Source: Thiothrix sp. (GTDB taxonomy: Bacteria; Pseudomonadota; Gammaproteobacteria; Thiotrichales; Thiotrichaceae). From it: a stretch of DNA of 64,000 nucleotides. The notes beneath the pieces are model-generated. The model did not search any database. It was not told the DNA's origin and saw only the letters and a list, made by a program, of their open reading frames with translations. The stretch lies in NCBI GenBank assembly GCA_020442915.1, contig JAGRJD010000023.1, forward strand, positions 1-64,000, given 5' to 3'. A program made the position numbers and the translations under genes. Every line of letters starts with the position of its first letter. Position 1 is the stretch's first letter. Below, in pieces: positions 1 through 64,000 of this stretch.

Positions 1-1181
1 TTGGCGATTTCCGGGTTGGCCAGTACCATGATGTCATTGTTGACCGTGACCATCTCGTTACCTTTCCAGCCGAAGCCTTCGGCTTTGGCCGCCATTTCCT
101 CGTTCTTGTCGTTGTAGTACTGGATCCTGCCATCACCATTCTTGTCTTCGAACTTCAGCAGGCCGGTGGCTTCCCACTTCTTGAACCATCCCGGACGCTG
201 CTCATAGACCAGATTGCCATCGGGAGAACCGATTTCACCACTCTGGATGGTGGTCATCAGATTCAGGCGGGCCATGGCACCGACGGCAGGGGCCGTGGTG
301 TACAGAATGGCGATGAAAACCAGTGACCAGCCGACGGAGTAACGGGCATCACGAACTTTCGGGACCGTGAAGAAACGCACGATGACGTGAGGCAGACCTG
401 CCGTACCGATCATCAGGGACAGGGTGTACATGAACATGTTGATCTTGCTGACCATCACCTGATTGGTGTACTGGGGGAAACCGAGTTCGGTAACCACCTG
501 GTCCAGTTTGTCCAGCAGCGGCATGCCGGAAGCCAGATGGGTTCCACCCAGACCGAACTGGGGTGAGGGATTGCCGGTCAGGTTCAGGGAGATGAAGATG
601 GCTGGAATGGTATAGGCCAGAATCAGGACCACATACTGGGCAATCTGGGTGTAGGTGATGCCTTTCATGCCACCGAGTACTGCATAGAAGAATACAATCG
701 CCATGCCGACATACAGGCCGTGTGCATAGTCCATTTCCAGAAAGCGCGAAAAGGCGATACCGACACCCTGCATCTGGCCGATAACATAGGTGAAGGAGGC
801 CACCAGCAGACAGAAGACGGCCACAATCCGGGCTGATTTGGAGTAGAAGCGGTCGCCGATGAATTCGGGTACGGTGAACTTGCCGTACTTGCGCAGATAA
901 GGAGCCAGCAGCATGGCCAGCAGCACATAGCCACCGGTCCAGCCCATCAGGAATACGGAAGCTCCGTAGCCGTTGAAGGCGATGATACCGGCCATGGAGA
1001 TGAAGGAGGCTGCCGACATCCAGTCGGCACCGGTTGCCATGCCGTTGGCAATCGGGTGCACACCCCCGCCGGCAACGTAGAATTCTGCGGTCGAGCCGGC
1101 TCGGGCCCAGAATGCGATACCGAAGTACAGTGCGAAACTCAGACCTACCATGGTGTAGGTCCAGATGGTCAAACTATCCAT
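1..1181 (-). CDS. Sodium:solute symporter (VC_2705/ActP-like), 3' end cut by window
   Basis: Membrane transporter of the SSS family that moves small organic anions such as acetate with Na+. The first 393 codons are visible on the minus strand, starting MDSLTIWTYTMVGLSF; the stop lies beyond base 1. Successive hydrophobic helices, the segment FYVAGGGVHPIANGMATGAD and a later DKNGDGRIQYYNDKNEE hydrophilic insert fit the VC_2705-type subfamily, which carries such an insert. A good GGGAG ribosome site precedes the ATG. It lies 18 bp downstream of the DUF4212 gene, its usual small partner, so the two form an operon. The substrate cannot be told from sequence. Confidence 0.85.
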   Translation of the reverse strand, partial: MDSLTIWTYTMVGLSFALYFGIAFWARAGSTAEFYVAGGGVHPIANGMATGADWMSAASFISMAGIIAFNGYGASVFLMGWTGGYVLLAMLLAPYLRKYGKFTVPEFIGDRFYSKSARIVAVFCLLVASFTYVIGQMQGVGIAFSRFLEMDYAHGLYVGMAIVFFYAVLGGMKGITYTQIAQYVVLILAYTIPAIFISLNLTGNPSPQFGLGGTHLASGMPLLDKLDQVVTELGFPQYTNQVMVSKINMFMYTLSLMIGTAGLPHVIVRFFTVPKVRDARYSVGWSLVFIAILYTTAPAVGAMARLNLMTTIQSGEIGSPDGNLVYEQRPGWFKKWEATGLLKFEDKNGDGRIQYYNDKNEEMAAKAEGFGWKGNEMVTVNNDIMVLANPEIA

Positions 1182-1199
1182 TAAAAACTCCCTGCGACA

Positions 1200-1457
1200 T
1201 TACTCTTCGTCAAAGCCGTATTTGCGGTCCAGCACGCCCATCATCATGGCATAGAAGAAGACGAGGACGACGAACACATAAATGGAGCCTTGTTGGGCAA
1301 ACCAGAACCCCAGCTTGTAACCGCCAAGCTGGAACTGGTTCAGCGGTTCGAACAGGACGATTCCGCACAGGTAGGACACGATAAACCAGATCACCAGGCA
1401 GAATGCTAGAAGGCGAAGGTTCGCTTTCCAGTATGCCTGGGCATTACTTGACAACAT
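1200..1457 (-). CDS. DUF4212 small membrane subunit of the symporter
   Basis: An 85-residue protein with two hydrophobic helices (about residues 15-37 and 52-73). The start region with YWKANLRLL and the C-terminal LDRKYGF match the DUF4212 family (TIGR03647 type), which is almost always encoded just before a VC_2705-type SSS transporter and is regarded as its small subunit. An AGGAG ribosome site lies 8 bases before the ATG. It is the first gene of the leftward operon. Confidence 0.88.
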   Translation of the reverse strand: MLSSNAQAYWKANLRLLAFCLVIWFIVSYLCGIVLFEPLNQFQLGGYKLGFWFAQQGSIYVFVVLVFFYAMMMGVLDRKYGFDEE

Positions 1458-1492
1458 AGGTGACTCCTCCGAGTGTTGAGCAAACGGGCTAG

Positions 1493-1522
1493 AGTTTAAC
1501 TTGATTCATCGGAAAGGTGCAA
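1493..1522 (-). promoter_or_regulatory. Possible sigma-70 promoter of the symporter operon
   Basis: On the minus strand TTGCAC (1517-1522) and TAAACT (1493-1498) are separated by 18 bases in an AT-rich stretch directly before the DUF4212 gene. The hexamers match only moderately, so this is a suggestion. Confidence 0.35.
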
Positions 1523-1687
1523 TTGTTTGCAAGCAGTTTTTTTAAGGGTTTTTGAAGATATTGTCGAAAAAAATGATTAAAAAATAAGCTTTAAAAGCAA
1601 TTTTACCTACTTTTACCTTTAGATTGTCAACAATTTAACGTTACTGTAAAAGTACGGAACCTTTCTTTCTACCCATCTTCCCAGGTG

Positions 1688-1724
1688 CGCAAGGCACCTT
1701 GCGGGCTGCTCCGTAAACGGAGCA
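1688..1724. repeat. Two adjacent short inverted repeats upstream of ntrB
   Basis: CGCAAGG-CA-CCTTGCG (1688-1703) and TGCTCCG-TAAA-CGGAGCA (1707-1724) stand side by side, each with a perfect stem. There is no T-run on either side, so they do not look like a terminator. They lie just upstream of the NtrC-like site and may be further protein-binding sites; the second is a loose match to an NtrC dyad with one extra central base. Confidence 0.5.
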
Positions 1725-1734
1725 AAATCCGGAA

Positions 1735-1751
1735 TGCATCAAAACAGTGCA
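1735..1751. promoter_or_regulatory. Probable NtrC-binding site upstream of ntrB
   Basis: TGCATCAAAACAGTGCA is a 17-bp dyad of the NtrC type and closely matches the two sites upstream of glnA in this same window (TGCACCAAAAAAGCGCA and TGAACCAAAATAGTGCA). Its centre is about 107 bases before the transcription start expected from the sigma-54 promoter at 1824, a normal enhancer distance. Confidence 0.65.
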
Positions 1752-1823
1752 TTTATTCGAGGCGTAGAGGGTCTGATTCCGGGATGATTCAGGTAAACTG
1801 ATGAAAACAGTAACTATCTGCTT

Positions 1824-1839
1824 TGGCACCAAAATTGCT
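1824..1839 (+). promoter_or_regulatory. Sigma-54 promoter of ntrBC
   Basis: TGGCACCAAAATTGCT has the -24 GG (1825-1826) and -12 GC (1837-1838) elements of sigma-54 promoters with correct spacing, and TTGC is followed by T as preferred. The expected start is near base 1850, which coincides with the most likely ATG of ntrB, so the message may have almost no leader. Confidence 0.65.
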
Positions 1840-1849
1840 TTCCATTGCC

Positions 1850-2932
1850 ATGAACATGAAAAAACAATCCGACGAAATCCTGCTGGGCATTCTTGATGGT
1901 GCCGTCATGGTGCTGGATCCACAGTTTTGTGTGCAGTACATGAACCAGTCGGCGGAAGTCCTGCTGGGCCTGAGCTTTCAGCGGCTGCACGGCCAGCGCG
2001 TTGCCGGCTTCATCCAGGACCGGGCTTTCCTGCAGCAGTTGCAGTTCGCAGCTACCCAGCACGAGGTGCACGCCATCCGTGAGCAGCTGCTGGAATTGGC
2101 GGATGGGCGCCAGACCACCATTGACTGCATGGTCACCCCCCTGCTGGAAGTGGACGGCTTCGAGCCTGGCTGTCTGCTGCTGGAGCTGCAGTCGCTGGAC
2201 CGACAGCTGCGGATCGTGCGGGATGAGCATATCCTGAGTCAGCAGCAGGCGGTACATGAGCTGGTCCGGGGGCTGGCGCATGAAATCAAGAATCCGCTGG
2301 GGGGCCTGCGCGGCGCAGCACAGTTGCTGGAAGCCGAGCTGGATGATCCGGCGCTGATTGAATATGTGCAGATCATCATCTCCGAAGCCGACCGCCTCAA
2401 GCAGCTGGTCAACAGCCTGCTTGGGCCCAGGCAGCTGCCGCGCAGTGAATGGGTGAATGTGCATGAAGTGCTGGAGCATGTCGCCCAGCTGGCCAGGATT
2501 GAGGGGGCGGCAGCCATCTGCTTTCGGCGCGATTACGATCCCAGCATTCCGGAGTTCCTGTTTGATCGTGGCCATCTGGTCCAGGTCTGCCTCAATATTC
2601 TCAACAATGCGGTACGTGCTGTCGGCACACAGGGCACCATCACCCTGAAAACCCGCATCCTGCGTCAGTTCACCATTCGCCAGACCTGTTACCGGCTGGT
2701 GTTGCGCACCGATATTTGTGATGACGGCCCCGGTGTACCGGTACACCTGCTGGACAAGATATTCCTGCCCATGGTCAGTGGTCATGCCCAAGGCAGTGGG
2801 CTGGGGTTGTCCATCGCCCAGTCACTGCTGCGGCAGTACGATGGCATGATCCAGTACCAGTCCCGACCGGGGCAGACCTGTTTTTCCATTCTCATCCCGC
2901 TCAATCTTGAGGACACCCTGCATGAAAAATGA
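1850..2932 (+). CDS. ntrB: NtrB (GlnL) nitrogen sensor histidine kinase
   Basis: Cytoplasmic sensor kinase/phosphatase that, under PII control, phosphorylates NtrC when nitrogen is short. An N-terminal PAS region (VLDPQFCVQYMNQSAEVLL) is followed by the phosphoacceptor histidine in GLAHEIKNPLGGLRGAAQLL (about residue 145) and an ATPase with LNILNNAVRAV (N box), DDGPGVP (G1) and GSGLGLSIAQSLL (G2). About 360 residues, as usual for NtrB. The start is uncertain: ATG 1850 or 1856 fits the family best, and an in-frame TTG at 1823 would overlap the sigma-54 promoter. It overlaps ntrC by 11 bases. Confidence 0.95.
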   Translation: MNMKKQSDEILLGILDGAVMVLDPQFCVQYMNQSAEVLLGLSFQRLHGQRVAGFIQDRAFLQQLQFAATQHEVHAIREQLLELADGRQTTIDCMVTPLLEVDGFEPGCLLLELQSLDRQLRIVRDEHILSQQQAVHELVRGLAHEIKNPLGGLRGAAQLLEAELDDPALIEYVQIIISEADRLKQLVNSLLGPRQLPRSEWVNVHEVLEHVAQLARIEGAAAICFRRDYDPSIPEFLFDRGHLVQVCLNILNNAVRAVGTQGTITLKTRILRQFTIRQTCYRLVLRTDICDDGPGVPVHLLDKIFLPMVSGHAQGSGLGLSIAQSLLRQYDGMIQYQSRPGQTCFSILIPLNLEDTLHEK

Positions 2933-4352
2933 AACCGGAGATGTCTGGATCGTTGATGACGACCGTTCCATCCGCTGGGTGCTGGAACGCGCCCTGCAGA
3001 AAGCCGGTATTGAAACCCGCAGTTTTGAAACCGCTGACCAGACCCTGAGTGCCCTGAAAACCGTGGAGCCGGTGACACTGATCACGGATATCCGTATGCC
3101 GGGCAGCAGCGGTCTGGCGCTGCTGGAGCACATGGGGCGGCAGTATCCCGATATTCCGGTCATTATCATGACCGCCCACTCCGACCTGGACAGTGCCGTA
3201 TCCGCTTATCAGGGCGGGGCTTTTGAATACCTGCCCAAGCCGTTTGATGTCAATGAGGCGGTGGAGCTGGTACGGCGGGCCTGTCAGGCCCGGCAGGATA
3301 CCCTGACGCCGAAAGATGCCGGGGTGGCCGACATGGTGGTCAGTGGCGACATCATCGGCAAGGCACCGGCCATGCAGGAAGTGTTCCGCGCCATTGGGCG
3401 TCTGTCAAAGTCCAGCATCACCGTGCTCATCACTGGTGAGTCCGGTACCGGCAAGGAACTGGTGGCCAAGGCCCTGCACCTGCACAGCCCGCGCTCCAGC
3501 AAGCCCTTTATTGCCCTGAATACTGCCGCGATTCCGCGTGAATTGCTGGAGTCCGAGCTGTTCGGCCATGAAAAAGGGGCATTTACCGGAGCCTATGCCC
3601 AGCGCAAGGGGCGCTTTGAACAGGCCGATGGCGGGGCTTTGTTTCTGGATGAAATCGGTGACATGCCGGCGGAGTTACAAACCCGGTTACTGCGTGTACT
3701 GGCCGAGGGGACCTTTTACCGGGTTGGCGGACATACGCCGGTGGAAGTGGATGTGCGCATCATTGCTGCCACCCACCAGGACCTGGAGGTGCTGGTGCTC
3801 AAGGGGAGCTTCCGTGAAGACCTGTTCCACCGTCTGAATGTCATCCGTATTCAGACCCCCCCGCTGCGCGAGCGACGTGACGACATTCCCATGCTGCTGA
3901 AGCATTTTCTCAAATGTTCGGCGGAAGAGCTCAGTGTGGATGCCAAAACCCTGTCGCCCAAGGCGTTGGAGCTGCTGGTCGGCCTGCCCTGGTCCGGTAA
4001 TGTGCGCCAGCTGGAAAATACCTGCCGCTGGTTGACGGTCATGGCATCGGGGCAGGAGGTGATGGTGGATGACCTGCCACCCGAATTGCAGCCGGGACCT
4101 GAGCCCGGTACGGACATGCCCGTACCGGGTAACTGGGAGCAGGCGCTGGCACAACATGCTGAAAACCGGCTGGCACAAGGCGACAAAAACCTGCTGGGGG
4201 ATCTGGCCCCGGTATTTGAGCGCATCCTGCTGGCAGCTGCCCTGAACCGTACCGGGGGGCGCAAGATCGAGGCGGCGGAGTTGCTGGGCTGGGGCCGGAA
4301 TACCCTGACCCGCAAGTTGCGGGAGTTGAAGCCGGATACCGGTGATCTGTAG
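2922..4352 (+). CDS. ntrC: NtrC (GlnG) sigma-54 response regulator
   Basis: DNA-binding activator of nitrogen-regulated sigma-54 promoters. The receiver domain carries the acidic pocket VDDD and phosphoacceptor Asp56 in [12 protein letters not shown]. The AAA+ domain has Walker [16 protein letters not shown], the sigma-54 contact loop GAFTGA and the conserved [13 protein letters not shown] Fis-type helix-turn-helix ends the protein ([20 protein letters not shown]). Start ATG 2922 has a GAGGA ribosome site; length 476 residues. It is translated with ntrB. NtrC-like sites occur upstream of ntrB and of glnA, implying control of both. Confidence 0.97.
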
Positions 4353-4476
4353 CAGCAAAGCCTGTGGCCACATCCGGCGCCGGTTGGGGTCCTGGTTTCA
4401 CTTTGTCAAGTTTTAGCTGACATTCGTCATCCTGCTGCGAACCTGTCGTAGCTGATTCACCTAAGCTGTGTAAAGA

Positions 4477-4507
4477 CTGCAATGCGGAAAGCAATGCTGC
4501 ATTGCAG
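4477..4507. repeat. Inverted repeat in the leader of the glycine-rich gene
   Basis: CTGCAATGC (4477-4485) and GCATTGCAG (4499-4507) form a perfect 9-bp stem with a 13-base loop in the 227-bp gap between ntrC and the next gene. No T-run follows, so it is not an obvious terminator; it may be an mRNA leader hairpin or a binding site. The rest of the gap shows no clear promoter. Confidence 0.5.
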
Positions 4508-4579
4508 GGTACGAGGGCCTGTTGGGGGGTGAGACTCCCGGATGGATCCAACAGGATAAACTTTTCAAGGAGAAACAAA

Positions 4580-5641
4580 ATGACATTTGGTCTTTTAAGC
4601 GGTCTGCTGGGAAGCAAATTTTCCGGAAACAATACTGCAACGACTACCACGACCCAACCTGCACCAAGCAATGCAAACATCAACCAGTTCAATGCAGCCC
4701 TGAACAATGCCTATAATGCCGGCCTGTCACAGGGGCTGACTCAGGGTGGTTCTGCCGGTTATTCACAGGCACCCATCAATATCTACAACTATGCCGGTGG
4801 TGGTTCTGCCGGGGCGGGTGCCTACAACGGTGGGGGCTCTGCGGGTTATCACGGTTTTGATGCAGGCAATGCGGGTGGCAGTCATGGTGGGCACGGCGGG
4901 TATCACAGTGGTTCCGTATCCGGTTCGGGTGGCAGTCATGGCAGTCATGCCGGCTATGGTAATCAGACCGGGTCTGGGTACACGGCGACACAACCCGGTC
5001 ATGCGAGCAGTACCCACTACAGCAACAACACCTCTGTCACAAATACGGCAGGTTCCAATACCACTACTTCAAACACGATGGCCGGTTCCGGTCTGGGTGG
5101 GCTGCTCGGTGGCGGCCATGGCAGTAGCAGTGGGCACGGCAGCGGTCATGGCGGCAGCAGCAGCCAGAGTGGCAGTGCCGGTCTGGGTGGGATCGTGAAC
5201 GGTCTGCTGGGCGGTATTGGCGGCGGCGGAGCGGGAGGCGGTCTGGGTGGTCTGCTGGGCGGTATTGGCGGTGGTGGAGCGGGAGGCGGTCTGGGCGGTC
5301 TTGTGGGGGCACCACTGGGCCTGTTCTCGAGCCTGGTCGGGCATGACAGTGCAGCCCAGGCCGCAGGAAACGGGGATGTCATGGGCTGGCTGGTAAACAC
5401 CTTTGACCATACCGGGCATTCGCATGATCTGGGCGGGGCTTCCGGGCATGGCAGTTCTGCGCCACTGGCAATTCTGGGAACCCTGGGGCAGGAAGCAGGC
5501 GGGCTGGTTGGTCTGGACAAGGCGTTTGGCAGTGCCCAGGCTTATGATGCCCAGAATGGAACCAATTATACGGCAGGCGGTTCACCAGAATACGGGGTAC
5601 TGGGAGGCTTGAACCCGCTGAGTGGCCTGCTGGGTGGCTGA
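4580..5641 (+). CDS. Glycine-rich low-complexity protein, function unknown
   Basis: A 353-residue protein without cysteine, dominated by Gly, Ser, Ala, Asn and His. I do not recognise a family. It begins MTFGLLSGLLGSKFSGNN with no normal signal peptide, has an Asn/Gln/Thr-rich region (about 15-65), a His/Gly/Ser-rich middle (GGSHGGHGGYHSG), a pure Gly section with two 16-residue repeats (about 208-239) and a less biased C-terminus that may fold (GDVMGWLVNTFDHTGHSHDL; LAILGTLGQEAGGLVGLDKA). A strong AAGGAG site fixes the start. It sits alone between ntrC and glnA and ends at a strong terminator. A secreted or surface structural protein is possible but unproven. Confidence 0.8.
   Translation: MTFGLLSGLLGSKFSGNNTATTTTTQPAPSNANINQFNAALNNAYNAGLSQGLTQGGSAGYSQAPINIYNYAGGGSAGAGAYNGGGSAGYHGFDAGNAGGSHGGHGGYHSGSVSGSGGSHGSHAGYGNQTGSGYTATQPGHASSTHYSNNTSVTNTAGSNTTTSNTMAGSGLGGLLGGGHGSSSGHGSGHGGSSSQSGSAGLGGIVNGLLGGIGGGGAGGGLGGLLGGIGGGGAGGGLGGLVGAPLGLFSSLVGHDSAAQAAGNGDVMGWLVNTFDHTGHSHDLGGASGHGSSAPLAILGTLGQEAGGLVGLDKAFGSAQAYDAQNGTNYTAGGSPEYGVLGGLNPLSGLLGG
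5201..5296 (+). repeat. Tandem 48-bp repeat inside the glycine-rich gene
   Basis: Two direct copies, 5201-5248 and 5249-5296, differ at a few third positions. Each encodes GLLGGIGGGGAGGGLG. The unit keeps the reading frame and could expand or contract by slippage. Confidence 0.85.
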
Positions 5642-5716
5642 AACCCAAGCCCCGGCCTGGCTTGATGCCATTGATCGGGCAGCCGGTCTGGAATCAGGCT
5701 GAGTGCGGGTGACGAC

Positions 5717-5743
5717 AAAAGGCCGGCAATTTGCCGGCCTTTT
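5717..5743. terminator. Bidirectional rho-independent terminator
   Basis: GGCCGGCA (5721-5728) and TGCCGGCC (5732-5739) form a GC-rich stem flanked by AAAA and TTTT, so it can stop transcription in both directions. It separates the rightward glycine-rich gene from leftward glnA. Confidence 0.92.
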
Positions 5744-5771
5744 GTTTTATGGATTCGACAACAGGCTGTGA

Positions 5772-7181
5772 TCAGCAGCTGTAGTACATGTCGAACTCGA
5801 CCGGATGCGTGGTCATGCGGATACGGGTGACTTCTTCCATCTTCAGGGCGATGTAGGCATCGATCATGTCGTTGGAGAATACGCCTCCGGCCGTCAGGAA
5901 CTCACGGTCCCTGTCCAGTTCTTCCAGAGCCATGTCCAGTGAATGGCAGACCTTGGGAATCAGCTTGTCTTCTTCCGGCGGCAGGTCATACAGGTCCTTG
6001 TCCATCGGTTCACCCGGATGAATCTTGTTCTGGATACCGTCAATGCCGGCCATCAGCAGGGCTGCAAAGGCCAGGTACGGGTTGGCGGTCGGGTCCGGGA
6101 AACGGACTTCGATGCGACGGCCCTTGGGGCTGGAAACAAACGGAATGCGGATGGAGGCGGAGCGGTTACGAGCTGAATAAGCCAGCATGACCGGTGCTTC
6201 AAAACCGGGTACCAGACGCTTGTAGGAGTTGGTGGAAGCGTTGCAGAAGGCATTCAGGGCCTTGGCATGCTTGATGATGCCACCGATGTAGAACAGGGCG
6301 GTTTCAGACAGGCCGGCATAGCCGTCACCGGCAAACAGATTGGTTCCACCTTTGGCGATGGACTGGTGCACGTGCATGCCGGAGCCGTTGTCGCCGACCA
6401 TTGGCTTGGGCATGAAGGTGACGGTCTTTCCGTACTGGTGGGCCACGTTGTGAGTGACGTACTTCTGGATCTGGACCCAGTCGGCACGTTCGGTCAGGGT
6501 GGCAAAGCGGGTACCGATTTCGCACTGGCCGGCGGTAGCCACTTCATGGTGATGGACCTCGACCGGAACGCCCATTTCTTCCATGATGTTGCACATGGTG
6601 GCGCGGATGTCATGCAACGAGTCGACCGGTGGTACCGGGAAATAACCGCCTTTTACGCCCGGACGATGGCCCATGTTGCCATCCGGATAAATCTTTTCCG
6701 AGTTCCAGCCAGCCTCTTCGGAGTCGATCTTCACGAAGCAGCCGCTCATGTCAGTGCCCCAGCGGATGTCATCAAAAATGAAAAATTCGGGCTCTGGTCC
6801 GAAAAAGGCCGTCTCGCCAATACCGGTGGACTTCAGGTATTCCTCGGCACGCTTGGCAATGGAACGGGGGTCGCGCTCATAGCCTTCCATGGTGGCAGGT
6901 TCAATGATGTCACAGCGCACATTGATGGTGACATCCTGGAAGAACGGGTCAACCACTGCAGAGGCGGCATCCGGCATCAGGATCATGTCTGACTCGTTGA
7001 TGCCTTTCCAGCCCGCGATGGAAGAGCCGTCAAACATCTTGCCTTCGTCAAAGAAATCTTCGTTGACCTCCTTGATCGGCAGGGTCAGGTGTTGTTCCTT
7101 GCCCCTGGTATCCGTGAAACGCAAGTCAACATACTTGGCGTTGCTTTCCTCAATCAGCTTGAGTACGTCTTGTGCAGACAT
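5772..7181 (-). CDS. glnA: Glutamine synthetase, type I
   Basis: Makes glutamine from glutamate, ammonia and ATP as a cytoplasmic dodecamer; the main ammonia-assimilating enzyme. The 469-residue length is typical of [64 protein letters not shown] and [20 protein letters not shown] are the signature segments. The adenylylation tyrosine is present in [11 protein letters not shown] (near residue 398), so activity is probably controlled by GlnE. A GGAGG site precedes the ATG, and the upstream DNA carries a sigma-54 promoter and two NtrC sites. Confidence 0.99.
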
Positions 7182-7241
7182 GAAATGGCCTCCTGAAAGT
7201 TCAAAAAGGGGGGTAATCTAAAATCAAAACGAAATAACATA

Positions 7242-7257
7242 TGCAATAGACATGCCA
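7242..7257 (-). promoter_or_regulatory. Sigma-54 promoter of glnA
   Basis: On the minus strand the sequence reads TGGCATGTCTATTGCA, a full match to the -24/-12 pattern. Transcription should start near 7231, giving a leader of about 50 bases before glnA. Confidence 0.8.
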
Positions 7258-7307
7258 GGTTTGCAACAGCAGTAATCAGGGTGTTGAGAACAGCTTGGCA
7301 GTATAAA

Positions 7308-7324
7308 TGCACCAAAAAAGCGCA
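7308..7324. promoter_or_regulatory. NtrC-binding site 1 of glnA
   Basis: TGCACCAAAAAAGCGCA is a near-symmetric NtrC dyad. Its centre is about 85 bases before the predicted glnA start and 31 bases (three helical turns) from the second site, as in classical glnA enhancers. Confidence 0.75.
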
Positions 7325-7338
7325 ATCTGAAAAATAAA

Positions 7339-7355
7339 TGAACCAAAATAGTGCA
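7339..7355. promoter_or_regulatory. NtrC-binding site 2 of glnA
   Basis: TGAACCAAAATAGTGCA is a second NtrC dyad, one half being perfect. Its centre is about 116 bases before the predicted glnA start. It lies just beyond the end of the CDF transporter gene. Confidence 0.7.
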
Positions 7356-7361
7356 AGCCTG

Positions 7362-8531
7362 TCAGTCTATCTGCCGATAAAACCGAACCGTGCCTATGGT
7401 ATCGAAATTTGCAGCAGCCTGCCGAAAATCATCAAGCGCCTGTGCATCGGGCCTTGAGTCGGAAAAAAAGAAGATATCCAGCCACACTTTTCCGTTCAGG
7501 TAATGCAGTACCATGCGCTGGCTGCTTTGCAGTACGATCTGTGTCCGTTCGTCCTGCTGCAGCAGTTCCAGCAGTTTGGCACGTCTGGGCAGATGGGCGG
7601 ACGGACGCTGGATTTCATCATTTTCAGGATCAATGTGCACGGTCACATCCGCCATTTCCGGAAACCGGCGTTTCAGGCGCTGCATCACGTATTCAGCAAC
7701 CTGGTGCCCTTCCGAAACACTGATGTCTTCGCCGACCTGAATGTGGGCATCAGCAAATACCTCGCCCCCCATGCGTCGGGTGCGCAACATGTGTACATTT
7801 TCCACTCCCGGCAGTTCCGCCATGAACTGGCTGATTGCACTGACTTTCTCCGGATCCAGTCCGGTATCCACCAGTTCCATGATACTGTCCGACAGCATGC
7901 GCCCGGCCATATACAAAATCATGCCGGCCACAATCATGGCGGCCAGCGGGTCCAGCCAGGGCAGACCGGCCCAGGTGCCGGCAATACCGATCAGAACGAT
8001 GATGGAGGAGAAAACATCCGAACGGTGATGCCAGGCGTTGGCTTCCAGCATGCGGGAGCAGATACGGCGTGCCAGCCGGATGGTGTAATGGTACAGGGCT
8101 TCCTTGCCGGCAATGGCCGCGATGGCGAAGAGCATTGCATAGGCCTGAACCGGGTTGGCGGGCACGGTGCCGCTCAGGCGTTGCCAGGCCTGCCAGAAAA
8201 TGCCGCCGGCCACCGCAACCAGCATCAGGGCCAGCAGGATGGTGGCCAGGGTTTCAATCCGGCGATGGCCGTAGGGGTGATTGTCATCCGCTTCCTTGTG
8301 GGCATGGTGTGCGGCAAACAGAACCACGAAATCACTGGCCAGATCGGACAGGGTATGAAAGCCGTCGGCGATAAGTGCCTGGGAACCGGAGAAAAATCCC
8401 CCGATCAGCTGGGCCACCGACAGGATGGTATTGAGAATGGCACCGGTCAGGGTCACACGCTGGATGGCGGCAGCCTTGTTGATGCTGTCCCCGGCTTCGG
8501 ATGCGGGATCATCCGTCTGCAGGTGTGCCAC
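7362..8531 (-). CDS. Cation diffusion facilitator (FieF/ZitB-like metal pump)
   Basis: Inner-membrane exporter of divalent metals such as Zn2+ or Fe2+ in exchange for protons. Six hydrophobic segments lie in roughly residues 25-215; the metal-site motif ADGFHTLSDLASDF in helix 2 and HHRSDVFSS in helix 5 supply the usual Asp/His ligands, and a C-terminal cytoplasmic domain carries HIQVGEDISVSEGHQVAEYV. 389 residues, longer than FieF, with an extra tail after about residue 305. The start is a GTG at 8531, two bases after the TusA-like gene's stop, so the two are co-transcribed. Confidence 0.93.
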   Translation of the reverse strand: MAHLQTDDPASEAGDSINKAAAIQRVTLTGAILNTILSVAQLIGGFFSGSQALIADGFHTLSDLASDFVVLFAAHHAHKEADDNHPYGHRRIETLATILLALMLVAVAGGIFWQAWQRLSGTVPANPVQAYAMLFAIAAIAGKEALYHYTIRLARRICSRMLEANAWHHRSDVFSSIIVLIGIAGTWAGLPWLDPLAAMIVAGMILYMAGRMLSDSIMELVDTGLDPEKVSAISQFMAELPGVENVHMLRTRRMGGEVFADAHIQVGEDISVSEGHQVAEYVMQRLKRRFPEMADVTVHIDPENDEIQRPSAHLPRRAKLLELLQQDERTQIVLQSSQRMVLHYLNGKVWLDIFFFSDSRPDAQALDDFRQAAANFDTIGTVRFYRQID

Positions 8532-8533
8532 GA

Positions 8534-8767
8534 TCAGCCGACCGCCGTCCTGATGGAAATGGTGTATTCGCGCCCGTCCTGATGGGTTTCCAGCACCTGA
8601 TGTCCGTGGATGCGGGCCCAGGCCGGTATATCATGCATGGCACCCGGATCGGTGCAGATGGCAGTGATCGTGTGTGCAGGCGGTGCACTTTCCGCTGCCT
8701 GCTGGACCCGGATCACCGGCAGGGGGCATAGCAGCCGGCGTGCATCAATGACAATCGGTTCAGACAT
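8534..8767 (-). CDS. TusA/SirA-like sulfur carrier
   Basis: A 77-residue protein of the TusA fold. The sulfur-accepting cysteine lies in RRLLCPLPVIRV (Cys14 in the CPxP motif), followed by the typical beta-alpha pattern with TDPGAMHDIPAWARIHGHQV. Members pass persulfide sulfur in tRNA thiolation or other sulfur relays. It heads a two-gene unit with the CDF pump. Which relay it serves cannot be read here. Confidence 0.9.
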   Translation of the reverse strand: MSEPIVIDARRLLCPLPVIRVQQAAESAPPAHTITAICTDPGAMHDIPAWARIHGHQVLETHQDGREYTISIRTAVG

Positions 8768-8799
8768 GGTTTACTCGGGGCAGTCCAGAAGCGCCGCGA

Positions 8800-9759
8800 T
8801 TATAGCGCTTTTGCCAGACTGGTGCGAATCAGCTCCCCTTCCTGCCGGCGCAGGCACAGGCGTTGCAGGAATGCCTGCGGGTCTTTCTGCAGCACCAGCG
8901 CCCCCGGTCGGGGCCAGAGCCGGTCCAGCAGGCGTGAGAGCCAGAAACGCAGGGCACCGGCCCGTAACATGCCTTGCCAGTGTTCACGCTCGATGGCGTG
9001 CAGGGGACGTTCTGACTGGTAGGCCGCCAGCAGGGCAAACAGGCGTTGCTGTTCCAGGTGTCCGTCTGCCGTGCAGCACCAGTCGTTCACCACCACGGCC
9101 AGATCATAGAGCCAGCTTTCCTGACAGGCGTAATACCAGTCAATCACCCCGCTGAGGTGCCCGGCATGAAACAGGACATTGTCGCAGAACAGGTCGGCAT
9201 GGATCGCACCACCTGGCAGGCCGGCAAACGGCAGGGTCTGCTGGAAAGCGATTTCCTCCTGCAGGATTCGGGCTGTGTGCGGGTCCAGCTGCGGCAATAC
9301 CTTTTGCCCCGCCTGCATGCGCCAGTCATGGCCCCGGTCAGGTGCACGATAACGGGTCCATGATGCCCCGACATGGTGCAGGCGTGCCAGCATTGTTCCC
9401 ATTGCAGCACACTGGCCCGCATCCGGCTGCTCCAGGGTTTCGCCCGGCAGACGCCTGATCAGGGCTGCCGGTTTGCTGTGCAGTACCTTGAGCAGGTTAC
9501 CATTCCGGTCCGGTACCGGTTCTGCCACTGGCAGGCCTTGTGCCACCAGGTGTTTCATCAGGCCCAGAAAATAGTCCAGCTCTCCTGCTTCATGTTTTTC
9601 AAACAGGGTCAGGACATAACGGCCTGCCGTGGTATCGACAAAGTAATTGGTATTTTCCACGCCGGCCTGAATGCCTTCATGGTACAGCAGTTCCCCGGCC
9701 CGGTAGGCCTGCAGGAAAGTGGCCAGCTCCGGGGTATTGACCGTGGTGAAAACCGACAT
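8800..9759 (-). CDS. thrB: Homoserine kinase (choline-kinase fold, Pseudomonas type)
   Basis: Phosphorylates homoserine for threonine synthesis. The 319-residue protein belongs to the aminoglycoside phosphotransferase fold rather than the GHMP-fold ThrB of enterics. The motifs are GVENTNYFVDTTAGRYVLTL near the start, the catalytic loop GGAIHADLFCDNVLF and the metal-binding GVIDWYYACQESWLYDLAVV. It sits next to a DUF2782 gene, the arrangement seen in pseudomonads and relatives, which supports the assignment. Confidence 0.94.
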   Translation of the reverse strand: MSVFTTVNTPELATFLQAYRAGELLYHEGIQAGVENTNYFVDTTAGRYVLTLFEKHEAGELDYFLGLMKHLVAQGLPVAEPVPDRNGNLLKVLHSKPAALIRRLPGETLEQPDAGQCAAMGTMLARLHHVGASWTRYRAPDRGHDWRMQAGQKVLPQLDPHTARILQEEIAFQQTLPFAGLPGGAIHADLFCDNVLFHAGHLSGVIDWYYACQESWLYDLAVVVNDWCCTADGHLEQQRLFALLAAYQSERPLHAIEREHWQGMLRAGALRFWLSRLLDRLWPRPGALVLQKDPQAFLQRLCLRRQEGELIRTSLAKAL

Positions 9760-9768
9760 ATTACCGGC

Positions 9769-10098
9769 TTACCAGCTGATCAGGTTCCAGCTGGGAATCA
9801 TGAGTTCATCCGCATCGCTGTGAGCGGCCTTAACCGAACCTGCCGACTCTTCCGCTCCCACCAGATTATAGGCACTCCAGGGACCGGAGGGGGTATAGCG
9901 GATTTCGGAACGCATGGCCTGGACCCGCTGTTCCTCCAGGGTGCCGAAGCTGTCTTCAGTCGTGATGGTCTGGATCACCAGTTTGCTGGTCTCATCTTCC
10001 GTTTCGGTGGCTGTTCCTTCCGCCATGCCCGGCAGGGACAGCAGCATCAGGGGCAGAGCAAGCAGTGGCGGGATTCGGCTTGTTGTTGTCATTGTCAA
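9769..10098 (-). CDS. DUF2782 exported protein
   Basis: A 109-residue protein with a signal peptide (hydrophobic residues about 9-26, probable cleavage after GMA) and a mature domain with VIQTITTEDSFGTLEEQRVQ and the terminal LISW typical of DUF2782. The family is encoded beside homoserine kinase in many gammaproteobacteria; its role is unknown. The first four bases overlap the end of the LOG gene. Confidence 0.88.
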   Translation of the reverse strand: MTMTTTSRIPPLLALPLMLLSLPGMAEGTATETEDETSKLVIQTITTEDSFGTLEEQRVQAMRSEIRYTPSGPWSAYNLVGAEESAGSVKAAHSDADELMIPSWNLISW

Positions 10099-10901
10099 AG
10101 CTCCATGAAATTGGCACGTTCTTCCGGGGAAGGTCCGGCAATGGCCCGTTCGTAATGCGTGAAGATGTGCTCCAGAATGGCATCGGCATCATCCAGCAGC
10201 ACAAACAGGTCCATGTCCTCAGGGGCTATTGTACCCTTGGCGACCAGCGTATGCCTGAACCAGTCGATCAGACCCTCCCAGAAGGGTGTATGCACCAGAA
10301 TGATGGGAATGCGCCGGGTTTTGCGGGTCTGCACCAGGGTCAGGATTTCCGCCAGCTCGTCCAGGGTGCCGAAACCGCCCGGCATGACCACGTAGGCCGA
10401 GGCATGTTTGACAAACATGACCTTACGGGAAAAAAAGTGGCGAAAATACAGTGAAATATCCTGATACGGGTTGCCGCTTTGTTCGTTCGGCAACTGGATA
10501 TTGAGGCCGATGCTGGGTGATTTGCCTTCCCAGGCCCCCTTGTTGGCGGCCTCCATGATGCCGGGGCCACCGCCGCTGACCACGGCAAAGCCGGCATCCG
10601 ACAGTTTGCGGGCAATGTCGACTGTCAGCTGGTAGAGCGGGTCATCCTGCGGGGTACGGGCGGAGCCGAAGATGCTGACAGAGGGCCGGATGCGGGCCAG
10701 ACGTTCGAAGCCCTCGACAAACTCCCCCATGATCTGGAATATTTTCCAGCTTTCCCGGGCCAGCTCCTTGTCGTCAATCGGACGCAGTACCGGGTGATTG
10801 GCACGTGTAATATTATCCATGAATGCTTTTTTTCTCGGTTTTCGGAGATTCAAGGGCAGGGTTTCCCTGCCGGATACCTTCTTTTTGTCATCCTTGGACA
10901 T
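10095..10901 (-). CDS. LOG family nucleotide 5'-monophosphate phosphoribohydrolase
   Basis: Cytoplasmic enzyme of the TIGR00730/lysine-decarboxylase-like fold that splits nucleoside monophosphates at the N-glycosidic bond. The diagnostic motifs are VSGGGPGIMEAANKGAWEG and VVMPGGFGTLDELAE (PGGxGTxxE). 268 residues, longer than plant LOG because of N-terminal and C-terminal extensions. It overlaps the BolA gene by one base (TGATG) and DUF2782 by four, so the genes are translated together. Confidence 0.92.
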   Translation of the reverse strand: MSKDDKKKVSGRETLPLNLRKPRKKAFMDNITRANHPVLRPIDDKELARESWKIFQIMGEFVEGFERLARIRPSVSIFGSARTPQDDPLYQLTVDIARKLSDAGFAVVSGGGPGIMEAANKGAWEGKSPSIGLNIQLPNEQSGNPYQDISLYFRHFFSRKVMFVKHASAYVVMPGGFGTLDELAEILTLVQTRKTRRIPIILVHTPFWEGLIDWFRHTLVAKGTIAPEDMDLFVLLDDADAILEHIFTHYERAIAGPSPEERANFMEL

Positions 10902-11149
10902 CAGGCTGACGGTGTTGCGGGTTCATCCGGTGTCCGGGCGATAATGGTCAGGGCATGCAGCTGGCCGGAGCTGATGGCCTCTGACAGGGTGGCATAAACC
11001 TTCTGGTGACGCTTGACCTTGCTCAGGCCGACAAAGGCCGGGCTGGTGATTTCGACCTGATATTTGTACCCGTCGCCATCGACCCTGATGCCGGCATCAG
11101 GGATGCCGGACCTGATCAACTCCGCTACTGCCTCATTACTTATGCTCAT
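10901..11149 (-). CDS. BolA/IbaG family protein
   Basis: An 82-residue BolA-fold protein. BolA-type proteins partner monothiol glutaredoxins in iron-sulfur and stress biology. VDGDGYKYQVEITSPAFVGLSKVKRHQKVYATL contains the conserved FVGLSKVKRHQ segment with the His near the cluster site and the loop ISSGQLHALTIIARTP. The start at 11149 is chosen for its GAGGG site and family length; an open frame reaches upstream to 11260 but that extension is not BolA-like. Confidence 0.93.
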   Translation of the reverse strand: MSISNEAVAELIRSGIPDAGIRVDGDGYKYQVEITSPAFVGLSKVKRHQKVYATLSEAISSGQLHALTIIARTPDEPATPSA

Positions 11150-11221
11150 AAACCCTCGTTCTGTATGAATTTTATCTGCCTTAGTATAACGGATGTTAAG
11201 CCTGTCACTGACATTTCCGGG

Positions 11222-11227
11222 TATAAT
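11222..11227 (+). promoter_or_regulatory. Probable -10 element of the cNMP-binding gene
   Basis: A perfect TATAAT lies 31 bases before the ATG at 11259. No good -35 is visible at 16-18 bases upstream. Confidence 0.4.
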
Positions 11228-11258
11228 GCTTCGGTTCGGGAATAAACAATGGTGCAGC

Positions 11259-11750
11259 ATGCCAGATCAACAGCTAGTCCAACAGGTACAGAATACCTGC
11301 CACCTGTTTTGTGCTGCCTTAACGAAAGATGAGGTAGCCCAGTTTGTCAGTTATACCCATGTCATTGACCTGGAGCCGCAGGAAATACTCGCCGACATCG
11401 GCGACATCGGCAACAGCTTCTATCTGGTGATAGCCGGTTCCATCAGGCTTTATCAGGTTAACGGCGACCGGGAGTTCGAGATCGGGGAAATCGTGCCGGG
11501 TGGTCTGGTGGGTGAAATGTCATTTTTTGATCGCAAGCCGCGCACGGTGTGCCTGAAAGCCTCTGGATCGGGGGCCAGACTGCTGGAAATCCAGCGTCAG
11601 ATGTTCCATCGCCTGCGGATTGAGGAGCCTTATATTTCCACCAACCTGCTGGAGTTCGTCATTCGCAGCCTGGATCTGCTGGTGCGTGAACTCAGCAGCC
11701 AGAATGCTTCCCTGCATGTGCGCCTGAACACCACTGAGGCTGCGGCCTGA
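11259..11750 (+). CDS. Cyclic nucleotide-binding domain protein
   Basis: A 163-residue protein formed almost entirely by one CRP-type cyclic nucleotide-binding beta-barrel. VIDLEPQEILADIGDIGNSFYLVIAGSIRLYQ and VGEMSFFDRKPRTVCLKA correspond to the barrel and phosphate-binding cassette. There is no helix-turn-helix at the end, only helices after the barrel (residues about 125-160), so it is not a CRP-like activator by itself. It may act through protein contacts. It stands alone, transcribed away from the BolA operon. Confidence 0.85.
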   Translation: MPDQQLVQQVQNTCHLFCAALTKDEVAQFVSYTHVIDLEPQEILADIGDIGNSFYLVIAGSIRLYQVNGDREFEIGEIVPGGLVGEMSFFDRKPRTVCLKASGSGARLLEIQRQMFHRLRIEEPYISTNLLEFVIRSLDLLVRELSSQNASLHVRLNTTEAAA

Positions 11751-11795
11751 GCGACTGAGGGTACGGGGTCCGGATGCTGCCTGCACCATCGGGTT

Positions 11796-12233
11796 TCAGG
11801 TCTGGAGCCAGAAGGTGACTGGGCCGTCATTGATCAGGTGCACCTGCATGTCGGCACCAAAAATCCCCTGCTGGAGCTGCCCCAGCTGTTTTTTTCCGTT
11901 CTGGCAGAAGTGCCCGAACAGGTTTTCGCCGAGTTTCGGGGCTGCTGCGCTTGAAAAACCGGGCCGGTTTCCCTTGCGGGTATCAGCCGGCAGGGTGAAC
12001 TGTGGTACAACCAGCAGTTCTCCCCCGGCATCCCGCAGCGACAGGTTCATGCGTCCGGCCACATCCGCAAAAATGCGGTAATTCAGTACGCGTTGCAACA
12101 GGCGGTCCGCGTGGGCCTGGGTATCTTCACGCTCGACACCCAGCAGCAGCAGTATGCCCGTGCCAATCGCAGCGACAATTTCGCCATCAACGATGACACG
12201 TGCCTCGGTTACCCGCTGGATCAGGCCGATCAC
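11796..12233 (-). CDS. dtd: D-aminoacyl-tRNA deacylase
   Basis: Removes D-amino acids mischarged on tRNA. The 145-residue length and motifs MIGLIQRVTEARVIVDGEI, LLLLGVEREDT, VLNYRIFADVAGRMNLSL, VVPQFTLPADTRKGNRPGFS (SQFTL-like) and the C-terminal INDGPVTFWLQT (the cross-subunit G-x-P region, here NDGPVTF) identify Dtd. It overlaps the upstream prolyl aminopeptidase gene by four bases. Confidence 0.97.
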   Translation of the reverse strand: MIGLIQRVTEARVIVDGEIVAAIGTGILLLLGVEREDTQAHADRLLQRVLNYRIFADVAGRMNLSLRDAGGELLVVPQFTLPADTRKGNRPGFSSAAAPKLGENLFGHFCQNGKKQLGQLQQGIFGADMQVHLINDGPVTFWLQT

Positions 12234-13180
12234 GAAAACTGGTCTGCCATAAAATCCGTGGCCTTGATCAGCATGGACTGGATACCGGGCTCACTGGCCC
12301 CGTGCCCGCAGTCGGGTACGATGATGAACTCGGCCTCCGGCCAGGCCTGGTGCAGCTCATAGGCCTGATTGAGGGGGCAGATCATGTCGTAGCGGCCATG
12401 GATGATCATGCCGGGAATGTTGGCAATGCGGTGCGCATCACGCAGCAGCTGGTCCGGCTCCAGGAAGGCCCTGTTGACAAAATAATGGCTTTCCAGTCGT
12501 GCCACGCTCATGGCGGTATAGGGGTTGGAAAAGTGGTCTACCGTGCTTCCCAGTGGCTGCAGGTTGACAGCCCGTCCTTCCCAGTAGGCCCAGGCTTTGG
12601 CAGCCTGCATGCGTGCGATTTCATTCTGCCCGGTCAGGCGCCGGTGGTAGGCGGCCAGCAGGTCATCACGCTCCGGCTCCGGAATCGGGGCCAGAAAGTC
12701 CTTCCAGTAATCCGGAAAAACCCGGTCCGCCCCTTCCTGATAAAACCAGCGCACATCCGCAGGACGAGCCAGGAAAATACCGCGCAGGATCAGGCCCAGC
12801 ACCCGCTCCGGATGGGTTTCTGCATAGGCAAGCCCCAGCGTGGAACCCCAGGAACCACCAAAGATCATCCATTTATCGATGCCGAGATGGGTACGGATAC
12901 GTTCCATGTCGGCTACCAGTTCCCAGGTGGTGTTATGCTCCAGCTGTGCGTGCGGGGTTGAGCGTCCGCAGCCGCGCTGGTCGAACAGGACAATGCGGTA
13001 GCGCTCGGGATCAAAAAACTGCCGGTGCCAGCTTTCGCAGCCGGAACCCGGCCCGCCATGCAGAAAGACGACGGGTATGCCCTCTGGTGTGCCGCATTCC
13101 TCGACGTACAGGGTATGCTGATGGCCTGTCGGCAGCATGAAGTGCCGGTTTTCCCGAATTGGTGGATACAGTCGGTTCAT
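12230..13180 (-). CDS. pip: Prolyl aminopeptidase (proline iminopeptidase)
   Basis: Alpha/beta-hydrolase that removes N-terminal proline from peptides. HGGPGSGCE forms the oxyanion loop, DQRGCGRSTPHA is family-specific, GGSWGSTLGLAYAE holds the nucleophilic serine, GRYDMICP the acid and DCGHGASEPG the catalytic histidine. 316 residues, as usual for the S33 family. It is cytoplasmic, with no signal peptide, and forms a unit with dtd. Confidence 0.95.
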   Translation of the reverse strand: MNRLYPPIRENRHFMLPTGHQHTLYVEECGTPEGIPVVFLHGGPGSGCESWHRQFFDPERYRIVLFDQRGCGRSTPHAQLEHNTTWELVADMERIRTHLGIDKWMIFGGSWGSTLGLAYAETHPERVLGLILRGIFLARPADVRWFYQEGADRVFPDYWKDFLAPIPEPERDDLLAAYHRRLTGQNEIARMQAAKAWAYWEGRAVNLQPLGSTVDHFSNPYTAMSVARLESHYFVNRAFLEPDQLLRDAHRIANIPGMIIHGRYDMICPLNQAYELHQAWPEAEFIIVPDCGHGASEPGIQSMLIKATDFMADQFS

Positions 13181-13189
13181 GTGTTGTTC

Positions 13190-14062
13190 TCAGTCGGTTT
13201 CGGCTTCCAGCAGGCGGCGGGCTTCGGCAAAACGTTCCAGATCCCTGTCGCCTGTTTCAGGGTATTCCAGACTCAGCGCTTCCAGCGTTTCCACAATGGT
13301 TTCCGCCACGGCCACACGCATGAATTTCTTGTTGTCGGCCGGAATGGCGTACCAGGGGGCATGCAGGCGCGAGGTGGCGTTCAGGGCTTCCTCATAAGCA
13401 TGCATGTAGGCCTGCCAATGCTGGCGCTCAGCGACATCGGCGGGTGAGAATTTCCAGTTTTTTTCCGGTTCATCCAGCCGGTCCATAAAACGTTTTTTCT
13501 GTTCCTGTGCAGAAATATTGAGCCAGAACTTGAGAATGATGGTGCCATTCTGGGCCAGATGCTTCTCGTGATGGCGGATCGACTCGAAGCGCTCCTCCCA
13601 GATCAGGTCCATGTCCAGCTCCTGTGGCAGGCGCTGGGCTGCCAGATACTCCGGATGGACACGGACCACCAGCACTTCTTCATAATAACTGCGATTGAAA
13701 ATACCGATACGCCCCCGCTCCGGGAGGCGGCAGGTGGTGCGCCAGAGAAAATCATGGTCCAGTTCTTCTGCCGAGGGCTGCTTGAAGGAAAAGACCTGAC
13801 AACCCGCCGGATCAACGCCCTTCAGGATCGCGCGGATGGTTCCGTCCTTGCCGGCGGCGTCCATGGCCTGAAAAATCAGCAACAAGGCGTGGCTGTCCCG
13901 GGCATAAAAAACGCGTTGCAGGGCATCCAGCTTTCTGGACAGTTTTTTCAGGTGCTTCTCCAGCGTCTTGTCCGATACATCCTTGTCAGGCCGGGTGGCA
14001 GCCTCCTTGAGCCGGAAACTGCCGTCAAACGGTACCCGGTATTTTCTGGGGAACTCAAACAT
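13190..14062 (-). CDS. Polyphosphate kinase 2 family
   Basis: Transfers phosphate between polyphosphate and nucleotides. ALLLIFQAMDAAGKDGTIRAI is the Walker A region (segment QAMDAAGKDGTI), RGRIGIFNRSYYEEVLVVRV the Walker B/lid region and GTIILKFWLNISAQEQKKRF the lid helix, all PPK2 hallmarks. The start at 14062 has an AAGGAGT site; an ATG seven codons upstream does not. 290 residues fits the single-domain class; whether it prefers ADP or AMP cannot be decided. It ends 9 bases before pip. Confidence 0.94.
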   Translation of the reverse strand: MFEFPRKYRVPFDGSFRLKEAATRPDKDVSDKTLEKHLKKLSRKLDALQRVFYARDSHALLLIFQAMDAAGKDGTIRAILKGVDPAGCQVFSFKQPSAEELDHDFLWRTTCRLPERGRIGIFNRSYYEEVLVVRVHPEYLAAQRLPQELDMDLIWEERFESIRHHEKHLAQNGTIILKFWLNISAQEQKKRFMDRLDEPEKNWKFSPADVAERQHWQAYMHAYEEALNATSRLHAPWYAIPADNKKFMRVAVAETIVETLEALSLEYPETGDRDLERFAEARRLLEAETD

Positions 14063-14179
14063 CGCACTGACTCCTTTTGGCACCTTGCCATACGGTTATC
14101 CAGCCGTTGCCGGCTGTTTGCGCCCGATCTTTTTTCGTGTCGTTGTGCCTAGTCTGCCAGAGATGCCGCCGGGTTTCAC

Positions 14180-15973
14180 TCACAAGTAGGCTTTGGCGAT
14201 CTGGGTACGGGTGATCACGCCATAAATGCGTCGCTCCTGTTCGCGCTGCAGGTAAACCGCTTCCACCCCGCTGGCATTCAGGCTTTCCATGACATCCTGC
14301 AGGCTGGCGCGGAACGAGATGGCCACGAGTTTCAGGTACTTTCCCGGAATATCGCTCAGGTCGATGGTTTCCGCCTCCGGGTGCGCTTCCATGAAGCGCT
14401 GGACTTCCAGTGCCTGGACCATGGCTTCGGGCTTGCGCTCGGGTCCGGTCAGCACCAGCCACTGATTGCCCCGGTGCAGGATCAGGGATGCCGCATTGCG
14501 GGACAGCTGGCGTTCACAGAGGATGAAGCTGCGGTTCATGATGCTGGCAGCCCCGATCATGTGCAGGCGCTGCACCACCGGGCTGCTGGAGTGATCCAGC
14601 CCGCGGGCGCGCAGCAGGCTGCGGAACAGGGAGTCATGGTGGAAGATAACCTTGCTGGTCAGGCTCGCGGTCACAATGGCAAGCATGGCCGGCAGGACGA
14701 TGCTTTCGTTGCCGGCCAGTTCCATGACGGCAGTGAGACCGGCCAGAGGGGCTTGCAGGCTGGCGGCAAACATCGCCCCCATGCCGAGCAGGGGGTAAAG
14801 TTTCGGATCATGGGGGATCAGGACGCCGATACTGGAGGAGTACATGGTGATCACTACAACGCCGCCGGCCACCGAGCCGATGAACATGAGCGGGCCGATG
14901 ACACCGCCCGGAATCCCCAGGCCCAGACACAGCAGGGTTGCCAGCAGTTTGGCAATCAGGATGTAGCTCAGGAGCGTCAGTCCCAGCTGTCCGTTCATGA
15001 CCTGGTCGATGGTATCGTAACCGGTCCCCATGGACTGCGGCATCCACCACCCGATCATGCCCATGGCACTGCCGGCCAGCAGAAAGCGCAGCCAGAATGG
15101 CCAGGATGCACCCAGACGGGTGATATGGATCAGGGCAAAATTGAAACCGGCGGAGAGTGCGCCGATGCTGATACCCAGCAGACCGATCAGCGGCCACTCG
15201 TAATTCGAGGCCGGCAACAGCTGAATACTGAAAAACAGCTCCTCACCCACCAGGACCCGGGACAGATAGGTACCGGATACCGCAGCCAGAATCACCGGTG
15301 CGAAGCCCTGCACCGTGTATTGCTGCATGATCACTTCCATGGCAAAAATGATGCCGGCCAGCGGGGTGTTGAAGGAGGCGCCAATGGCTGCGGCCACGCC
15401 ACAGGCAATCAGGGTACGGTTGCTGTTGTTGGGCAGCTGCAGGCGCTGGGCCAGCCAGCTGCCACCATAACCGCCCATGTGGACTGAGGGACCTTCGCGG
15501 CCTACCGAAAATCCAAAACCCAAGGAGATGAGAGCTCCCAGAAACTGGGTCAGGGCATTGATCGAATGCAGGCGCCCCTGGTAGTAGTGCAGGCGTTCGA
15601 TCAGGTAAACCACGCCGACCTGGCGCTGGCTGGCCGTCAGGGGGGTGAACAGCAGTATCAGCAGTCCCGCACCGACCAGGGGCAGCCCCAGACGCATCAG
15701 GGCCGAAAGCGACTCGAAATCCTCCGGCAGGCCGGAAGGCAGCAACCAGGCATGCAACCAGGTGATCAGCAACCGGAACAGCACGATGATCAGTCCGGTC
15801 AGCAAGCCTGTCACCACCGCGAGCAGGGACAGCAGCAGCAGGGCTTCCGGATTGGCGAGTCGCAGACGCAGACGATCCAGCCAGCCAGCCAGCTGTCCGG
15901 GCAACTGCCGCAGCCGGTACCTGGAGTCCGGTTCCGGCCCTGATTCCGGTACTGATTTTGTTTCGTCCAACAT
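14180..15973 (-). CDS. ClC-type chloride channel/antiporter with C-terminal CBS region
   Basis: Membrane protein moving chloride, usually against protons. SVGREGPSVHMGGYGGSW is the GREGP selectivity motif; GIPGGVIGPLMFIGSVAG is the GxFxP region and AGSAMGMIG, NTPLAGIIFAMEV lie between helices. After about residue 450 comes a soluble part that looks like a CBS pair (SLQDVMESLNASGVEAVYLQ). The start is uncertain: in-frame ATGs lie at 16051, 16003 and 15973, none with a good ribosome site; 15973 gives about 597 residues, close to family length. Confidence 0.9.
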   Translation of the reverse strand: MLDETKSVPESGPEPDSRYRLRQLPGQLAGWLDRLRLRLANPEALLLLSLLAVVTGLLTGLIIVLFRLLITWLHAWLLPSGLPEDFESLSALMRLGLPLVGAGLLILLFTPLTASQRQVGVVYLIERLHYYQGRLHSINALTQFLGALISLGFGFSVGREGPSVHMGGYGGSWLAQRLQLPNNSNRTLIACGVAAAIGASFNTPLAGIIFAMEVIMQQYTVQGFAPVILAAVSGTYLSRVLVGEELFFSIQLLPASNYEWPLIGLLGISIGALSAGFNFALIHITRLGASWPFWLRFLLAGSAMGMIGWWMPQSMGTGYDTIDQVMNGQLGLTLLSYILIAKLLATLLCLGLGIPGGVIGPLMFIGSVAGGVVVITMYSSSIGVLIPHDPKLYPLLGMGAMFAASLQAPLAGLTAVMELAGNESIVLPAMLAIVTASLTSKVIFHHDSLFRSLLRARGLDHSSSPVVQRLHMIGAASIMNRSFILCERQLSRNAASLILHRGNQWLVLTGPERKPEAMVQALEVQRFMEAHPEAETIDLSDIPGKYLKLVAISFRASLQDVMESLNASGVEAVYLQREQERRIYGVITRTQIAKAYL

Positions 15974-16090
15974 CTCCGGTAACCCCCCTCTCGCCGTTGT
16001 CATGCCCTCACATGGCTGCGTCCATTTTAACGCAAACCGGTGCTTTGGCATGTAATGATGGTGTAAATGCCCCCGTTTTGCCAGCGGGCC

Positions 16091-16101
16091 TGTGCTATAG
16101 T
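16091..16101 (+). promoter_or_regulatory. Possible extended -10 promoter of the P450 gene
   Basis: TGTGCTATAGT combines an upstream TG with a good TATAGT hexamer (16096-16101), 34 bases before the P450 start codon. No matching -35 was found. Confidence 0.4.
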
Positions 16102-16134
16102 TGTACCCCCGTCAATCTTGAATTACCGGCAGGT

Positions 16135-17505
16135 ATGAGCGCTCCTTTCATTCCCCCTTATCCGAAACGGCACAGGTCTGATCTGAGCGTCCTGGCAACC
16201 CTGCTGAGTGCGCGCCGCGATCTGCTGTCGTTCTGGAGCGAGGATTCTTTTCGTTACCAGTTCATGCGCCGCAGAATGTTCAACCGCAGCATTTTCGTGG
16301 CCAATACCCCCGAGCTGGTCAAGTACGTTTTTGTGACCCGCAAGGACAATTACGAAAGCAAAAGCCCACAGATGCGCAAGGCGCTGGAGCCTTTGCTGGG
16401 CGATGGCCTGTTTATCAGCGACGGGGAAACATGGAAGAACCGTCGTCAGTTACAGAACGGCCTGTTTGACAATGCCCATATCCGTACCTACAGCCGCATC
16501 ATGAGCGCTACTGCTGCTGAAATGGCTGAGCAATGGGCCGGCCTTTCAGAAGGCAGCACCGTCGGGGTACTGGCGGAAATGGGGAAACTGACCTCGGAGA
16601 TCATCGCCCGTGCCCTGTTCGGTACCCAGCTTGGGGTGGCGAATGCCTCTGCCGTGATCAGCGCGTTTGCTGAATATCAGGCTGCCATTGAACAGATCCA
16701 TGTCAGCAATTTTCTCGGTCTTCCAGAGTGGTTGCCGGTCGGCGGCCTCAACATGGGCAAGGCCAGAAAGGCCGCAGCCCGTATTCATGCCATTGTGGAC
16801 CACATCATCGACCAGGCCGAGCATCAGCCACATGAAAATACCCTGCTGTCGGAGCTGCTGGCTGCCAACGCATCCGGACGGCGGGAGGCCATTTCGCGAG
16901 CCGGTATCCGCAATGAGCTGATCGTGCTGTTCATGGCCGGGCATGAGACCACGGCCAATGCATTATCCTGGCTCTGGTACCTGCTTTCCCAGTCTCCGGA
17001 AGCCGAGGCGAAGCTGCATGCCGAGCTGGCGCAGGTGTTGAATGGCCGTGTTCCTGATTTTGATGATGTACCGGCGCTGCCTTATACCCGTGCCGTATTT
17101 GAGGAGGCCATGCGCCTTTACCCGCCGGTGCCGATTCTGTCGCGCCAGGCGCGGGAGGATGACGTGATCCGCAAGCGCCCGGTACCGGCTGGTTCGCTCA
17201 TGCTGGTGGTTCCCTGGCTGTTGCACCGCCATCGCCTGTTCTGGGACAATCCGGATGCCTTTGTGCCGGAACGTTTTCTGGACCCCAATGCACGCCCGGA
17301 CAAGTACCTGTACCTGCCTTTCAGCGTCGGCCCCCGGGTTTGTCTGGGCAAGATGTTCGGACTGATGGAGTCTATTCTGGCGGTTGCCACCCTGGCTCAG
17401 CGCTTCCGGCTGGCCCTACCGGCGGGAACGGTTGTAACCCATGAGTGCCGGCTGACCCTGCGTCCCCGTGGCGGTTTGCCCATGCAGTTGCTGGTACGGC
17501 ATTGA
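16135..17505 (+). CDS. Cytochrome P450 (orphan)
   Basis: Soluble haem-thiolate monooxygenase of 456 residues, hydroxylating an unknown substrate. The I-helix oxygen motif is FMAGHETTANALSW, the K-helix ExxR lies in EEAMRLYPPVP, and the haem loop is LPFSVGPRVCLGKM with the ligand cysteine. No ferredoxin or reductase gene is adjacent, so the electron donor must be elsewhere. ATG 16135 follows AGGT and gives a normal N-terminus; the frame is open further upstream but that part would overlap the divergent ClC gene. The closest feel is of fatty-acid or alkane-type P450s, which is only an impression. Confidence 0.93.
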   Translation: MSAPFIPPYPKRHRSDLSVLATLLSARRDLLSFWSEDSFRYQFMRRRMFNRSIFVANTPELVKYVFVTRKDNYESKSPQMRKALEPLLGDGLFISDGETWKNRRQLQNGLFDNAHIRTYSRIMSATAAEMAEQWAGLSEGSTVGVLAEMGKLTSEIIARALFGTQLGVANASAVISAFAEYQAAIEQIHVSNFLGLPEWLPVGGLNMGKARKAAARIHAIVDHIIDQAEHQPHENTLLSELLAANASGRREAISRAGIRNELIVLFMAGHETTANALSWLWYLLSQSPEAEAKLHAELAQVLNGRVPDFDDVPALPYTRAVFEEAMRLYPPVPILSRQAREDDVIRKRPVPAGSLMLVVPWLLHRHRLFWDNPDAFVPERFLDPNARPDKYLYLPFSVGPRVCLGKMFGLMESILAVATLAQRFRLALPAGTVVTHECRLTLRPRGGLPMQLLVRH

Positions 17506-17656
17506 GCTGCCGTCTGTCAGGTTTGTGGCAATTTGAACTCAATGAATTCAGGCAATGTCTTATAGTCCGGGTATATCCGGACCCGTTCTGATGCGTTATT
17601 GCATATGGGGCGTGCCGCTTGGGTCGGTATCCTTATTTTTCTTGGGAGAAACCAAT

Positions 17657-18154
17657 ATGTTGTTTAAATTGAATCCCCTGGTACTGCTGACGGTTCTGGC
17701 CCTGCCGCTGGGGCAGGCTCAGGCGGCCAATGTCCAGGGCCAGAAATACGGTGACTGGGGTGGTCAGTGCGAAACCCTGCAGAATCAGGAACAGGTCTGT
17801 TATCTGCAGCAGGTGCTGTCGGAAAAGAGCAATTCACAGCCGGTCATGATCACGGTGCTGGGGTATGGCAAAGGTAAGCAGTTCCCGACCGCTATTTTTG
17901 AGCTGCCCAAGGAGGTGGACATCAACCAGGGTGTGCAGCTGAAAGTGGATCGTTACAATGCCGTCGGTTTCAAGGGCAAATGCTCCCAGACTGGCTGCCG
18001 GGCCGGTTTTACCCTGGATAACCCGCTGACCCAGCAGTTCAGCAAGGGGAAACAGGCCCTGATTGCTTTCAAGAAGCGCGGCCAGCAGGATCCTGTGATC
18101 CTGCCGATATCGCTCAAGGGTGTGGCCCAGGGATTGCAGGCATTGCGCCGCTGA
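17657..18154 (+). CDS. IalB (invasion-associated locus B) family exported protein
   Basis: A 165-residue secreted protein with a clear signal peptide (MLFKLNPLVLLTVLALPLGQ, cleavage after AQA). The mature part begins YGDWGGQCETLQNQEQVCYL, has four cysteines likely to pair, and the phrase LPISLKGVAQGLQAL at the end, as in the IalB family. Function in free-living bacteria is unknown. The ATG at 17657 has a GGGAG site. Confidence 0.85.
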   Translation: MLFKLNPLVLLTVLALPLGQAQAANVQGQKYGDWGGQCETLQNQEQVCYLQQVLSEKSNSQPVMITVLGYGKGKQFPTAIFELPKEVDINQGVQLKVDRYNAVGFKGKCSQTGCRAGFTLDNPLTQQFSKGKQALIAFKKRGQQDPVILPISLKGVAQGLQALRR

Positions 18155-18186
18155 CCCGCAGTGGTCGGCATCCGGTCCGGTTGTGC

Positions 18187-18208
18187 ACCTGCCAGTGGTT
18201 CGGCAGGT
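18187..18208. terminator. Hairpin between convergent genes
   Basis: ACCTGCC (18187-18193) and GGCAGGT (18202-18208) form a 7-bp stem in the 64-bp gap between the IalB gene and the leftward DUF1501 gene. It lacks a T-run, so it is a weak terminator at best. Confidence 0.4.
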
Positions 18209-18218
18209 ACAATCTGTG

Positions 18219-19358
18219 TCAGAGGAAGCGCAGCCGGTTGGCCGTACCCGTTTCCTGCCCCCACCAGTCGCTTTTGATGCTGGCATACAGGTCCCGGAAG
18301 TCTGTGTTGTAAACCAGGTCACCCCGGTTATCCAGGTCCAGCAGTGACGGGTATTCGCCGTACAGGCCGCCCCTGACTTTGCCTCCCATGACCAGATGGC
18401 AGGAGGCGGCACCGTGGTCGGTACCCCGGTTGCCGTTTTCCTGCAGGCGGCGGCCGAACTCGGAATAAGTCATGACCAGTACTTCATTCCACATACCCAG
18501 GTTCAGCAGGTTGGTGCGCAGGGCGGCAAGGTTTTCAGCCAGTACCTGCATCAGGTTGGCATGCGTGTGTAACTGCCCGACATGGGTATCAAATCCCGAC
18601 AGGGTGACTTTGTAGGCGGGGATATTCAGCCCGGTACCAATCAGGGAGTACACGGAATTCAGGCTGCGGCCCAGGGGATTGGCCGGAAACGGTGCCTGTG
18701 GTGCCGGAATGTCCTGCAGATAGGTTTCCAGGCTGTCGGCCAGAATGTTGACCTGATTCTGTACATTGATGATGTGCTGCAGCGCCGGATTGGAGGATGC
18801 TGCCTGAAGCGCATCAATTTTTTTGCTCAGCCTGATGAAACGGGTGGGGTCGGAGATGGACAGGGCACCGCAGGTTTCACCGTATAGCGGCCCCAGATTG
18901 GTATCAACGGCAACCCCCCCCAGCTCATAGCCGGAGAAGCACTGTGCGATCCAGCCGTCTCCACGTTCAGAGGCATCGTGTTCCCCGCTGTCCCAGATTT
19001 CGATCGATTCGAAATGGGAGCGGTTGGGATCAGAGTAGCCCAGCCCCTGCAGCCAGGCCAGTTCACCTTTCTGCCAGGCCGGCAGCAATGGCTGCAGCTG
19101 CGGGTGCAGCCCCACACTGGCGTTAAGCCGGTGCACGTCTGCTGTTGGAATGGCAAGATTCGGACGTGCTGCATGGTAGGCCGTGCTGGTATAGGGAATC
19201 AGGGTATTGAGGCCGTCATTGGCCCCTTTCAGTTCCACCAGTACCAGGATCCGGCGGTTCTGTGCCAGCGTCAGTACATTGTTGGCCAGCACCAGATCGG
19301 GAGCCAGACTGCTCAGGGTCATCAGGCCCAGTCCCTGTAAAAACTGTCTTCTTTTCAT
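18219..19358 (-). CDS. DUF1501 exported protein
   Basis: A 379-residue alkaline-phosphatase-like (sulfatase fold) protein. The N-terminus MKRRQFLQGLGLMTLSSLAP is a Tat-type signal (RRQFLQ). LVELKGANDGLNTLIPY near the start, DPNRSHFESIEIWDSG and VMTYSEFGRRLQENGNRGTDHGAASCHLVMG are DUF1501 hallmarks. It is paired with the DUF1800 gene 13 bases upstream, as almost always. The substrate is unknown. Confidence 0.92.
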   Translation of the reverse strand: MKRRQFLQGLGLMTLSSLAPDLVLANNVLTLAQNRRILVLVELKGANDGLNTLIPYTSTAYHAARPNLAIPTADVHRLNASVGLHPQLQPLLPAWQKGELAWLQGLGYSDPNRSHFESIEIWDSGEHDASERGDGWIAQCFSGYELGGVAVDTNLGPLYGETCGALSISDPTRFIRLSKKIDALQAASSNPALQHIINVQNQVNILADSLETYLQDIPAPQAPFPANPLGRSLNSVYSLIGTGLNIPAYKVTLSGFDTHVGQLHTHANLMQVLAENLAALRTNLLNLGMWNEVLVMTYSEFGRRLQENGNRGTDHGAASCHLVMGGKVRGGLYGEYPSLLDLDNRGDLVYNTDFRDLYASIKSDWWGQETGTANRLRFL

Positions 19359-19371
19359 GGCAAGTACCTTG

Positions 19372-20796
19372 TTAGCGCAACTGGTAGGCAGGGTCTTTCA
19401 TCAGCACAAACAGCAGGTCTGACAAGGGCTGATGACAATCGGGTCGGGACAGGGATGGCAGTGGCAGCAGCCACTGTTCCAGTGCAGCGACATCGATATT
19501 GCAGGTTGCGGTCGCTGTGGCGGTTATGGCTGCTTCGGTACCGGTAAAGCGTGCAAACAGCCCGGCCAGCAACTGGTCCAGTTGCTGGTTGGACAGGTTT
19601 TTCGGCGACGGTACTGCGGGTTCCTGCTGTAGCAGCATCCGGGCCGGTATCGCTGTCGTCAGGCCGTTGCCATACTCGGTTGTCAGCTTGCTGATCAGGT
19701 CATGCCGCCGGGTCAGGGTGGTATTGCTGATCCAGCTGAAACCGCCACGCCAGCCTTTGACATCGGGTGGATAAAACAGGTTCTGACCCAGCTGCAGATT
19801 GGCCTTACGCAAAAATTCATAGTCGCTGATTTCCGTTTTCAGTTCCCGCAGCAGTCCGATGGAAAATTCAACCGGGGACTTGATCAGGGCGCCACGGTTG
19901 CGCCCGTCCCAGAAGGGCTGGCTTTGTACTACTGCACTGAGCAGGGCAGTAATTTCGTACCCACTCTCACGAAACGTTCTGGCCCACTGGGTGATGATGG
20001 CTGGATCAGGCGGCTCCGGGTTGATGAATCCGGCCCAGAATTTTTCGGCGATGAATTCGGCAGTACGGGGTTGGCGCAGGATGATGTTGATAATGTCGGT
20101 ACTGTTGAAATTGCCGGTCTCGCCCAAAAAGGTTTTTTCAGCTTTGTCATGGCGCCAGACCTTGAAAACGGCTTTACCGGTTTTATAGTCGAACTGCCAG
20201 CCGGTCAGCGAGCGGGCCGCTTCCACAATGTCGCGTTCGGTATAGTGCCCCTCACCCAGGGTAAACAGTTCCAGCAGTTCGCGGGCGAAATTTTCATTCG
20301 GGCTGTTGACAGCATTACTGGCACCATCCAGATAACGCAGCATGGCCGGATCAAAGACGATTTCCTGCAGCAGGTTGGCGAAGTTGCCCAGTGCATGGGT
20401 TCTGAACAGTTGATTCTGGCGGTACATGAGCTGGGGCCAGGCGACAGAATCGGCATTGGAGGTGAAATGGTTGTGCCAGAACAGGGTCATACGTTCCAGC
20501 AGCGGATACGGGGTTTCATGAATCAGCTGTAACCACCAGCAGGTAAGCTCCCGGCACTCTTGGCGAGCCTGGGTGCGCACAGCCCGACGTTCATCGGTAT
20601 CCATTGCCTGAAATCCCGAGATGGCTTCCCAGGGCGTCAGTGTAGGAGCTGCAGGGAGATAAGCCACCGGTGGTGTCAGGCTTGAAAGTACCTGATCCAC
20701 CCGGCTGCCGATCCGCTCCTCGCAAAGTGCGTCATTGGTCCCCATTTCCAGACGCGCACCCAAGTGTCGCGCCGCACTGTAGTTTTCCAGGATCAT
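19372..20796 (-). CDS. DUF1800 protein
   Basis: A 474-residue protein of the DUF1800 family, the constant partner of DUF1501. Family segments are RMTLFWHNHFTSNAD, NFANLLQEIVFDPAMLRYLDG, NENFARELLELFTLGEGHY, RSLTGWQFD and GLLRELKTEI, and the late DVKGWRGGFSWISNTTL. It is the first gene of the two-gene operon and shows no clear signal peptide at the chosen start. Role unknown; other members have been linked to surface or polymer metabolism. Confidence 0.92.
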   Translation of the reverse strand: MILENYSAARHLGARLEMGTNDALCEERIGSRVDQVLSSLTPPVAYLPAAPTLTPWEAISGFQAMDTDERRAVRTQARQECRELTCWWLQLIHETPYPLLERMTLFWHNHFTSNADSVAWPQLMYRQNQLFRTHALGNFANLLQEIVFDPAMLRYLDGASNAVNSPNENFARELLELFTLGEGHYTERDIVEAARSLTGWQFDYKTGKAVFKVWRHDKAEKTFLGETGNFNSTDIINIILRQPRTAEFIAEKFWAGFINPEPPDPAIITQWARTFRESGYEITALLSAVVQSQPFWDGRNRGALIKSPVEFSIGLLRELKTEISDYEFLRKANLQLGQNLFYPPDVKGWRGGFSWISNTTLTRRHDLISKLTTEYGNGLTTAIPARMLLQQEPAVPSPKNLSNQQLDQLLAGLFARFTGTEAAITATATATCNIDVAALEQWLLPLPSLSRPDCHQPLSDLLFVLMKDPAYQLR

Positions 20797-20908
20797 GGCT
20801 GTTGTTATTCCGAGTTGGCTGCTTTTTTATTAATATAATCAATGCTGGATAAGCAGACTATTTTACGAGACAGGCGGCACGGGAGTGGCCACCGATCCCG
20901 ACGGGGGC

Positions 20909-22531
20909 TTATTCCAGACCTTGGCTGTGCAGGTATTCGTCGTAGCTGCCCCGGTAGTCCACAATGTCACCGTTGCCTTTCACATCCAGAATGCGGTTGG
21001 CAATGGAGCTGACGAACTCACGGTCATGGGAGACAAACAGCAGTGTGCCCTGGTAAATACCCAGTGCACCGTTCAGGGATTCAATGGATTCCATGTCCAG
21101 GTGATTGGTCGGCTCGTCCATCACCAGTACATTGGTACGCATCAGCATCAGCTTGCCGAAAATCATGCGCCCCTTCTCGCCCCCGGACAGCACGCGCACC
21201 GGCTTTTTCACATTGTCACCGGAAAACAGCAGACGGCCCAGGGTACCCCGGATCAGGGTTTCCACATCCTCACCCTCATAACCGCCTTCACGCACGTAAT
21301 CGGCTACCCACTCGGTCAGGTTTTTATCGCTGTCGAATTCAGCTTCGTGATCCTGGTCGTAAGATGAGGTGGCGGCTTTTTCCGCCCATTTGATGCTGCC
21401 GGCACCGGGAGTCAGCTGCCCGAGCAGCAGCTTGACCAGCGTGGTTTTACCGGCACCGTTTTCACCGATGATGGCAATTTTGTCACCGGCATCCACTGTC
21501 AGTTTGAAGTCCCTGATCAGGGGCTGGCTCATACCTTCATAGGCAAAATCAAGCCCTTCCACTTCCAGTGCAAAGCGGTGCAGGCGGTTTTTTTCATCAT
21601 ACTCAAAGCGCATCCATGGATACTGGCGGCTGGAGGGCTTGATATCTTCGGGGCGGATTTTTTCGATCAGCTTGCGGCGGCTGGTGGCCTGGCGTGATTT
21701 GGACTTGTTGGCCGAAACCCGGCGGATGAACTCTTGCAGCTCGGCAATGCGTTCCTTGGCTTTGGCGTTGGCCTGCTGCTGGCGCTCACGGGCCTGGGTG
21801 GAGGCTTCCATGAAGTCATCATAATTGCCGGGATAGACCTGAATTTTGCCATAATCCAGATCGGCGATATGGGTGCAGACCTGGTTCAGGAAATGGCGGT
21901 CGTGCGAGATGATCACCATGGTGGACTCGCGTTCATTGAGGGTGTTTTCCAGCCAGCGGATGGTGTTGATATCAAGGTTGTTGGTCGGTTCGTCCAGCAG
22001 CAGGATGTCCGGGTTGGCAAACAGGGCCTGACACAGCAGCACCCGCAGTTTCCACCCCGGTGCTACTGCCGACATCGGGCCGTTATGCTGTTCTGTCGGA
22101 ATACCGACCGCCAGCAGCAGTTCTCCGGCACGTGCTTCGGCGGTGTAGCCATCCATTTCAGCAAACTGGCCTTCCAGCTCGGCAGCCCGCATGTAGTCAT
22201 CTTCCGTGGCATCCGGATTGGCATAGATGGCATCGCGTTCACTCATCACCGTCCACATTTCCTCGTGCCCCTGCAGCACCACATCCAGCACACGCTGATG
22301 CTCATAGGCGAACTGGTCCTGGCGCAGGTAGGCCATACGCTCGTGCGGCTCCTTGGAGACATTGCCGGCACTGGATTCCTGCAGGCCACACAGGATTTTC
22401 ATGAAGGTGGATTTGCCGGCACCGTTGGCCCCGATCAGGCCGTAACGGTTGCCTTCCCCGAACTTGACCGAGACGTTCTCGAACAGGGGTTTGGCGCTGA
22501 ATTGCATGGTGATGTTGGCGGCGACCAGCAT
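20909..22531 (-). CDS. ybiT: ABC-F ATPase, YbiT type
   Basis: Ribosome-associated ABC-F protein with two ATPase domains and no membrane part, 540 residues. Walker A motifs are GANGAGKST and GENGAGKTT. The first domain has the atypical signature [11 protein letters not shown] with [11 protein letters not shown], characteristic of YbiT; the second has LSGGEKGRM with [10 protein letters not shown]. The linker (about residues 240-300) is charged and helical. It stands alone. Members modulate translation on stalled ribosomes. Confidence 0.94.
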
Positions 22532-22633
22532 GAATGGATTCCTGTGAAAAGTAAGTGGTACATAAAGCGAGGCGCTACTGTACCACTTCCCATGCGGCGT
22601 TACAGCACCGGCAGCCCCGGTTTGAACAGATGG

Positions 22634-23929
22634 CTACTTCCCTGTCATTTTCCTGCGGATGTCATTGATGTTGTGCCCGGTCAGACGTGCCAGAGTCCGG
22701 GCCTCCTGTTCCCGCCGCTCCCGCAGCTGAGCCAGATAGCGTTTCCCTGCCGGACAGCGGGTTTCGCCCTCAAAGGCATGACGGATAATGTAACGGCCCT
22801 GGAAATTTTCGCGGTTGCCGGTGCTCTGGAACATCAGGTCCTCGGGGAAATGATGGCGGTCATAGCGGACATGCAGGCGGGTGATGTACACATCCTGCCC
22901 ACCAGCACTCTGGCTGTCCGGGTCGACCCAGAACGCGCCCAGCTCCCGTAGCTGGCGGGCGGAAAGTGGATCGGCAGCGCAGGGGTCACACCAGCCCATA
23001 TCCCAGGCATATTCCAGAAATACCGATTTGCCGCCTTCACGTTCGACACTGGTGCGGAACATGTCGCGGTAGAAACGGGTGAATTCCCTGCTGTCCTTGA
23101 TGTAGGCGGGGACTTCCACATCACTGGGCAGGCGGATGGTACGGTAATTGGTGGTTTCCACCCGCCCGTTGCGGCTCAGGGCATAGATGAACAGCTCCTG
23201 CTTACCCTGAGCATTCACGGTACCGAGGCGGATCGGCAGCATGAACTTGCGGTAATCATAGGCAATGCGGATCGGACGCAGGCGGGTATAGCCACTCTGG
23301 CTGTATTCCTTGAGATTGACCTTGGCCACGAAAAACTTCATGTCCTGCTTCAGGTAACTGCCCACCACCGGTTCGGCACCGTTGGGCAGTCTGTAGCCCT
23401 GCTCCCGCAGCCAGGTCACCAGTCCCCCGCTTTCTTTGGCGGACAGCAGCAGGATGTCGTATTCAGCCACGGTATAACGTGCCTCGACGGTCACACCCAG
23501 CTGACGGGCCCGGGCAGCGGGTGCTGATGGCCGCATCATGGGCCGGGGTGCCATGACCGGCGCTGGCAGTGCCTCGTAAACCGGTGCACAGGGATCAGGG
23601 TCGAAATATTCCACCAGACGCGGGGCGGAATAGGCGTCCAGCTGCTGCAGGGTGGCATGATTGACCACGCTGATCTGTTCCTTGCGCAGGACGCTGGGGA
23701 CGGGAATCACCATGGCAAAGTCTTTCACATTGCCCTTGAAATCACTGGCCATGGTCACAACGTTGCGCTGGCCGTCACGCACGTAAACGACCTGTGAAGA
23801 CTCATTGAACAGGCCGGTATCCGCCTTGGCGACATAGAAGCCGCAGAAGGCGGCGGCCTGGGTGCTGATTCCCAGCAGGGCAAGGCCCAGCAGTGCGGGC
23901 AGCACCGGGGCAAAACGTTTCACAAACAT
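22634..23929 (-). CDS. DUF2330 exported protein
   Basis: A 431-residue secreted protein. The signal peptide (KRFAPVLPALLGLALLGIST, cleavage after QAAA) is followed by FCGFYVAKADTGLFNESSQV and FAMVIPVPSVL, which typify DUF2330. Several cysteines lie in YFDPDPCAPVYE, MGWCDPCAADPLS and ETRCPAG. The start at 23929 has an AAGGAGT site and overlaps the stop of the RnfD-like gene (TGATG). The family has no known function. Confidence 0.85.
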   Translation of the reverse strand: MFVKRFAPVLPALLGLALLGISTQAAAFCGFYVAKADTGLFNESSQVVYVRDGQRNVVTMASDFKGNVKDFAMVIPVPSVLRKEQISVVNHATLQQLDAYSAPRLVEYFDPDPCAPVYEALPAPVMAPRPMMRPSAPAARARQLGVTVEARYTVAEYDILLLSAKESGGLVTWLREQGYRLPNGAEPVVGSYLKQDMKFFVAKVNLKEYSQSGYTRLRPIRIAYDYRKFMLPIRLGTVNAQGKQELFIYALSRNGRVETTNYRTIRLPSDVEVPAYIKDSREFTRFYRDMFRTSVEREGGKSVFLEYAWDMGWCDPCAADPLSARQLRELGAFWVDPDSQSAGGQDVYITRLHVRYDRHHFPEDLMFQSTGNRENFQGRYIIRHAFEGETRCPAGKRYLAQLRERREQEARTLARLTGHNINDIRRKMTGK

Positions 23930-24747
23930 CAGACACGACTCCTTTCCGGCCAGTGGTAGGACACGCCGGCAAAACGCAGGTTGAGTACCGGCACCAGGGG
24001 GGATGACAGTGCCAGGGCATAAAGAAACGCATTGGGGATGAACCAGCCGTACTGGAGCAGCCAGCCCAGTACCGCAACCCCGCCCCCGAAGGCGACTTTG
24101 GCAGCCGGTGCACGGGGCAGGGTCATGGGGTCGGACAGCATGAAAAAGGCAAAGATCAGCAGCGCACCATTCTGGAGCTGATGCAGCGGTATGGCCCAGG
24201 GGTCTCCCAGCCACAGGGCACGCCCGAGCAGCAGCACTGCATAGACCAGCAGAAACGTCAGACTGGCCAGCATCTGGCGCCAGCCCAGCAGCCATACCAG
24301 TCCGGCTCCGGCCAGTACCAGCCCGACCCACAGCGCCTGCCCCCATTTACCGGGTGTGACCCAGGCATCCGTGGTCAGCAGCAGGACCACCACAATACCA
24401 ATATTGGAGGGATTGAAAACATGACGCCCATGGTGCCGTACCAGAAATTTGCTGCCGATGGCAATGATGGCAGCGAGTACGAGCCAGCCCCAGTGTGCAG
24501 CCTGCAGCAGGATGGTGATGGACAGGCTGGTATTGATGGCACTCAGGCTTTGCAGTGGCAACTGCAGGTGGCGCAGAAACAGCCACTGGCTGGCGAGGGC
24601 GGTGGCCAGCACGGCCGCCATGTGCTGCCACGGAATGCTGAACGCAAGGCTGAAGCAGCCGATGACCAGCAGACTGCACTGAACCAGGAGCTGGTAGTAA
24701 CGCGGGTCCGGGCATAAAACGTGTTTCGGCGCTGATGTGGGGACCAT
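23929..24747 (-). CDS. RnfD/NqrB-like membrane protein
   Basis: A 272-residue polytopic membrane protein with about eight hydrophobic helices. KFLVRHHGRHVFNPSNIGIV and FFMLSDPMTLPRAP resemble the NQR2/RnfD/RnfE family, in which a nearby Thr carries covalent FMN (the SDPMT context fits). No other Rnf or Nqr subunits are near. The only partner is the DUF2330 gene, translationally coupled. A flavin-linked membrane electron carrier for an exported protein is an inference. Confidence 0.78.
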   Translation of the reverse strand: MVPTSAPKHVLCPDPRYYQLLVQCSLLVIGCFSLAFSIPWQHMAAVLATALASQWLFLRHLQLPLQSLSAINTSLSITILLQAAHWGWLVLAAIIAIGSKFLVRHHGRHVFNPSNIGIVVVLLLTTDAWVTPGKWGQALWVGLVLAGAGLVWLLGWRQMLASLTFLLVYAVLLLGRALWLGDPWAIPLHQLQNGALLIFAFFMLSDPMTLPRAPAAKVAFGGGVAVLGWLLQYGWFIPNAFLYALALSSPLVPVLNLRFAGVSYHWPERSRV

Positions 24748-24831
24748 TGGGACTTTTTTGACTCCTCGCAGTGTCAGGTTGTCCGGCAGCTGTTCTGGCT
24801 GCTGCCATAGTCAATGGATGGTTGTCAGGCG

Positions 24832-24869
24832 AAAAAGTTCAGGCATGAACGGCCCCTGTTGCAGGGGCC
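24832..24869 (-). terminator. Double-hairpin terminator after TRAP operon 1
   Basis: On the minus strand a strong stem (GGCCCCTG/CAGGGGCC, 24851-24869) is followed directly by GTTCA-TGCC-TGAAC (24837-24850) and five T residues. It follows dctM. Confidence 0.85.
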
Positions 24870-24922
24870 GGGAGAAAAAGTCCGGCAGCCGCAGCCGCCG
24901 GAATCCTCTCTCTCCTCTTTTA

Positions 24923-26278
24923 TTATTTGGTGATGATTTCCGGTCCCATCATCAGAACGGGCAGCCAGGTGGAAATCCAGGGTATATAGGTCACAATGAT
25001 CAAAAACAGGAACATGATGGCCAGCCAGGGCATGGCCGCCTTGACCACCCGCATCATCGACATCTGCGCCACCCCGGCGGTAACAAACAGGTTCAGGCCC
25101 ACGGGTGGCGTGATCATGCCGATTTCCATGTTGACCACCATGATGATGCCAAGGTGAATCGGATCAATACCCAGTTGCATGGCAATCGGGAACACCAGTG
25201 GTGCCACGATGATCAGAAGGCCGGACGGTTCCATGAACTGGCCACCGATCAGCAACAGTATGTTGACCATGATCAGGAAAGTGATCGGTCCCAAGCCTGC
25301 TCCGAGCATGGCTTCCGTTATCATCTGCGGAATCCGCTCTTCCGTCAAGACATGTTTTAAAATCAGGGCATTGGCAATGATGAACATCAGCATGATGGTG
25401 AGCTTGCCGGCGTCAAACAGGGTATCACGGGTATCCTTGTGCCAGAATACGGCAAAGGTCTTCAATAGCGGATTGCCACCGGCAGTGGCAAACGGCCCCA
25501 TGTCCTTGTAGACATAGTTGGCAATCAGGAAGGCATAGACCGCCGCAACGGCAGCTGCTTCGGTCGGTGTGAAGATGCCGCCATAAATTCCGCCCAGAAT
25601 GATCACGATCAGCATCAGGCCCCACAGGGCATCACGGGCTGAAGCCATGACTTCCCCCCAGCCGACAAAAGGCTGGGCCGGCAGCTTCTTGATCCGGGCA
25701 GCGACATAGATGCCGATCATGAGCATCACACCGGCCAGAATGCCCGGAATGACCCCTCCCAGGAACATGCGTCCGACCGAGACATCGGTGGCGGCGGAAT
25801 AGACCACCATGACAATGGACGGTGGAATCAGGATGCCCAGGGTGCCTGCGTTGCAGATCAGGCCGGCAGCGAATTCACGGGTATAGCCGGCGCTCATCAT
25901 GCCCGCGATGACGATGGAACCGATGGCGACCACGGTCGCCGGTGAAGAGCCGGACAGGGCGGCAAACAGCATGCAGGCAAACACGGATGCAATCCCGAGC
26001 CCCCCCCGCACCGAGCCGGTCATAGCGATGGCGAAGCGGATGATGCGCCGGGCGACTCCGCCGGTGGACATGAAGCTGGAGGCCAGGATGAAGAACGGGA
26101 TGGCCAGCAGGGTGAAATGGCCCTGAAAGGCATTGAACAGGGTCTGGGCCACCGAAGCCAGTGAGGTATCGGAATGGATCATCAGGAAGATGATGCTGGA
26201 AAGCCCCAAGGATACCGCAATCGGTACCCCGATCAGCATCAGGGCGATGACCATCAGAAACAGCAGAATGATTGACAT
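24923..26278 (-). CDS. dctM: TRAP transporter large permease DctM (system 1)
   Basis: Large membrane subunit of a tripartite ATP-independent periplasmic transporter, 451 residues with 12 or more helices. It uses the Na+ gradient to import the substrate handed over by DctP. Family segments are FALIPFFILASSFMSTGGVA-like text (LAIPFFILASSF), LSGSSPATVVAIGS, AGTLGILIPPSIVMVVY and GMITPPVGLNLFVTAGV. It ends two bases from dctQ in the order dctP-dctQ-dctM. Confidence 0.96.
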   Translation of the reverse strand: MSIILLFLMVIALMLIGVPIAVSLGLSSIIFLMIHSDTSLASVAQTLFNAFQGHFTLLAIPFFILASSFMSTGGVARRIIRFAIAMTGSVRGGLGIASVFACMLFAALSGSSPATVVAIGSIVIAGMMSAGYTREFAAGLICNAGTLGILIPPSIVMVVYSAATDVSVGRMFLGGVIPGILAGVMLMIGIYVAARIKKLPAQPFVGWGEVMASARDALWGLMLIVIILGGIYGGIFTPTEAAAVAAVYAFLIANYVYKDMGPFATAGGNPLLKTFAVFWHKDTRDTLFDAGKLTIMLMFIIANALILKHVLTEERIPQMITEAMLGAGLGPITFLIMVNILLLIGGQFMEPSGLLIIVAPLVFPIAMQLGIDPIHLGIIMVVNMEIGMITPPVGLNLFVTAGVAQMSMMRVVKAAMPWLAIMFLFLIIVTYIPWISTWLPVLMMGPEIITK

Positions 26279-26280
26279 GC

Positions 26281-26907
26281 CTATTTTCCTCCCTGTTGCT
26301 GGGCCACGACTTCTTCCAGTGCTTCTTCGGCTTCATGACTGGCGATCAGGGTATCGATTTCACCGCGCCAGATGCGGATGGCCTGCTGTATGAAACGGAA
26401 AGTCAGCAGGGCCAGACCCAGTGGCAGGGCCAGATAAGGCAGGAAGCGCGGGAGCTTTTCATATTTCTCGCCGTCATTGAGCCAGTCCGCCAGAAACTGC
26501 AGAAAGGCCGGCATGGGGATGTCCTGGGTTTCCATGAAGGCACGGGTGGTGACAAAGGGATACCAGTAATTCCAGGAGCCATACAGCAGCAGCAGGCTGT
26601 AGGCCAGACAGGCCAGCACGGAAGCGAGTGCCAGCCAGCGCCGGGTGCTGGAACTCAGCAGGTTGATAACGACGTCCACGCCGATGTGAAAATGTTTTTT
26701 CACCCCGTAGGACATGCCCATCAGGACCAGCCAGGCAAACAGGAATACCGTGGTTTCCAGAGCCCAGAGAATGTTGGCGTTGAAGAGATAACGGGCGACG
26801 ACGTTGACAAAGGTGATCAGGGTCATCAGGCCCAGACAGACAGCAATACTGGTTTCCTCGATTTCGTCAAAAAAGCTTTTGGGACGAGCGGAACTGGCAC
26901 TACTCAT
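26281..26907 (-). CDS. dctQ: TRAP transporter small permease DctQ (system 1)
   Basis: Small membrane subunit with four predicted helices that joins DctM. 208 residues. The conserved segment LWALETTVFLFAWLVLMGMS followed by KKHFHIGVDVVINLL is typical of DctQ. It is longer than average because of a cytoplasmic tail of Glu and Gln residues at the end. It lies between dctP, from which a hairpin separates it, and dctM. Confidence 0.93.
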   Translation of the reverse strand: MSSASSARPKSFFDEIEETSIAVCLGLMTLITFVNVVARYLFNANILWALETTVFLFAWLVLMGMSYGVKKHFHIGVDVVINLLSSSTRRWLALASVLACLAYSLLLLYGSWNYWYPFVTTRAFMETQDIPMPAFLQFLADWLNDGEKYEKLPRFLPYLALPLGLALLTFRFIQQAIRIWRGEIDTLIASHEAEEALEEVVAQQQGGK

Positions 26908-26971
26908 CAGGCAACTCCTCCATTTGCGTGGTGAAACTCCGTTTGGAAACGGTCGTTTGGGTGGTGTGTGG

Positions 26972-27001
26972 GCAGCGCCCCCTGAGTATCGGGAGCGCTG
27001 C
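26972..27001 (-). promoter_or_regulatory. Hairpin between dctP and dctQ
   Basis: GCAGCGC and GCGCTGC flank an inner CCC/GGG stem with one mismatch in the 116-bp gap. With no T-run it is more likely a partial terminator or an mRNA-stabilising stem than a full stop, which would let the binding protein be made in excess over the permease. Confidence 0.55.
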
Positions 27002-27023
27002 TGAGCCGGGTCAGCGTATCCGT

Positions 27024-28025
27024 TTAACTTTCGTTGGACTTGACGGCGGCATCCATCAGCTCCTCACCGATGTCGTCCTTGAATTTGTCCCAGACCGGTT
27101 TCATGGCGTCAACCCACTGCTGGCGTTGTTCATCGTTCAGTTCGCGCACCTCAGACTTGGCTTCCTTGATCAGGTCACGGTTTTCCAGTTCGACCTTGTT
27201 GGATTCGGCATTGCGCTGCTCACTGACTTCCTTGAGAATGGTCAAAAATTGGTCGCGTACTTCCGGGGCCAGACTGTCGAGCCACTCAGTGGACGTCACC
27301 ACCAGATAGTCGATAACACCGTGATCGGTATGGGTGATCCCGTCCTGGACTTCAAAGAATTTCTGGCCGTAAGTGTTGGACCAGGTATTTTCCTGGCCAT
27401 CCACAACCCCGGTTTGCAGGGAGCTGTACACTTCGGAGAAGGCGATTTTCTGTGGATTGGCACCGATGGCTTCAAACTGGGCCACCAGTACGTCGGAGGG
27501 CTGGATGCGGAACTTCAGGCCCTTGGCATCAGCCGGAACCAGCAACGGTTTGTTGGCGGACAGCTGTTTCATGCCGTTGTGCCAGTAGGCCAGGCCCTGC
27601 AGACCACGCTTTTTCATGGAGTCAAGCAGGGACTGACCCGCCTCTGAATTCTGGAAGCGGTCGACGGCATCAATGTCCTGGAACAGGAACGGCAGGTCAA
27701 ACAGGCGGAATTTCTTGGTGAAGACCTCGAACTTGGACAGCGACGGTGCCGCCAGCTGCACGTCACCGGCCAGCATGGCTTCCAGTACCTTGTCGTCATC
27801 ATACAGGGTGGAGTTCGGGAACACCTGCATGCAGGCCTTGCCGTTCATTTCCTCGTTGACACGTTTTTCCAGCAGGGCGGCGGCAATGCCCTTGGGGTGC
27901 TTGTCGGTATTGGTGACATGGGAAAACTTGATGACAACTTCACCCTTATCACAATTGGCCAGTGCAACATTGGAGCCCAACAGCAGGGTCGCTGAAATGG
28001 CCATGCTGATCAATGATTTACGCAT
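27024..28025 (-). CDS. dctP: TRAP substrate-binding protein DctP (system 1)
   Basis: Periplasmic binding protein of 333 residues that captures a carboxylate. The signal peptide MRKSLISMAISATLLLGSNV ends at VALA. KFSHVTNTDKHPKGIAA, FDLPFLFQDIDAVDRF and GLKFRIQPSDVLVAQFEAIG (with the carboxylate-binding arginine in KFRIQ) place it in the C4-dicarboxylate (DctP) group, so succinate, fumarate or malate is likely. First gene of the operon, preceded by a GAGGAG site and a sigma-54 promoter. Confidence 0.95.
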   Translation of the reverse strand: MRKSLISMAISATLLLGSNVALANCDKGEVVIKFSHVTNTDKHPKGIAAALLEKRVNEEMNGKACMQVFPNSTLYDDDKVLEAMLAGDVQLAAPSLSKFEVFTKKFRLFDLPFLFQDIDAVDRFQNSEAGQSLLDSMKKRGLQGLAYWHNGMKQLSANKPLLVPADAKGLKFRIQPSDVLVAQFEAIGANPQKIAFSEVYSSLQTGVVDGQENTWSNTYGQKFFEVQDGITHTDHGVIDYLVVTSTEWLDSLAPEVRDQFLTILKEVSEQRNAESNKVELENRDLIKEAKSEVRELNDEQRQQWVDAMKPVWDKFKDDIGEELMDAAVKSNES

Positions 28026-28095
28026 AGGGATTCTCCTCTACTTTTCGTGCTGATAAAAACCGGCGCAAGATACGCCTGATACAAGCGATGGATAA

Positions 28096-28110
28096 GCAAA
28101 TGGTATGCCA
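28096..28110 (-). promoter_or_regulatory. Sigma-54 promoter of dctPQM
   Basis: The minus strand reads TGGCATACCATTTGC, then T, matching the -24/-12 pattern exactly. The start expected near 28084 leaves a leader of about 60 bases before dctP. Sigma-54 control by DctB/DctD is known for dctPQM systems; those regulators are not in this window. Confidence 0.75.
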
Positions 28111-28240
28111 GTTGCCCGGCCCGGTGCAATCCTGGTTGGGTTTTATAGAGCAAATAAATGATTTTATTGAATATGTGTAATGAAAGACGGCGTGTGTTTT
28201 ACGGAAGGCTGCTTGTCAAGCCGTATGCCGCCAGACTGCT

Positions 28241-28258
28241 ATGGCGGAAATCCGCCAT
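28241..28258. promoter_or_regulatory. Palindromic activator site A upstream of dctP
   Basis: ATGGCGGAAATCCGCCAT is a perfect 18-bp palindrome about 165 bases upstream of the predicted dctP start. It is nearly identical to site B, 33 bases away (three helical turns), the layout of a tandem enhancer for a sigma-54 activator such as DctD. Confidence 0.65.
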
Positions 28259-28274
28259 CTGGACGGTTTGAGGC

Positions 28275-28290
28275 TGGCGGATTTTCGCCA
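28275..28290. promoter_or_regulatory. Palindromic activator site B upstream of dctP
   Basis: TGGCGGATTTTCGCCA, read on the minus strand as TGGCGAAAATCCGCCA, differs from the core of site A at one base. It lies about 198 bases before the predicted dctP start. The rest of the 423-bp gap up to lemA is AT-rich, with no gene seen. Confidence 0.65.
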
Positions 28291-28448
28291 TGTCGCCGGC
28301 TATGCAGGATCGTGGCTTCGGTCCTATCGAGAAATTCATTATAACTGATTGTTTTTAATTGATTATAGTTTTTTCCATCGGTCGGATTTCTGCACCGGAG
28401 GTAGCGGATATGATAAGCTCCTATTTTTCATAAATAAAAATATTCAAT

Positions 28449-29033
28449 ATGAATACCGGAATTCTGGTGTTTTTTGCACTGCTTGGTGGTCTGTTTTTAT
28501 GGGGTGTGACCCTTTACAATCGCCTGGTTCTGCTGAAAAACAATTCAAAAAAAGCCTGGAGTAACATTGATGTGCTGTTGAAACAGCGCAATGAGGAGCT
28601 GCCCAAGCTCATCAGCGTCTGCAAGGAGCACATGAAATACGAGCAGGAAACCCTGCAGCGTGTGATTGCCGCTCGTACCAAGGTGGACATGGCCATCAAG
28701 TCGCAGGACATTGCCGCGCTGGGTGCTGCCGAAGCACAGATGCAGCTGGGACTGGGGCACCTGTTCGCTGTGGCGGAAGATTATCCGGAGCTCAAGGCCA
28801 GTGAGGCCTTCCTGCAGCTGCAGGCGCGTATCAGCATGCTGGAGGACAGCATTGCCGACCGGCGCGAGTTCTACAATGACAGTGCCGCCATCAACAACAC
28901 CCGCATCGAGCAGTTTCCGGATATCATCATCGCCCGGATGTTCAGTTTCAAATCCTTCAAGCTGATGCGCTTCAGTGCGGCGGAAAAACAGGATGTCAAT
29001 GTGGCCGCCCATTTCAATGGTCTGGCCCCCTGA
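28449..29033 (+). CDS. LemA family protein
   Basis: A 194-residue membrane-anchored protein: one N-terminal helix (residues 4-22) and a long helical bundle. YNRLVLLKNNSKKAWSNIDVLLKQRNEELPKLI is the signature of the LemA family, followed by helices with EYPELKAS-like text (DYPELKASEAFLQLQ) and EDSIADRREFYNDSAAINNTRI. No strong ribosome site is visible. Role unknown; the family often co-occurs with GIDE-like proteins as here. Confidence 0.93.
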   Translation: MNTGILVFFALLGGLFLWGVTLYNRLVLLKNNSKKAWSNIDVLLKQRNEELPKLISVCKEHMKYEQETLQRVIAARTKVDMAIKSQDIAALGAAEAQMQLGLGHLFAVAEDYPELKASEAFLQLQARISMLEDSIADRREFYNDSAAINNTRIEQFPDIIIARMFSFKSFKLMRFSAAEKQDVNVAAHFNGLAP

Positions 29034-29048
29034 TCGGCATGTAGCGGC

Positions 29049-29927
29049 ATGGCATTTCCCCATGAACTGAACAGCCGCTGCCGCAGGTCCGGCAGCTATA
29101 ACCCGCTCACCCTGTGGCGACGAGCCGGTATACTTGCCCGTGCTGCCAACGGGTTTTTCATCCTGAGCTGGGCGATACTGGCTGGTGTTGTGGTTCATTA
29201 CCGGGGTGAGCAGGCCCTGTTTTTTCTGGCGCTCTGCAATTTCGGGTTTTCACAGGCCTATTACCGCCGTTACCGCCTGATCGAAGATACGCCGACCACC
29301 CGCCTCGGCACTGGTGCGCAGGGGTATGTGGAACTGCAGGGTCAGGTCTGTGCCGTCGATGCCACCCGTTATCAGGGCTGTCCGGAATTACCGGTCAATG
29401 TCTGGTCAGCCGGCCTGAATGAGGAGCAGCCGTTTTACCTGGATGACGGCAAGGGACGCTGCCTGCTGTATCCGGGGGCTGCCGAAATGGTTGTGCGTCC
29501 GGCAGATACCCACCTGTACTGGCTGCCGGCCATTTATCCGGGCCAGACCCTGTATGTTCTGGGCGAGATGCGCACCGTCAGCAGTACGGCTGACCATGCC
29601 TCCAGCCTGCGGAAGCAGACCGGGCAGATACTGGCTCGCTGGAAGGCCCGTCCGGATGTGCTGCTGGAAGCCTATGACACGGACGGCAATGGTGTGCTGG
29701 ATCAGCAGGAATGGCAGGCGGTACGCATCCGGGCCGGTGCTGTGGCCCGGCAGGCGTTGCAGCAGGAAACACGGCTCCCACCCACGCACGTGATTGACCG
29801 CAGTCGGGATGGACGCCTGTTCATGATCACCAATATCCCCCCGACAGAACTGGCGCTGCGTTTCCGGGTAGCCGCCTGGCTGCATGGCCTGGCCTGGATC
29901 GGCCTGATGCTGGCATCACTGCGCTGA
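29049..29927 (+). CDS. GIDE-like membrane protein with an EF-hand-like loop
   Basis: A 292-residue protein with two N-terminal helices (about 35-75) and one at the C-terminus (about 272-290). The layout, with TTRLGTGAQGYVELQGQV followed by a beta-rich middle, resembles bacterial GIDE-domain proteins named after the E3 ligase family, which often follow lemA. Around residues 209-221 the loop DTDGNGVLDQQEW matches a calcium-binding EF-hand. It starts 15 bases after lemA and is probably in the same operon. The family call is moderate. Confidence 0.65.
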   Translation: MAFPHELNSRCRRSGSYNPLTLWRRAGILARAANGFFILSWAILAGVVVHYRGEQALFFLALCNFGFSQAYYRRYRLIEDTPTTRLGTGAQGYVELQGQVCAVDATRYQGCPELPVNVWSAGLNEEQPFYLDDGKGRCLLYPGAAEMVVRPADTHLYWLPAIYPGQTLYVLGEMRTVSSTADHASSLRKQTGQILARWKARPDVLLEAYDTDGNGVLDQQEWQAVRIRAGAVARQALQQETRLPPTHVIDRSRDGRLFMITNIPPTELALRFRVAAWLHGLAWIGLMLASLR

Positions 29928-29945
29928 ACCCGGTTCCTGCTATCC

Positions 29946-30554
29946 TCAGCCGCCCAGTACCAGGCTGAGCGCAATACTCCACATCACGACGCCGACGCCC
30001 ATGTCCAGATAGCGCCAGCTGCGGGGATCGGCAAACCAGGGGGCCAGCCTGCGCCCGCCCCACACCAGCCCCAGAAACCAGCTGATGGAGGCCAGATATG
30101 CCCCCAGGGCAAACCATGATGACGCTTTTCCGGGCAGCTGGCCACCGATACTGCCCAGTAATACCACCGTATCCAGATACACATGCGGATTCAGCAGGCT
30201 GATACCGGTTGCGGTCAGCACGGCGGTTCTGGCGGTCAGCGGTTTGAGGCGCTCTGTATTCAGGCTTTCCGGCTGCAGGGCACGGCGAAAGGCCAGCAGG
30301 CCGTACAGGAACAGGAATGCCGCCCCACCCCAGCGTGCCAGTGCCAGCAGCAGGCTGCTGCGCTGGATCAGGCTGCCCAGCCCCCAGACACCGGCAGTGA
30401 TCAGGATGATATCAATCAGGATGCAGATTCCGGCCACCAGCCAGGCATGCTGGTTGCGCAGGGCACAGCTGAGCACAAAGGCATTCTGGGCGCCGATGGC
30501 GATGATCAGCCCGGCACCGACCCCGAAACCTTTCAGGATGGCGAGCGATTCCAT
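29946..30554 (-). CDS. LysE/ArgO family amino acid exporter
   Basis: Inner-membrane exporter of basic amino acids, 202 residues with six helices. GLIIAIGAQNAFVLSCALR is the LysE/ArgO signature and LTATGISLLNPHVYLDTVVLLGS the second conserved block. It overlaps the upstream aminotransferase gene by one base, so the two are co-expressed. Arginine or lysine is the probable substrate. Confidence 0.92.
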   Translation of the reverse strand: MESLAILKGFGVGAGLIIAIGAQNAFVLSCALRNQHAWLVAGICILIDIILITAGVWGLGSLIQRSSLLLALARWGGAAFLFLYGLLAFRRALQPESLNTERLKPLTARTAVLTATGISLLNPHVYLDTVVLLGSIGGQLPGKASSWFALGAYLASISWFLGLVWGGRRLAPWFADPRSWRYLDMGVGVVMWSIALSLVLGG

Positions 30555-31825
30555 CAGGCCAGTACTTGATCCAGTACTGTCAGCAGCTGCTGCAGCTCCT
30601 CCGGGGTGGTGTAATGGACAAATGACAGCCGCACCACCCCGGTTTCCGGTGCTTCTCCCATGGCTTCAATACAGCGCCAGGCATAAAAGTGTCCGGCTCC
30701 GGCCATGATGCCGCGTGCGCTGAGCGCCACCCCCAGTGTCGGTGCACTGTGCCTGCGGGCTACGAAGGCCACAGTAGCCGCCCGGATGGAGGCATCGGCC
30801 GGTCCGAGCAGGCGCACATCCCGGCGGGCAGACAGGTAATCCAGCAGCGGCGTCAGGAGTTCGGTTTCCGCCTCCCGGAACAGGGTCCGCAGCTGCTGTG
30901 CCTTGAGGCTGACAGGTGTGGGTGCCGTGCGGGTAGCGACGCCACCAAAGTGATGCGCATGCACGGCATCGAAATAGTCCGGCACGCCATTGCTGGCGGC
31001 TACCTGGGCATGATCGGGGCCTGCCGGATTGAATTCCTTGTGGATCACGCCCTTGTTGAAGAAGTGGCCCTGATTACCCAGTAATTCTGCCAGCGGGCGG
31101 CTGAGGGTCATGACACCCTGATGCGGACCGAAGGTCTTGTAGAGTGAAAACAGGTACACATCCGCCCCCAGGGCCCGCACATCCGGAAAGCCGTGGCCGG
31201 CGTAAGACACGCCATCCACCACCGTGAAAATGCCTGCCGCTCTGGCTTTATGGCAGATGGCCGCCACCGGATTGAGGTGTGCCACCACATTGGAACAATG
31301 GGTGAAGGCCAGCAGGCGGGTACGCTCACTGAACAGCTGATCCAGCTGTGCCGGGTCCAGTTGGCCCGACGCCGGATCCAGCTGCCACTCCCGGATCACC
31401 AGGCCGTCATCGGCCAGCCTGCGCCAGACACCGCTGTTGGCTTCATGGTCCTGATTGGTGACGATGATTTCATCACCCGGTTTGAGCACCTTGCGGAAAG
31501 CCTGTGCCAGTACGGCGGTATTCTGGGAGGTGGATGGCCCCAGATGAACCGCATCCGGAGTGAGGTTGAGGTATTCTGCCAGCCGCCCATAGGCCTGGTC
31601 CATCTGTTGTCCGGCCAGCGCTGAAGCCTTGAAGCTGTAATAAGGCTGTACTTTGGTCTGGCGATAATAGTCGCACAGGCGTCCGATCACCTGCCGGCAG
31701 GCGTAGGAGCCACCGGCATTCTCGAAATGGGCCTGCCCCTGCAGGCCGGGTTCCTCAAAGGCGGGAAACTGGCTGCGCACGAAAGGACGGTCCAGCCGGG
31801 GCCGGAAATCAGGTTGGTTCTGCAT
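30554..31825 (-). CDS. Class V aminotransferase, cysteine desulfurase-like
   Basis: PLP enzyme of 423 residues in the TIGR01976 cysteine-desulfurase-like group. FENAGGSYACRQVI starts the fold; GPSTSQNTAVLAQAF binds the cofactor phosphate, NQDHEANSGVWRRL and DGVSYAGHGFPDVRALGAD follow, and the Schiff-base lysine is in FSLYKTFGPHQGVM. The cysteine-loop of true IscS enzymes is not evident, so the reaction is uncertain. Translationally coupled to the LysE-type exporter. Confidence 0.88.
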   Translation of the reverse strand: MQNQPDFRPRLDRPFVRSQFPAFEEPGLQGQAHFENAGGSYACRQVIGRLCDYYRQTKVQPYYSFKASALAGQQMDQAYGRLAEYLNLTPDAVHLGPSTSQNTAVLAQAFRKVLKPGDEIIVTNQDHEANSGVWRRLADDGLVIREWQLDPASGQLDPAQLDQLFSERTRLLAFTHCSNVVAHLNPVAAICHKARAAGIFTVVDGVSYAGHGFPDVRALGADVYLFSLYKTFGPHQGVMTLSRPLAELLGNQGHFFNKGVIHKEFNPAGPDHAQVAASNGVPDYFDAVHAHHFGGVATRTAPTPVSLKAQQLRTLFREAETELLTPLLDYLSARRDVRLLGPADASIRAATVAFVARRHSAPTLGVALSARGIMAGAGHFYAWRCIEAMGEAPETGVVRLSFVHYTTPEELQQLLTVLDQVLA

Positions 31826-31937
31826 GAATGTTCTCCACGAGTGAGACAGCAGTGATAACAGATTCAGTCAGACATGGGAAGCCCGGATGGCAGCTTCCGG
31901 TTTCCCCCTGTAAACGGCTGTGGCATCATGCGCGCGC

Positions 31938-33743
31938 ATGAACATGCTGCAGGCTCAAGAGATTCTCCACTCGGTTTATGGTTATGACGATTTTCGCCTG
32001 AACCAGCGCGACATCATTGCCTCCCTGCTGGCCGGAACGGATGTGCTGGCCCTGATGCCGACCGGGGGCGGCAAATCCTTGTGTTACCAGATTCCGGCGC
32101 TGGTACGCTCCGGTGTCGGGATTGTGGTATCACCCCTGATTGCCCTGATGCAGGATCAGGTTGACGCCCTGAAGCAGCTGGGCCTGCGGGCGGCTTTTCT
32201 TAATTCCACCCTGGACCATGCCAGTGCCCAGGCCGTTGAGCGTGCATTGCAGGCCGGAGAGCTGGACCTGCTGTATGTTGCGCCCGAACGCCTGCTGACC
32301 GGACGTCTGCTCAGCCTGCTGGACCGGACACCACTGGCGCTGTTTGCTATTGACGAGGCGCATTGTGTTTCCCAGTGGGGTCATGATTTCCGGCCCGAAT
32401 ACCAGAAGCTTTCCGTACTGGCCGAACGCTATCCGCAGGTGCCACGCATTGCCCTGACGGCCACCGCCGACCAGCGTACCCGGCAGGAGATCATCAGCCA
32501 GTTGCAGCTGGAACAGGCCGATATCTACATCAACAGCTTCGACCGTCCCAACATCACCTATACCCTTCATGAAGGCCAGAATGCCCGTCAGCAGCTGTGG
32601 CGCTTTATTGATACCTATCATTACCGTGATGCCGGCATTGTGTACTGCCTGTCACGCAAGAAGGTGGAGGCGGTGGCGGCATGGCTGTCGGAGCAGGGCC
32701 GCATTGCACTGCCCTATCATGCCGGGCTGAATGCGCAGGTTCGGCAGGCGCATCAGGAGCGCTTTCTGCGGGAGGATGGGGTGATCATTGTCGCCACCAT
32801 CGCTTTCGGTATGGGCATCGACAAGCCGGATGTGCGTTTTGTGGCACATCTGAACCTGCCCAAAAGCATTGAAGCCTATTACCAGGAAACCGGGCGGGCC
32901 GGGCGGGATGGTGAGCCGGCGAATGCCTGGATGGCTTACGGGCTGCAGGATGTGATCACCCTGCGCCAGATGATGACGGATTCCAGAGCCAGCGAGCAGC
33001 AGAAACGGGTCGAGCATCACAAGCTGGAGGCCATGCTCGGGCTGTGTGAGATGACCACCTGCCGCCGGGTGGCACTGCTGGATTATTTCGGTGAGCAGGG
33101 AACCGAAGCCTGCGGCAACTGTGATAATTGCCTGCATCCGCCGGAAAGCTGGGATGGAACCGTGGCAGCCCAGAAAGCGCTGTCCTGTGTCTATCGCACC
33201 GGCCAGCGTTTCGGGGTCAATTATCTGGTGGAGGTGCTGCTGGGGCGTGCTGATGAACGTATCCGTCAGTTCGGGCATGACAGCCTGAGCACCTTTGGCA
33301 TCGGCCATGAACACGGCCAGAGTGAGTGGCGTACCATTTTCCGGCAGCTGATTGCGCTGGGCTACCTGAGTGTGGATCTGGATGGTCATGGTGCATTGCG
33401 GCTGACGGAAAAGTCACGCCCCCTGCTGCGTGGGGAAATCAGTCTGCAGCTGCGTCATGACCGGGCTGTGGAAAAAAAGCAGAAGCAGAAAGCGCAGAAG
33501 GCCGGGGGGATTGTGCGTACCGAAGATCAGCCCCTGTGGGAAGCCCTGCGCCAGCTGCGCCTGCGTCTGGCACAGGAGCAGGGTGTGCCACCGTATGTGA
33601 TTTTTCATGACAGCACCCTGATGCAGATGGTGGTTCAGCGCCCCCGGTCACTGGCCGGGCTGGGCATGATCTCCGGTATCGGTGAGCAGAAGCGGGAACG
33701 GTACGGGCAGGCTTTTCTGGAGGCAATACAGGCGCATAACTGA
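31938..33743 (+). CDS. recQ: ATP-dependent DNA helicase RecQ
   Basis: A 3'-5' DNA helicase used in recombination and replication repair, about 601 residues. LMPTGGGKSLCYQIPALV is motif I, FAIDEAHCVSQWGHDFRPEY motif II, QETGRAGRDGEP motif VI. The zinc-binding region has cysteines in GLCEMTTCRRVA and EACGNCDNC, followed by winged-helix (RQC) and HRDC domains (IFHDSTLMQMVVQRP). ATG 31938 is preferred over an in-frame GTG at 31920. Transcribed alone. Confidence 0.97.
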   Translation: MNMLQAQEILHSVYGYDDFRLNQRDIIASLLAGTDVLALMPTGGGKSLCYQIPALVRSGVGIVVSPLIALMQDQVDALKQLGLRAAFLNSTLDHASAQAVERALQAGELDLLYVAPERLLTGRLLSLLDRTPLALFAIDEAHCVSQWGHDFRPEYQKLSVLAERYPQVPRIALTATADQRTRQEIISQLQLEQADIYINSFDRPNITYTLHEGQNARQQLWRFIDTYHYRDAGIVYCLSRKKVEAVAAWLSEQGRIALPYHAGLNAQVRQAHQERFLREDGVIIVATIAFGMGIDKPDVRFVAHLNLPKSIEAYYQETGRAGRDGEPANAWMAYGLQDVITLRQMMTDSRASEQQKRVEHHKLEAMLGLCEMTTCRRVALLDYFGEQGTEACGNCDNCLHPPESWDGTVAAQKALSCVYRTGQRFGVNYLVEVLLGRADERIRQFGHDSLSTFGIGHEHGQSEWRTIFRQLIALGYLSVDLDGHGALRLTEKSRPLLRGEISLQLRHDRAVEKKQKQKAQKAGGIVRTEDQPLWEALRQLRLRLAQEQGVPPYVIFHDSTLMQMVVQRPRSLAGLGMISGIGEQKRERYGQAFLEAIQAHN

Positions 33744-33803
33744 AGCTGTGGGGGAATGAAAAACTTTTTCGCCCGTGCTCAGTCTGCAGCAAGCAAAACG
33801 TAC

Positions 33804-33809
33804 TATAAT
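33804..33809 (+). promoter_or_regulatory. -10 element before the structured leader
   Basis: A perfect TATAAT, preceded by TAC, in the 326-bp gap between recQ and the SSS gene. No convincing -35 accompanies it. Transcription would begin near 33816. Confidence 0.4.
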
Positions 33810-33815
33810 GAAGCT

Positions 33816-33940
33816 GTTGTTTAAGGAAATGGCTTTAAAATAAAAACAAAGCCGAAAGCTCAGGAAGCCAGATGTCTTGCGGGTATGCTCCTCCTCCGAT
33901 CAAGACGTTCTCCTCCCGTACCCAGGGCATCTGGTCTTCC
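33816..33940 (+). ncRNA. Candidate structured small RNA or long 5' leader
   Basis: Three nested or serial stems: GGCTTT (33831-33836) with AAAGCC (33848-33853) around an A-rich loop; GGAAGCCAGATG (33863-33874) with CATCTGGTCTTCC (33928-33940), 12 pairs and one bulge; inside it GTCTTG (33874-33879) with CAAGAC (33901-33906). The enclosed loops carry CTCCTCCTCC and CTCCTCCC, complementary to ribosome-binding sites. Only TTT follows the last stem. It could be a leader of the SSS transporter gene, whose start is 130 bases on, or a separate RNA. Confidence 0.4.
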
Positions 33941-34069
33941 TTTCCTCTGTCTCGCCCCGTCTCTGTCCCCGCCTGTTTTCCGGATTTTCCCGTGCCGGAC
34001 ATGCGAACCGGCGTATCAGTCTGTTAATATCCCCCCGTTGTTGAAGTTTCCCGACCGTAAGGATCTGCA

Positions 34070-35455
34070 ATGGGTTATGAACTGTCTTTCCTGATAGCCA
34101 TCGTTGCGCTGCTGTCGATCATGCTCAGCCCCCTGGCCAGAACGCCGGCGGTGTTTTTCAGCGGGCAGTCACCGGAAGGTAGAAGCCCTGATTTATGGAC
34201 GCTCACTTTTTCGATGGTGAGCAGCTGGCTGTTGGCCCGTTCACTGCTGAATGCCGCGTTGCTGGGGTTTTTTTTCGGAGTCTGGGGGGTGCTGGCCTGT
34301 GCAGCCTATTACCTTTCGTTCTGGGTGGCGCGCTGGATCATCAATCGCATCCGTTTTGAACAGGGCTACAGCAATATTCAGACTTGGCTTTATGACCGCT
34401 TCGGCAGCTGGGGGCCGGCCTGCTACAATTTCGTTGCCTATCTGCGCCTGATCAGCGAGGTGGCGGGCAGTCTGCTGGTAGTGGGGGTGCTGATGGGGAA
34501 TGAGGGCAGCGGCTCCTATATCCTGGCAGTACTTGCTGTTGCGCTGGTGACACTGGTCTATTCGCTCATGGGCGGCATGTCTGCATCCTTGCGTACCGAT
34601 CTGTTCCAGTGGCTGATTTTTGCCGGTATCACCCTGTTTCTGATACTGCTGGTGGTGGGAAACGGTGGCCTTGAGTTCCACCATCTGCTGCGGGAGCCCT
34701 TCGCCGTTAACGCCCCCGGCCCGGTACTGCTGGCTGCGATCATGCTGCAGATATGGAGTTTTCCCCTGCATGATCCGGTCCTGATGGACCGGGGTTTTCT
34801 GGCGGGCCGCGAGACCACCCGACGGGCCTATTCCCGCGCTGGCTGGATTGGCATGGCCTGCATTGTGCTGTTCGGCATGCTGGGGGTGCTGGCGGGCGGG
34901 GCTGCTGACCCCGGCGAGTCACTGCTGGCAGCGCTGCAGCGTCTGCTGGGAACCCCGGCCATGTTCCTGTTCAGTGCGGCCCTGATCATCGTTGCCATGG
35001 CCGGTATTGATGGTGCCCTGGCCAGCTCGGCCCGGCTGATGGCGGTGGACATGCGTGCCATCATGCCCAATCTGGCCAATGGCCGGTTGGCCATGGTGAT
35101 TACCCTGCTGCTGGGACTGATCGTAATGTTTCTAGGCCGGCAGGATCCGTTCATGGCCATGGCTCTGAGCGGGATTGTGTCCATGTACCTGTCGCCAGTG
35201 GTATTTTTCAGCCTGCTGAACCGGCGTCAGGACATTCCGGTCTGGAGCTATGTCGGCAGCTGCCTGCTGGCCCTGGCAGGGGCGTTGCTGTATTTCCTGG
35301 AAGCACGGGGCCAGACAGTGTTGCTGGGGGAGATGCATAACCATACCCGGCTGCTGCTGATCTGTTTCGGACTGTTTGTGGGCTGCAACCTGCTGTTCTG
35401 GGTCGGTGGGCGGCTGGCGTATGCCGTGCGCATGCGCCCCCAGGGATCGTTGTAG
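34070..35455 (+). CDS. Sodium:solute symporter family transporter
   Basis: A 461-residue membrane protein with about 12-13 helices. TFSMVSSWLLARSLLNAALLG near the start, YSLMGGMSASLRTDLFQW (the conserved GG-x3-TDxxQ type segment of SSS proteins) and IVAMAGIDGALASSARLMAVD support the family. Substrate unknown. The ATG has an AAGGA site. It is preceded by a long structured noncoding stretch and followed, after 125 bases, by a lipoprotein gene. Confidence 0.85.
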   Translation: MGYELSFLIAIVALLSIMLSPLARTPAVFFSGQSPEGRSPDLWTLTFSMVSSWLLARSLLNAALLGFFFGVWGVLACAAYYLSFWVARWIINRIRFEQGYSNIQTWLYDRFGSWGPACYNFVAYLRLISEVAGSLLVVGVLMGNEGSGSYILAVLAVALVTLVYSLMGGMSASLRTDLFQWLIFAGITLFLILLVVGNGGLEFHHLLREPFAVNAPGPVLLAAIMLQIWSFPLHDPVLMDRGFLAGRETTRRAYSRAGWIGMACIVLFGMLGVLAGGAADPGESLLAALQRLLGTPAMFLFSAALIIVAMAGIDGALASSARLMAVDMRAIMPNLANGRLAMVITLLLGLIVMFLGRQDPFMAMALSGIVSMYLSPVVFFSLLNRRQDIPVWSYVGSCLLALAGALLYFLEARGQTVLLGEMHNHTRLLLICFGLFVGCNLLFWVGGRLAYAVRMRPQGSL

Positions 35456-35580
35456 GGGGATCGGGGCGGGTTTTTCATTAAAAATCCGCTGCTCCGGACA
35501 AATTACCGTCATAATGCTTGCCAGTGTCTGGCCGCCTGTGTTCTGCTTTGTACGGCGTAATATCCACAGGAAGAACGTCC

Positions 35581-35904
35581 ATGAAACACCGCCTTATTGC
35601 TGCCGGTCTGGTGCTGGCCGCGACCGCTGCCCTTGGTGCCTGCAGCACGTCCCCGGACCCGGAAGTCTCCGGAACCGGCCCGGTGATCACCGGATCTGAT
35701 GCCGATGCCAGCGGGCCGGACTGGGCCGTGAATGAAGCCGGCAAACCGCACACCCATGTGGTCGACATTCCCGACTGCCCCGGCGGGCCGCATACCTTCA
35801 CCCATGTGCATGAAGGCGAGCTGGCGCAGGTCGGCCTGCACCGGCATGATGGCTGCTTCACCTGCCCGGAGCAGCCGCTGGTGAACCGGCTGCTGCAGCA
35901 GTAA
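35581..35904 (+). CDS. Small histidine-rich lipoprotein
   Basis: A 107-residue lipoprotein: hydrophobic signal and lipobox ending LGAC with Cys21 as lipid-bearing residue. The mature part is rich in His, clustered as HTHVVDIPDC, HTFTHVHEGE and LHRHDGCFTC, and has three further cysteines. I recognise no family. The His/Cys pattern suggests metal binding in the periplasm, an inference. ATG 35581 has an AGGAAG site. It lies 31 bases upstream of the carboxylase gene. Confidence 0.8.
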   Translation: MKHRLIAAGLVLAATAALGACSTSPDPEVSGTGPVITGSDADASGPDWAVNEAGKPHTHVVDIPDCPGGPHTFTHVHEGELAQVGLHRHDGCFTCPEQPLVNRLLQQ

Positions 35905-35935
35905 CCACCCTGTCAGACAAGCAGCCGGTCCCGCC

Positions 35936-37942
35936 ATGTTCACCACCCTCCTGATCGCCAACCGGGGCGAAATCGCCTGCCGTGTCGCCCGTACTGCCCG
36001 CCGCATGGGCATCCGGACCGTGGCGGTTTTTTCAGACGCTGATCGTGATGCCCTGCATGTCAGGGCCTGTGACGAGGCTTTTCATATCGGAGCCGCTGCT
36101 GCTGCCGACAGTTACCTGCGGGGAGATAACATTCTGGAAGTCGCCCGGCGCAGTGGTGCCAGGGCCATCCACCCCGGTTATGGCTTTTTGTCGGAAAATG
36201 CCGGTTTTGCCCGTGCCTGTGCGGAAGCCGGCATCGTGTTCATCGGCCCGCCGGTCGCAGCCATTGAGGCCATGGGCTCCAAAAGTGCGGCCAAGGCCAT
36301 TATGACAAAGGCCGGGGTACCGCTGATACCGGGTTATCACGGTGCCGGACAGACGGATGATGAGCTGCGGCAGCACTCGCAGGCCGTTGGCTATCCGCAG
36401 TTGATCAAGGCTGCAGCGGGTGGCGGTGGCAGGGGCATGCGTGTGGTGATGCAGGCCGGGGAATTTGAAGCGGCCCTGCAGTCGGCACGGCGTGAGGCCA
36501 GAGCCGCCTTCGGGGATGAGCAGATGCTGATCGAACGTTACCTGCATGCGCCCCGGCATGTGGAGCTGCAGGTGTTTGCCGATACTCACGGGCAGGTGGT
36601 ACACCTGTTTGAGCGTGACTGTTCGATCCAGCGCCGGCACCAGAAAGTGATCGAAGAAGCACCGGCACCGGGCATGACGGCAGCCCTGCGCACTGCCATG
36701 GGGGATGCCGCCATCAGTGCCGCCCGAGCCATCGCCTATGAAGGGGCCGGTACGGTGGAGTTCCTGCTTGAGCAGACGGGTGCCTTCTATTTCATGGAAA
36801 TGAACACCCGCCTGCAGGTTGAACATCCGGTCACGGAAATGGTTTCGGGCCAGGATCTGGTCGAGTGGCAGCTGCGTGTGGCGGCTGGTGAACCGTTGCC
36901 GCTGCAGCAGGCACAATTGCAGCTGCGGGGGCATGCGTTCGAGGCGCGTGTGTATGCCGAGGTGCCGGAACGGGATTTTCTGCCGGCTACCGGTACGCTG
37001 GAATACCTGCAGATGCCGGCGGAAACGGCCGGGGTGCGGATTGATACCGGTGTGAGCCAGGGGGATGCAGTCAGTGTGCATTATGATCCGATGCTTGCCA
37101 AGCTGATTGTCTGGGGTGAGGATCGCGGAATGGCCCTGCAACGGCTGCAGCAGGCACTGGCTGGCTGCCGCATTGCCGGGGTGACAACCAATCTGGCATT
37201 TCTGTCCACCCTGTGTGCCCTGGAGGATTTTGCACAGGCCCGGCTGGATACCGGTTTCATCGACCGGCATCGGGGGACCCTGTTTCCGGTGTCGGAGACC
37301 GTACCGGTACAGGTACTGGCTGCGGCCTGTCTGGCGGAGCTGTATCACCAGCAGCAACTGCAGCGGCAGGACAGCGGCAGCACCGATCCCTGGTCGCCCT
37401 GGCAGGTGACGGATGGCTGGCACATGAACCTGGAGCACAGCCAGACCCTGATGCTGGAACAGCAGGGGCAGCGCCTGCCGGTCACGGTGCATTTCCGGCC
37501 ACAGCAGCAGGCTTATGTGCTGGAAACCTCGCAGGGCCGGGAGTCGCTGGCGGGTGAGTATCTGGAGCATGGTACCCTGAGGGTCTGTTTGGGGGATCAG
37601 GTCTTTGTCACCGGTGTGTACCGGGATCTCGCCGGTTTCACGGTTTTCCATCAGGGCCGTTGCTGGCGGCTGGCTTTGCACGATCCCCTGCAGGAGGCGG
37701 ATGAGCAGCAGGTACAGGGGGGCAACCTGAGTGCACCGATGCCGGGGGTGATTGTGGCGGTTGATGTCAGTGTCGGGGATCAGGTCAGTGCCGGCCAGCG
37801 CCTGATGGTGATGGTGGCGATGAAAATGGAGCATGCGATCATCGCTCCCGATGCCGGTGAAGTGGCGGCCATTCATTTTGCGGTTGGTGATCAGGTCGGG
37901 GACGGGGATGTGTTGCTGAGTCTGGAAAGGAGACGGGCATGA
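35936..37942 (+). CDS. Biotin-dependent acyl-CoA carboxylase alpha subunit
   Basis: Biotin carboxylase fused to the biotin carrier domain, 668 residues, as in methylcrotonyl-, propionyl- or geranyl-CoA carboxylase alpha subunits. TLLIANRGEIACRVARTARR opens the carboxylase domain; AAAGGGGRGMR is the ATP-grasp glycine loop; ERDCSIQRRHQKVIEEAP, FMEMNTRLQVEHPVTEMV and VSQGDAVSVHYDPMLAKL are conserved. Biotin attaches at the lysine of VAMKMEH (about residue 630), the first residue being Val where Glu is usual. No carboxyltransferase beta subunit is adjacent, so the acyl substrate is unknown. It overlaps the racemase gene by four bases. Confidence 0.93.
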   Translation: MFTTLLIANRGEIACRVARTARRMGIRTVAVFSDADRDALHVRACDEAFHIGAAAAADSYLRGDNILEVARRSGARAIHPGYGFLSENAGFARACAEAGIVFIGPPVAAIEAMGSKSAAKAIMTKAGVPLIPGYHGAGQTDDELRQHSQAVGYPQLIKAAAGGGGRGMRVVMQAGEFEAALQSARREARAAFGDEQMLIERYLHAPRHVELQVFADTHGQVVHLFERDCSIQRRHQKVIEEAPAPGMTAALRTAMGDAAISAARAIAYEGAGTVEFLLEQTGAFYFMEMNTRLQVEHPVTEMVSGQDLVEWQLRVAAGEPLPLQQAQLQLRGHAFEARVYAEVPERDFLPATGTLEYLQMPAETAGVRIDTGVSQGDAVSVHYDPMLAKLIVWGEDRGMALQRLQQALAGCRIAGVTTNLAFLSTLCALEDFAQARLDTGFIDRHRGTLFPVSETVPVQVLAAACLAELYHQQQLQRQDSGSTDPWSPWQVTDGWHMNLEHSQTLMLEQQGQRLPVTVHFRPQQQAYVLETSQGRESLAGEYLEHGTLRVCLGDQVFVTGVYRDLAGFTVFHQGRCWRLALHDPLQEADEQQVQGGNLSAPMPGVIVAVDVSVGDQVSAGQRLMVMVAMKMEHAIIAPDAGEVAAIHFAVGDQVGDGDVLLSLERRRA

Positions 37943-38634
37943 AAACCATTGGTTTGCTGGGCGGGATGAGCTGGGAGTCCACCACGCTTTACTATCAGCT
38001 TATCAATCAGGGCGTCAGGCAGGCGCTCGGCGGTCTGCATTCGGCAAAAATCGTGCTGTACAGTGTGGACTTTCACGAAATCGAACAGCGCCAGCATGCC
38101 GGGGACTGGGCAGGGACGGCGCTGATGCTGACTGATGCCGCCCGTCGTCTGGAGGCTGCCGGGGCTGATCTGCTGCTGATCTGTACCAACACCATGCACA
38201 AGGTCGCCCCGGCAGTTGAAGCCGCGACTGCCATGCCGTTGCTGCACATCGCCGATGCCACTGCCCGGCGGTTGCAGGCGGACGGTATCCGGCGTGTGGG
38301 CCTGCTCGGTACCCGCTTCACCATGGAGCAGGATTTTTACAAGGGGCGGCTGGAGCAGGATTTCGGACTGGAGGTGCTGGTCCCGGAAGCAGCAGCGCGT
38401 GAACAGGTCCACCGGATCATCTATCAGGAGCTGTGTCTGGGCGAAACCAGGGCGGCATCGCGGGCGCAGTATCTGGACATTATCGGGCAGCTGAAGCAGT
38501 GTGGTGCCGAGGCCGTGATTCTGGGTTGTACCGAGATCACCCTGCTGATCCAGCAGTCACATACGTCGCTGCCCCTGTACGATACCACGGCAATCCATGC
38601 CCAGGCGGCGGTGACGGCGGCACTGGCCGGTTGA
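37939..38634 (+). CDS. Aspartate/glutamate racemase family protein
   Basis: A 231-residue enzyme of the cofactor-independent racemase family. The two catalytic cysteines sit in LLLICTNTMHKVAP and EAVILGCTEITLLI. KTIGLLGGMSWESTTLYYQ is the classic start of the aspartate racemase (RacX/YgeA) group. The ATG overlaps the carboxylase stop (ATGA). Whether it racemises Asp or another amino acid is not clear. Confidence 0.93.
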   Translation: MKTIGLLGGMSWESTTLYYQLINQGVRQALGGLHSAKIVLYSVDFHEIEQRQHAGDWAGTALMLTDAARRLEAAGADLLLICTNTMHKVAPAVEAATAMPLLHIADATARRLQADGIRRVGLLGTRFTMEQDFYKGRLEQDFGLEVLVPEAAAREQVHRIIYQELCLGETRAASRAQYLDIIGQLKQCGAEAVILGCTEITLLIQQSHTSLPLYDTTAIHAQAAVTAALAG

Positions 38635-38703
38635 AAAGGTCGATGGGCCAGCGCCCTGCCCGTAGTGTCTGCCGGGTTTTGTAAGTTGTGAACGGCCAAA
38701 TGC

Positions 38704-40008
38704 TTACTTGAACATGGTCTGCGGAATCAGCAACGCAATCTGTGGAAACACCACGATAAACAACAAACACAACGCCATCGCCACCCAGAACGGCATCACA
38801 CCCTTGAAAATCTCCGCCATCGGCACGTCCTGGGCAATGCTTTTGACCACAAACACATTCAAGCCGACAGGAGGCGTGATCATGCCCATCTCAATCGCAA
38901 TCACCGACACCACGCCGTACCAGATCGGATCAAACCCCAGGCCCGTGACCACCGGGAAGAAGATGGGTACCGTCACCACCAGCATCGCCAGCCCATCCAT
39001 GAACATCCCCAGGATCAGGTAGAAAACAATGATCAGCAGCAGGATACCGAAAGGCCCCAGATGGGTGGCCTGCAAGGCGTTACCCAGCGCTTCGGGCAAG
39101 TGGGTAAACGACAGGAACGGATTGAGCACACTGGCCCCGACCACAATCAGGAACAACATCGCCGAGGTATTGATGGTATCCTTACCAGCCTCAAACAATG
39201 TCCGCCAGCTCAGTTTGCCGGCGATGGCCGCCAGACCGATGACCAGGATCGCCCCGATACCGGATGCCTCCACCGGGGTAAACGCCCCCACATAGATACC
39301 GCCGATGGAGATCACAATCACCACCAGTAACGGCAGCGCCCCGCTCAAGGCTTTCCAGCGTGCCGGCCAGCTCATCTGTTCATTGCGCGGCCCGGCAGCC
39401 GGGTTCAACGTAGTAATCAGCACAATCGCCAGAATAAACAGCGCAGTCAGCAAAATCCCCGGCAAAATCCCGGCCATGAACAACTGTCCGATACTTTCCT
39501 CGGTGAGAATGGCATAAATGACAAACCCCGTAGACGGCGGAATCAGGAAACCCAGGGTTCCCCCGGCGGCCACTGACCCGGCAGCCAGATGATCGGCGTA
39601 GTGAAAGCGCTTCATCTCGGGCAGGGCAGCGCGACCGATCGTCACGGCTGTGGCCACGGACGAGCCACTGACCGCCGAAAAGGCCGCACAACCCAGCACC
39701 GAAGCAGACGCCAGTCCGCCACGAAAACCACCCACCCAGGCAAACGCCGCCTCATACAAGCCCCGGCTGAAACCAGCGACCGAAGCGATATTACCCATCA
39801 GCAAAAACATGGGAATAACCAGCAGCGAATAATTGGAAATCGAGGAATAGGTTTCAGTGACCAACAAGGCCATGGCGGAACGTTCCCCGTTCAAGGCCCA
39901 GGTACCAAAGAACCCCACCACCAGCATGGCCATGCCCACCGGCATGCGCAGGATCATGGCGACAAACATTACCACCAGACCCAGAATGCCAAACAGCAAT
40001 TCAGACAT
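38704..40008 (-). CDS. dctM: TRAP transporter large permease DctM (system 2)
   Basis: Twelve-helix permease of 434 residues. MAMLVVGFFGTWALNGERSA, VSGSSVATAVTIGRAALPEM, AAGGTLGFLIPPSTGFVIYA and GMITPPVGLNVFVVKSIAQD identify the DctM/SiaM family. It is the last gene of the leftward demethylase operon and overlaps dctQ by eight bases. It differs clearly from the DctM at 24.9 kb, so the two systems are not recent copies. Confidence 0.95.
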   Translation of the reverse strand: MSELLFGILGLVVMFVAMILRMPVGMAMLVVGFFGTWALNGERSAMALLVTETYSSISNYSLLVIPMFLLMGNIASVAGFSRGLYEAAFAWVGGFRGGLASASVLGCAAFSAVSGSSVATAVTIGRAALPEMKRFHYADHLAAGSVAAGGTLGFLIPPSTGFVIYAILTEESIGQLFMAGILPGILLTALFILAIVLITTLNPAAGPRNEQMSWPARWKALSGALPLLVVIVISIGGIYVGAFTPVEASGIGAILVIGLAAIAGKLSWRTLFEAGKDTINTSAMLFLIVVGASVLNPFLSFTHLPEALGNALQATHLGPFGILLLIIVFYLILGMFMDGLAMLVVTVPIFFPVVTGLGFDPIWYGVVSVIAIEMGMITPPVGLNVFVVKSIAQDVPMAEIFKGVMPFWVAMALCLLFIVVFPQIALLIPQTMFK

Positions 40009-40546
40009 GTTTGTTCACTCCACAGCGCCACAGATCGGCAACCTGGATGACCAGCATTGTGGCATACAGCGCCGCACCCAGCACAATCAAGGCATAAAAA
40101 GGCCACAACGGAATGGCCAGCATATTGGTGGCATCGCCAAATTCGGCGGCATCCAGCGCCTGCAAGCCAGAGCGGTAAGCCAGCGCATACAGCACAAACG
40201 CAGCAATCAGGCGGCTCAGCAAATCACCCGCATAGCGCCCGTATTTGCCAATGTAGGCATCCAGTACATCCACCCGGATGTGTTGCTCGCCATGGGCAGC
40301 GGGCAGCATCGCCAGTGCCACCATGGCCACCAGACACAATTGCAGGATTTCATTGCTGCCCAGCAACGGGGCGGCAAACACGTAACGGGCGACGACGCTG
40401 GCGGTGATGACCAGCAACAATATCGCCAGGCTCAGCACCGACAAGGCAGTCGATGCGCGCACCGCCCACTGGATGGGGCGCGCATCAGCCCAGCGGCGGC
40501 CACATCCCGTGGCCGGATGGGTGGTATTCGTATCATCCGTCGTCAT
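40001..40546 (-). CDS. dctQ: TRAP transporter small permease DctQ (system 2)
   Basis: Four-helix small permease of 181 residues. VVARYVFAAPLLGSNEILQL is the conserved segment, followed by AHGEQHIRVDVLDAYIGK, typical of DctQ. It overlaps both neighbours (eight bases with dctM, four with dctP), so the three are translated together. Confidence 0.92.
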   Translation of the reverse strand: MTTDDTNTTHPATGCGRRWADARPIQWAVRASTALSVLSLAILLLVITASVVARYVFAAPLLGSNEILQLCLVAMVALAMLPAAHGEQHIRVDVLDAYIGKYGRYAGDLLSRLIAAFVLYALAYRSGLQALDAAEFGDATNMLAIPLWPFYALIVLGAALYATMLVIQVADLWRCGVNKHV

Positions 40547-41529
40547 GGCTGTAACGCCTTCACATAAGCACTGGCTTCAAGACCGGCCTTGTCGGCATCA
40601 TCAATCACCTGTTGGGTAACCTTAGCAGCAGCGGCATCAAACGGTGCGGCCTCATCGGCACTCAGGGTAATGACTTCCTTACCGGGGAGGGCTGCAAAGT
40701 CGGCCAGCGCCTTGTCGGCAACCTCCAGTTGAATCCTGTTGGCATTGAGTGCGGCTGTCTTGCCGGCTTCCTGCACCACCGCCTGCTGGGAATCCGGCAA
40801 GTCCTTGAAACTATCCCGGTTCATGATCAGGAAAAAGCTGGAAATGGTCGGCTGCATGCCTTGCGTGACATATTTGGTGACTTCGGCGAGCTTGAAGGTC
40901 TGCAAGGTGGTGGCATCAATCATGGCCCCGTCAATCACCCCGGTCTGCATGGCATTGTAGATGTCGGTAGCCGGCAGCGACACCGGCGCGGCTCCCCAGG
41001 CTTCCAGCACGCGCCCGCCATTACGGGATGGGGTACGGATCTTCAGGCCCTTGAGATCCTGCATGCTGCGTACCGGCTTGTCAGCCATCAGCAGCAAATT
41101 GGGCGCATTGTTCCACAAACCCAATAACACCACGCGGCGGTATTCCTTACTCAGGTCGGCCAGACTGGCCTGCACCCGTTCGGTACCCGTGTCAGCGCTG
41201 ATGACACCCGGCAATTCAGTCAACAGTGTCTTGGGGAAACTGGAGGCGGTGTAGCCCGGCAGGGCAAACACAATATCAGCCACGCCATTGACCGCCCGAT
41301 TGAATTGCTCCACCGGGCCAGTCCCCAGCTCACCGCCCATGAACACCCGCACCGTGACCTCGCCATCGGTTTTTGCCTTGACCTCATCGGCGAACGGCGC
41401 ATACACACCGGCTGCATAAGGGTGCGTGGCGGGCTGGAAGTCAGCCAGTTTCAGTTCCACCGCCAGCGCAGCAGTTGTCGCCACACTCAACAGCAGGCCC
41501 ATTAATATGCCAACAAATCGGTTTCTCAT
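40543..41529 (-). CDS. dctP: TRAP substrate-binding protein DctP (system 2)
   Basis: Periplasmic solute receptor of 328 residues. Signal peptide MRNRFVGILMGLLLSVATTA, cleavage after LA. The body contains LADFQPATHPYAAGVYAPFA, FMGGELGTGPVEQFNRAVNG and LKGLKIRTPSRNGGRVLEAW, with the conserved carboxylate-binding arginine in KIRTPS. It is not of the C4-dicarboxylate type, so another carboxylate is expected, plausibly the methylated substrate of the demethylase encoded upstream. Strong GGAGGAG ribosome site. Confidence 0.93.
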   Translation of the reverse strand: MRNRFVGILMGLLLSVATTAALAVELKLADFQPATHPYAAGVYAPFADEVKAKTDGEVTVRVFMGGELGTGPVEQFNRAVNGVADIVFALPGYTASSFPKTLLTELPGVISADTGTERVQASLADLSKEYRRVVLLGLWNNAPNLLLMADKPVRSMQDLKGLKIRTPSRNGGRVLEAWGAAPVSLPATDIYNAMQTGVIDGAMIDATTLQTFKLAEVTKYVTQGMQPTISSFFLIMNRDSFKDLPDSQQAVVQEAGKTAALNANRIQLEVADKALADFAALPGKEVITLSADEAAPFDAAAAKVTQQVIDDADKAGLEASAYVKALQP

Positions 41530-41563
41530 GATTTCTCCTCCTAAGTCAGTGAATGATAGCTTG

Positions 41564-42430
41564 TTACTTGAAAATCACCGTGCGGTTGCCGTCCAGGATA
41601 ATGCGCCGTTGACAATGCCAGTACACCGCACGCGCCAGCACCAGGGTCTCGATATTCTTGCCCATGCGTGCCATTCTGGCGCTGTCATGGTTGTGTTCAT
41701 GGCGCTGCACATCCTGCTCAATGATCGGCCCCTCGTCCAGATCGCTGGTGACATAATGCGCGGTGGCACCGGAAACCTTCACCCCGCGTGCATGGGCCTG
41801 ATGATAGGGTCTGGCGCCCTTGAAGCTTGGCAGGAAGGAGTGGTGGATATTGATGGCTCGCCCTTGCAGATGACGACACATCGCATCCGAGAGAATCTGC
41901 ATGTAACGCGCCAGTACCAGCAATTCGGCCTGTGAATCCTGCATGATGTCCCGTATCTTTTGCTCCTGTTCCGGCTTGTTCCGGGCGTTGACCGGCAGAT
42001 AGTGGAAGGGTAGTCCATACCATTCCACCTTGTCCCTGAAAACTTCGTGGTTCGAGACCACGCCCACAATCTCGGCGGGGAAGGATTCCGCCTCTTCCTG
42101 CCAGCGGAACAGCAGGTCATTCAGGCAATGCCCATGCTGGGAAACCGCAATCAGAATCCTGGGTTTGGCTTCAGCGTCATACAGTTCCCAGTGCATGTCG
42201 AACTGCGCGGCCAGTGGCTGGAACTTTTCCCGGATCTGGGCGAGCGTCAGCGCCGGGGCATCTGCTGAAGACTTTGAAAATTCCCAGCGTGCAAAGAAAC
42301 GCTGTTTTTCCAGATCGGCATATTCGGCGGCCTCCAGCACCGTACAGTCAATCTCGTAGAGAAAATTTGACACACTGCGGACAATCCCCAGGGTTTCGGG
42401 GCAATCGATTTTCAGGATATAGCGGCTCAT
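41564..42430 (-). CDS. purU: Formyltetrahydrofolate deformylase
   Basis: Hydrolyses 10-formyl-THF to formate and THF. The N-terminal ACT domain begins YILKIDCPETLGIVRSVSNF; the formyltransferase-like domain has VVSNHEVFRDKVEWYGLPFH, INIHHSFLPSFKGARPYHQA (with the catalytic His-Ser pattern) and GATAHYVTSDLDEGPIIEQD, the PurU hallmark with catalytic Asp. The start at 42430 has a GGAGGAG site; the frame is open 10 codons further. Inside the operon it would release the methyl-derived carbon as formate and free the cofactor. Confidence 0.95.
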   Translation of the reverse strand: MSRYILKIDCPETLGIVRSVSNFLYEIDCTVLEAAEYADLEKQRFFARWEFSKSSADAPALTLAQIREKFQPLAAQFDMHWELYDAEAKPRILIAVSQHGHCLNDLLFRWQEEAESFPAEIVGVVSNHEVFRDKVEWYGLPFHYLPVNARNKPEQEQKIRDIMQDSQAELLVLARYMQILSDAMCRHLQGRAINIHHSFLPSFKGARPYHQAHARGVKVSGATAHYVTSDLDEGPIIEQDVQRHEHNHDSARMARMGKNIETLVLARAVYWHCQRRIILDGNRTVIFK

Positions 42431-42475
42431 TGGAACTCCTCCATTCAGGTTCAGATGCACCCGCTGGTGCGTGCA

Positions 42476-43387
42476 TCAGGGGTGTGGTGGGTGCAGGGTT
42501 GGCGCATCCCAGCCAAGGGAACCAATACCCTCACCTTCACCAGCCAGGCGCGTGGCACTGCGCAAGGTATTGTCGATCAGCATGGTGACGGTCATGGGGC
42601 CGACCCCACCGGGCACCGGGGTGATCCAGGCGGCTTTCTCGCTGACGCCCTCAAAATCAACATCGCCGACAATGCGGCCATCGGCCAGGCGGTTGATGCC
42701 GACATCGATGACCACGACTCCCCGGCGTACCATTTGCGGCACAATCAGATTAGGGCGACCGGCGGCCACGATCAGGATGTCGGCGAGAATGGTGTGCTGG
42801 GCCAGGTCGCGGGTACGTGCGTGACAGACGGTGACGGTGGCTTCCTTTTGCAGCAGCATCAGCGCCATCGGCTTGCCGACAATATTGCTGGCCCCGACAA
42901 TGACGACATTCTGCCCGGCAACGTCAATCCCGGCGGTTTCCAGCAGCAACTGGACGCCATACGGGGTGCATGGCGGGAAAATGGTATTGCCGGTGGCCAG
43001 CGCGCCCACGTTATAAAGGTGAAAGCCGTCGACATCCTTGTTGACATCAATGGCTTCCAGCACCCGGCGCATGTCAATGTGCGCCGGCAGCGGCAGTTGC
43101 ACCAGGATGCCGTGTACCGTGTCATCGGCATTCAGCGCTTCAATGCGTTGCAACAAGTCGGCTTCGCGGGTGTCAGCGGGCAGTGAATGTGTGCTGGAGT
43201 GGACACCGCACTCTTCGCAGGCTTTTATCTTGTTGTTGACGTACACGCGGGAGGCGGGGTTATCCCCCACCAGCACCACCGCCAGCCCCGGCACAATGCC
43301 TTGCTGCTTGAGGTGCTCGGCGTGGCGGCGGAAATTCTGGCGCAACTGGCGTGACAGCGCCTTGCCGTCAATGATCCGGGCGCTCAT
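42476..43387 (-). CDS. folD: Methylene-THF dehydrogenase/methenyl-THF cyclohydrolase
   Basis: Bifunctional enzyme taking 5,10-methylene-THF to 10-formyl-THF with NAD(P)+. VGDNPASRVYVNNKIKACEE holds the catalytic lysine; VQLPLPAHID, KDVDGFHLYNVG, FPPCTPYGVQLLLE, VVIVGASNIVGKPMALML and TPVPGGVGPMTVTMLIDNTL are FolD signatures. 303 residues with a slightly long C-terminal tail. It overlaps metF by four bases. A second, housekeeping folD presumably exists elsewhere in the genome. Confidence 0.96.
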   Translation of the reverse strand: MSARIIDGKALSRQLRQNFRRHAEHLKQQGIVPGLAVVLVGDNPASRVYVNNKIKACEECGVHSSTHSLPADTREADLLQRIEALNADDTVHGILVQLPLPAHIDMRRVLEAIDVNKDVDGFHLYNVGALATGNTIFPPCTPYGVQLLLETAGIDVAGQNVVIVGASNIVGKPMALMLLQKEATVTVCHARTRDLAQHTILADILIVAAGRPNLIVPQMVRRGVVVIDVGINRLADGRIVGDVDFEGVSEKAAWITPVPGGVGPMTVTMLIDNTLRSATRLAGEGEGIGSLGWDAPTLHPPHP

Positions 43388-44325
43388 ACGCTGATCCCGT
43401 TTTCAGTCAGTTCAAAGCGTCCCGCCGCGACATCCGCTGCCCATTGGGCCGTGACAGGAAACGCACCCAGGGTAAACAGGTGAATACCGCTGATATTGGC
43501 CTGCGGTTGGGTACTGGCATACTGCGCCAGGTCGCGTACCAGTTTGTCCGGGGTTTGCAGCAGCAGCAGTTTGTGAACCTGTTTCGCCTGTTTGGTCAGG
43601 AAGGTGATCGATGGCCCGACCCCGCAATTGGCCGCATGCCCGATCAGTGACTTCAGGCTGGCCGGGCCGGGTATGCCCACTACCAGCGGCAACTGATTGC
43701 CTTCTTCACGAACGCGCTCGATCCAGTCAATGATCGGCTGGGCTTCAAACACGAATTGCGTGATCATGTACATGTCAGCACCGGTCAACTCCGCATAACG
43801 GATTTTGCGCTGCCCGTACTCACGCAGGAACAGGCGTTCAATATCAGGGCTGCCTTCCGGGTGCCCGGCAATGCCGATGGACTTGATGCCGAAACGGTCA
43901 AACAGGCCGGTCTCCAGCAGCGCGGCAGAATCCTCGAATTCCCCGGCGGCTTCACGGTCAGCACCACCCAGCGCCAGCACGGCAGTGACACCGGCTTCCG
44001 AGGTGGCGCGGTCAAGGTAATCACGCAGTGTCTGCTGGTCGGGAATGCTGCGGGCGGTGAAATGCGGCACCGGCTGCATGCCCTCATCGCTCAGGCGTTT
44101 GCAGGTGCTCAGGGTTTCATTGAAATCGCTGCCCGGCAGGGCGGTGACATATACCCGCGTCCCCGGCTTGAGGTGCTCACGGAAATCGGGAATCTTGGCC
44201 GCCCCTCTGGGGGTGATTTCGATACTGAAAGGGTTCATCAGCCCGATGATGGCCTGGGTCGGGTCAGCGCCGGGCTGCCGGGCGTCAGGTGTATCACCGG
44301 GTGCGGTATTGGGTTGTCTGGACAT
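43384..44325 (-). CDS. metF: MetF-like methylenetetrahydrofolate reductase
   Basis: FAD enzyme interconverting methyl-THF and methylene-THF. SIEITPRGAAKIPDFREHLK holds the catalytic Glu-type start; VYVTALPGSDFNETLSTCKR, VLALGGADREAAGEFEDSAA, GIAGHPEGSPDI and YMITQFVFEAQPIIDWIERV follow the MetF fold. It is more divergent than biosynthetic MetF, as expected for a catabolic version working in the oxidising direction. The start codon is uncertain (44325, 44337 or 44238). It overlaps folD by four bases. Confidence 0.88.
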   Translation of the reverse strand: MSRQPNTAPGDTPDARQPGADPTQAIIGLMNPFSIEITPRGAAKIPDFREHLKPGTRVYVTALPGSDFNETLSTCKRLSDEGMQPVPHFTARSIPDQQTLRDYLDRATSEAGVTAVLALGGADREAAGEFEDSAALLETGLFDRFGIKSIGIAGHPEGSPDIERLFLREYGQRKIRYAELTGADMYMITQFVFEAQPIIDWIERVREEGNQLPLVVGIPGPASLKSLIGHAANCGVGPSITFLTKQAKQVHKLLLLQTPDKLVRDLAQYASTQPQANISGIHLFTLGAFPVTAQWAADVAAGRFELTENGISV

Positions 44326-44423
44326 GAGTATCACCAAATGGCTGCTGCCTGGAACACCCGGCTGGCGGTGCCGCCGGGAGTCCGACAGATAGATTGGAAA
44401 GTTCAGCGCTGTTTAGTAATACT

Positions 44424-45764
44424 TCAGGCGAAAGGGCCGGAAGCAATGCGCGCACGGATGGTGGTCTGGACATGACGCTCCACACCCGGTTTCCGCGAAC
44501 CACCGTTTTCCTCACCCCAGACGATTTCAACCTCGGTACCGTCCCTGGCATCCGTTTCGTTGATCATGGCCAGCGAAATCCAGCCGCGCACATTGGCGGT
44601 GTAAACCGGATACAGCGAAACCCCGACCATTTTTCCGTTCAACATCACTTTGTCGAACGGCAGGGTGGCGTAATGGGCCGCCGGCATTTCCATGAATTTG
44701 TAGCGCTCGCCGGTGCTGAACATGCTCTGGAACACCTTCATCACGTCGTCCGGGTTCCACTTCAGCCATTTCTTGGTGCGGTGCGGCTGATCCTGCATTT
44801 TCTGCAAGGCCTGCTTGCCAATGAATTCATGGTCTTCAAACTTGATCAGCTTGCCGTAGCCCAGATCCCAGGGGGTCTGGTAATAATCTTCAATATTGTC
44901 GGAGTAGAAACTGCCGCCCAGTGAGGCATTGGCCTCAAAGCCATTACCGCTTAACCATTCACGGTAAGCCTTCATCTTTTCGCCTGAATAGATGGCCGGA
45001 GTAGGTGAGGGAATCCAGCCCGATTCGTGCGCCACGGTGGAATAGGTGCGGCTGCCGCCCAGCTTCAGGCCCAGGTCTTCGCCGACGGACTGGAGGGTTG
45101 CGATCACGCCATCAATTTCCTCCATCGGCCCCCAGAACTCCAGGCCGGGTGCGCCTGACATGCGGTGGTTCAGGCCGGTGACCTTGTACTTGCCGATCTT
45201 GAACTCGGCCATGCTGAAGAACGGGATTTCCGGCATCGGGCCACCATTGGCACGCTCAAAAATCTGGCTGGCGGTCGGGCCTTGTACCTGAAGGCGGAAA
45301 CGGCTGCGCTGGTTGGGGTTGCTGACACTGCGCTCGTCACGGCGTACTTTCACGTCATAATCACCGGTCACGGCGTTGTATTCCACCCAGTTGGGTGTGG
45401 CTGGCCGCCCCACAATGCTGACCAGGTTGTTGTCCTGATGGAACAGGATGCTGTCACCGATCACATAGCCGTCAGGGTTGCAGCACACGATCTGCTTGGC
45501 CTTGTTGACCGGGAAATTCTTGTAGCCATTCACCGAGACATCCGACAGCAGGCGATAGACATCAGGCCCCTCGAAAAAAGTGTCGGTCATGTGGTAGGAC
45601 TGATTGAAGAGCACCGCGCCCTTCATCCACGATTCCTGCTCGTCGCGCCAGTTGCTGTACTCGCTTTGCACCGGAAAGATATAAGGGCCAACCTGCGAGT
45701 TGCGCAGCATTTCCACTGCACCGCCTGATTGGTTGATCTTGTCTTCAAGGGAAAAACCGGACAT
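44424..45764 (-). CDS. THF-dependent O-demethylase, LigM/DesA-like (GcvT superfamily)
   Basis: Transfers a methyl group from a methylated compound to tetrahydrofolate. The 446-residue length and segments such as AVEMLRNSQVGPYIFPVQ, SNWRDEQESWMKGAVLF, ESGWIPSPTPAIYSGEKMKA, LGGSFYSDNIEDYYQTPWDL and VWGEENGGSRKPGVE closely follow what I recall of vanillate/syringate O-demethylases LigM and DesA, and are unlike glycine-cleavage GcvT or DMSP demethylase DmdA. First gene of the operon, with an excellent GGAGGAGG ribosome site. The true substrate may be a methoxylated aromatic acid or another methylated carboxylate; no ring-cleavage genes are nearby. Confidence 0.85.
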   Translation of the reverse strand: MSGFSLEDKINQSGGAVEMLRNSQVGPYIFPVQSEYSNWRDEQESWMKGAVLFNQSYHMTDTFFEGPDVYRLLSDVSVNGYKNFPVNKAKQIVCCNPDGYVIGDSILFHQDNNLVSIVGRPATPNWVEYNAVTGDYDVKVRRDERSVSNPNQRSRFRLQVQGPTASQIFERANGGPMPEIPFFSMAEFKIGKYKVTGLNHRMSGAPGLEFWGPMEEIDGVIATLQSVGEDLGLKLGGSRTYSTVAHESGWIPSPTPAIYSGEKMKAYREWLSGNGFEANASLGGSFYSDNIEDYYQTPWDLGYGKLIKFEDHEFIGKQALQKMQDQPHRTKKWLKWNPDDVMKVFQSMFSTGERYKFMEMPAAHYATLPFDKVMLNGKMVGVSLYPVYTANVRGWISLAMINETDARDGTEVEIVWGEENGGSRKPGVERHVQTTIRARIASGPFA

Positions 45765-45899
45765 GGATTACCTCCTCCTTTGGGTCTGAAATGGTCCTTT
45801 CACTCACATCTCCAGTCAGAAGATTCATGAATGGTGAGTGCATGACAGCCATATTATCGATGACGTAGCGCGAAAAAAAGCGGCATATCGCGTGATCAC

Positions 45900-45918
45900 T
45901 TATTCCAGTCTGGAATAA
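45900..45918. promoter_or_regulatory. 19-bp palindrome, probable LysR operator
   Basis: TTATTCCAGTCTGGAATAA is a perfect palindrome around a central T, in the 218-bp gap between the divergent demethylase operon and the lysR gene. It contains an ATTCC-N5-GGAAT core and sits 65 bases before lysR, a usual place for a LysR recognition site controlling both directions. Confidence 0.7.
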
Positions 45919-45982
45919 ATAGAAGCGTTGTTCAGCAGTGTCGTTTATGATGGTGTGTCCGGTGTCTTGAGCAGGAATCATC

Positions 45983-46891
45983 ATGGATACACTCACCAAC
46001 CTCAAAACCTTTGTTGCCGTTGCCAAATACGGCGGCTTTTCCGATGCGGCCCGGCAACTGGATGTGGTGCCCTCCGTGGTCGCCAAGCGCATCTCCCAGC
46101 TTGAACAAAGCATGCAGACCCGTCTGTTCCAGCGCTCGACGCGGCGCGTGCGCATTACCGAGGCTGGTGTGCAACTGTATGGGCGGGTTCCTGGCCTGCT
46201 GGCCGAATTTGAGGAGGTGGTCAGTAGTGTGCAACGCGATGACAAGAAGCTCGAAGGCCATATCCGCATCATGGCACCGACCACCTTGACCCTGATGCAC
46301 CTGAGCCAGACCTTCAGCGCCTTCATGGCACAACACGAGCGCATTACCCTGGAAATCGCCCTGGTTGACCTTTCCAGCAACCCCGAAGAACAAGCCTGTG
46401 ACCTGGCCATCAGCGGCAGGGTTGCCAGCTACGAGGGTGTGATTGACCTGCCGTTATGCTCAACGCAGCGTGTGCTGGTCGCTGCGCCCGATTACCTCGG
46501 GAAACATGCCCTCACCTTGAGCCATCCCCGTGAACTTATTGAGCATCCGTGCCTGGTGTTTTCGCCTTCGGGCAAGTGCTGGAATTTTCAGGGTAAGCGG
46601 GGAGTGCGTTCGGTGGAGGTGACTCCGCGCCTGCTGGCTGATGACAATATCACCTTGCTGCATGCCGCCATCCAGGGGCTGGGGATTGCGGTATTGCCAA
46701 ACTATATTGCGGCGGAGGCGATTGCCAACGGTGCCCTGGAACATCTGCTGCCCGACTACCCATTGCAGGAAACCTGGTTTCGGGCTTATGTCCCCAAACG
46801 GCGCTTGCAGATTGCCCGCGTCCAGGCCCTGATCGACTGGATAACGGCAGACCTCAAGCAGTTTTCCGAGGGTTGGCGGCTGGAAGCTTAG
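45983..46891 (+). CDS. LysR-type regulator of the demethylase operon
   Basis: A 302-residue LysR-family activator. The N-terminal winged helix has NLKTFVAVAKYGGFSDAARQ and VVAKRISQLEQSMQTRLFQR; the effector domain includes RIMAPTTLTLMHLSQTF, GVIDLPLCSTQRVLVAAPDYL and LLHAAIQGLGIAVLPNYIAA. It is divergent from the demethylase-C1-TRAP operon and shares the palindrome, so the inducer is probably the transported substrate or a product. Glutamine is encoded by CAA in several places (at least six), unlike the CAG-biased flanking genes, a hint of transfer. Confidence 0.93.
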   Translation: MDTLTNLKTFVAVAKYGGFSDAARQLDVVPSVVAKRISQLEQSMQTRLFQRSTRRVRITEAGVQLYGRVPGLLAEFEEVVSSVQRDDKKLEGHIRIMAPTTLTLMHLSQTFSAFMAQHERITLEIALVDLSSNPEEQACDLAISGRVASYEGVIDLPLCSTQRVLVAAPDYLGKHALTLSHPRELIEHPCLVFSPSGKCWNFQGKRGVRSVEVTPRLLADDNITLLHAAIQGLGIAVLPNYIAAEAIANGALEHLLPDYPLQETWFRAYVPKRRLQIARVQALIDWITADLKQFSEGWRLEA

Positions 46892-46900
46892 GGCTGTTTT

Positions 46901-47533
46901 TCAGTGTACCCATTCCATAAAGCAGGTCAGGGCCTGATTCGCCAAGGTCAGCAGCCCGGAGACCTCCAGCTCACCGGTACGGGCGGGGAGCAGAAACCGG
47001 CGTGGTGTGGCCTGAAAGTCATAGCCTTCCAGACGCTCGTATTCCCAGGGAAACGGCAGCTGAAGCTGGGCCGGCAGCACATCCTGTCCTTCGCCATCCT
47101 CGATGCGCAGAAACAGGCGTATTCCCTGCTCCGGATCAATGCGCACGCGGGTGTCCATCTCGAAGACCCGCCGGCGCACGCCGGTATAGGAATAACAGCG
47201 GCAGAAAGCCCGCTCACGCCACAGACGCCCTGGTGACGGGTCGCCATCATAGTTGGCCATGCTTTCCATGTCCCAGGCCGAGTTTTCATCCATGCCGTGC
47301 CGCTCCAGTGCCAGTTTCCAGCTGGTATCCCACAGCTCCAGTAGCAGCAGGGCAAAGTCGGCCCGCACTTTCAGCGCTGCCAGACGGGCACTGTGATAGG
47401 TGCGGACATCCTGCCAGCCCAGCCCGGCGGGCAGGTGCTCATCCGTTTGTTCCAGCAGGTGCTCCACCACGGAGCGTAGCGAAGGGTCGTTGAAATAATC
47501 CTGCAGGCTGTCAGGAATGCTGATGGCTCTCAT
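46901..47533 (-). CDS. Hypothetical protein, 210 residues
   Basis: I do not recognise this protein. It is soluble, acidic and rich in Arg, Leu and aromatic residues, with no signal peptide and no membrane helix. Distinct stretches are AGLGWQDVRTYHSARLAALK, FALLLLELWDTSWKLALERH and RERAFCRCYSYTGVRRRVFE. It overlaps the next upstream gene by 23 bases, so the two are probably translated as a pair and may act together. Confidence 0.7.
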   Translation of the reverse strand: MRAISIPDSLQDYFNDPSLRSVVEHLLEQTDEHLPAGLGWQDVRTYHSARLAALKVRADFALLLLELWDTSWKLALERHGMDENSAWDMESMANYDGDPSPGRLWRERAFCRCYSYTGVRRRVFEMDTRVRIDPEQGIRLFLRIEDGEGQDVLPAQLQLPFPWEYERLEGYDFQATPRRFLLPARTGELEVSGLLTLANQALTCFMEWVH

Positions 47534-48365
47534 GTGGGCTCCCTGAATGAACGGTTATGGTATCCCACAGGCTGCGCCGGAAGCGGGCAAAGCCGGTTCC
47601 GAAACGCAGTGCCTGCCGGGTGATCCGGGTCTCCCAGCACTGCAGCAGTGCAGGCCAGGGGGCAAAGTGCCAGTAGCGACGGTAATAGTGGTTGCCCAGC
47701 AGGTGTACCGAAGGGCGCTCCTGCAGGCCAAGCACAAAAAACCAGGCATGCTGCTCCAGGGCTGCGGCTGATCCCAGCTGCTGCAAGGCATGGCGTTTGG
47801 CGGCTGGAAACTGGTCGTAACGGGTCGGGCGCTCAAACTGGCAATCCAGTACCACAACCCGCTTCCCCCCCTGGTCCGAATGCCAGCTCAGGGCCAGCAG
47901 TACACTGCCATGCCGCCCCTGTTCCAGCCAATCTGCCTGTGCCGAGCGCAGGAAAGCCTCCCGTTCCGCCAGCAGCACTGGACGAACGGCAGCTGCTGTC
48001 TCTGCCGTTTGCAGCAGGGCCTGCAGCAACAGCCAGCCGACCGGGCGTACCTGATTCAGAAACTGCATCAGGCCTCGCATCAGGCGCACTCCGTCCCATG
48101 GCAATTCCCAGTCGGGCGACTCCTGGCGCAGCATGTGTTCAGGCGAATGCAGATCACCCAGCCCCGGCAGGTCCAGCAGGCGCTGACTTACCGGGTAGTC
48201 GCCGAAATAGTCCGGACAGCGTTTGGCCAGTATCGGCATGAAGCGCTCAAATGTGCTGAGGGCAAACGGCTGCATGTCCCTGACGGCTGCCGTATTCCAA
48301 AGCTGATGGGTATCAATGCGCCCTGCCAGCAGCTGATAATCCGGTGTCTGCGTTGTTGCTACCAT
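47511..48365 (-). CDS. Hypothetical protein, 284 residues
   Basis: Unrecognised soluble protein, partner of the gene it overlaps downstream. Start 48365 has an AGGA site; the frame reaches 48428 without one. Features include LWNTAAVRDMQPFALSTFER, a Trp/Leu-rich middle (PVGWLLLQALLQTAETAAAV), SVLLALSWHSDQGGKRVVVL and LLGNHYYRRYWHFAPWPALL. The segment VVVLDCQFERPTRYDQ with acidic residues after a beta strand is faintly nuclease-like but not enough to name. Confidence 0.68.
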   Translation of the reverse strand: MVATTQTPDYQLLAGRIDTHQLWNTAAVRDMQPFALSTFERFMPILAKRCPDYFGDYPVSQRLLDLPGLGDLHSPEHMLRQESPDWELPWDGVRLMRGLMQFLNQVRPVGWLLLQALLQTAETAAAVRPVLLAEREAFLRSAQADWLEQGRHGSVLLALSWHSDQGGKRVVVLDCQFERPTRYDQFPAAKRHALQQLGSAAALEQHAWFFVLGLQERPSVHLLGNHYYRRYWHFAPWPALLQCWETRITRQALRFGTGFARFRRSLWDTITVHSGSPHESHQHS

Positions 48366-48536
48366 TCTGTCCTGGCCTTTATGGTGAGGTATCAAATTTT
48401 GCCCGTTCTGTGGGGCTGGCTCAATCAACCGTACCGGTACGGTGCTGAAATTCAGCAGTCATGGTCTTTGCTGCGCCGCACACAGGGGTCTGCTATGATG
48501 CCTGGAATCAAGTGAGCATAAGACCGGAAGGGGCCT

Positions 48537-49583
48537 ATGAGTATGGCAGATCCAATCACCACCGAGCTGCATTTCCCGTTTCCCGATGCACCGGCACCGG
48601 GACAGTTGTTTGAGGTCAGTGATGGCCTTTACTGGCTGCGCATGCCGTTGCCGATCCGCCTGAACCATATCAACCTGTGGCTGATGGAGGGGGAGTCGGG
48701 TTTCAGCATCGTGGATACCGGCTGGGCCACGGATGAAAACATTGCGATCTGGGAGCGGGTGGCTGCGGAGCGTTTTGTCAGCAAGCCGGTCCGGGAAATC
48801 GTTGTCACCCACATGCACCCGGATCATATCGGGCTGGCGGGCTGGCTCAGCAAGGTGCATGATGTGGAGCTTTTCATGTCACGGGCCGAGTACCTCAACT
48901 GCCATCTGCTGTTGAGCTACACGCATGAGGATGCACCGGAAGAGGCGACTGGCTTTTATCAGGCCATCGGCTACAGTGAAGCCCAGTTGCACAACTACCA
49001 GGCTCATTTCGGCAAGTTCGGCCAGTTTGTGCGTTCCCTGCCGCATGCCTACCACCGCCTCAAGGAGGGTGATGAGGTGTTGCTGGGGGACCGGCGCTGG
49101 CAGGTCATTATCGGGGAGGGGCATTCCCCCGAGCATGTGTGCCTGTACAGTCCCGAGCACCGGTTATTGATTTCAGGCGATCAGCTGCTGCCCAGCATTT
49201 CCTCCAATACCAGCGTCTGGCCTTCCGAGCCGCATGCCAATCCACTGGAGGAATGGCTGGCTTCCTGCCGGAAGCTGAGCCGGCTGATTCCGGATGATGT
49301 ACTGGTGCTGCCGGCCCATGGTCTGCCGTTCCGGGGGGCCCGTGTCCGCCTGGAGCAGCAGATGCGGGAAATTGAAGAAAATCTGGAGCAGCTGCTGACG
49401 TTCTGCGACAAGCCGCGCCGGGTGGTCGATACCTTTCCGGTGCTGTTCCGCAGTGAAATCACCAACAGCAACCTGATGATGGCTGCCGGGGAAGGTCTGG
49501 CCCATCTGCACTGCCTGCAGGCACGCGGGCGGGTCCAGGTCGAATATCGGGACGGTGTGGGTTACTGGCAGCGTATTTCATAA
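48537..49583 (+). CDS. Metallo-beta-lactamase-fold hydrolase
   Basis: A 348-residue cytoplasmic protein of the MBL fold. The metal motif is THMHPDHIGLAGW (HxHxDH), followed by EGHSPEHVCLYSPEHRLLIS (third His) and GDQLLPSIS (bridging Asp), and LPAHGLPFRG as the last ligand. A C-terminal helical region (about residues 260-348) resembles the extra domain of glyoxalase II-like or thioesterase-like members. A GGAAGGGG site precedes the ATG. Substrate unknown; the phaC gene follows after 243 bases. Confidence 0.9.
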   Translation: MSMADPITTELHFPFPDAPAPGQLFEVSDGLYWLRMPLPIRLNHINLWLMEGESGFSIVDTGWATDENIAIWERVAAERFVSKPVREIVVTHMHPDHIGLAGWLSKVHDVELFMSRAEYLNCHLLLSYTHEDAPEEATGFYQAIGYSEAQLHNYQAHFGKFGQFVRSLPHAYHRLKEGDEVLLGDRRWQVIIGEGHSPEHVCLYSPEHRLLISGDQLLPSISSNTSVWPSEPHANPLEEWLASCRKLSRLIPDDVLVLPAHGLPFRGARVRLEQQMREIEENLEQLLTFCDKPRRVVDTFPVLFRSEITNSNLMMAAGEGLAHLHCLQARGRVQVEYRDGVGYWQRIS

Positions 49584-49663
49584 GGCAATCAGGTATGATC
49601 CTGAATGATTATGGTTGTCAATTAATTTTACTGGTTAATCAAAAAAATTAATTAATTCAATTC

Positions 49664-49692
49664 TTGTGCTGTGCACAAAAACCCTTATTATG
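49664..49692 (+). promoter_or_regulatory. Possible phaC promoter with overlapping palindrome
   Basis: TTGTGC (49664-49669) and TATTAT (49686-49691) are 16 bases apart. The -35 is one arm of TTGTGC-TGT-GCACAA (49664-49678), so a repressor bound there would block the promoter. It lies 135 bases before phaC in an AT-rich gap. Confidence 0.45.
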
Positions 49693-49826
49693 TGATTTAA
49701 CGACTTGTCGGCTAAATGCGACAAGCAGATTCAGAGGGTGGTGCTGTGCTGCCACCTGTTCGGGCAGGCACCCCGAAAATCATCGTTCCTGTCCCGATCC
49801 AACCGTTGATTAAGAGAGGTTAAACT

Positions 49827-51617
49827 ATGGGCACACCCGCTCAAACCCAGGCCGCCGGCCACTTCAGTCCGGTAGCGCTGCAGGCCAATCTGCTCAAGGC
49901 CACCCTGTTATGGAAGCAGTTCTGCAGCCGCATGATCGCCGATTACCTGCAGGGGGATAACCAGACGGTCAGTAATGAGGCCTTTACCCGTGCGGTTTCC
50001 CAGTGGGTCGCCAGTCTGGCGGCCAATCCGGTACCGGTGTTTCAGGCTGGTGTGAACTACCTGACAAATCAGACCCAGCTCTGGCAGGGCATGGCGGCGC
50101 GCATGGCCGGTGTGGGTGATTTCCCTCTCAGTCTTCACAGCAGTCGTGACCGCCGTTTCAAGGATGAAGCCTGGCAGAGCAATCCGCTGGGTGCCATCAT
50201 GATGCAGTCCTATCTGAATTTTGCCGACTATTGGAAGTCGCTGACCCAGGTACAGGATGGAATGGCGGAAAATGATGCAGAAAAGGCCCGCTTCCTGATC
50301 AACACCATGGTGGATGCGCTGGCACCCAACAACTATGCCATAACCAATCCGGAAGTCTGGAATGCCGTCCTGGCAAGCAATGGCGAGAATCTGGTCAAGG
50401 GCATGGAAAACCTGCTGCAGGATTTCCAGCAGGGTGAACTGCGCATCCGCATGACCGATACCGAGGCTTTCGAGGTCGGGCGTGATATTGCCACAACACC
50501 AGGGCAGGTCGTGTTCTGTAACGAGCTGCTGGAGCTGATCCAGTACAATCCGAGCACGCCGGACGTACATAAAACGCCGCTGCTGATTGTGCCGCCCTGG
50601 ATCAACAAGTATTACATCCTGGACCTGCGTGAAAAGAATTCCTTTGTCAGATGGGCAGTGGAGCAGGGTCATACCGTGTTCATGATTTCCTGGAAAAATC
50701 CGGGTAGTGACCAGAAAGACCTGAGTTTTGATGACTACCTGAAGTCCGGCACTCTGGCTGCCATGGATGCCGTGGAAAAAGCCACTGGCGAGCGGGAGCT
50801 GAATCTGGCTGCTTACTGTCTGGGGGGGACGCTGGCAGCGGCAACCCTGGCCTACCTGAATGCCCGGAATGACCAGCGGGTCAAGAGTGCTACTTTCTTC
50901 ACCACCCTGATTGATTTTTCCGAGCCGGGTGAAATCGGTGTCTTTCTGGACGAGCAGCAGGTCAGTGCGCTGGAAAAACTCATGGAGGCCAATGGCGGCT
51001 ATCTGGATGGCAAGAACATGGGGGCTGCCTTCAACATGCTGCGGGCCAATGACCTGATCTGGTCCTTCTTTGTCAACCTTTACCTGCTGGGCAAGGAGCC
51101 GGTGCCGTTTGATCTGCTGTACTGGAATTCGGACAGCACCCGCATGCCGGCTGCCATGCACAGTTTTTACCTGCGCAACATGTACCTGAATAACTGCCTG
51201 CAGGAGCCTGGTGGCATTACACTGCTGAATACCCCGATCGACATCAGCGCCGTCCAGACCCCGGTGTATTTCGTCTCCGCCCGTGATGACCATATTGCGC
51301 CCTGGAAAACCACCTATCTGGGTGCACAGCTGTTTGCCGGTCCCCGGCGCTTTGTGCTGGGGGAGTCCGGTCACATTGCCGGTATCGTCAATCCGCCGTC
51401 TGCCAACAAGTACGGTCACTGGGTCAATGATGACCTGTCCGGTGATGCTGATGACTGGTTTGCCGGAGCAGGCAGGGTGGACGGCTCCTGGTGGCTGGAC
51501 TGGGACCAGTGGGTGAAGCAGTACGAGGGAGAGCCGGTCGAGGCCCGCAAGCCGGGTGATGGTGCACTCAAATCCCTTTATCCGGCTCCCGGCACCTATG
51601 TGCTGGAAAAATCCTGA
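49827..51617 (+). CDS. phaC: Class I poly(3-hydroxyalkanoate) synthase
   Basis: Polymerises hydroxyacyl-CoA into storage granules. The 596-residue length fits class I synthases. The lipase-like box is AYCLGGTLAA with the catalytic Cys near residue 331; the Asp is in SARDDHIAPW (about 487) and the His in GESGHIAG (about 516). The N-terminal segment TRAVSQWVASLAANP and PPWINKYYILDLREKNSFVR are typical. It overlaps the thioesterase gene by one base. No phaA, phaB or phasin gene is seen in the window. Confidence 0.96.
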   Translation: MGTPAQTQAAGHFSPVALQANLLKATLLWKQFCSRMIADYLQGDNQTVSNEAFTRAVSQWVASLAANPVPVFQAGVNYLTNQTQLWQGMAARMAGVGDFPLSLHSSRDRRFKDEAWQSNPLGAIMMQSYLNFADYWKSLTQVQDGMAENDAEKARFLINTMVDALAPNNYAITNPEVWNAVLASNGENLVKGMENLLQDFQQGELRIRMTDTEAFEVGRDIATTPGQVVFCNELLELIQYNPSTPDVHKTPLLIVPPWINKYYILDLREKNSFVRWAVEQGHTVFMISWKNPGSDQKDLSFDDYLKSGTLAAMDAVEKATGERELNLAAYCLGGTLAAATLAYLNARNDQRVKSATFFTTLIDFSEPGEIGVFLDEQQVSALEKLMEANGGYLDGKNMGAAFNMLRANDLIWSFFVNLYLLGKEPVPFDLLYWNSDSTRMPAAMHSFYLRNMYLNNCLQEPGGITLLNTPIDISAVQTPVYFVSARDDHIAPWKTTYLGAQLFAGPRRFVLGESGHIAGIVNPPSANKYGHWVNDDLSGDADDWFAGAGRVDGSWWLDWDQWVKQYEGEPVEARKPGDGALKSLYPAPGTYVLEKS

Positions 51618-52042
51618 TGACGGCAGTGCAGCCGGAAGGGGAACGCAGGCAGGCCCATACCTGCGTTCTGCCCATGCGCTGGGGGGACATGGATGCCTAT
51701 GGCCACCTCAACAACGTGGCCTATTTTCGTTTCATGGAAGAAGCCAGGGTGCGATTGCTGGATGCGATGCAGATCAGCGATATTGAAACCGGGCGTGAAG
51801 CCCCGGTGGTCATCAATGCCGGCTGCACCTTCCTGAGCCAGCTTGCCTATCCGGATGACATCCGGGTCGTGTGTCTGGTCGGCGAACCGGGGCGCAGCAG
51901 TTTCATGATCTGGTACGAACTGTACAGCAGTGCCCAGCCGGATCAGCCCGCTGCGGAAGGCTATTCCAAGGTGGTCTGGATCGACCGTGAGACCAACCGT
52001 TCCGTCCCGTTGCCGGCACTGATCCGGCAGCAATTGGCCTGA
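51617..52042 (+). CDS. Acyl-CoA thioesterase (4HBT hotdog fold)
   Basis: A 141-residue hotdog-fold thioesterase of the YbgC/FadM type. MRWGDMDAYGHLNNVAYFRF contains the catalytic Asp (D-x-x-GHxNN) and is diagnostic. The ATG overlaps the phaC stop (TGATGA), so the enzyme is co-translated with PHA synthase, perhaps to trim acyl-CoA during polymer metabolism, which is an inference. Confidence 0.93.
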   Translation: MTAVQPEGERRQAHTCVLPMRWGDMDAYGHLNNVAYFRFMEEARVRLLDAMQISDIETGREAPVVINAGCTFLSQLAYPDDIRVVCLVGEPGRSSFMIWYELYSSAQPDQPAAEGYSKVVWIDRETNRSVPLPALIRQQLA

Positions 52043-52174
52043 ACTCTCTGCATTCTGCATATTTTTTGGGTGTATTTCATGCACTTTTCAAGGGTTTCCG
52101 CAGGTACGGAAGCCTGAATCCGGCTTGAATAGGCTATACTTTTCCCGTGTCAGTTCAGGATCGGGGAGGGAGCA

Positions 52175-52816
52175 ATGGAACCACAGACAGAAAGCGAAGC
52201 AGCCGGCGTCAGGGCATCCCGGGATGTGATGCAGATTTCTGCTGCAACCGACAAAGCCCTGAAACGCCTGTCGGAAGCCAGCAAGGATGATGTCAAGGGC
52301 GTTGCTGCTTCCCAGATCGAGCTGCTGTCCCGTTTTTATGACCTGTCCCTGACCCAGGCCGGGCACAGTTTTCGCTGGGCACTGGTGGCCAGTATTGTCG
52401 GCTTCCTGTTTTTTGTGGCAGCGCTGGGCGTGGCCATGACCTGGGGGGACGGCGAATTTTCCGGGGTGGCCCGCATTGCCACCATCGGCGGGGTGATTTC
52501 GGAGTTCATTGCCGGAGTCAATTTCTACCTGTATGGACGCACCCTGTCCCAGCTCACCCTGTTTCAGGGGCGGCTGGAATCCACCCAGCGTTTCCTGCTG
52601 GCCAACAGCCTGTGTGAAGCACTGGGTGAGGAGCATCGTGATACCACCCGTGCCCAGCTGATCAATCAGCTGATCCAGTCCGGCCGTGATCGGGATGCGG
52701 ACCTGCCTGACTCGCCACGCCGACGGCGTTCGGCACCGGAAGCCGAAGCGGTTTCCGGGCTGCCTTCAGCGCCACCACCCCCATCACCTGCCGCCGCTTC
52801 AGTTGCTGCCAGCTGA
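52175..52816 (+). CDS. Two-helix membrane protein, TRADD-N-associated TM-like
   Basis: A 213-residue protein: helical N-terminus, two transmembrane helices (about 66-87 and 98-120), then a cytoplasmic tail with a basic patch and an Ala/Pro/Ser-rich end. SQIELLSRFYDLSLTQAGHS before helix 1 and ATIGGVISEFIAGVNFYLYG in helix 2 resemble the 2TM domain described from TRADD-N-containing bacterial conflict proteins; that resemblance is by memory and moderate. A GGAGGGAG site marks the start. It is upstream of lexA. Confidence 0.7.
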   Translation: MEPQTESEAAGVRASRDVMQISAATDKALKRLSEASKDDVKGVAASQIELLSRFYDLSLTQAGHSFRWALVASIVGFLFFVAALGVAMTWGDGEFSGVARIATIGGVISEFIAGVNFYLYGRTLSQLTLFQGRLESTQRFLLANSLCEALGEEHRDTTRAQLINQLIQSGRDRDADLPDSPRRRRSAPEAEAVSGLPSAPPPPSPAAASVAAS

Positions 52817-52854
52817 CAGCCTGTCTCTGAAAAATAGCCGTTGATCGGGAAAAG

Positions 52855-52870
52855 CGAACAAAATACGAAT
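52855..52870 (-). promoter_or_regulatory. LexA-type direct-repeat box 1
   Basis: On the minus strand ATTCGTATTTTGTTCG, with two TTCG elements 11 bases apart. It is the most upstream of three near-identical boxes before lexA. Confidence 0.65.
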
Positions 52871-52890
52871 CAAGATAAAGTTTTTTTGAT

Positions 52891-52919
52891 TTTACAAATT
52901 CGGTTTTGGTTCGCATAAT
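52891..52919 (+). promoter_or_regulatory. lexA promoter (-35 TTTACA, -10 CATAAT)
   Basis: TTTACA (52891-52896) and CATAAT (52914-52919) have an ideal 17-base spacer. Box 2 fills the spacer and box 3 covers the start region, so binding would shut the promoter off. Confidence 0.7.
52898..52913 (+). promoter_or_regulatory. LexA-type direct-repeat box 2
   Basis: ATTCGGTTTTGGTTCG, TTCG repeated with 11-base period, lying exactly between the -35 and -10 hexamers. Confidence 0.7.
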
Positions 52920-52921
52920 GG

Positions 52922-52937
52922 ATTCGTGTTTGGTTCG
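52922..52937 (+). promoter_or_regulatory. LexA-type direct-repeat box 3
   Basis: ATTCGTGTTTGGTTCG, 24 bases after box 2 and spanning the likely transcription start. Confidence 0.7.
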
Positions 52938-52952
52938 GTACAGGAAAAACCC

Positions 52953-53552
52953 ATGTTGACACGCAGACAGCAGCAGGTCTGGGAAGCCATCCAGAACTGG
53001 TATCGGCGCCACGGTTATGCCCCCACGCTGGATGAGATTGGCCAGGCGACAGGTATCAACACCCGCAGCACGGTGCATCAACATGTCCAGATACTGATCC
53101 GTGAGGGCGTCCTGATGGCGGGCCAGGGCAAGCGGGCTTACCAGATGCCCGTCCGTGCCCTTGCGCAGCATCCGCAGATGAGCCTGCCCCTGTTCGGTCA
53201 GATTGCTGCAGGCCGCCCGATAGAGGCCATCGCGGATCAGAATGACATCAATCCGAACGAGCTGTTTATCGGCCAGGGACGGTATGCCCTCAAGGTCAGG
53301 GGTGAGTCCATGGTTGATATCGGTGTCATGGACGGGGATTACGTGGTGATTCAGGAGTGCGAGACCGCCCGTAATGGTGAGGTGGTTGTAGCACTGGTGG
53401 AAAACCATGAAGCGACCCTGAAACGTTTTTACCTGCACCCGGACGGACAGATAGAACTGCGGCCTGAAAACAGTAGCCTGATGCCGATGTTCTATCCGGC
53501 ACCCAAGGTGCGTATCCAGGGCCGCATGATCGGCCTGTTCCGCACCGTCTGA
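52953..53552 (+). CDS. lexA: LexA repressor with divergent recognition helix
   Basis: SOS repressor of 199 residues that cleaves itself when RecA filaments form. The cleavage site is Ala86-Gly87 in FGQIAAGRPIEA; the catalytic dyad is Ser119 in VRGESMVDIGVMDGDYV and Lys157 in EATLKRF, all at normal positions. The winged helix (DEIGQATGINTRSTVHQHVQ) keeps the LexA layout, but its recognition helix differs from E. coli LexA (RSPNAAEEHLKAL). Its promoter has TTCG-N7-TTCG boxes and no CTGT-N8-ACAG. ATG 52953 is chosen by family length. Confidence 0.95.
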   Translation: MLTRRQQQVWEAIQNWYRRHGYAPTLDEIGQATGINTRSTVHQHVQILIREGVLMAGQGKRAYQMPVRALAQHPQMSLPLFGQIAAGRPIEAIADQNDINPNELFIGQGRYALKVRGESMVDIGVMDGDYVVIQECETARNGEVVVALVENHEATLKRFYLHPDGQIELRPENSSLMPMFYPAPKVRIQGRMIGLFRTV

Positions 53553-53603
53553 CCTGAATTCCCCATGCCCATTGCTCCCGGCACCAACGGGAGCCTTGCC
53601 CAC

Positions 53604-53633
53604 CGGCAGTACTCCGGTACTGCCGTTTTTTTT
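53604..53633 (+). terminator. Terminator after lexA
   Basis: CGGCAGTAC (53604-53612) and GTACTGCCG (53617-53625) form a 9-bp stem with a 4-base loop followed by eight T residues. It separates lexA from the next gene. Confidence 0.92.
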
Positions 53634-53661
53634 GATTCTGGTAAAACAAGGAGAACATGCC

Positions 53662-54042
53662 ATGACAGCCTATTCCCGTTCCAATCCCGGCAGGCCCCGC
53701 TCCCCGGCCCGTGTCCGGTCCACTGCTTCTGCACCGCTGCCGGCAGTTGCCGTCCCCCGGCAGCCGTCCGGGACAACGGCGGACAAGGGGATTGACTATC
53801 GTGAACTCTGGAAAGTCCTGCGGGTGGTGCTGGTTGCCTGGGCCTTTGGTGTCTGGCTGCTGCTGGTACTCATGCCGGGACTGGAGCAGATCAGCAGCCT
53901 GACCAGTGCCATGCTGCACCTGCCGCACATTTTCATCGGGCTCGGGATTTATGGAGCCCTGTTTGCCGCCTACAACCTGCGTTCTGATGGCCACATGTTG
54001 TGGTTTCTGGGAGCGCTGCTGTTACTGGCTGGTTGGATGTAG
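53662..54042 (+). CDS. Small membrane protein, unknown
   Basis: A 126-residue protein I do not recognise. A disordered Pro/Ser/Arg-rich N-terminus (residues 1-42) is followed by three hydrophobic helices (about 52-72, 84-104 and 110-126). An AAGGAG site precedes the ATG at 53662. It follows the lexA terminator and so has its own promoter, none clear. It could be an accessory of the larger membrane protein encoded next. Confidence 0.72.
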   Translation: MTAYSRSNPGRPRSPARVRSTASAPLPAVAVPRQPSGTTADKGIDYRELWKVLRVVLVAWAFGVWLLLVLMPGLEQISSLTSAMLHLPHIFIGLGIYGALFAAYNLRSDGHMLWFLGALLLLAGWM

Positions 54043-54050
54043 AAAAAAGT

Positions 54051-54080
54051 GTGCGAAGAAGGCGGCCACCTTCTTCGCAC
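54051..54080. terminator. 12-bp hairpin, oriented for the minus strand
   Basis: GTGCGAAGAAGG and CCTTCTTCGCAC form a perfect 12-bp stem with a 6-base loop. The run of A residues at 54042-54048 gives a T-tract only for minus-strand transcription, though both flanking genes are rightward. Confidence 0.6.
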
Positions 54081-54124
54081 GGCTCCTGCATACTTGATAA
54101 GCACTAGTGACAGGAAAGCTGATT

Positions 54125-55594
54125 ATGAAGGATTTGAAGCAAAACACCAATCTTGACCGCCCGACGTTCATTATCCGGACCAAAAGCCTGCGTGACATTC
54201 TTGCCGACCTGCGCAAGGCGGAATTGTGGCTGACCATCGCGGCAGTGGCCGCCTTTCTGGCATCAGCTTTTTTTGTAGTCAAGTATTTTGTCGGCGGTGA
54301 CCTGACGCCGGAGTCCTGGAGCAGCGAGCAGTGGATGAACGCTCTGCTGGGGCTGGGAATCACTGCGGTCATTACCTCGGCCCAGGCGTTTCTGTATGCT
54401 TCGGGTTACAAGGGACATGCGGCTGTGATTGCGACTTTTGTCGTGGTTTTCTTCGGGCTGTTTTCCGAGATTTCCCAGTCCATGGAGCGCGAAGATGCCA
54501 CTGTGCGCCACCGTTCGGAAAATTCCGCCGTGTTTCAGGCCGCCCTGAACAGTATCGGTACGGTGGCCGGCACAGCCAATGCCATGTCACCGGAACAGAA
54601 GCAGCTGGCGGATGCCCGTGCCGGTCTGAATTACTGGGAGGGGCTGAAAGCGCAGAAAAATGCTGTGCACCAGTCCGTCAAATATTCACACCGTACTATC
54701 GACCGTAACATCACCGATTTCCGGCAGCAGATTGACTCCCTGTCCCGGCAGGTCGGGATGCAGGACCAGAACCGTTCCAGCCTGCTGGCCGGTGCCATCA
54801 ATCAGGCAAAGGCACTGGAATACGATGAAGACAAGCACTATGCCATGATCCGGCTGATCCGCAACCTGCTGGGTGTGACCGGCTTGTGGGCCTCGTTCCT
54901 GTTTTCCGTCATCATTATCGGCACGTTTGAATATGCCTTTCATTTTGTCGGTGCGTATGTCGCGGACCACAAGCGGGCCCTGCTGCTGCTGGGCCGTGAT
55001 GCAAATGGCAGCCGGATCCTGTCCGCAGTCCATGAGGCACCTCAGCCTGCTGGCGGGCCTCCGATTCCGGAGGATCATGGCAACCTGCTGCGTGACTCCT
55101 CTCTGGACTGGCTGACACCCGAATGCCAGCAACAGGTTCCGTCCGTCGGACTGGAGGAAGTGCCCCGCGCTACAGAGCGAACAGGAGTATCATCAGCCGC
55201 TGGTTCCCCTGTAGCTGCCGGGCCAGAATCCCATGAAGATGGAGCCGGTATCGGGCCGGAGATGGCCAGGGTACATGACCTGACCCAAAAGCGCTTTTAC
55301 AAGATCATTTATACCGATATCCGCAACAGTATCCTGAACGAGGAAATCAGGCCCACGGTACGTCCGGTCACGGAGGCCGTCACCGGCATCATCCGTGAAA
55401 AGGGGCAGGCCATGGGTATCAATCCCGCCCAGGTCGGGAAACCGGAACGTCAACGCATCGCCCAGACCATTCTGGAGCAGCTGGAGCGGGAAAGTGTCCT
55501 GCTGCTGAATCAGGAAGGCGGGATTGGCAAGGCCAAGTATGTGCTGGCACCACGTTTCATGCGCAGTGCCCAAAGCACACACGCTGCCCTGTAA
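54125..55594 (+). CDS. Polytopic membrane protein with coiled region and C-terminal helical domain, unknown
   Basis: A 489-residue protein of no family I recognise. Helices lie at about 33-55, 70-90, 97-116 and 247-276. Between the third and fourth is a long charged helical stretch (about 120-240) that may coil; after the last comes a disordered part and then a compact C-terminal domain (about 395-489, KRFYKIIYTDIRNSILNEEI ... QRIAQTILEQLERESVLLLN) that looks like a winged helix. If so it would be a membrane-tethered regulator, which is speculation. An AGGAAA site precedes ATG 54125. Confidence 0.75.
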   Translation: MKDLKQNTNLDRPTFIIRTKSLRDILADLRKAELWLTIAAVAAFLASAFFVVKYFVGGDLTPESWSSEQWMNALLGLGITAVITSAQAFLYASGYKGHAAVIATFVVVFFGLFSEISQSMEREDATVRHRSENSAVFQAALNSIGTVAGTANAMSPEQKQLADARAGLNYWEGLKAQKNAVHQSVKYSHRTIDRNITDFRQQIDSLSRQVGMQDQNRSSLLAGAINQAKALEYDEDKHYAMIRLIRNLLGVTGLWASFLFSVIIIGTFEYAFHFVGAYVADHKRALLLLGRDANGSRILSAVHEAPQPAGGPPIPEDHGNLLRDSSLDWLTPECQQQVPSVGLEEVPRATERTGVSSAAGSPVAAGPESHEDGAGIGPEMARVHDLTQKRFYKIIYTDIRNSILNEEIRPTVRPVTEAVTGIIREKGQAMGINPAQVGKPERQRIAQTILEQLERESVLLLNQEGGIGKAKYVLAPRFMRSAQSTHAAL

Positions 55595-55725
55595 TTGTCG
55601 ACTGTACCGGTACAATTTGTTTCCGGTCAGCATGAAAGCTGCGCCCTTGCCCTGTTTTCCCGTAACGTATCATGTCAGAATAACCTATAAATGAATGACA
55701 ATGATTGAAATGAGCAGGCGCAGTC

Positions 55726-57126
55726 ATGTTGAGAATTTTTGCAGCGTTGCTGTTGGGGCTGGTTTTTACGCTACCGGTACAGTCCGATAACCAGAGTTAT
55801 GGACCCATTGCCGAAAATGAGACGCTCTGGGTCGTGGCAGAAAAGCTGCTGCCGGATAACGGTATTACCGTGCAACAGATGATGCTGGCCATTTACCGCA
55901 AAAATACCCACGCCTTTGCTGCCAACAACATTAATTCCCTGATGAAGGGGGCTTACCTCATTGTACCGGATGCCGCCGAGGCCAGAGAGCTGGGGCGTGT
56001 GTCGGCCAGCAAGGAAGCACAGCGTCAGTACCAGCGCTGGAAGGCGGGCAAGTACAGTACCAACAGGAATCGCGCCTTGTTGCCGGAAGGTTTTACGCCG
56101 CCTGCCACCCGGGAAACCGCCGGTTCCGGTTTGCCTGAAACGGAGCCGGATGCCGTAAAAGCTGCTGCTGTACCAGATGCTGATACTGCAGTCCCGGCTG
56201 TTCCAGCCGTTGTCGCCGCCAGACCAGCCACGGCTTCAGGTCAGGAAACCACCCTTGAAACGGTTAAGCGTCTGCGTACGGAAGTGGCGACACTTAAGGA
56301 CGAACTGGCCGCCACCAAGGCGGAAAATGAACGTTTGTTGAGTGAGCTGACCATTCTGCGGAGTGTGCAGGCAGAGGCCAGGGTCCAGCAGGCTCCGGTT
56401 GACGAGGAAATAGCCAAACAGGTGCGTCTGCTGGAGTCCGAGCTGAATGAACTGAAATCCATTCTTGGTGCAAAAGATAACCATATCAAGACCTTGCAGG
56501 CAAATCTCAAAAGTGCCAGTGAAGCCATTAAATCCCAGCATGCCGACAACATGCGTCTTTATAACCTGCTCAAACAGGTCAGCCCTTCCAGTCTTCCGAC
56601 AGAAGCGGCCCCGGATGAGGTTGTGCAGCCGCAATTGACGCTGGCTGCAGTAGAGCCGTCTCCTGCATTGTCCGATCCTGATTCACAAACCGGAACACCG
56701 GTGCAGGCACCGGAAAATCCGGCTCATGCGGCGGGTGCCGTCTGGGCGGATCAGGTCAGTCCGCAGGCCGGGAGTGACAGGGTTGCTGCCAAGCCGGAAC
56801 AGTCACAGCCAATCCGGCTCAGCCAGATAGTACCGGCTACTTCCGCTTCATCCGGTGATGGCATCATGTCATCCACGGTACAGCTTTCCATGGCTTCGGT
56901 GTCTCCGTTGGCCTGGGGTGTGGCCCTGTTATCGTTTCTGTTTGTGGTATATACAGCCTTGAAAGCATTTCTGCAGCACCGGGCGATGGTTCGTCTTGAT
57001 CTGGAAACGGCGTGGGAGCAGCAAAAACAACGTCAGGAAGCCCTGAAATCCCGTGCCCAGCAGGATATTGTGCAGGCAAAGCCGGACCTGGTTGGGCCAC
57101 ATCAGGACCCTGACTTCAATTTCTGA
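55726..57126 (+). CDS. FimV/HubP-like protein lacking the C-terminal FimV domain
   Basis: An exported inner-membrane protein of 466 residues. Signal peptide MLRIFAALLLGLVFTLPVQS. The N-terminal LysM-like FimV domain YGPIAENETLWVVAEKLLPD with MMLAIYRKNTHAFAANNINS and KGAYLIVP is clear. Then come an Ala/Pro-rich linker, a coiled coil (about 180-290), another linker and one transmembrane helix (about 390-410) with a short charged tail. Full FimV has long acidic TPR and C-terminal domains here missing. Likely a peptidoglycan-linked polar or pilus-related organiser. Confidence 0.88.
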   Translation: MLRIFAALLLGLVFTLPVQSDNQSYGPIAENETLWVVAEKLLPDNGITVQQMMLAIYRKNTHAFAANNINSLMKGAYLIVPDAAEARELGRVSASKEAQRQYQRWKAGKYSTNRNRALLPEGFTPPATRETAGSGLPETEPDAVKAAAVPDADTAVPAVPAVVAARPATASGQETTLETVKRLRTEVATLKDELAATKAENERLLSELTILRSVQAEARVQQAPVDEEIAKQVRLLESELNELKSILGAKDNHIKTLQANLKSASEAIKSQHADNMRLYNLLKQVSPSSLPTEAAPDEVVQPQLTLAAVEPSPALSDPDSQTGTPVQAPENPAHAAGAVWADQVSPQAGSDRVAAKPEQSQPIRLSQIVPATSASSGDGIMSSTVQLSMASVSPLAWGVALLSFLFVVYTALKAFLQHRAMVRLDLETAWEQQKQRQEALKSRAQQDIVQAKPDLVGPHQDPDFNF

Positions 57127-57160
57127 GTAAAACAGTATGGATTCACGTGGAACCATGGCT

Positions 57161-57404
57161 TGTGGATAACTTCGTGATTGGCAATCAGCCTGAGTTATCC
57201 TGTTTCCGGTTCAATGGCTCGTCTGCTATTTGCACCAGGGAATTTTCCATTTTTACGCTGTTTCCTGCTTGACTGGGCCTGCCCTGCTATCTTTCAGCCT
57301 TTATCCGGGGTCCCAGAAGGACAGCAAATTCCACTTTTGCATTTTTAGGTGACTGCTGGAGGGTATCTTATCAACAGTCAGCCTGTGGATAACTCTGTAG
57401 ATAA
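57161..57404. other. Cluster of DnaA boxes in a 392-bp gene-free gap
   Basis: Two perfect boxes read TGTGGATAA (57161-57169 and 57384-57392), the complement of TTATCCACA. Near matches are TTATCAACA (57368-57376) and TGTAGATAA (57396-57404). TTATCC also occurs near 57195 and 57301. The gap lies between the FimV-like gene and the kinase. It lacks the gene neighbours of oriC (dnaA, dnaN, rpmH), so it may be a DnaA-titration or regulatory locus. No other feature was seen in the gap. Confidence 0.6.
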
Positions 57405-57518
57405 TTGTTGTCGCCCCGACTCCGCTGCTATGCTTCGGCGACCATGCCTGAAAACTGCTGGAAAATCCCTGGCGCTTGCGGTACAAAGCCCCCATGCTGA
57501 ATTTTGCAGGTTTGACTC

Positions 57519-58514
57519 ATGAGATATGATGTATACGGTATCGGGAACGCGCTGGTTGACAAGGAATTCGAGGTTTCAGATGCATTTCTTGCCGAGCAGG
57601 GCATTGAAAAAGGCTTTATGACCCTGATTGACGAGGACCGGCATCATCAACTGCTGGCCGAGTTGCAAAGCCGTTTTGGCCTGAAGCAGCGCACAGGTGG
57701 CGGCTCGGCAGCCAATACCATTGTGGCTGCCAGCCAGTTCGGTGCCAGCACCTTCTATGCCTGCAAGGTGGCAGATGACGAGTTTGGTGAATTTTACCGC
57801 CAGGACCTGGAACAGGCTGGCGTTGACAACTGCCTGGAGCGGATCAATGTGGTCGGTAATACCGGCAAGTGCATGGTCATGATCACGCCGGATGCCGAGC
57901 GCACCATGAATACCTATCTGGGCATAACCACCGATTTTTCCATGGCCGAGCTGGATCTGGAGGCTCTGAAACAGGCGCGTTACCTGTATTGGGAAGGCTA
58001 TCTGGTCACTTCCGATACGTCACGGGCCGCTGTGCTGGCAGCACGCCGGTTGGCCGCCGAACAGGGTATCAAAACTGCCATGACCTTCTCTGATCCCTCC
58101 ATGGTGACTTATTTCCGGGACGGTGTGGCTGAACTGCTGGGTGATGGTGTTGATATTCTTTTCTGTAATACCGAAGAGGCACAGACTTTCACCGGGACCG
58201 ACAATCTGGATGCTGCGATAGCAGCCCTCAAACCCTGTGCTGGCAGACTGGTGATCACCCTGGGCAGTAAGGGAGCCATGGTGGTCAATGGTCAGGGACG
58301 GATCAGCATTGATCCCCATCCGGTACGGGCTATTGATACCAACGGTGCCGGTGACATGTTCGCGGGTGCCTTTCTGTATGCCATCAGTCAGGGAATGGAT
58401 GATGCCAGTGCAGGTCGACTTGCCAGTCTGGCTGCCAGCCGCATTGTTTCTGTTTATGGTACTCGGCTGAGCCGTGCGGTACATGCTGAACTGTTGTCCG
58501 CTATTCAGGGATGA
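57519..58514 (+). CDS. PfkB-family kinase, probable adenosine kinase
   Basis: Ribokinase-fold enzyme of 331 residues, phosphorylating adenosine or a related sugar/nucleoside with ATP. YGIGNALVDKEFEV opens the fold, RTGGGSAANTIVAASQFGAS is the substrate Gly-Gly region, VVGNTGKCMVMITPDAERTM the hinge and AIDTNGAGDMFAGAFLYAI the catalytic-Asp motif (DTNGAGD). It is close to the AdoK group. The start ATG 57519 has no strong site. It is transcribed towards a leftward methyltransferase. Confidence 0.92.
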   Translation: MRYDVYGIGNALVDKEFEVSDAFLAEQGIEKGFMTLIDEDRHHQLLAELQSRFGLKQRTGGGSAANTIVAASQFGASTFYACKVADDEFGEFYRQDLEQAGVDNCLERINVVGNTGKCMVMITPDAERTMNTYLGITTDFSMAELDLEALKQARYLYWEGYLVTSDTSRAAVLAARRLAAEQGIKTAMTFSDPSMVTYFRDGVAELLGDGVDILFCNTEEAQTFTGTDNLDAAIAALKPCAGRLVITLGSKGAMVVNGQGRISIDPHPVRAIDTNGAGDMFAGAFLYAISQGMDDASAGRLASLAASRIVSVYGTRLSRAVHAELLSAIQG

Positions 58515-58572
58515 GCGTCCCCTGGGCCAGCCCGGTGGGCAGAACGGCACGGGCAGGGTCTCTGGTTGCCGG

Positions 58573-59175
58573 TCAGCCCTGCTTTTCGGCAAATGAGACG
58601 GTATAGTTTTTGCCCTGTTTGAGCTTTTTGAAGTTGCCGAATATCTCATTCAGGTTGCGCTTCATGTATTCGCGCAACCCGTTGATGGTCACCAGATAAA
58701 TCCGCCCGTCCGGTTTGAGGTGGTGATGGGCATCGTGCAGCATGATACGGGTCATTTCGTTACCGACTTTGGCAGGTACATTGGAGGCTACCACATTGAA
58801 GCGCCGGGCCGGGTCGATGTGCTGGAAGGCATTGCTCAGCATGGCCTCAGCGTTGCCGATCCGGTTCAGGTGTGCATTGCGATTGCTGTATTCCACGGCC
58901 ATGAAGTCCCGATCCACCATCAGCGTTTTGCCCTGTGGCGCCAATCGGGCCAGTGCCAGCCCGATCGGGCCATAGCCGCAGCCCAGATCGAAACAGTCAT
59001 CCGTCGGTTCGATGGCCACATACTTCAGCAATAACCGGGTCCCTTCATCAATTTCACGGGGTGAGAAAATGCCCCAGGTACTGGCGAACTGCAGGGAGTG
59101 ACCACACAGTTCGGTCTCAAAATGAATGTCTTTGCGCAGTTGCTTCAGGCTGTCAGGGGGGCGGATGTTGTTCAT
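58573..59175 (-). CDS. Class I SAM methyltransferase, RsmC-like
   Basis: A 200-residue methyltransferase of the small-domain (MTS) family. CFDLGCGYGPIGLALARLAP is the SAM motif I, MVDRDFMAVEYSNRNAHLN motif II, and VVASNVPAKVGNE replaces the usual NPPF catalytic motif with NVPAK, as in some RsmC-type C-terminal domains. The protein lacks the N-terminal half of full RsmC. Its end overlaps purK by four bases. Target (rRNA or protein) is uncertain. Confidence 0.85.
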   Translation of the reverse strand: MNNIRPPDSLKQLRKDIHFETELCGHSLQFASTWGIFSPREIDEGTRLLLKYVAIEPTDDCFDLGCGYGPIGLALARLAPQGKTLMVDRDFMAVEYSNRNAHLNRIGNAEAMLSNAFQHIDPARRFNVVASNVPAKVGNEMTRIMLHDAHHHLKPDGRIYLVTINGLREYMKRNLNEIFGNFKKLKQGKNYTVSFAEKQG

Positions 59176-60317
59176 GCTTTCTGCCCCGGTGCTGCTTCCA
59201 GTGCCTCAAACAGGCGTTCTGCCTCAGCCAGTGCCGTATCCATATCCGGGTTAAGTACACAGAAATGCCCCATTTTTCGCCCCCGGCGTGCGGTTTTCTT
59301 GCCGTACAGGTGCAGTCGGGTACCGGTACTGGCCATCAGGGGAGTCCAGTCCGGCTGGTCGCTGCCCCACAGCTCGCCCAGCAGGTTGACCATCACCACC
59401 GGGGTATGCTGGCGCACCTCTCCAAACGGCAACTCACACACCATGCGCACCTGTTGTTCAAACTGTGAGCTGATGCAGGCATCCAGGGTGTAGTGGCCGC
59501 TGTTATGGGTCCGGGGCGCCATTTCATTCACCAGCAGCTCCCCTTGGGTGGTCACGAAAAACTCCACTGCCAGCACACCGACAAAGTCCAGTTTGTCGGC
59601 AATGCGTCGGGCCGCAGCCTGAGCTGAGTCCGCCAGCTCCGGATCAATACGTGCCGGGACGATACTCTGGTGCAGAATACCGTGGCGGTGCCGGTTTTCA
59701 GCTACCGGAAAACAGCAGGTTTCACCCGCCAGGTTGCGCGCCAGTATCACTGAAATCTCACGGGCCAACTCCACCCGCTGTTCCAGCACGCAGGCAACCT
59801 GTCCCAGACGCTCGAAACCCTGAACCGCTTCTTCGACCGAGTTGACACGTACCTGCCCCTTGCCGTCGTAGCCCAGCCGGGCGGTTTTGAGAATGGCGGG
59901 GAAAGTCAGCACCTCTGCTGCCGTGCTGAGGTCTGCTGCTGTATGTACGGCCAGAAACGGTACCGGCAGCAGGCCGCAGGTACGGAAAAACGCCTTTTCG
60001 GTGATGCGATCCTGTGCCACCTGAACTGCAGCGGCTGAGGGTCTGACCGGACAGTGGTGGGCCAGAAATTCCAGGGTGGCTGCCGGTATGTTTTCAAACT
60101 CGGTGCTGATCACATCACATTTTTCCGCAAAGGCGGTGAGTATCGACTCGTCATCATAGGCACCGATGAAATGCCGGTCAGCCACCTGTCCCGCCGGACT
60201 CAGCGGGTCCGGTTCCAGCACCAGCACCCGGTAGCCCATACGCCGCGCTTCAATGGCAAACATCCTTCCCAACTGCCCGCCTCCGAGCATGCCGATGGTT
60301 GATCCTGGTAGTAACAT
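59172..60317 (-). CDS. purK: N5-carboxyaminoimidazole ribonucleotide synthase
   Basis: ATP-grasp enzyme of purine synthesis that makes N5-CAIR from AIR, ATP and bicarbonate. 381 residues. IGMLGGGQLGRMFAIEARRM, CDVISTEFENIPAATLEFLA, ILKTARLGYDGKGQVRVNSV, FPVAENRHRHGILHQSIVPA and EMAPRTHNSGHYTLDACISS are PurK motifs. ATG 60317 is chosen from alignment memory; an open frame extends to 60665 within the purE region. It follows purE after 32 bases. Confidence 0.97.
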   Translation of the reverse strand: MLLPGSTIGMLGGGQLGRMFAIEARRMGYRVLVLEPDPLSPAGQVADRHFIGAYDDESILTAFAEKCDVISTEFENIPAATLEFLAHHCPVRPSAAAVQVAQDRITEKAFFRTCGLLPVPFLAVHTAADLSTAAEVLTFPAILKTARLGYDGKGQVRVNSVEEAVQGFERLGQVACVLEQRVELAREISVILARNLAGETCCFPVAENRHRHGILHQSIVPARIDPELADSAQAAARRIADKLDFVGVLAVEFFVTTQGELLVNEMAPRTHNSGHYTLDACISSQFEQQVRMVCELPFGEVRQHTPVVMVNLLGELWGSDQPDWTPLMASTGTRLHLYGKKTARRGRKMGHFCVLNPDMDTALAEAERLFEALEAAPGQKA

Positions 60318-60349
60318 GACTGGTTCTCTTGTGGTTTTGTGGCCCATTT

Positions 60350-60841
60350 TCAGTTTGCCGGTGGCAGGGCCATATTCAGGGCCATATCGCGCTGCCGGGC
60401 CCGGAAGGCCCGCAGTTTTTCCACCAGTGCCGGATTGGTCGCTGCCAGCAGGGCAATGGCGAACAGGGCCGCATTGGCGGCACCAGCCTCGCCGATGGCA
60501 AACGTGGCGACCGGAATACCTTTGGGCATCTGCACAATGGAATAGAGCGAATCCTGTCCACTGAGGTAACGGCTGGGGACCGGCACGCCCAGTACCGGCA
60601 CGGTGGTCTTGGCCGCCAGCATGCCCGGCAGATGAGCCGCGCCACCCGCACCGGCAATAATGCATTGCAGCCCGCGCTGTCTGGCGGTGTCGGCATACTC
60701 AAACAGCAGGTCCGGGGTCCGGTGGGCGGAAACGACCCGGTATTCATGGGCCACTCCGAATTGTTCCAGCTGTTCAACGGCCTGTGACATGATTTTCCAG
60801 TCACTGCTGCTGCCCATGACAACCCCTACTTCTGCCTGCAT
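60350..60841 (-). CDS. purE: N5-CAIR mutase
   Basis: Converts N5-CAIR to CAIR. 163 residues, class I Pur[58 protein letters not shown] and [20 protein letters not shown] are the signature motifs. First gene of purEK; it is divergent from purC with a short gap holding both promoters. Confidence 0.98.
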
Positions 60842-60912
60842 GTCGAGCCCCCTTGCGCAACGAAAAATCTGCTAGTATAGCGCCAGCTTTTAACTCGCAC
60901 CATCATGAAACC

Positions 60913-61824
60913 ATGGATATGTTATCAGACCCGTTGACTCAGGTTCCCGCGCTGCAGGAAACCCGGATTGATTCCCTGCCGCTGCTGGCGCGTGGCAAAG
61001 TGCGTGACATTTACGCCGTGGATGAGCGCCACCTGCTGATTGTGGCTACGGATCGCCTGTCGGCGTTCGATGTCATTCTGCCGACCCCGATTCCGGGCAA
61101 GGGCATCCTCCTGACCCGGATCACCGAATTCTGGTTCCGTTTGCTGGCTGATGTGGTACCCAACCACCTGAGCGGCAGAACCCTGGATGAGCTGCCATTG
61201 ACAGTGGCAGAAAAACAGCAGCTGACCGGACGCAGCATGATTGTGAGGCGCCTGCGCCCACTGCCGGTGGAAGCGATTGTGCGTGGCTATCTGATCGGGT
61301 CGGGCTGGAAGGATTATCAGGCGACAGGAGCGGTTTGTGGTATTGCCTTGCCCCGGAATATCCCGCTGGCAGGCCGGCTGCCTGAACCCGTTTTCACGCC
61401 GTCAACCAAGGCAGCGGTCGGAGGGCATGACATCAACATTGACCTGCCTCACATGGAACGGCTGCTGGGTACGGATTTGAGCCGGCAGGTGATCACGGCC
61501 AGCCAGGAGCTTTACCGGCGTGCAGCTGAATATGCACAGGTGCGGGGGATTATTATTGCCGATACCAAGTTTGAGTTCGGTCTGGATGAAAATGACCAGC
61601 TGGTGCTGATGGATGAAATCCTCACCCCGGATTCATCCCGTTTCTGGCCACAGGCCCAATACCAGCCGGGAACCAGCCCCCCCTCGTTCGACAAGCAGTT
61701 TGTCCGTGATTATCTTGAGTCCCTGGATTGGGACAAAACGGCACCCGGGCCGGAAATTCCCATGCAGATTGTCGGAAAAACTGCTGAAAAATATCTGGAA
61801 GTGGTTAAACTGCTGACCCGCTGA
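60913..61824 (+). CDS. purC: SAICAR synthase
   Basis: Joins aspartate to CAIR in purine synthesis. About 303 residues. [80 protein letters not shown] and [15 protein letters not shown] are PurC motifs. The longer yeast-like form with [12 protein letters not shown] is noted. ATGs at 60913 and 60919 are both possible. It sits divergent to purEK, so steps 6-8 of the pathway are together. Confidence 0.97.
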
Positions 61825-61867
61825 CCTGTCATTTTTCGCCATCTGTATTTGGGCTTGGGGGCTTTAT

Positions 61868-62902
61868 ATGCGCGTACTTGTTACCGGTGCTGCCGGATTC
61901 ATTGGCATGCACACGGCCCTGCGTCTGCTGGCGCGGGGTGATGAAGTGGTCGGACTGGACAATCTGAATGATTATTATGCGGTTTCCCTGAAGCAGGACC
62001 GGCTGAAACACATCGAAACCCTGTTTCCCGACCAGGCTGCGGATGAGCGTTACCGCTTTGTCAGACTGGATCTGGCGGATCAGGCCGGGATGCAGCAGCT
62101 GTTTGCCGGACAGGGTTTTGATGCCGTGATCAATCTGGCCGCTCAGGCCGGCGTGCGCTATTCGATCGAAAACCCGCTGGCCTACATCAACAGCAATATC
62201 ACCGGTTTTGCCCATGTGCTTGAGGGATGCCGGCACCATGGAATCAAACATCTGGTCTATGCTTCCTCCAGTTCGGTCTACGGGGCCAACCAGTCCATGC
62301 CCTTTTCCGTGCATGACAATGTCGATCATCCGCTTTCACTGTATGCGGCTTCAAAGAAGTCCAACGAACTGATGGCCCATACCTATTCCCACCTTTACCA
62401 GCTGCCGACCACCGGCCTGCGTTTTTTCACCGTGTATGGTCCCTGGGGGCGGCCTGACATGGCGTTGTTTCTGTTTACCCGTGCCATTCTGGCCGGTGAA
62501 AAGCTCAATGTGTTCAATTATGGCCGACATAAGCGCGATTTTACCTATATTGATGACATCACAGAGGGGATAATACGGGTATTGGACCGTCCGGCAGCAG
62601 GCAACCCCCTTTGGGACGGAAATCATCCTGATCCGGGAACCAGCAGGGCTCCATGGCGCGTCTACAATATAGGGAACCAACGCCCGGTCGAGTTGATGGA
62701 TTACATTGCTGCCATCGAAAACGCTCTGGGAAAAAAGGCTGCAATGAATCTGCTTCCCCTGCAGCCCGGTGATGTTCCGGATACCTTTGCCGATGTCGAG
62801 GCACTGGTTGAGGATACGGGTTACCGGCCATCCATGTCAGTTGAAGATGGCATCAGCCGGTTTGTTGAGTGGTATCGTGGTTACTATGGTACCGAGTGCT
62901 GA
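61868..62902 (+). CDS. NAD-dependent epimerase, probable UDP-glucuronate 4-epimerase
   Basis: Sugar-nucleotide epimerase of the extended SDR family, 344 residues. The NAD-binding motif is [34 protein letters not shown] and [20 protein letters not shown] follow; catalytic SSSSVYG and [10 protein letters not shown] (YxxxK) are present. [20 protein letters not shown] and [20 protein letters not shown] match UDP-glucuronate/GalA 4-epimerases used for capsule or O-antigen. It begins 43 bases after purC. Confidence 0.93.
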
Positions 62903-62917
62903 ATTTCCAGGAAGGTT

Positions 62918-64000
62918 ATGCAAAAGCTGAAGCAACAACAACTGTTTGACCGGGTATTTGAAAAACTGCCTGATCATGTCACCCTGCTGCTGATCATTGT
63001 CAGTGGTTTCCTGCTCGCGCGGCTGACCTGGACCCTGTTTCCGGCTGATCCCGGTATCACCGAATCCCCGATGAGCATGGCGGATACGGGGGTGACGGTC
63101 ATTCCGGCCCATGCACGGGCCGCCGACATCGGCCAGGAAATAGCAAACCTGCATCTGCTCGGGGTTTACAAGCCGCCTCCCAAGGAGCAACCCAAGCCAC
63201 CGCCGGCTCCGGTTGCCGCAAAGCCGGCTCCGGCTCCGCCACCGCCCAAACCCCGGACACCGATCAAACTGGTGGGTGTGTATTCCCTGCCCGGCAAAGC
63301 GGGGGTTGCACTGGTGGATATTCAGGGCAACCAGTCCGTGATCGGTATCGGTGAAAACATTGGTGACTCGGGGGCTGTGCTGAGCAGGGTTTATGACAAT
63401 CAGGTCGACATCACCTGGAAAGAAGGGGATCAGGAAACCCTGAGCATGCCACGCCTTGAAACTTCTTCTCAGGGAGCCATCATCGTCGAGATTCCGGAAA
63501 TGCCACCGGATCCGGTCTATGAGCCGATACCGGATCCGACACTGGATCAGTCTGTGACTGGTGATCAGCAGCAGGATGTCCCTGTTGACCCGGGAGTACA
63601 GCCTCCTGCTGATGAGGCGGTACCAGGTCTGCCAGTGCCGGGTTTACCCTTGCCACCGGATGCACCACGCCCCGGCCTGCCCATATCGGGCCAGGCACAA
63701 CCCGGATTGCCCGTGGCCACGCTGGGTACACAAGGGAGCAACGTGGCATCGCAACAGACCCGTTCTGGTGGTGCTGGTGCGGCGGCACAGGCGATTTCAG
63801 CCGGAGGCCGCCCCGGTCGCGAAAACAATGTCACGCTGGGCGCATTTCGGGAACAGGTCATGGAAAACAATCTTAACCTGCTCAAGGTCGTGCGTCCTTC
63901 GCCGGCGCGTGAAAATGGTCAGCTGATCGGGTTCCGCATCCGTCCCGGCAGCAACCGGGTCCTGTTTCAGCAGACCGGGCTGCGATCCGGTGATATTGTG
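62918..64000 (+). CDS. gspC: Type II secretion protein GspC, cut by window end
   Basis: Inner-membrane protein linking the type II secretion platform to the outer-membrane secretin. One helix (about residues 24-40) is followed by a proline-rich linker (KPPPAPVAAKPAPAPPPPKP), the HR domain (KLVGVYSLPGKAGVALVDIQ, GIGENIGDSGAVLSRVYDNQ), a long Pro/Gly/Ala linker (about 195-300) and the beginning of a PDZ domain (NLLKVVRPSPARENGQLIGF, VLFQQTGLRSGDIV). 361 codons are seen. The second linker is longer than usual. gspD should follow. Confidence 0.93.
   Translation, partial: MQKLKQQQLFDRVFEKLPDHVTLLLIIVSGFLLARLTWTLFPADPGITESPMSMADTGVTVIPAHARAADIGQEIANLHLLGVYKPPPKEQPKPPPAPVAAKPAPAPPPPKPRTPIKLVGVYSLPGKAGVALVDIQGNQSVIGIGENIGDSGAVLSRVYDNQVDITWKEGDQETLSMPRLETSSQGAIIVEIPEMPPDPVYEPIPDPTLDQSVTGDQQQDVPVDPGVQPPADEAVPGLPVPGLPLPPDAPRPGLPISGQAQPGLPVATLGTQGSNVASQQTRSGGAGAAAQAISAGGRPGRENNVTLGAFREQVMENNLNLLKVVRPSPARENGQLIGFRIRPGSNRVLFQQTGLRSGDIV

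Follow-up and report, generated by a model that had tools for sequence, protein, structure and literature searches.

Three DnaA boxes in the intergenic gap upstream of a PfkB-family kinase gene of Thiothrix sp. form an element whose box positions, orientation and spacing are conserved among Thiothrix-type genomes. It is absent from the other genera sampled, and its order of boxes matches that of the E. coli datA locus. By analogy, the chances are about even that this is a conserved origin-proximal site working like datA; the claim is one of likeness in action, and not that the element is datA. As such, it may be part of the system that times chromosome copying in Thiothrix-type bacteria.

Organisation of the box cluster

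The window, meaning the whole 64-kb stretch of DNA analysed, is contig C182 of a draft genome (G000; 4.08 Mb in 196 contigs). The element lies in a 392-bp gap (57127..57518) between two open reading frames, encoding a FimV-core (FimV/HubP family) protein on the left (55726..57126, plus strand) and the PfkB-family kinase on the right (57519..58514, plus strand). Boxes A (57161..57169) and B (57384..57392) are both perfect TTATCCACA sequences on the minus strand, separated by a spacer at 57170..57383. Box C (57396..57404, minus strand) is a one-mismatch box, TTATCTACA, that stands head to tail with B at a step of 12 bp, so that upstream of the kinase all three boxes are in head-to-tail order on the minus strand. 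Another one-mismatch box, TTATCAACA (57368..57376), lies on the plus strand, head to head with B; it is not conserved and is probably incidental. The positions of the two perfect and two one-mismatch boxes and the length of the gap, as given in the preliminary description, are confirmed. The gap has no Rfam match, no terminator was found inside it, and no plasmid match was found.

The perfect box had also been described as rare by chance; as a count, the excess is modest. The window contains two perfect boxes, A and B, where 0.29 are expected, but 4 of 100 shuffles of the window also yield two perfect boxes anywhere, and genome-wide there is no enrichment (4.08 Mb hold 14 perfect boxes and 12 matches to the reversed pattern). 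One-mismatch boxes are not rare: at up to one mismatch the window has 10 matches, with 9.2 expected. Since perfect boxes are not enriched genome-wide, the signal lies in their clustering and conservation and not in their count. Elsewhere in the same genome, on contig C98 (L120), two perfect boxes at 16999 and 17110 stand in opposite orientation, 111 bp apart.

Conservation among relatives

Among the 63 genomes of the family sample, 54 yielded the kinase. Genera g1, g2 and g4 are taken to be Thiothrix-type on the basis that the kinase in the window is closest to Thiothrix and Thiotrichaceae records (up to 70% identity). All 26 genomes of these genera, together with 15 loci from five other genera of the family, were covered by a spacing-free scan of the DNA upstream of the kinase, over up to 1400 bp (in G072 only 346 bp, as the contig ends there). 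Two perfect minus-strand boxes 213–229 bp apart, corresponding to A and B, are present in 23 of the 26 Thiothrix-type genomes (8/9 in g1, 14/16 in g2 and 1/1 in g4) and at none of the 15 other loci. In G072 the element is cut by the contig end, with boxes B and C kept, while G007 and G066 lack the element. The step from A to B is 223–229 bp in 21 genomes, 214 bp in G073 and 213 bp in G001; the last value is taken from the last two boxes, with an extra perfect box lying upstream.

A stricter three-box pattern has a single match per genome in 22 of the 63 family genomes, with no match for the reversed control, and in 3 of 369 genomes class-wide, all three from this family. It demands perfect A and B boxes at a step of 209–239 bp, so the invariance of A and B among its matches holds by construction; the spacing-free count is the unbiased figure for conservation. 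Box C has one or two mismatches in all 22 elements found by the pattern, which itself fixes part of C, and keeps its 12-bp step from B. In G005, boxes A and B are present and the pattern failed at C. In related kinase loci of other gammaproteobacteria or other phyla, no perfect box occurs up to 800 bp upstream at the 64 loci covered (L029–L092, of 80).

The element keeps its boxes and the length of the spacer while the spacer sequence is randomised: the global identity of the spacers to that of the window is 0.52–0.64, and means for shuffles of the same spacers are 0.55–0.59. Strict helical phasing of the boxes is unsupported, as steps of 223–229 bp span more than half a turn. A-tracts and T-tracts recur above shuffle level at fixed places in the spacers of relatives, about 82–90 bp from A and 39 bp before B; these are possibly bending sequences.

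Chance clustering is ruled out by the specificity of the pattern, the spacing-free conservation and the divergence of the spacer. The earlier suggestion that the cluster is functional is borne out by its retention across the Thiothrix-type genomes: the boxes are real and, judging by their conservation, functional.

Relation to the neighbouring genes

The element stands directly upstream of the kinase in 23/23 genomes that have it, with left neighbours that vary. Besides the FimV-core protein of the window, to which similar proteins were recognised by eye elsewhere, these include a divergent heptosyltransferase-like open reading frame (G011 and several g2 genomes) and, in G004, a hydrolase-like one (both named by eye from translations). 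Between box C and the start codon, a promoter-like motif is conserved (57458..57487, plus strand; CTGGAAAA ... GGTACAAA), with near-invariant columns in a 13-sequence alignment that suggest a promoter function. The motif and the constant neighbour both favour an operator, at which DnaA bound at A and at B/C would loop the DNA and repress or time the kinase or a divergent left-hand gene. The distances fit this less well. From B to the kinase start they range from 61 to 428 bp in 21 genomes (SD 74 bp, n=21), whereas the A–B step varies little (SD 4.2 bp, n=22, within pattern bounds of 209–239 bp); the geometry is thus fixed inside the element. Moreover, kinase orthologues occur at 15 other family loci without such boxes. 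DnaA control of the kinase gene, as proposed in the preliminary description, is possible in view of the constant adjacency, but the internal geometry makes an operator a rather unlikely account of the element.

Position relative to dnaA and the origin

Of the 20 full-element genomes in which dnaA was looked for, 12 carry it on the same contig as the element, and in 12/12 of these the two are 12.6–158 kb apart; nine of the 12 shared contigs are of approximately chromosome size (for that of G069, only >2.4 Mb is certain). In eight genomes, the window's own included, element and dnaA are on different contigs. In G066, which lacks the element, the kinase is still 132 kb from dnaA, so proximity to the origin may be inherited gene order. 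In G020, also without the element, kinase and dnaA are 2.0 Mb apart. These distances qualify the initial view that the cluster lies away from an oriC-like neighbourhood. It stands for the flanking genes, as neither the FimV-core gene nor the kinase gene is usual at origins; it does not stand for chromosomal location in the relatives.

The gap between dnaA and dnaN is the likely oriC. In 12/12 Thiothrix-type genomes examined, it is 201–244 bp long, has a GC content of 0.34–0.41 and contains 2–9 boxes at recurring positions. In the window's genome it is found at about 26627–26827 of contig C172 (L119), which groups dnaA, dnaN, a RecF-type protein, the RNase P protein and YidC. In three g7 genomes the dnaA–dnaN gap is 26–30 bp long and has no box; in these the origin should be elsewhere.

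Because of the box array between dnaA and dnaN, the element is judged very unlikely to serve as the replication origin or as a second origin, an arrangement in which dnaA would lie elsewhere, as it does in E. coli. GC skew, which had been proposed as a check, was followed over 400 kb in five relatives (G065 and G074–G077) by changepoint and cumulative minimum; the outcome is mixed. The changepoint falls at the element in two of the five, G074 and G075, where the strongest mean shift in 400 kb is ≤0.2 kb from the element; the elements of these two are near-identical. It falls at dnaA in one, G065, where both shift and minimum are found there, and misses both sites in G076 and G077. In both G065 and G074, no more than 2.6 kb separates the cumulative minimum from dnaA (2.6 kb in G074), which for G074 speaks against an origin at the element. 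No skew switch occurs at 57 kb in the window.

Proximity to the origin would also suit passive titration, in which strong boxes store DnaA and no ATP is hydrolysed; for E. coli, strong boxes close to the origin have been described as favouring titration (PMC12371093). Storage alone needs neither a fixed A–B length nor a single orientation of the boxes, and purely passive titration is considered unlikely. Among the three roles first put forward for the cluster (titration, reactivation and control of the kinase), a titration or datA-type site nevertheless gives the best fit.

Proposed mode of action

The mechanisms of datA and DARS are known mainly from E. coli. If the element works like datA, DnaA would bind strongly to box B and cooperatively to box C, head to tail. 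DnaA on box A, about 223 bp away in the same orientation, would join the B/C complex as the spacer bends or loops. So assembled, the complex would take up DnaA and probably promote hydrolysis of the ATP bound to it, and this would occur shortly after copying of the origin and the element, so that re-initiation is limited. DnaA binding, loop formation, ATP hydrolysis and the effect on initiation are all predictions from the likeness to datA.

The IHF consensus is found at up to one mismatch in 9 of 23 spacers, versus 6.5 in shuffles, which is no enrichment. At two mismatches, the best positional bin holds 7 of 20 spacers, versus a shuffle maximum of 6, and there is no clear fixed place. The spacer thus appears to be without a conserved consensus IHF site, although a degenerate one may be present. 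A more specific proposal is put forward tentatively, as somewhat doubtful: in this gammaproteobacterial lineage, which is unlike the enterics, the element would be a DnaA-inactivating site of datA type that has a fixed spacing of its own and lacks a recognisable IHF site; the loop would then be closed by DnaA itself or by a bending protein other than IHF.

The window's genome contains an IHF-beta match over the cut-off and a second DnaA-family match that is consistent with Hda. With the DARS core described below, these make an E. coli-style DnaA cycle plausible in this genome. If the proposal is correct, the element and the DARS core by priA would together switch DnaA on and off in a complete cycle like that of E. 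coli, a cycle that would be either very old or separately evolved. The presence of a datA-like box order alongside a canonical DARS core makes it possible to ask whether switching of DnaA between ATP- and ADP-bound forms is general in gammaproteobacteria. A spacer that is kept in length and randomised in sequence also amounts to a natural experiment on the requirements of the element.

Comparison with known systems

Minimal E. coli datA is 183 bp long and comprises strong boxes 2 and 3, the weak box 7 and one IHF site; its essential boxes all point in one direction, and the intervals between them matter for function (PMC5742627). In E. coli K-12, TTGTAAACA stands 12 bp ahead of box 2, and counting from it through box 3 gives a span of exactly 183 bp. 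As this span matches the published length, we infer that TTGTAAACA is box 7. The yjeV promoter has been described as partly overlapping box 7 (PMC10950094), which is not reconciled with this assignment.

On this basis, box A is the counterpart of datA box 3, box B of box 2 and box C of box 7. On the minus strand, the window reads TTATCTACA-GAG-TTATCCACA ... TTATCCACA, and E. coli datA reads TTGTAAACA-GAG-TTATCCACA ... TTATTCACA. In both, a weak box is followed after 3 bp by a perfect box and, beyond a long spacer, by a strong box, all in one direction. The two strong boxes share their orientation (in the element, A and B are both perfect and on the minus strand), the weak box stands head to tail with one of them at a 12-bp step, and GAG between the paired boxes is common to both. 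Both sites are intergenic and on the origin side of the chromosome, and in the element the strong-box interval is fixed, within 213–229 bp in 23/23 cases. The differences are that this interval is 162 bp in E. coli, that the element has no conserved IHF consensus between its strong boxes, and that it adjoins a kinase gene, whereas E. coli datA lies beside the glyVXY tRNA genes. Likeness in action, namely IHF-stimulated hydrolysis of DnaA-bound ATP and repression of initiation, is putative for the element.

In 9 of 369 genomes of the class, in other families (L314–L322), boxes stand in datA-like order with a spacing like that of E. coli; these sites may be datA counterparts or oriC. Among open-access papers, no title concerning Thiothrix and DnaA points to an element of this kind, and no title in the literature on datA, DARS and gammaproteobacteria points to datA outside enterics. 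The text of PMC7174414 contains no Thiothrix-type names.

DARS elements, which reactivate DnaA, offer a second comparison. In the E. coli DARS1 and DARS2 cores, box I is opposite to boxes II and III and the steps are 14 and 12 bp; the same spacing and opposite box I are published (PMC5742627). Seen in the window alone, the boxes at 57368 (plus), 57384 (minus) and 57396 (minus) mimic this orientation and the 12-bp step between the last two, and a DARS reading was attractive. The first step is 16 bp and not 14, and among 22 elements only that of the window has, in the 23 bp upstream of B, a box on the plus strand with at most one mismatch. An exact core, with steps of 14 and 12 bp, is located elsewhere in the genome, at 2659–2693 of contig C12 (L128), directly upstream of priA. 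This core pattern occurs once in 26 of the 63 family genomes, with 0 control matches, and beside priA in 19 of the 26; those 19 are all the g1 and g2 matches. The reading of the element as a reactivating site, one of those in the preliminary description, was dropped as the plus-strand box is not conserved, and it must be regarded as extremely improbable.

With oriC, the element shares an intergenic location and a clustering of strong DnaA boxes; it has only three boxes in one direction, and the dnaA–dnaN gap fits oriC better. The DnaA-box clusters of Bacillus subtilis and Streptomyces also lie outside oriC and resemble the element in kind; they repress untimely initiation and have been named as analogous to datA (PMC5742627).
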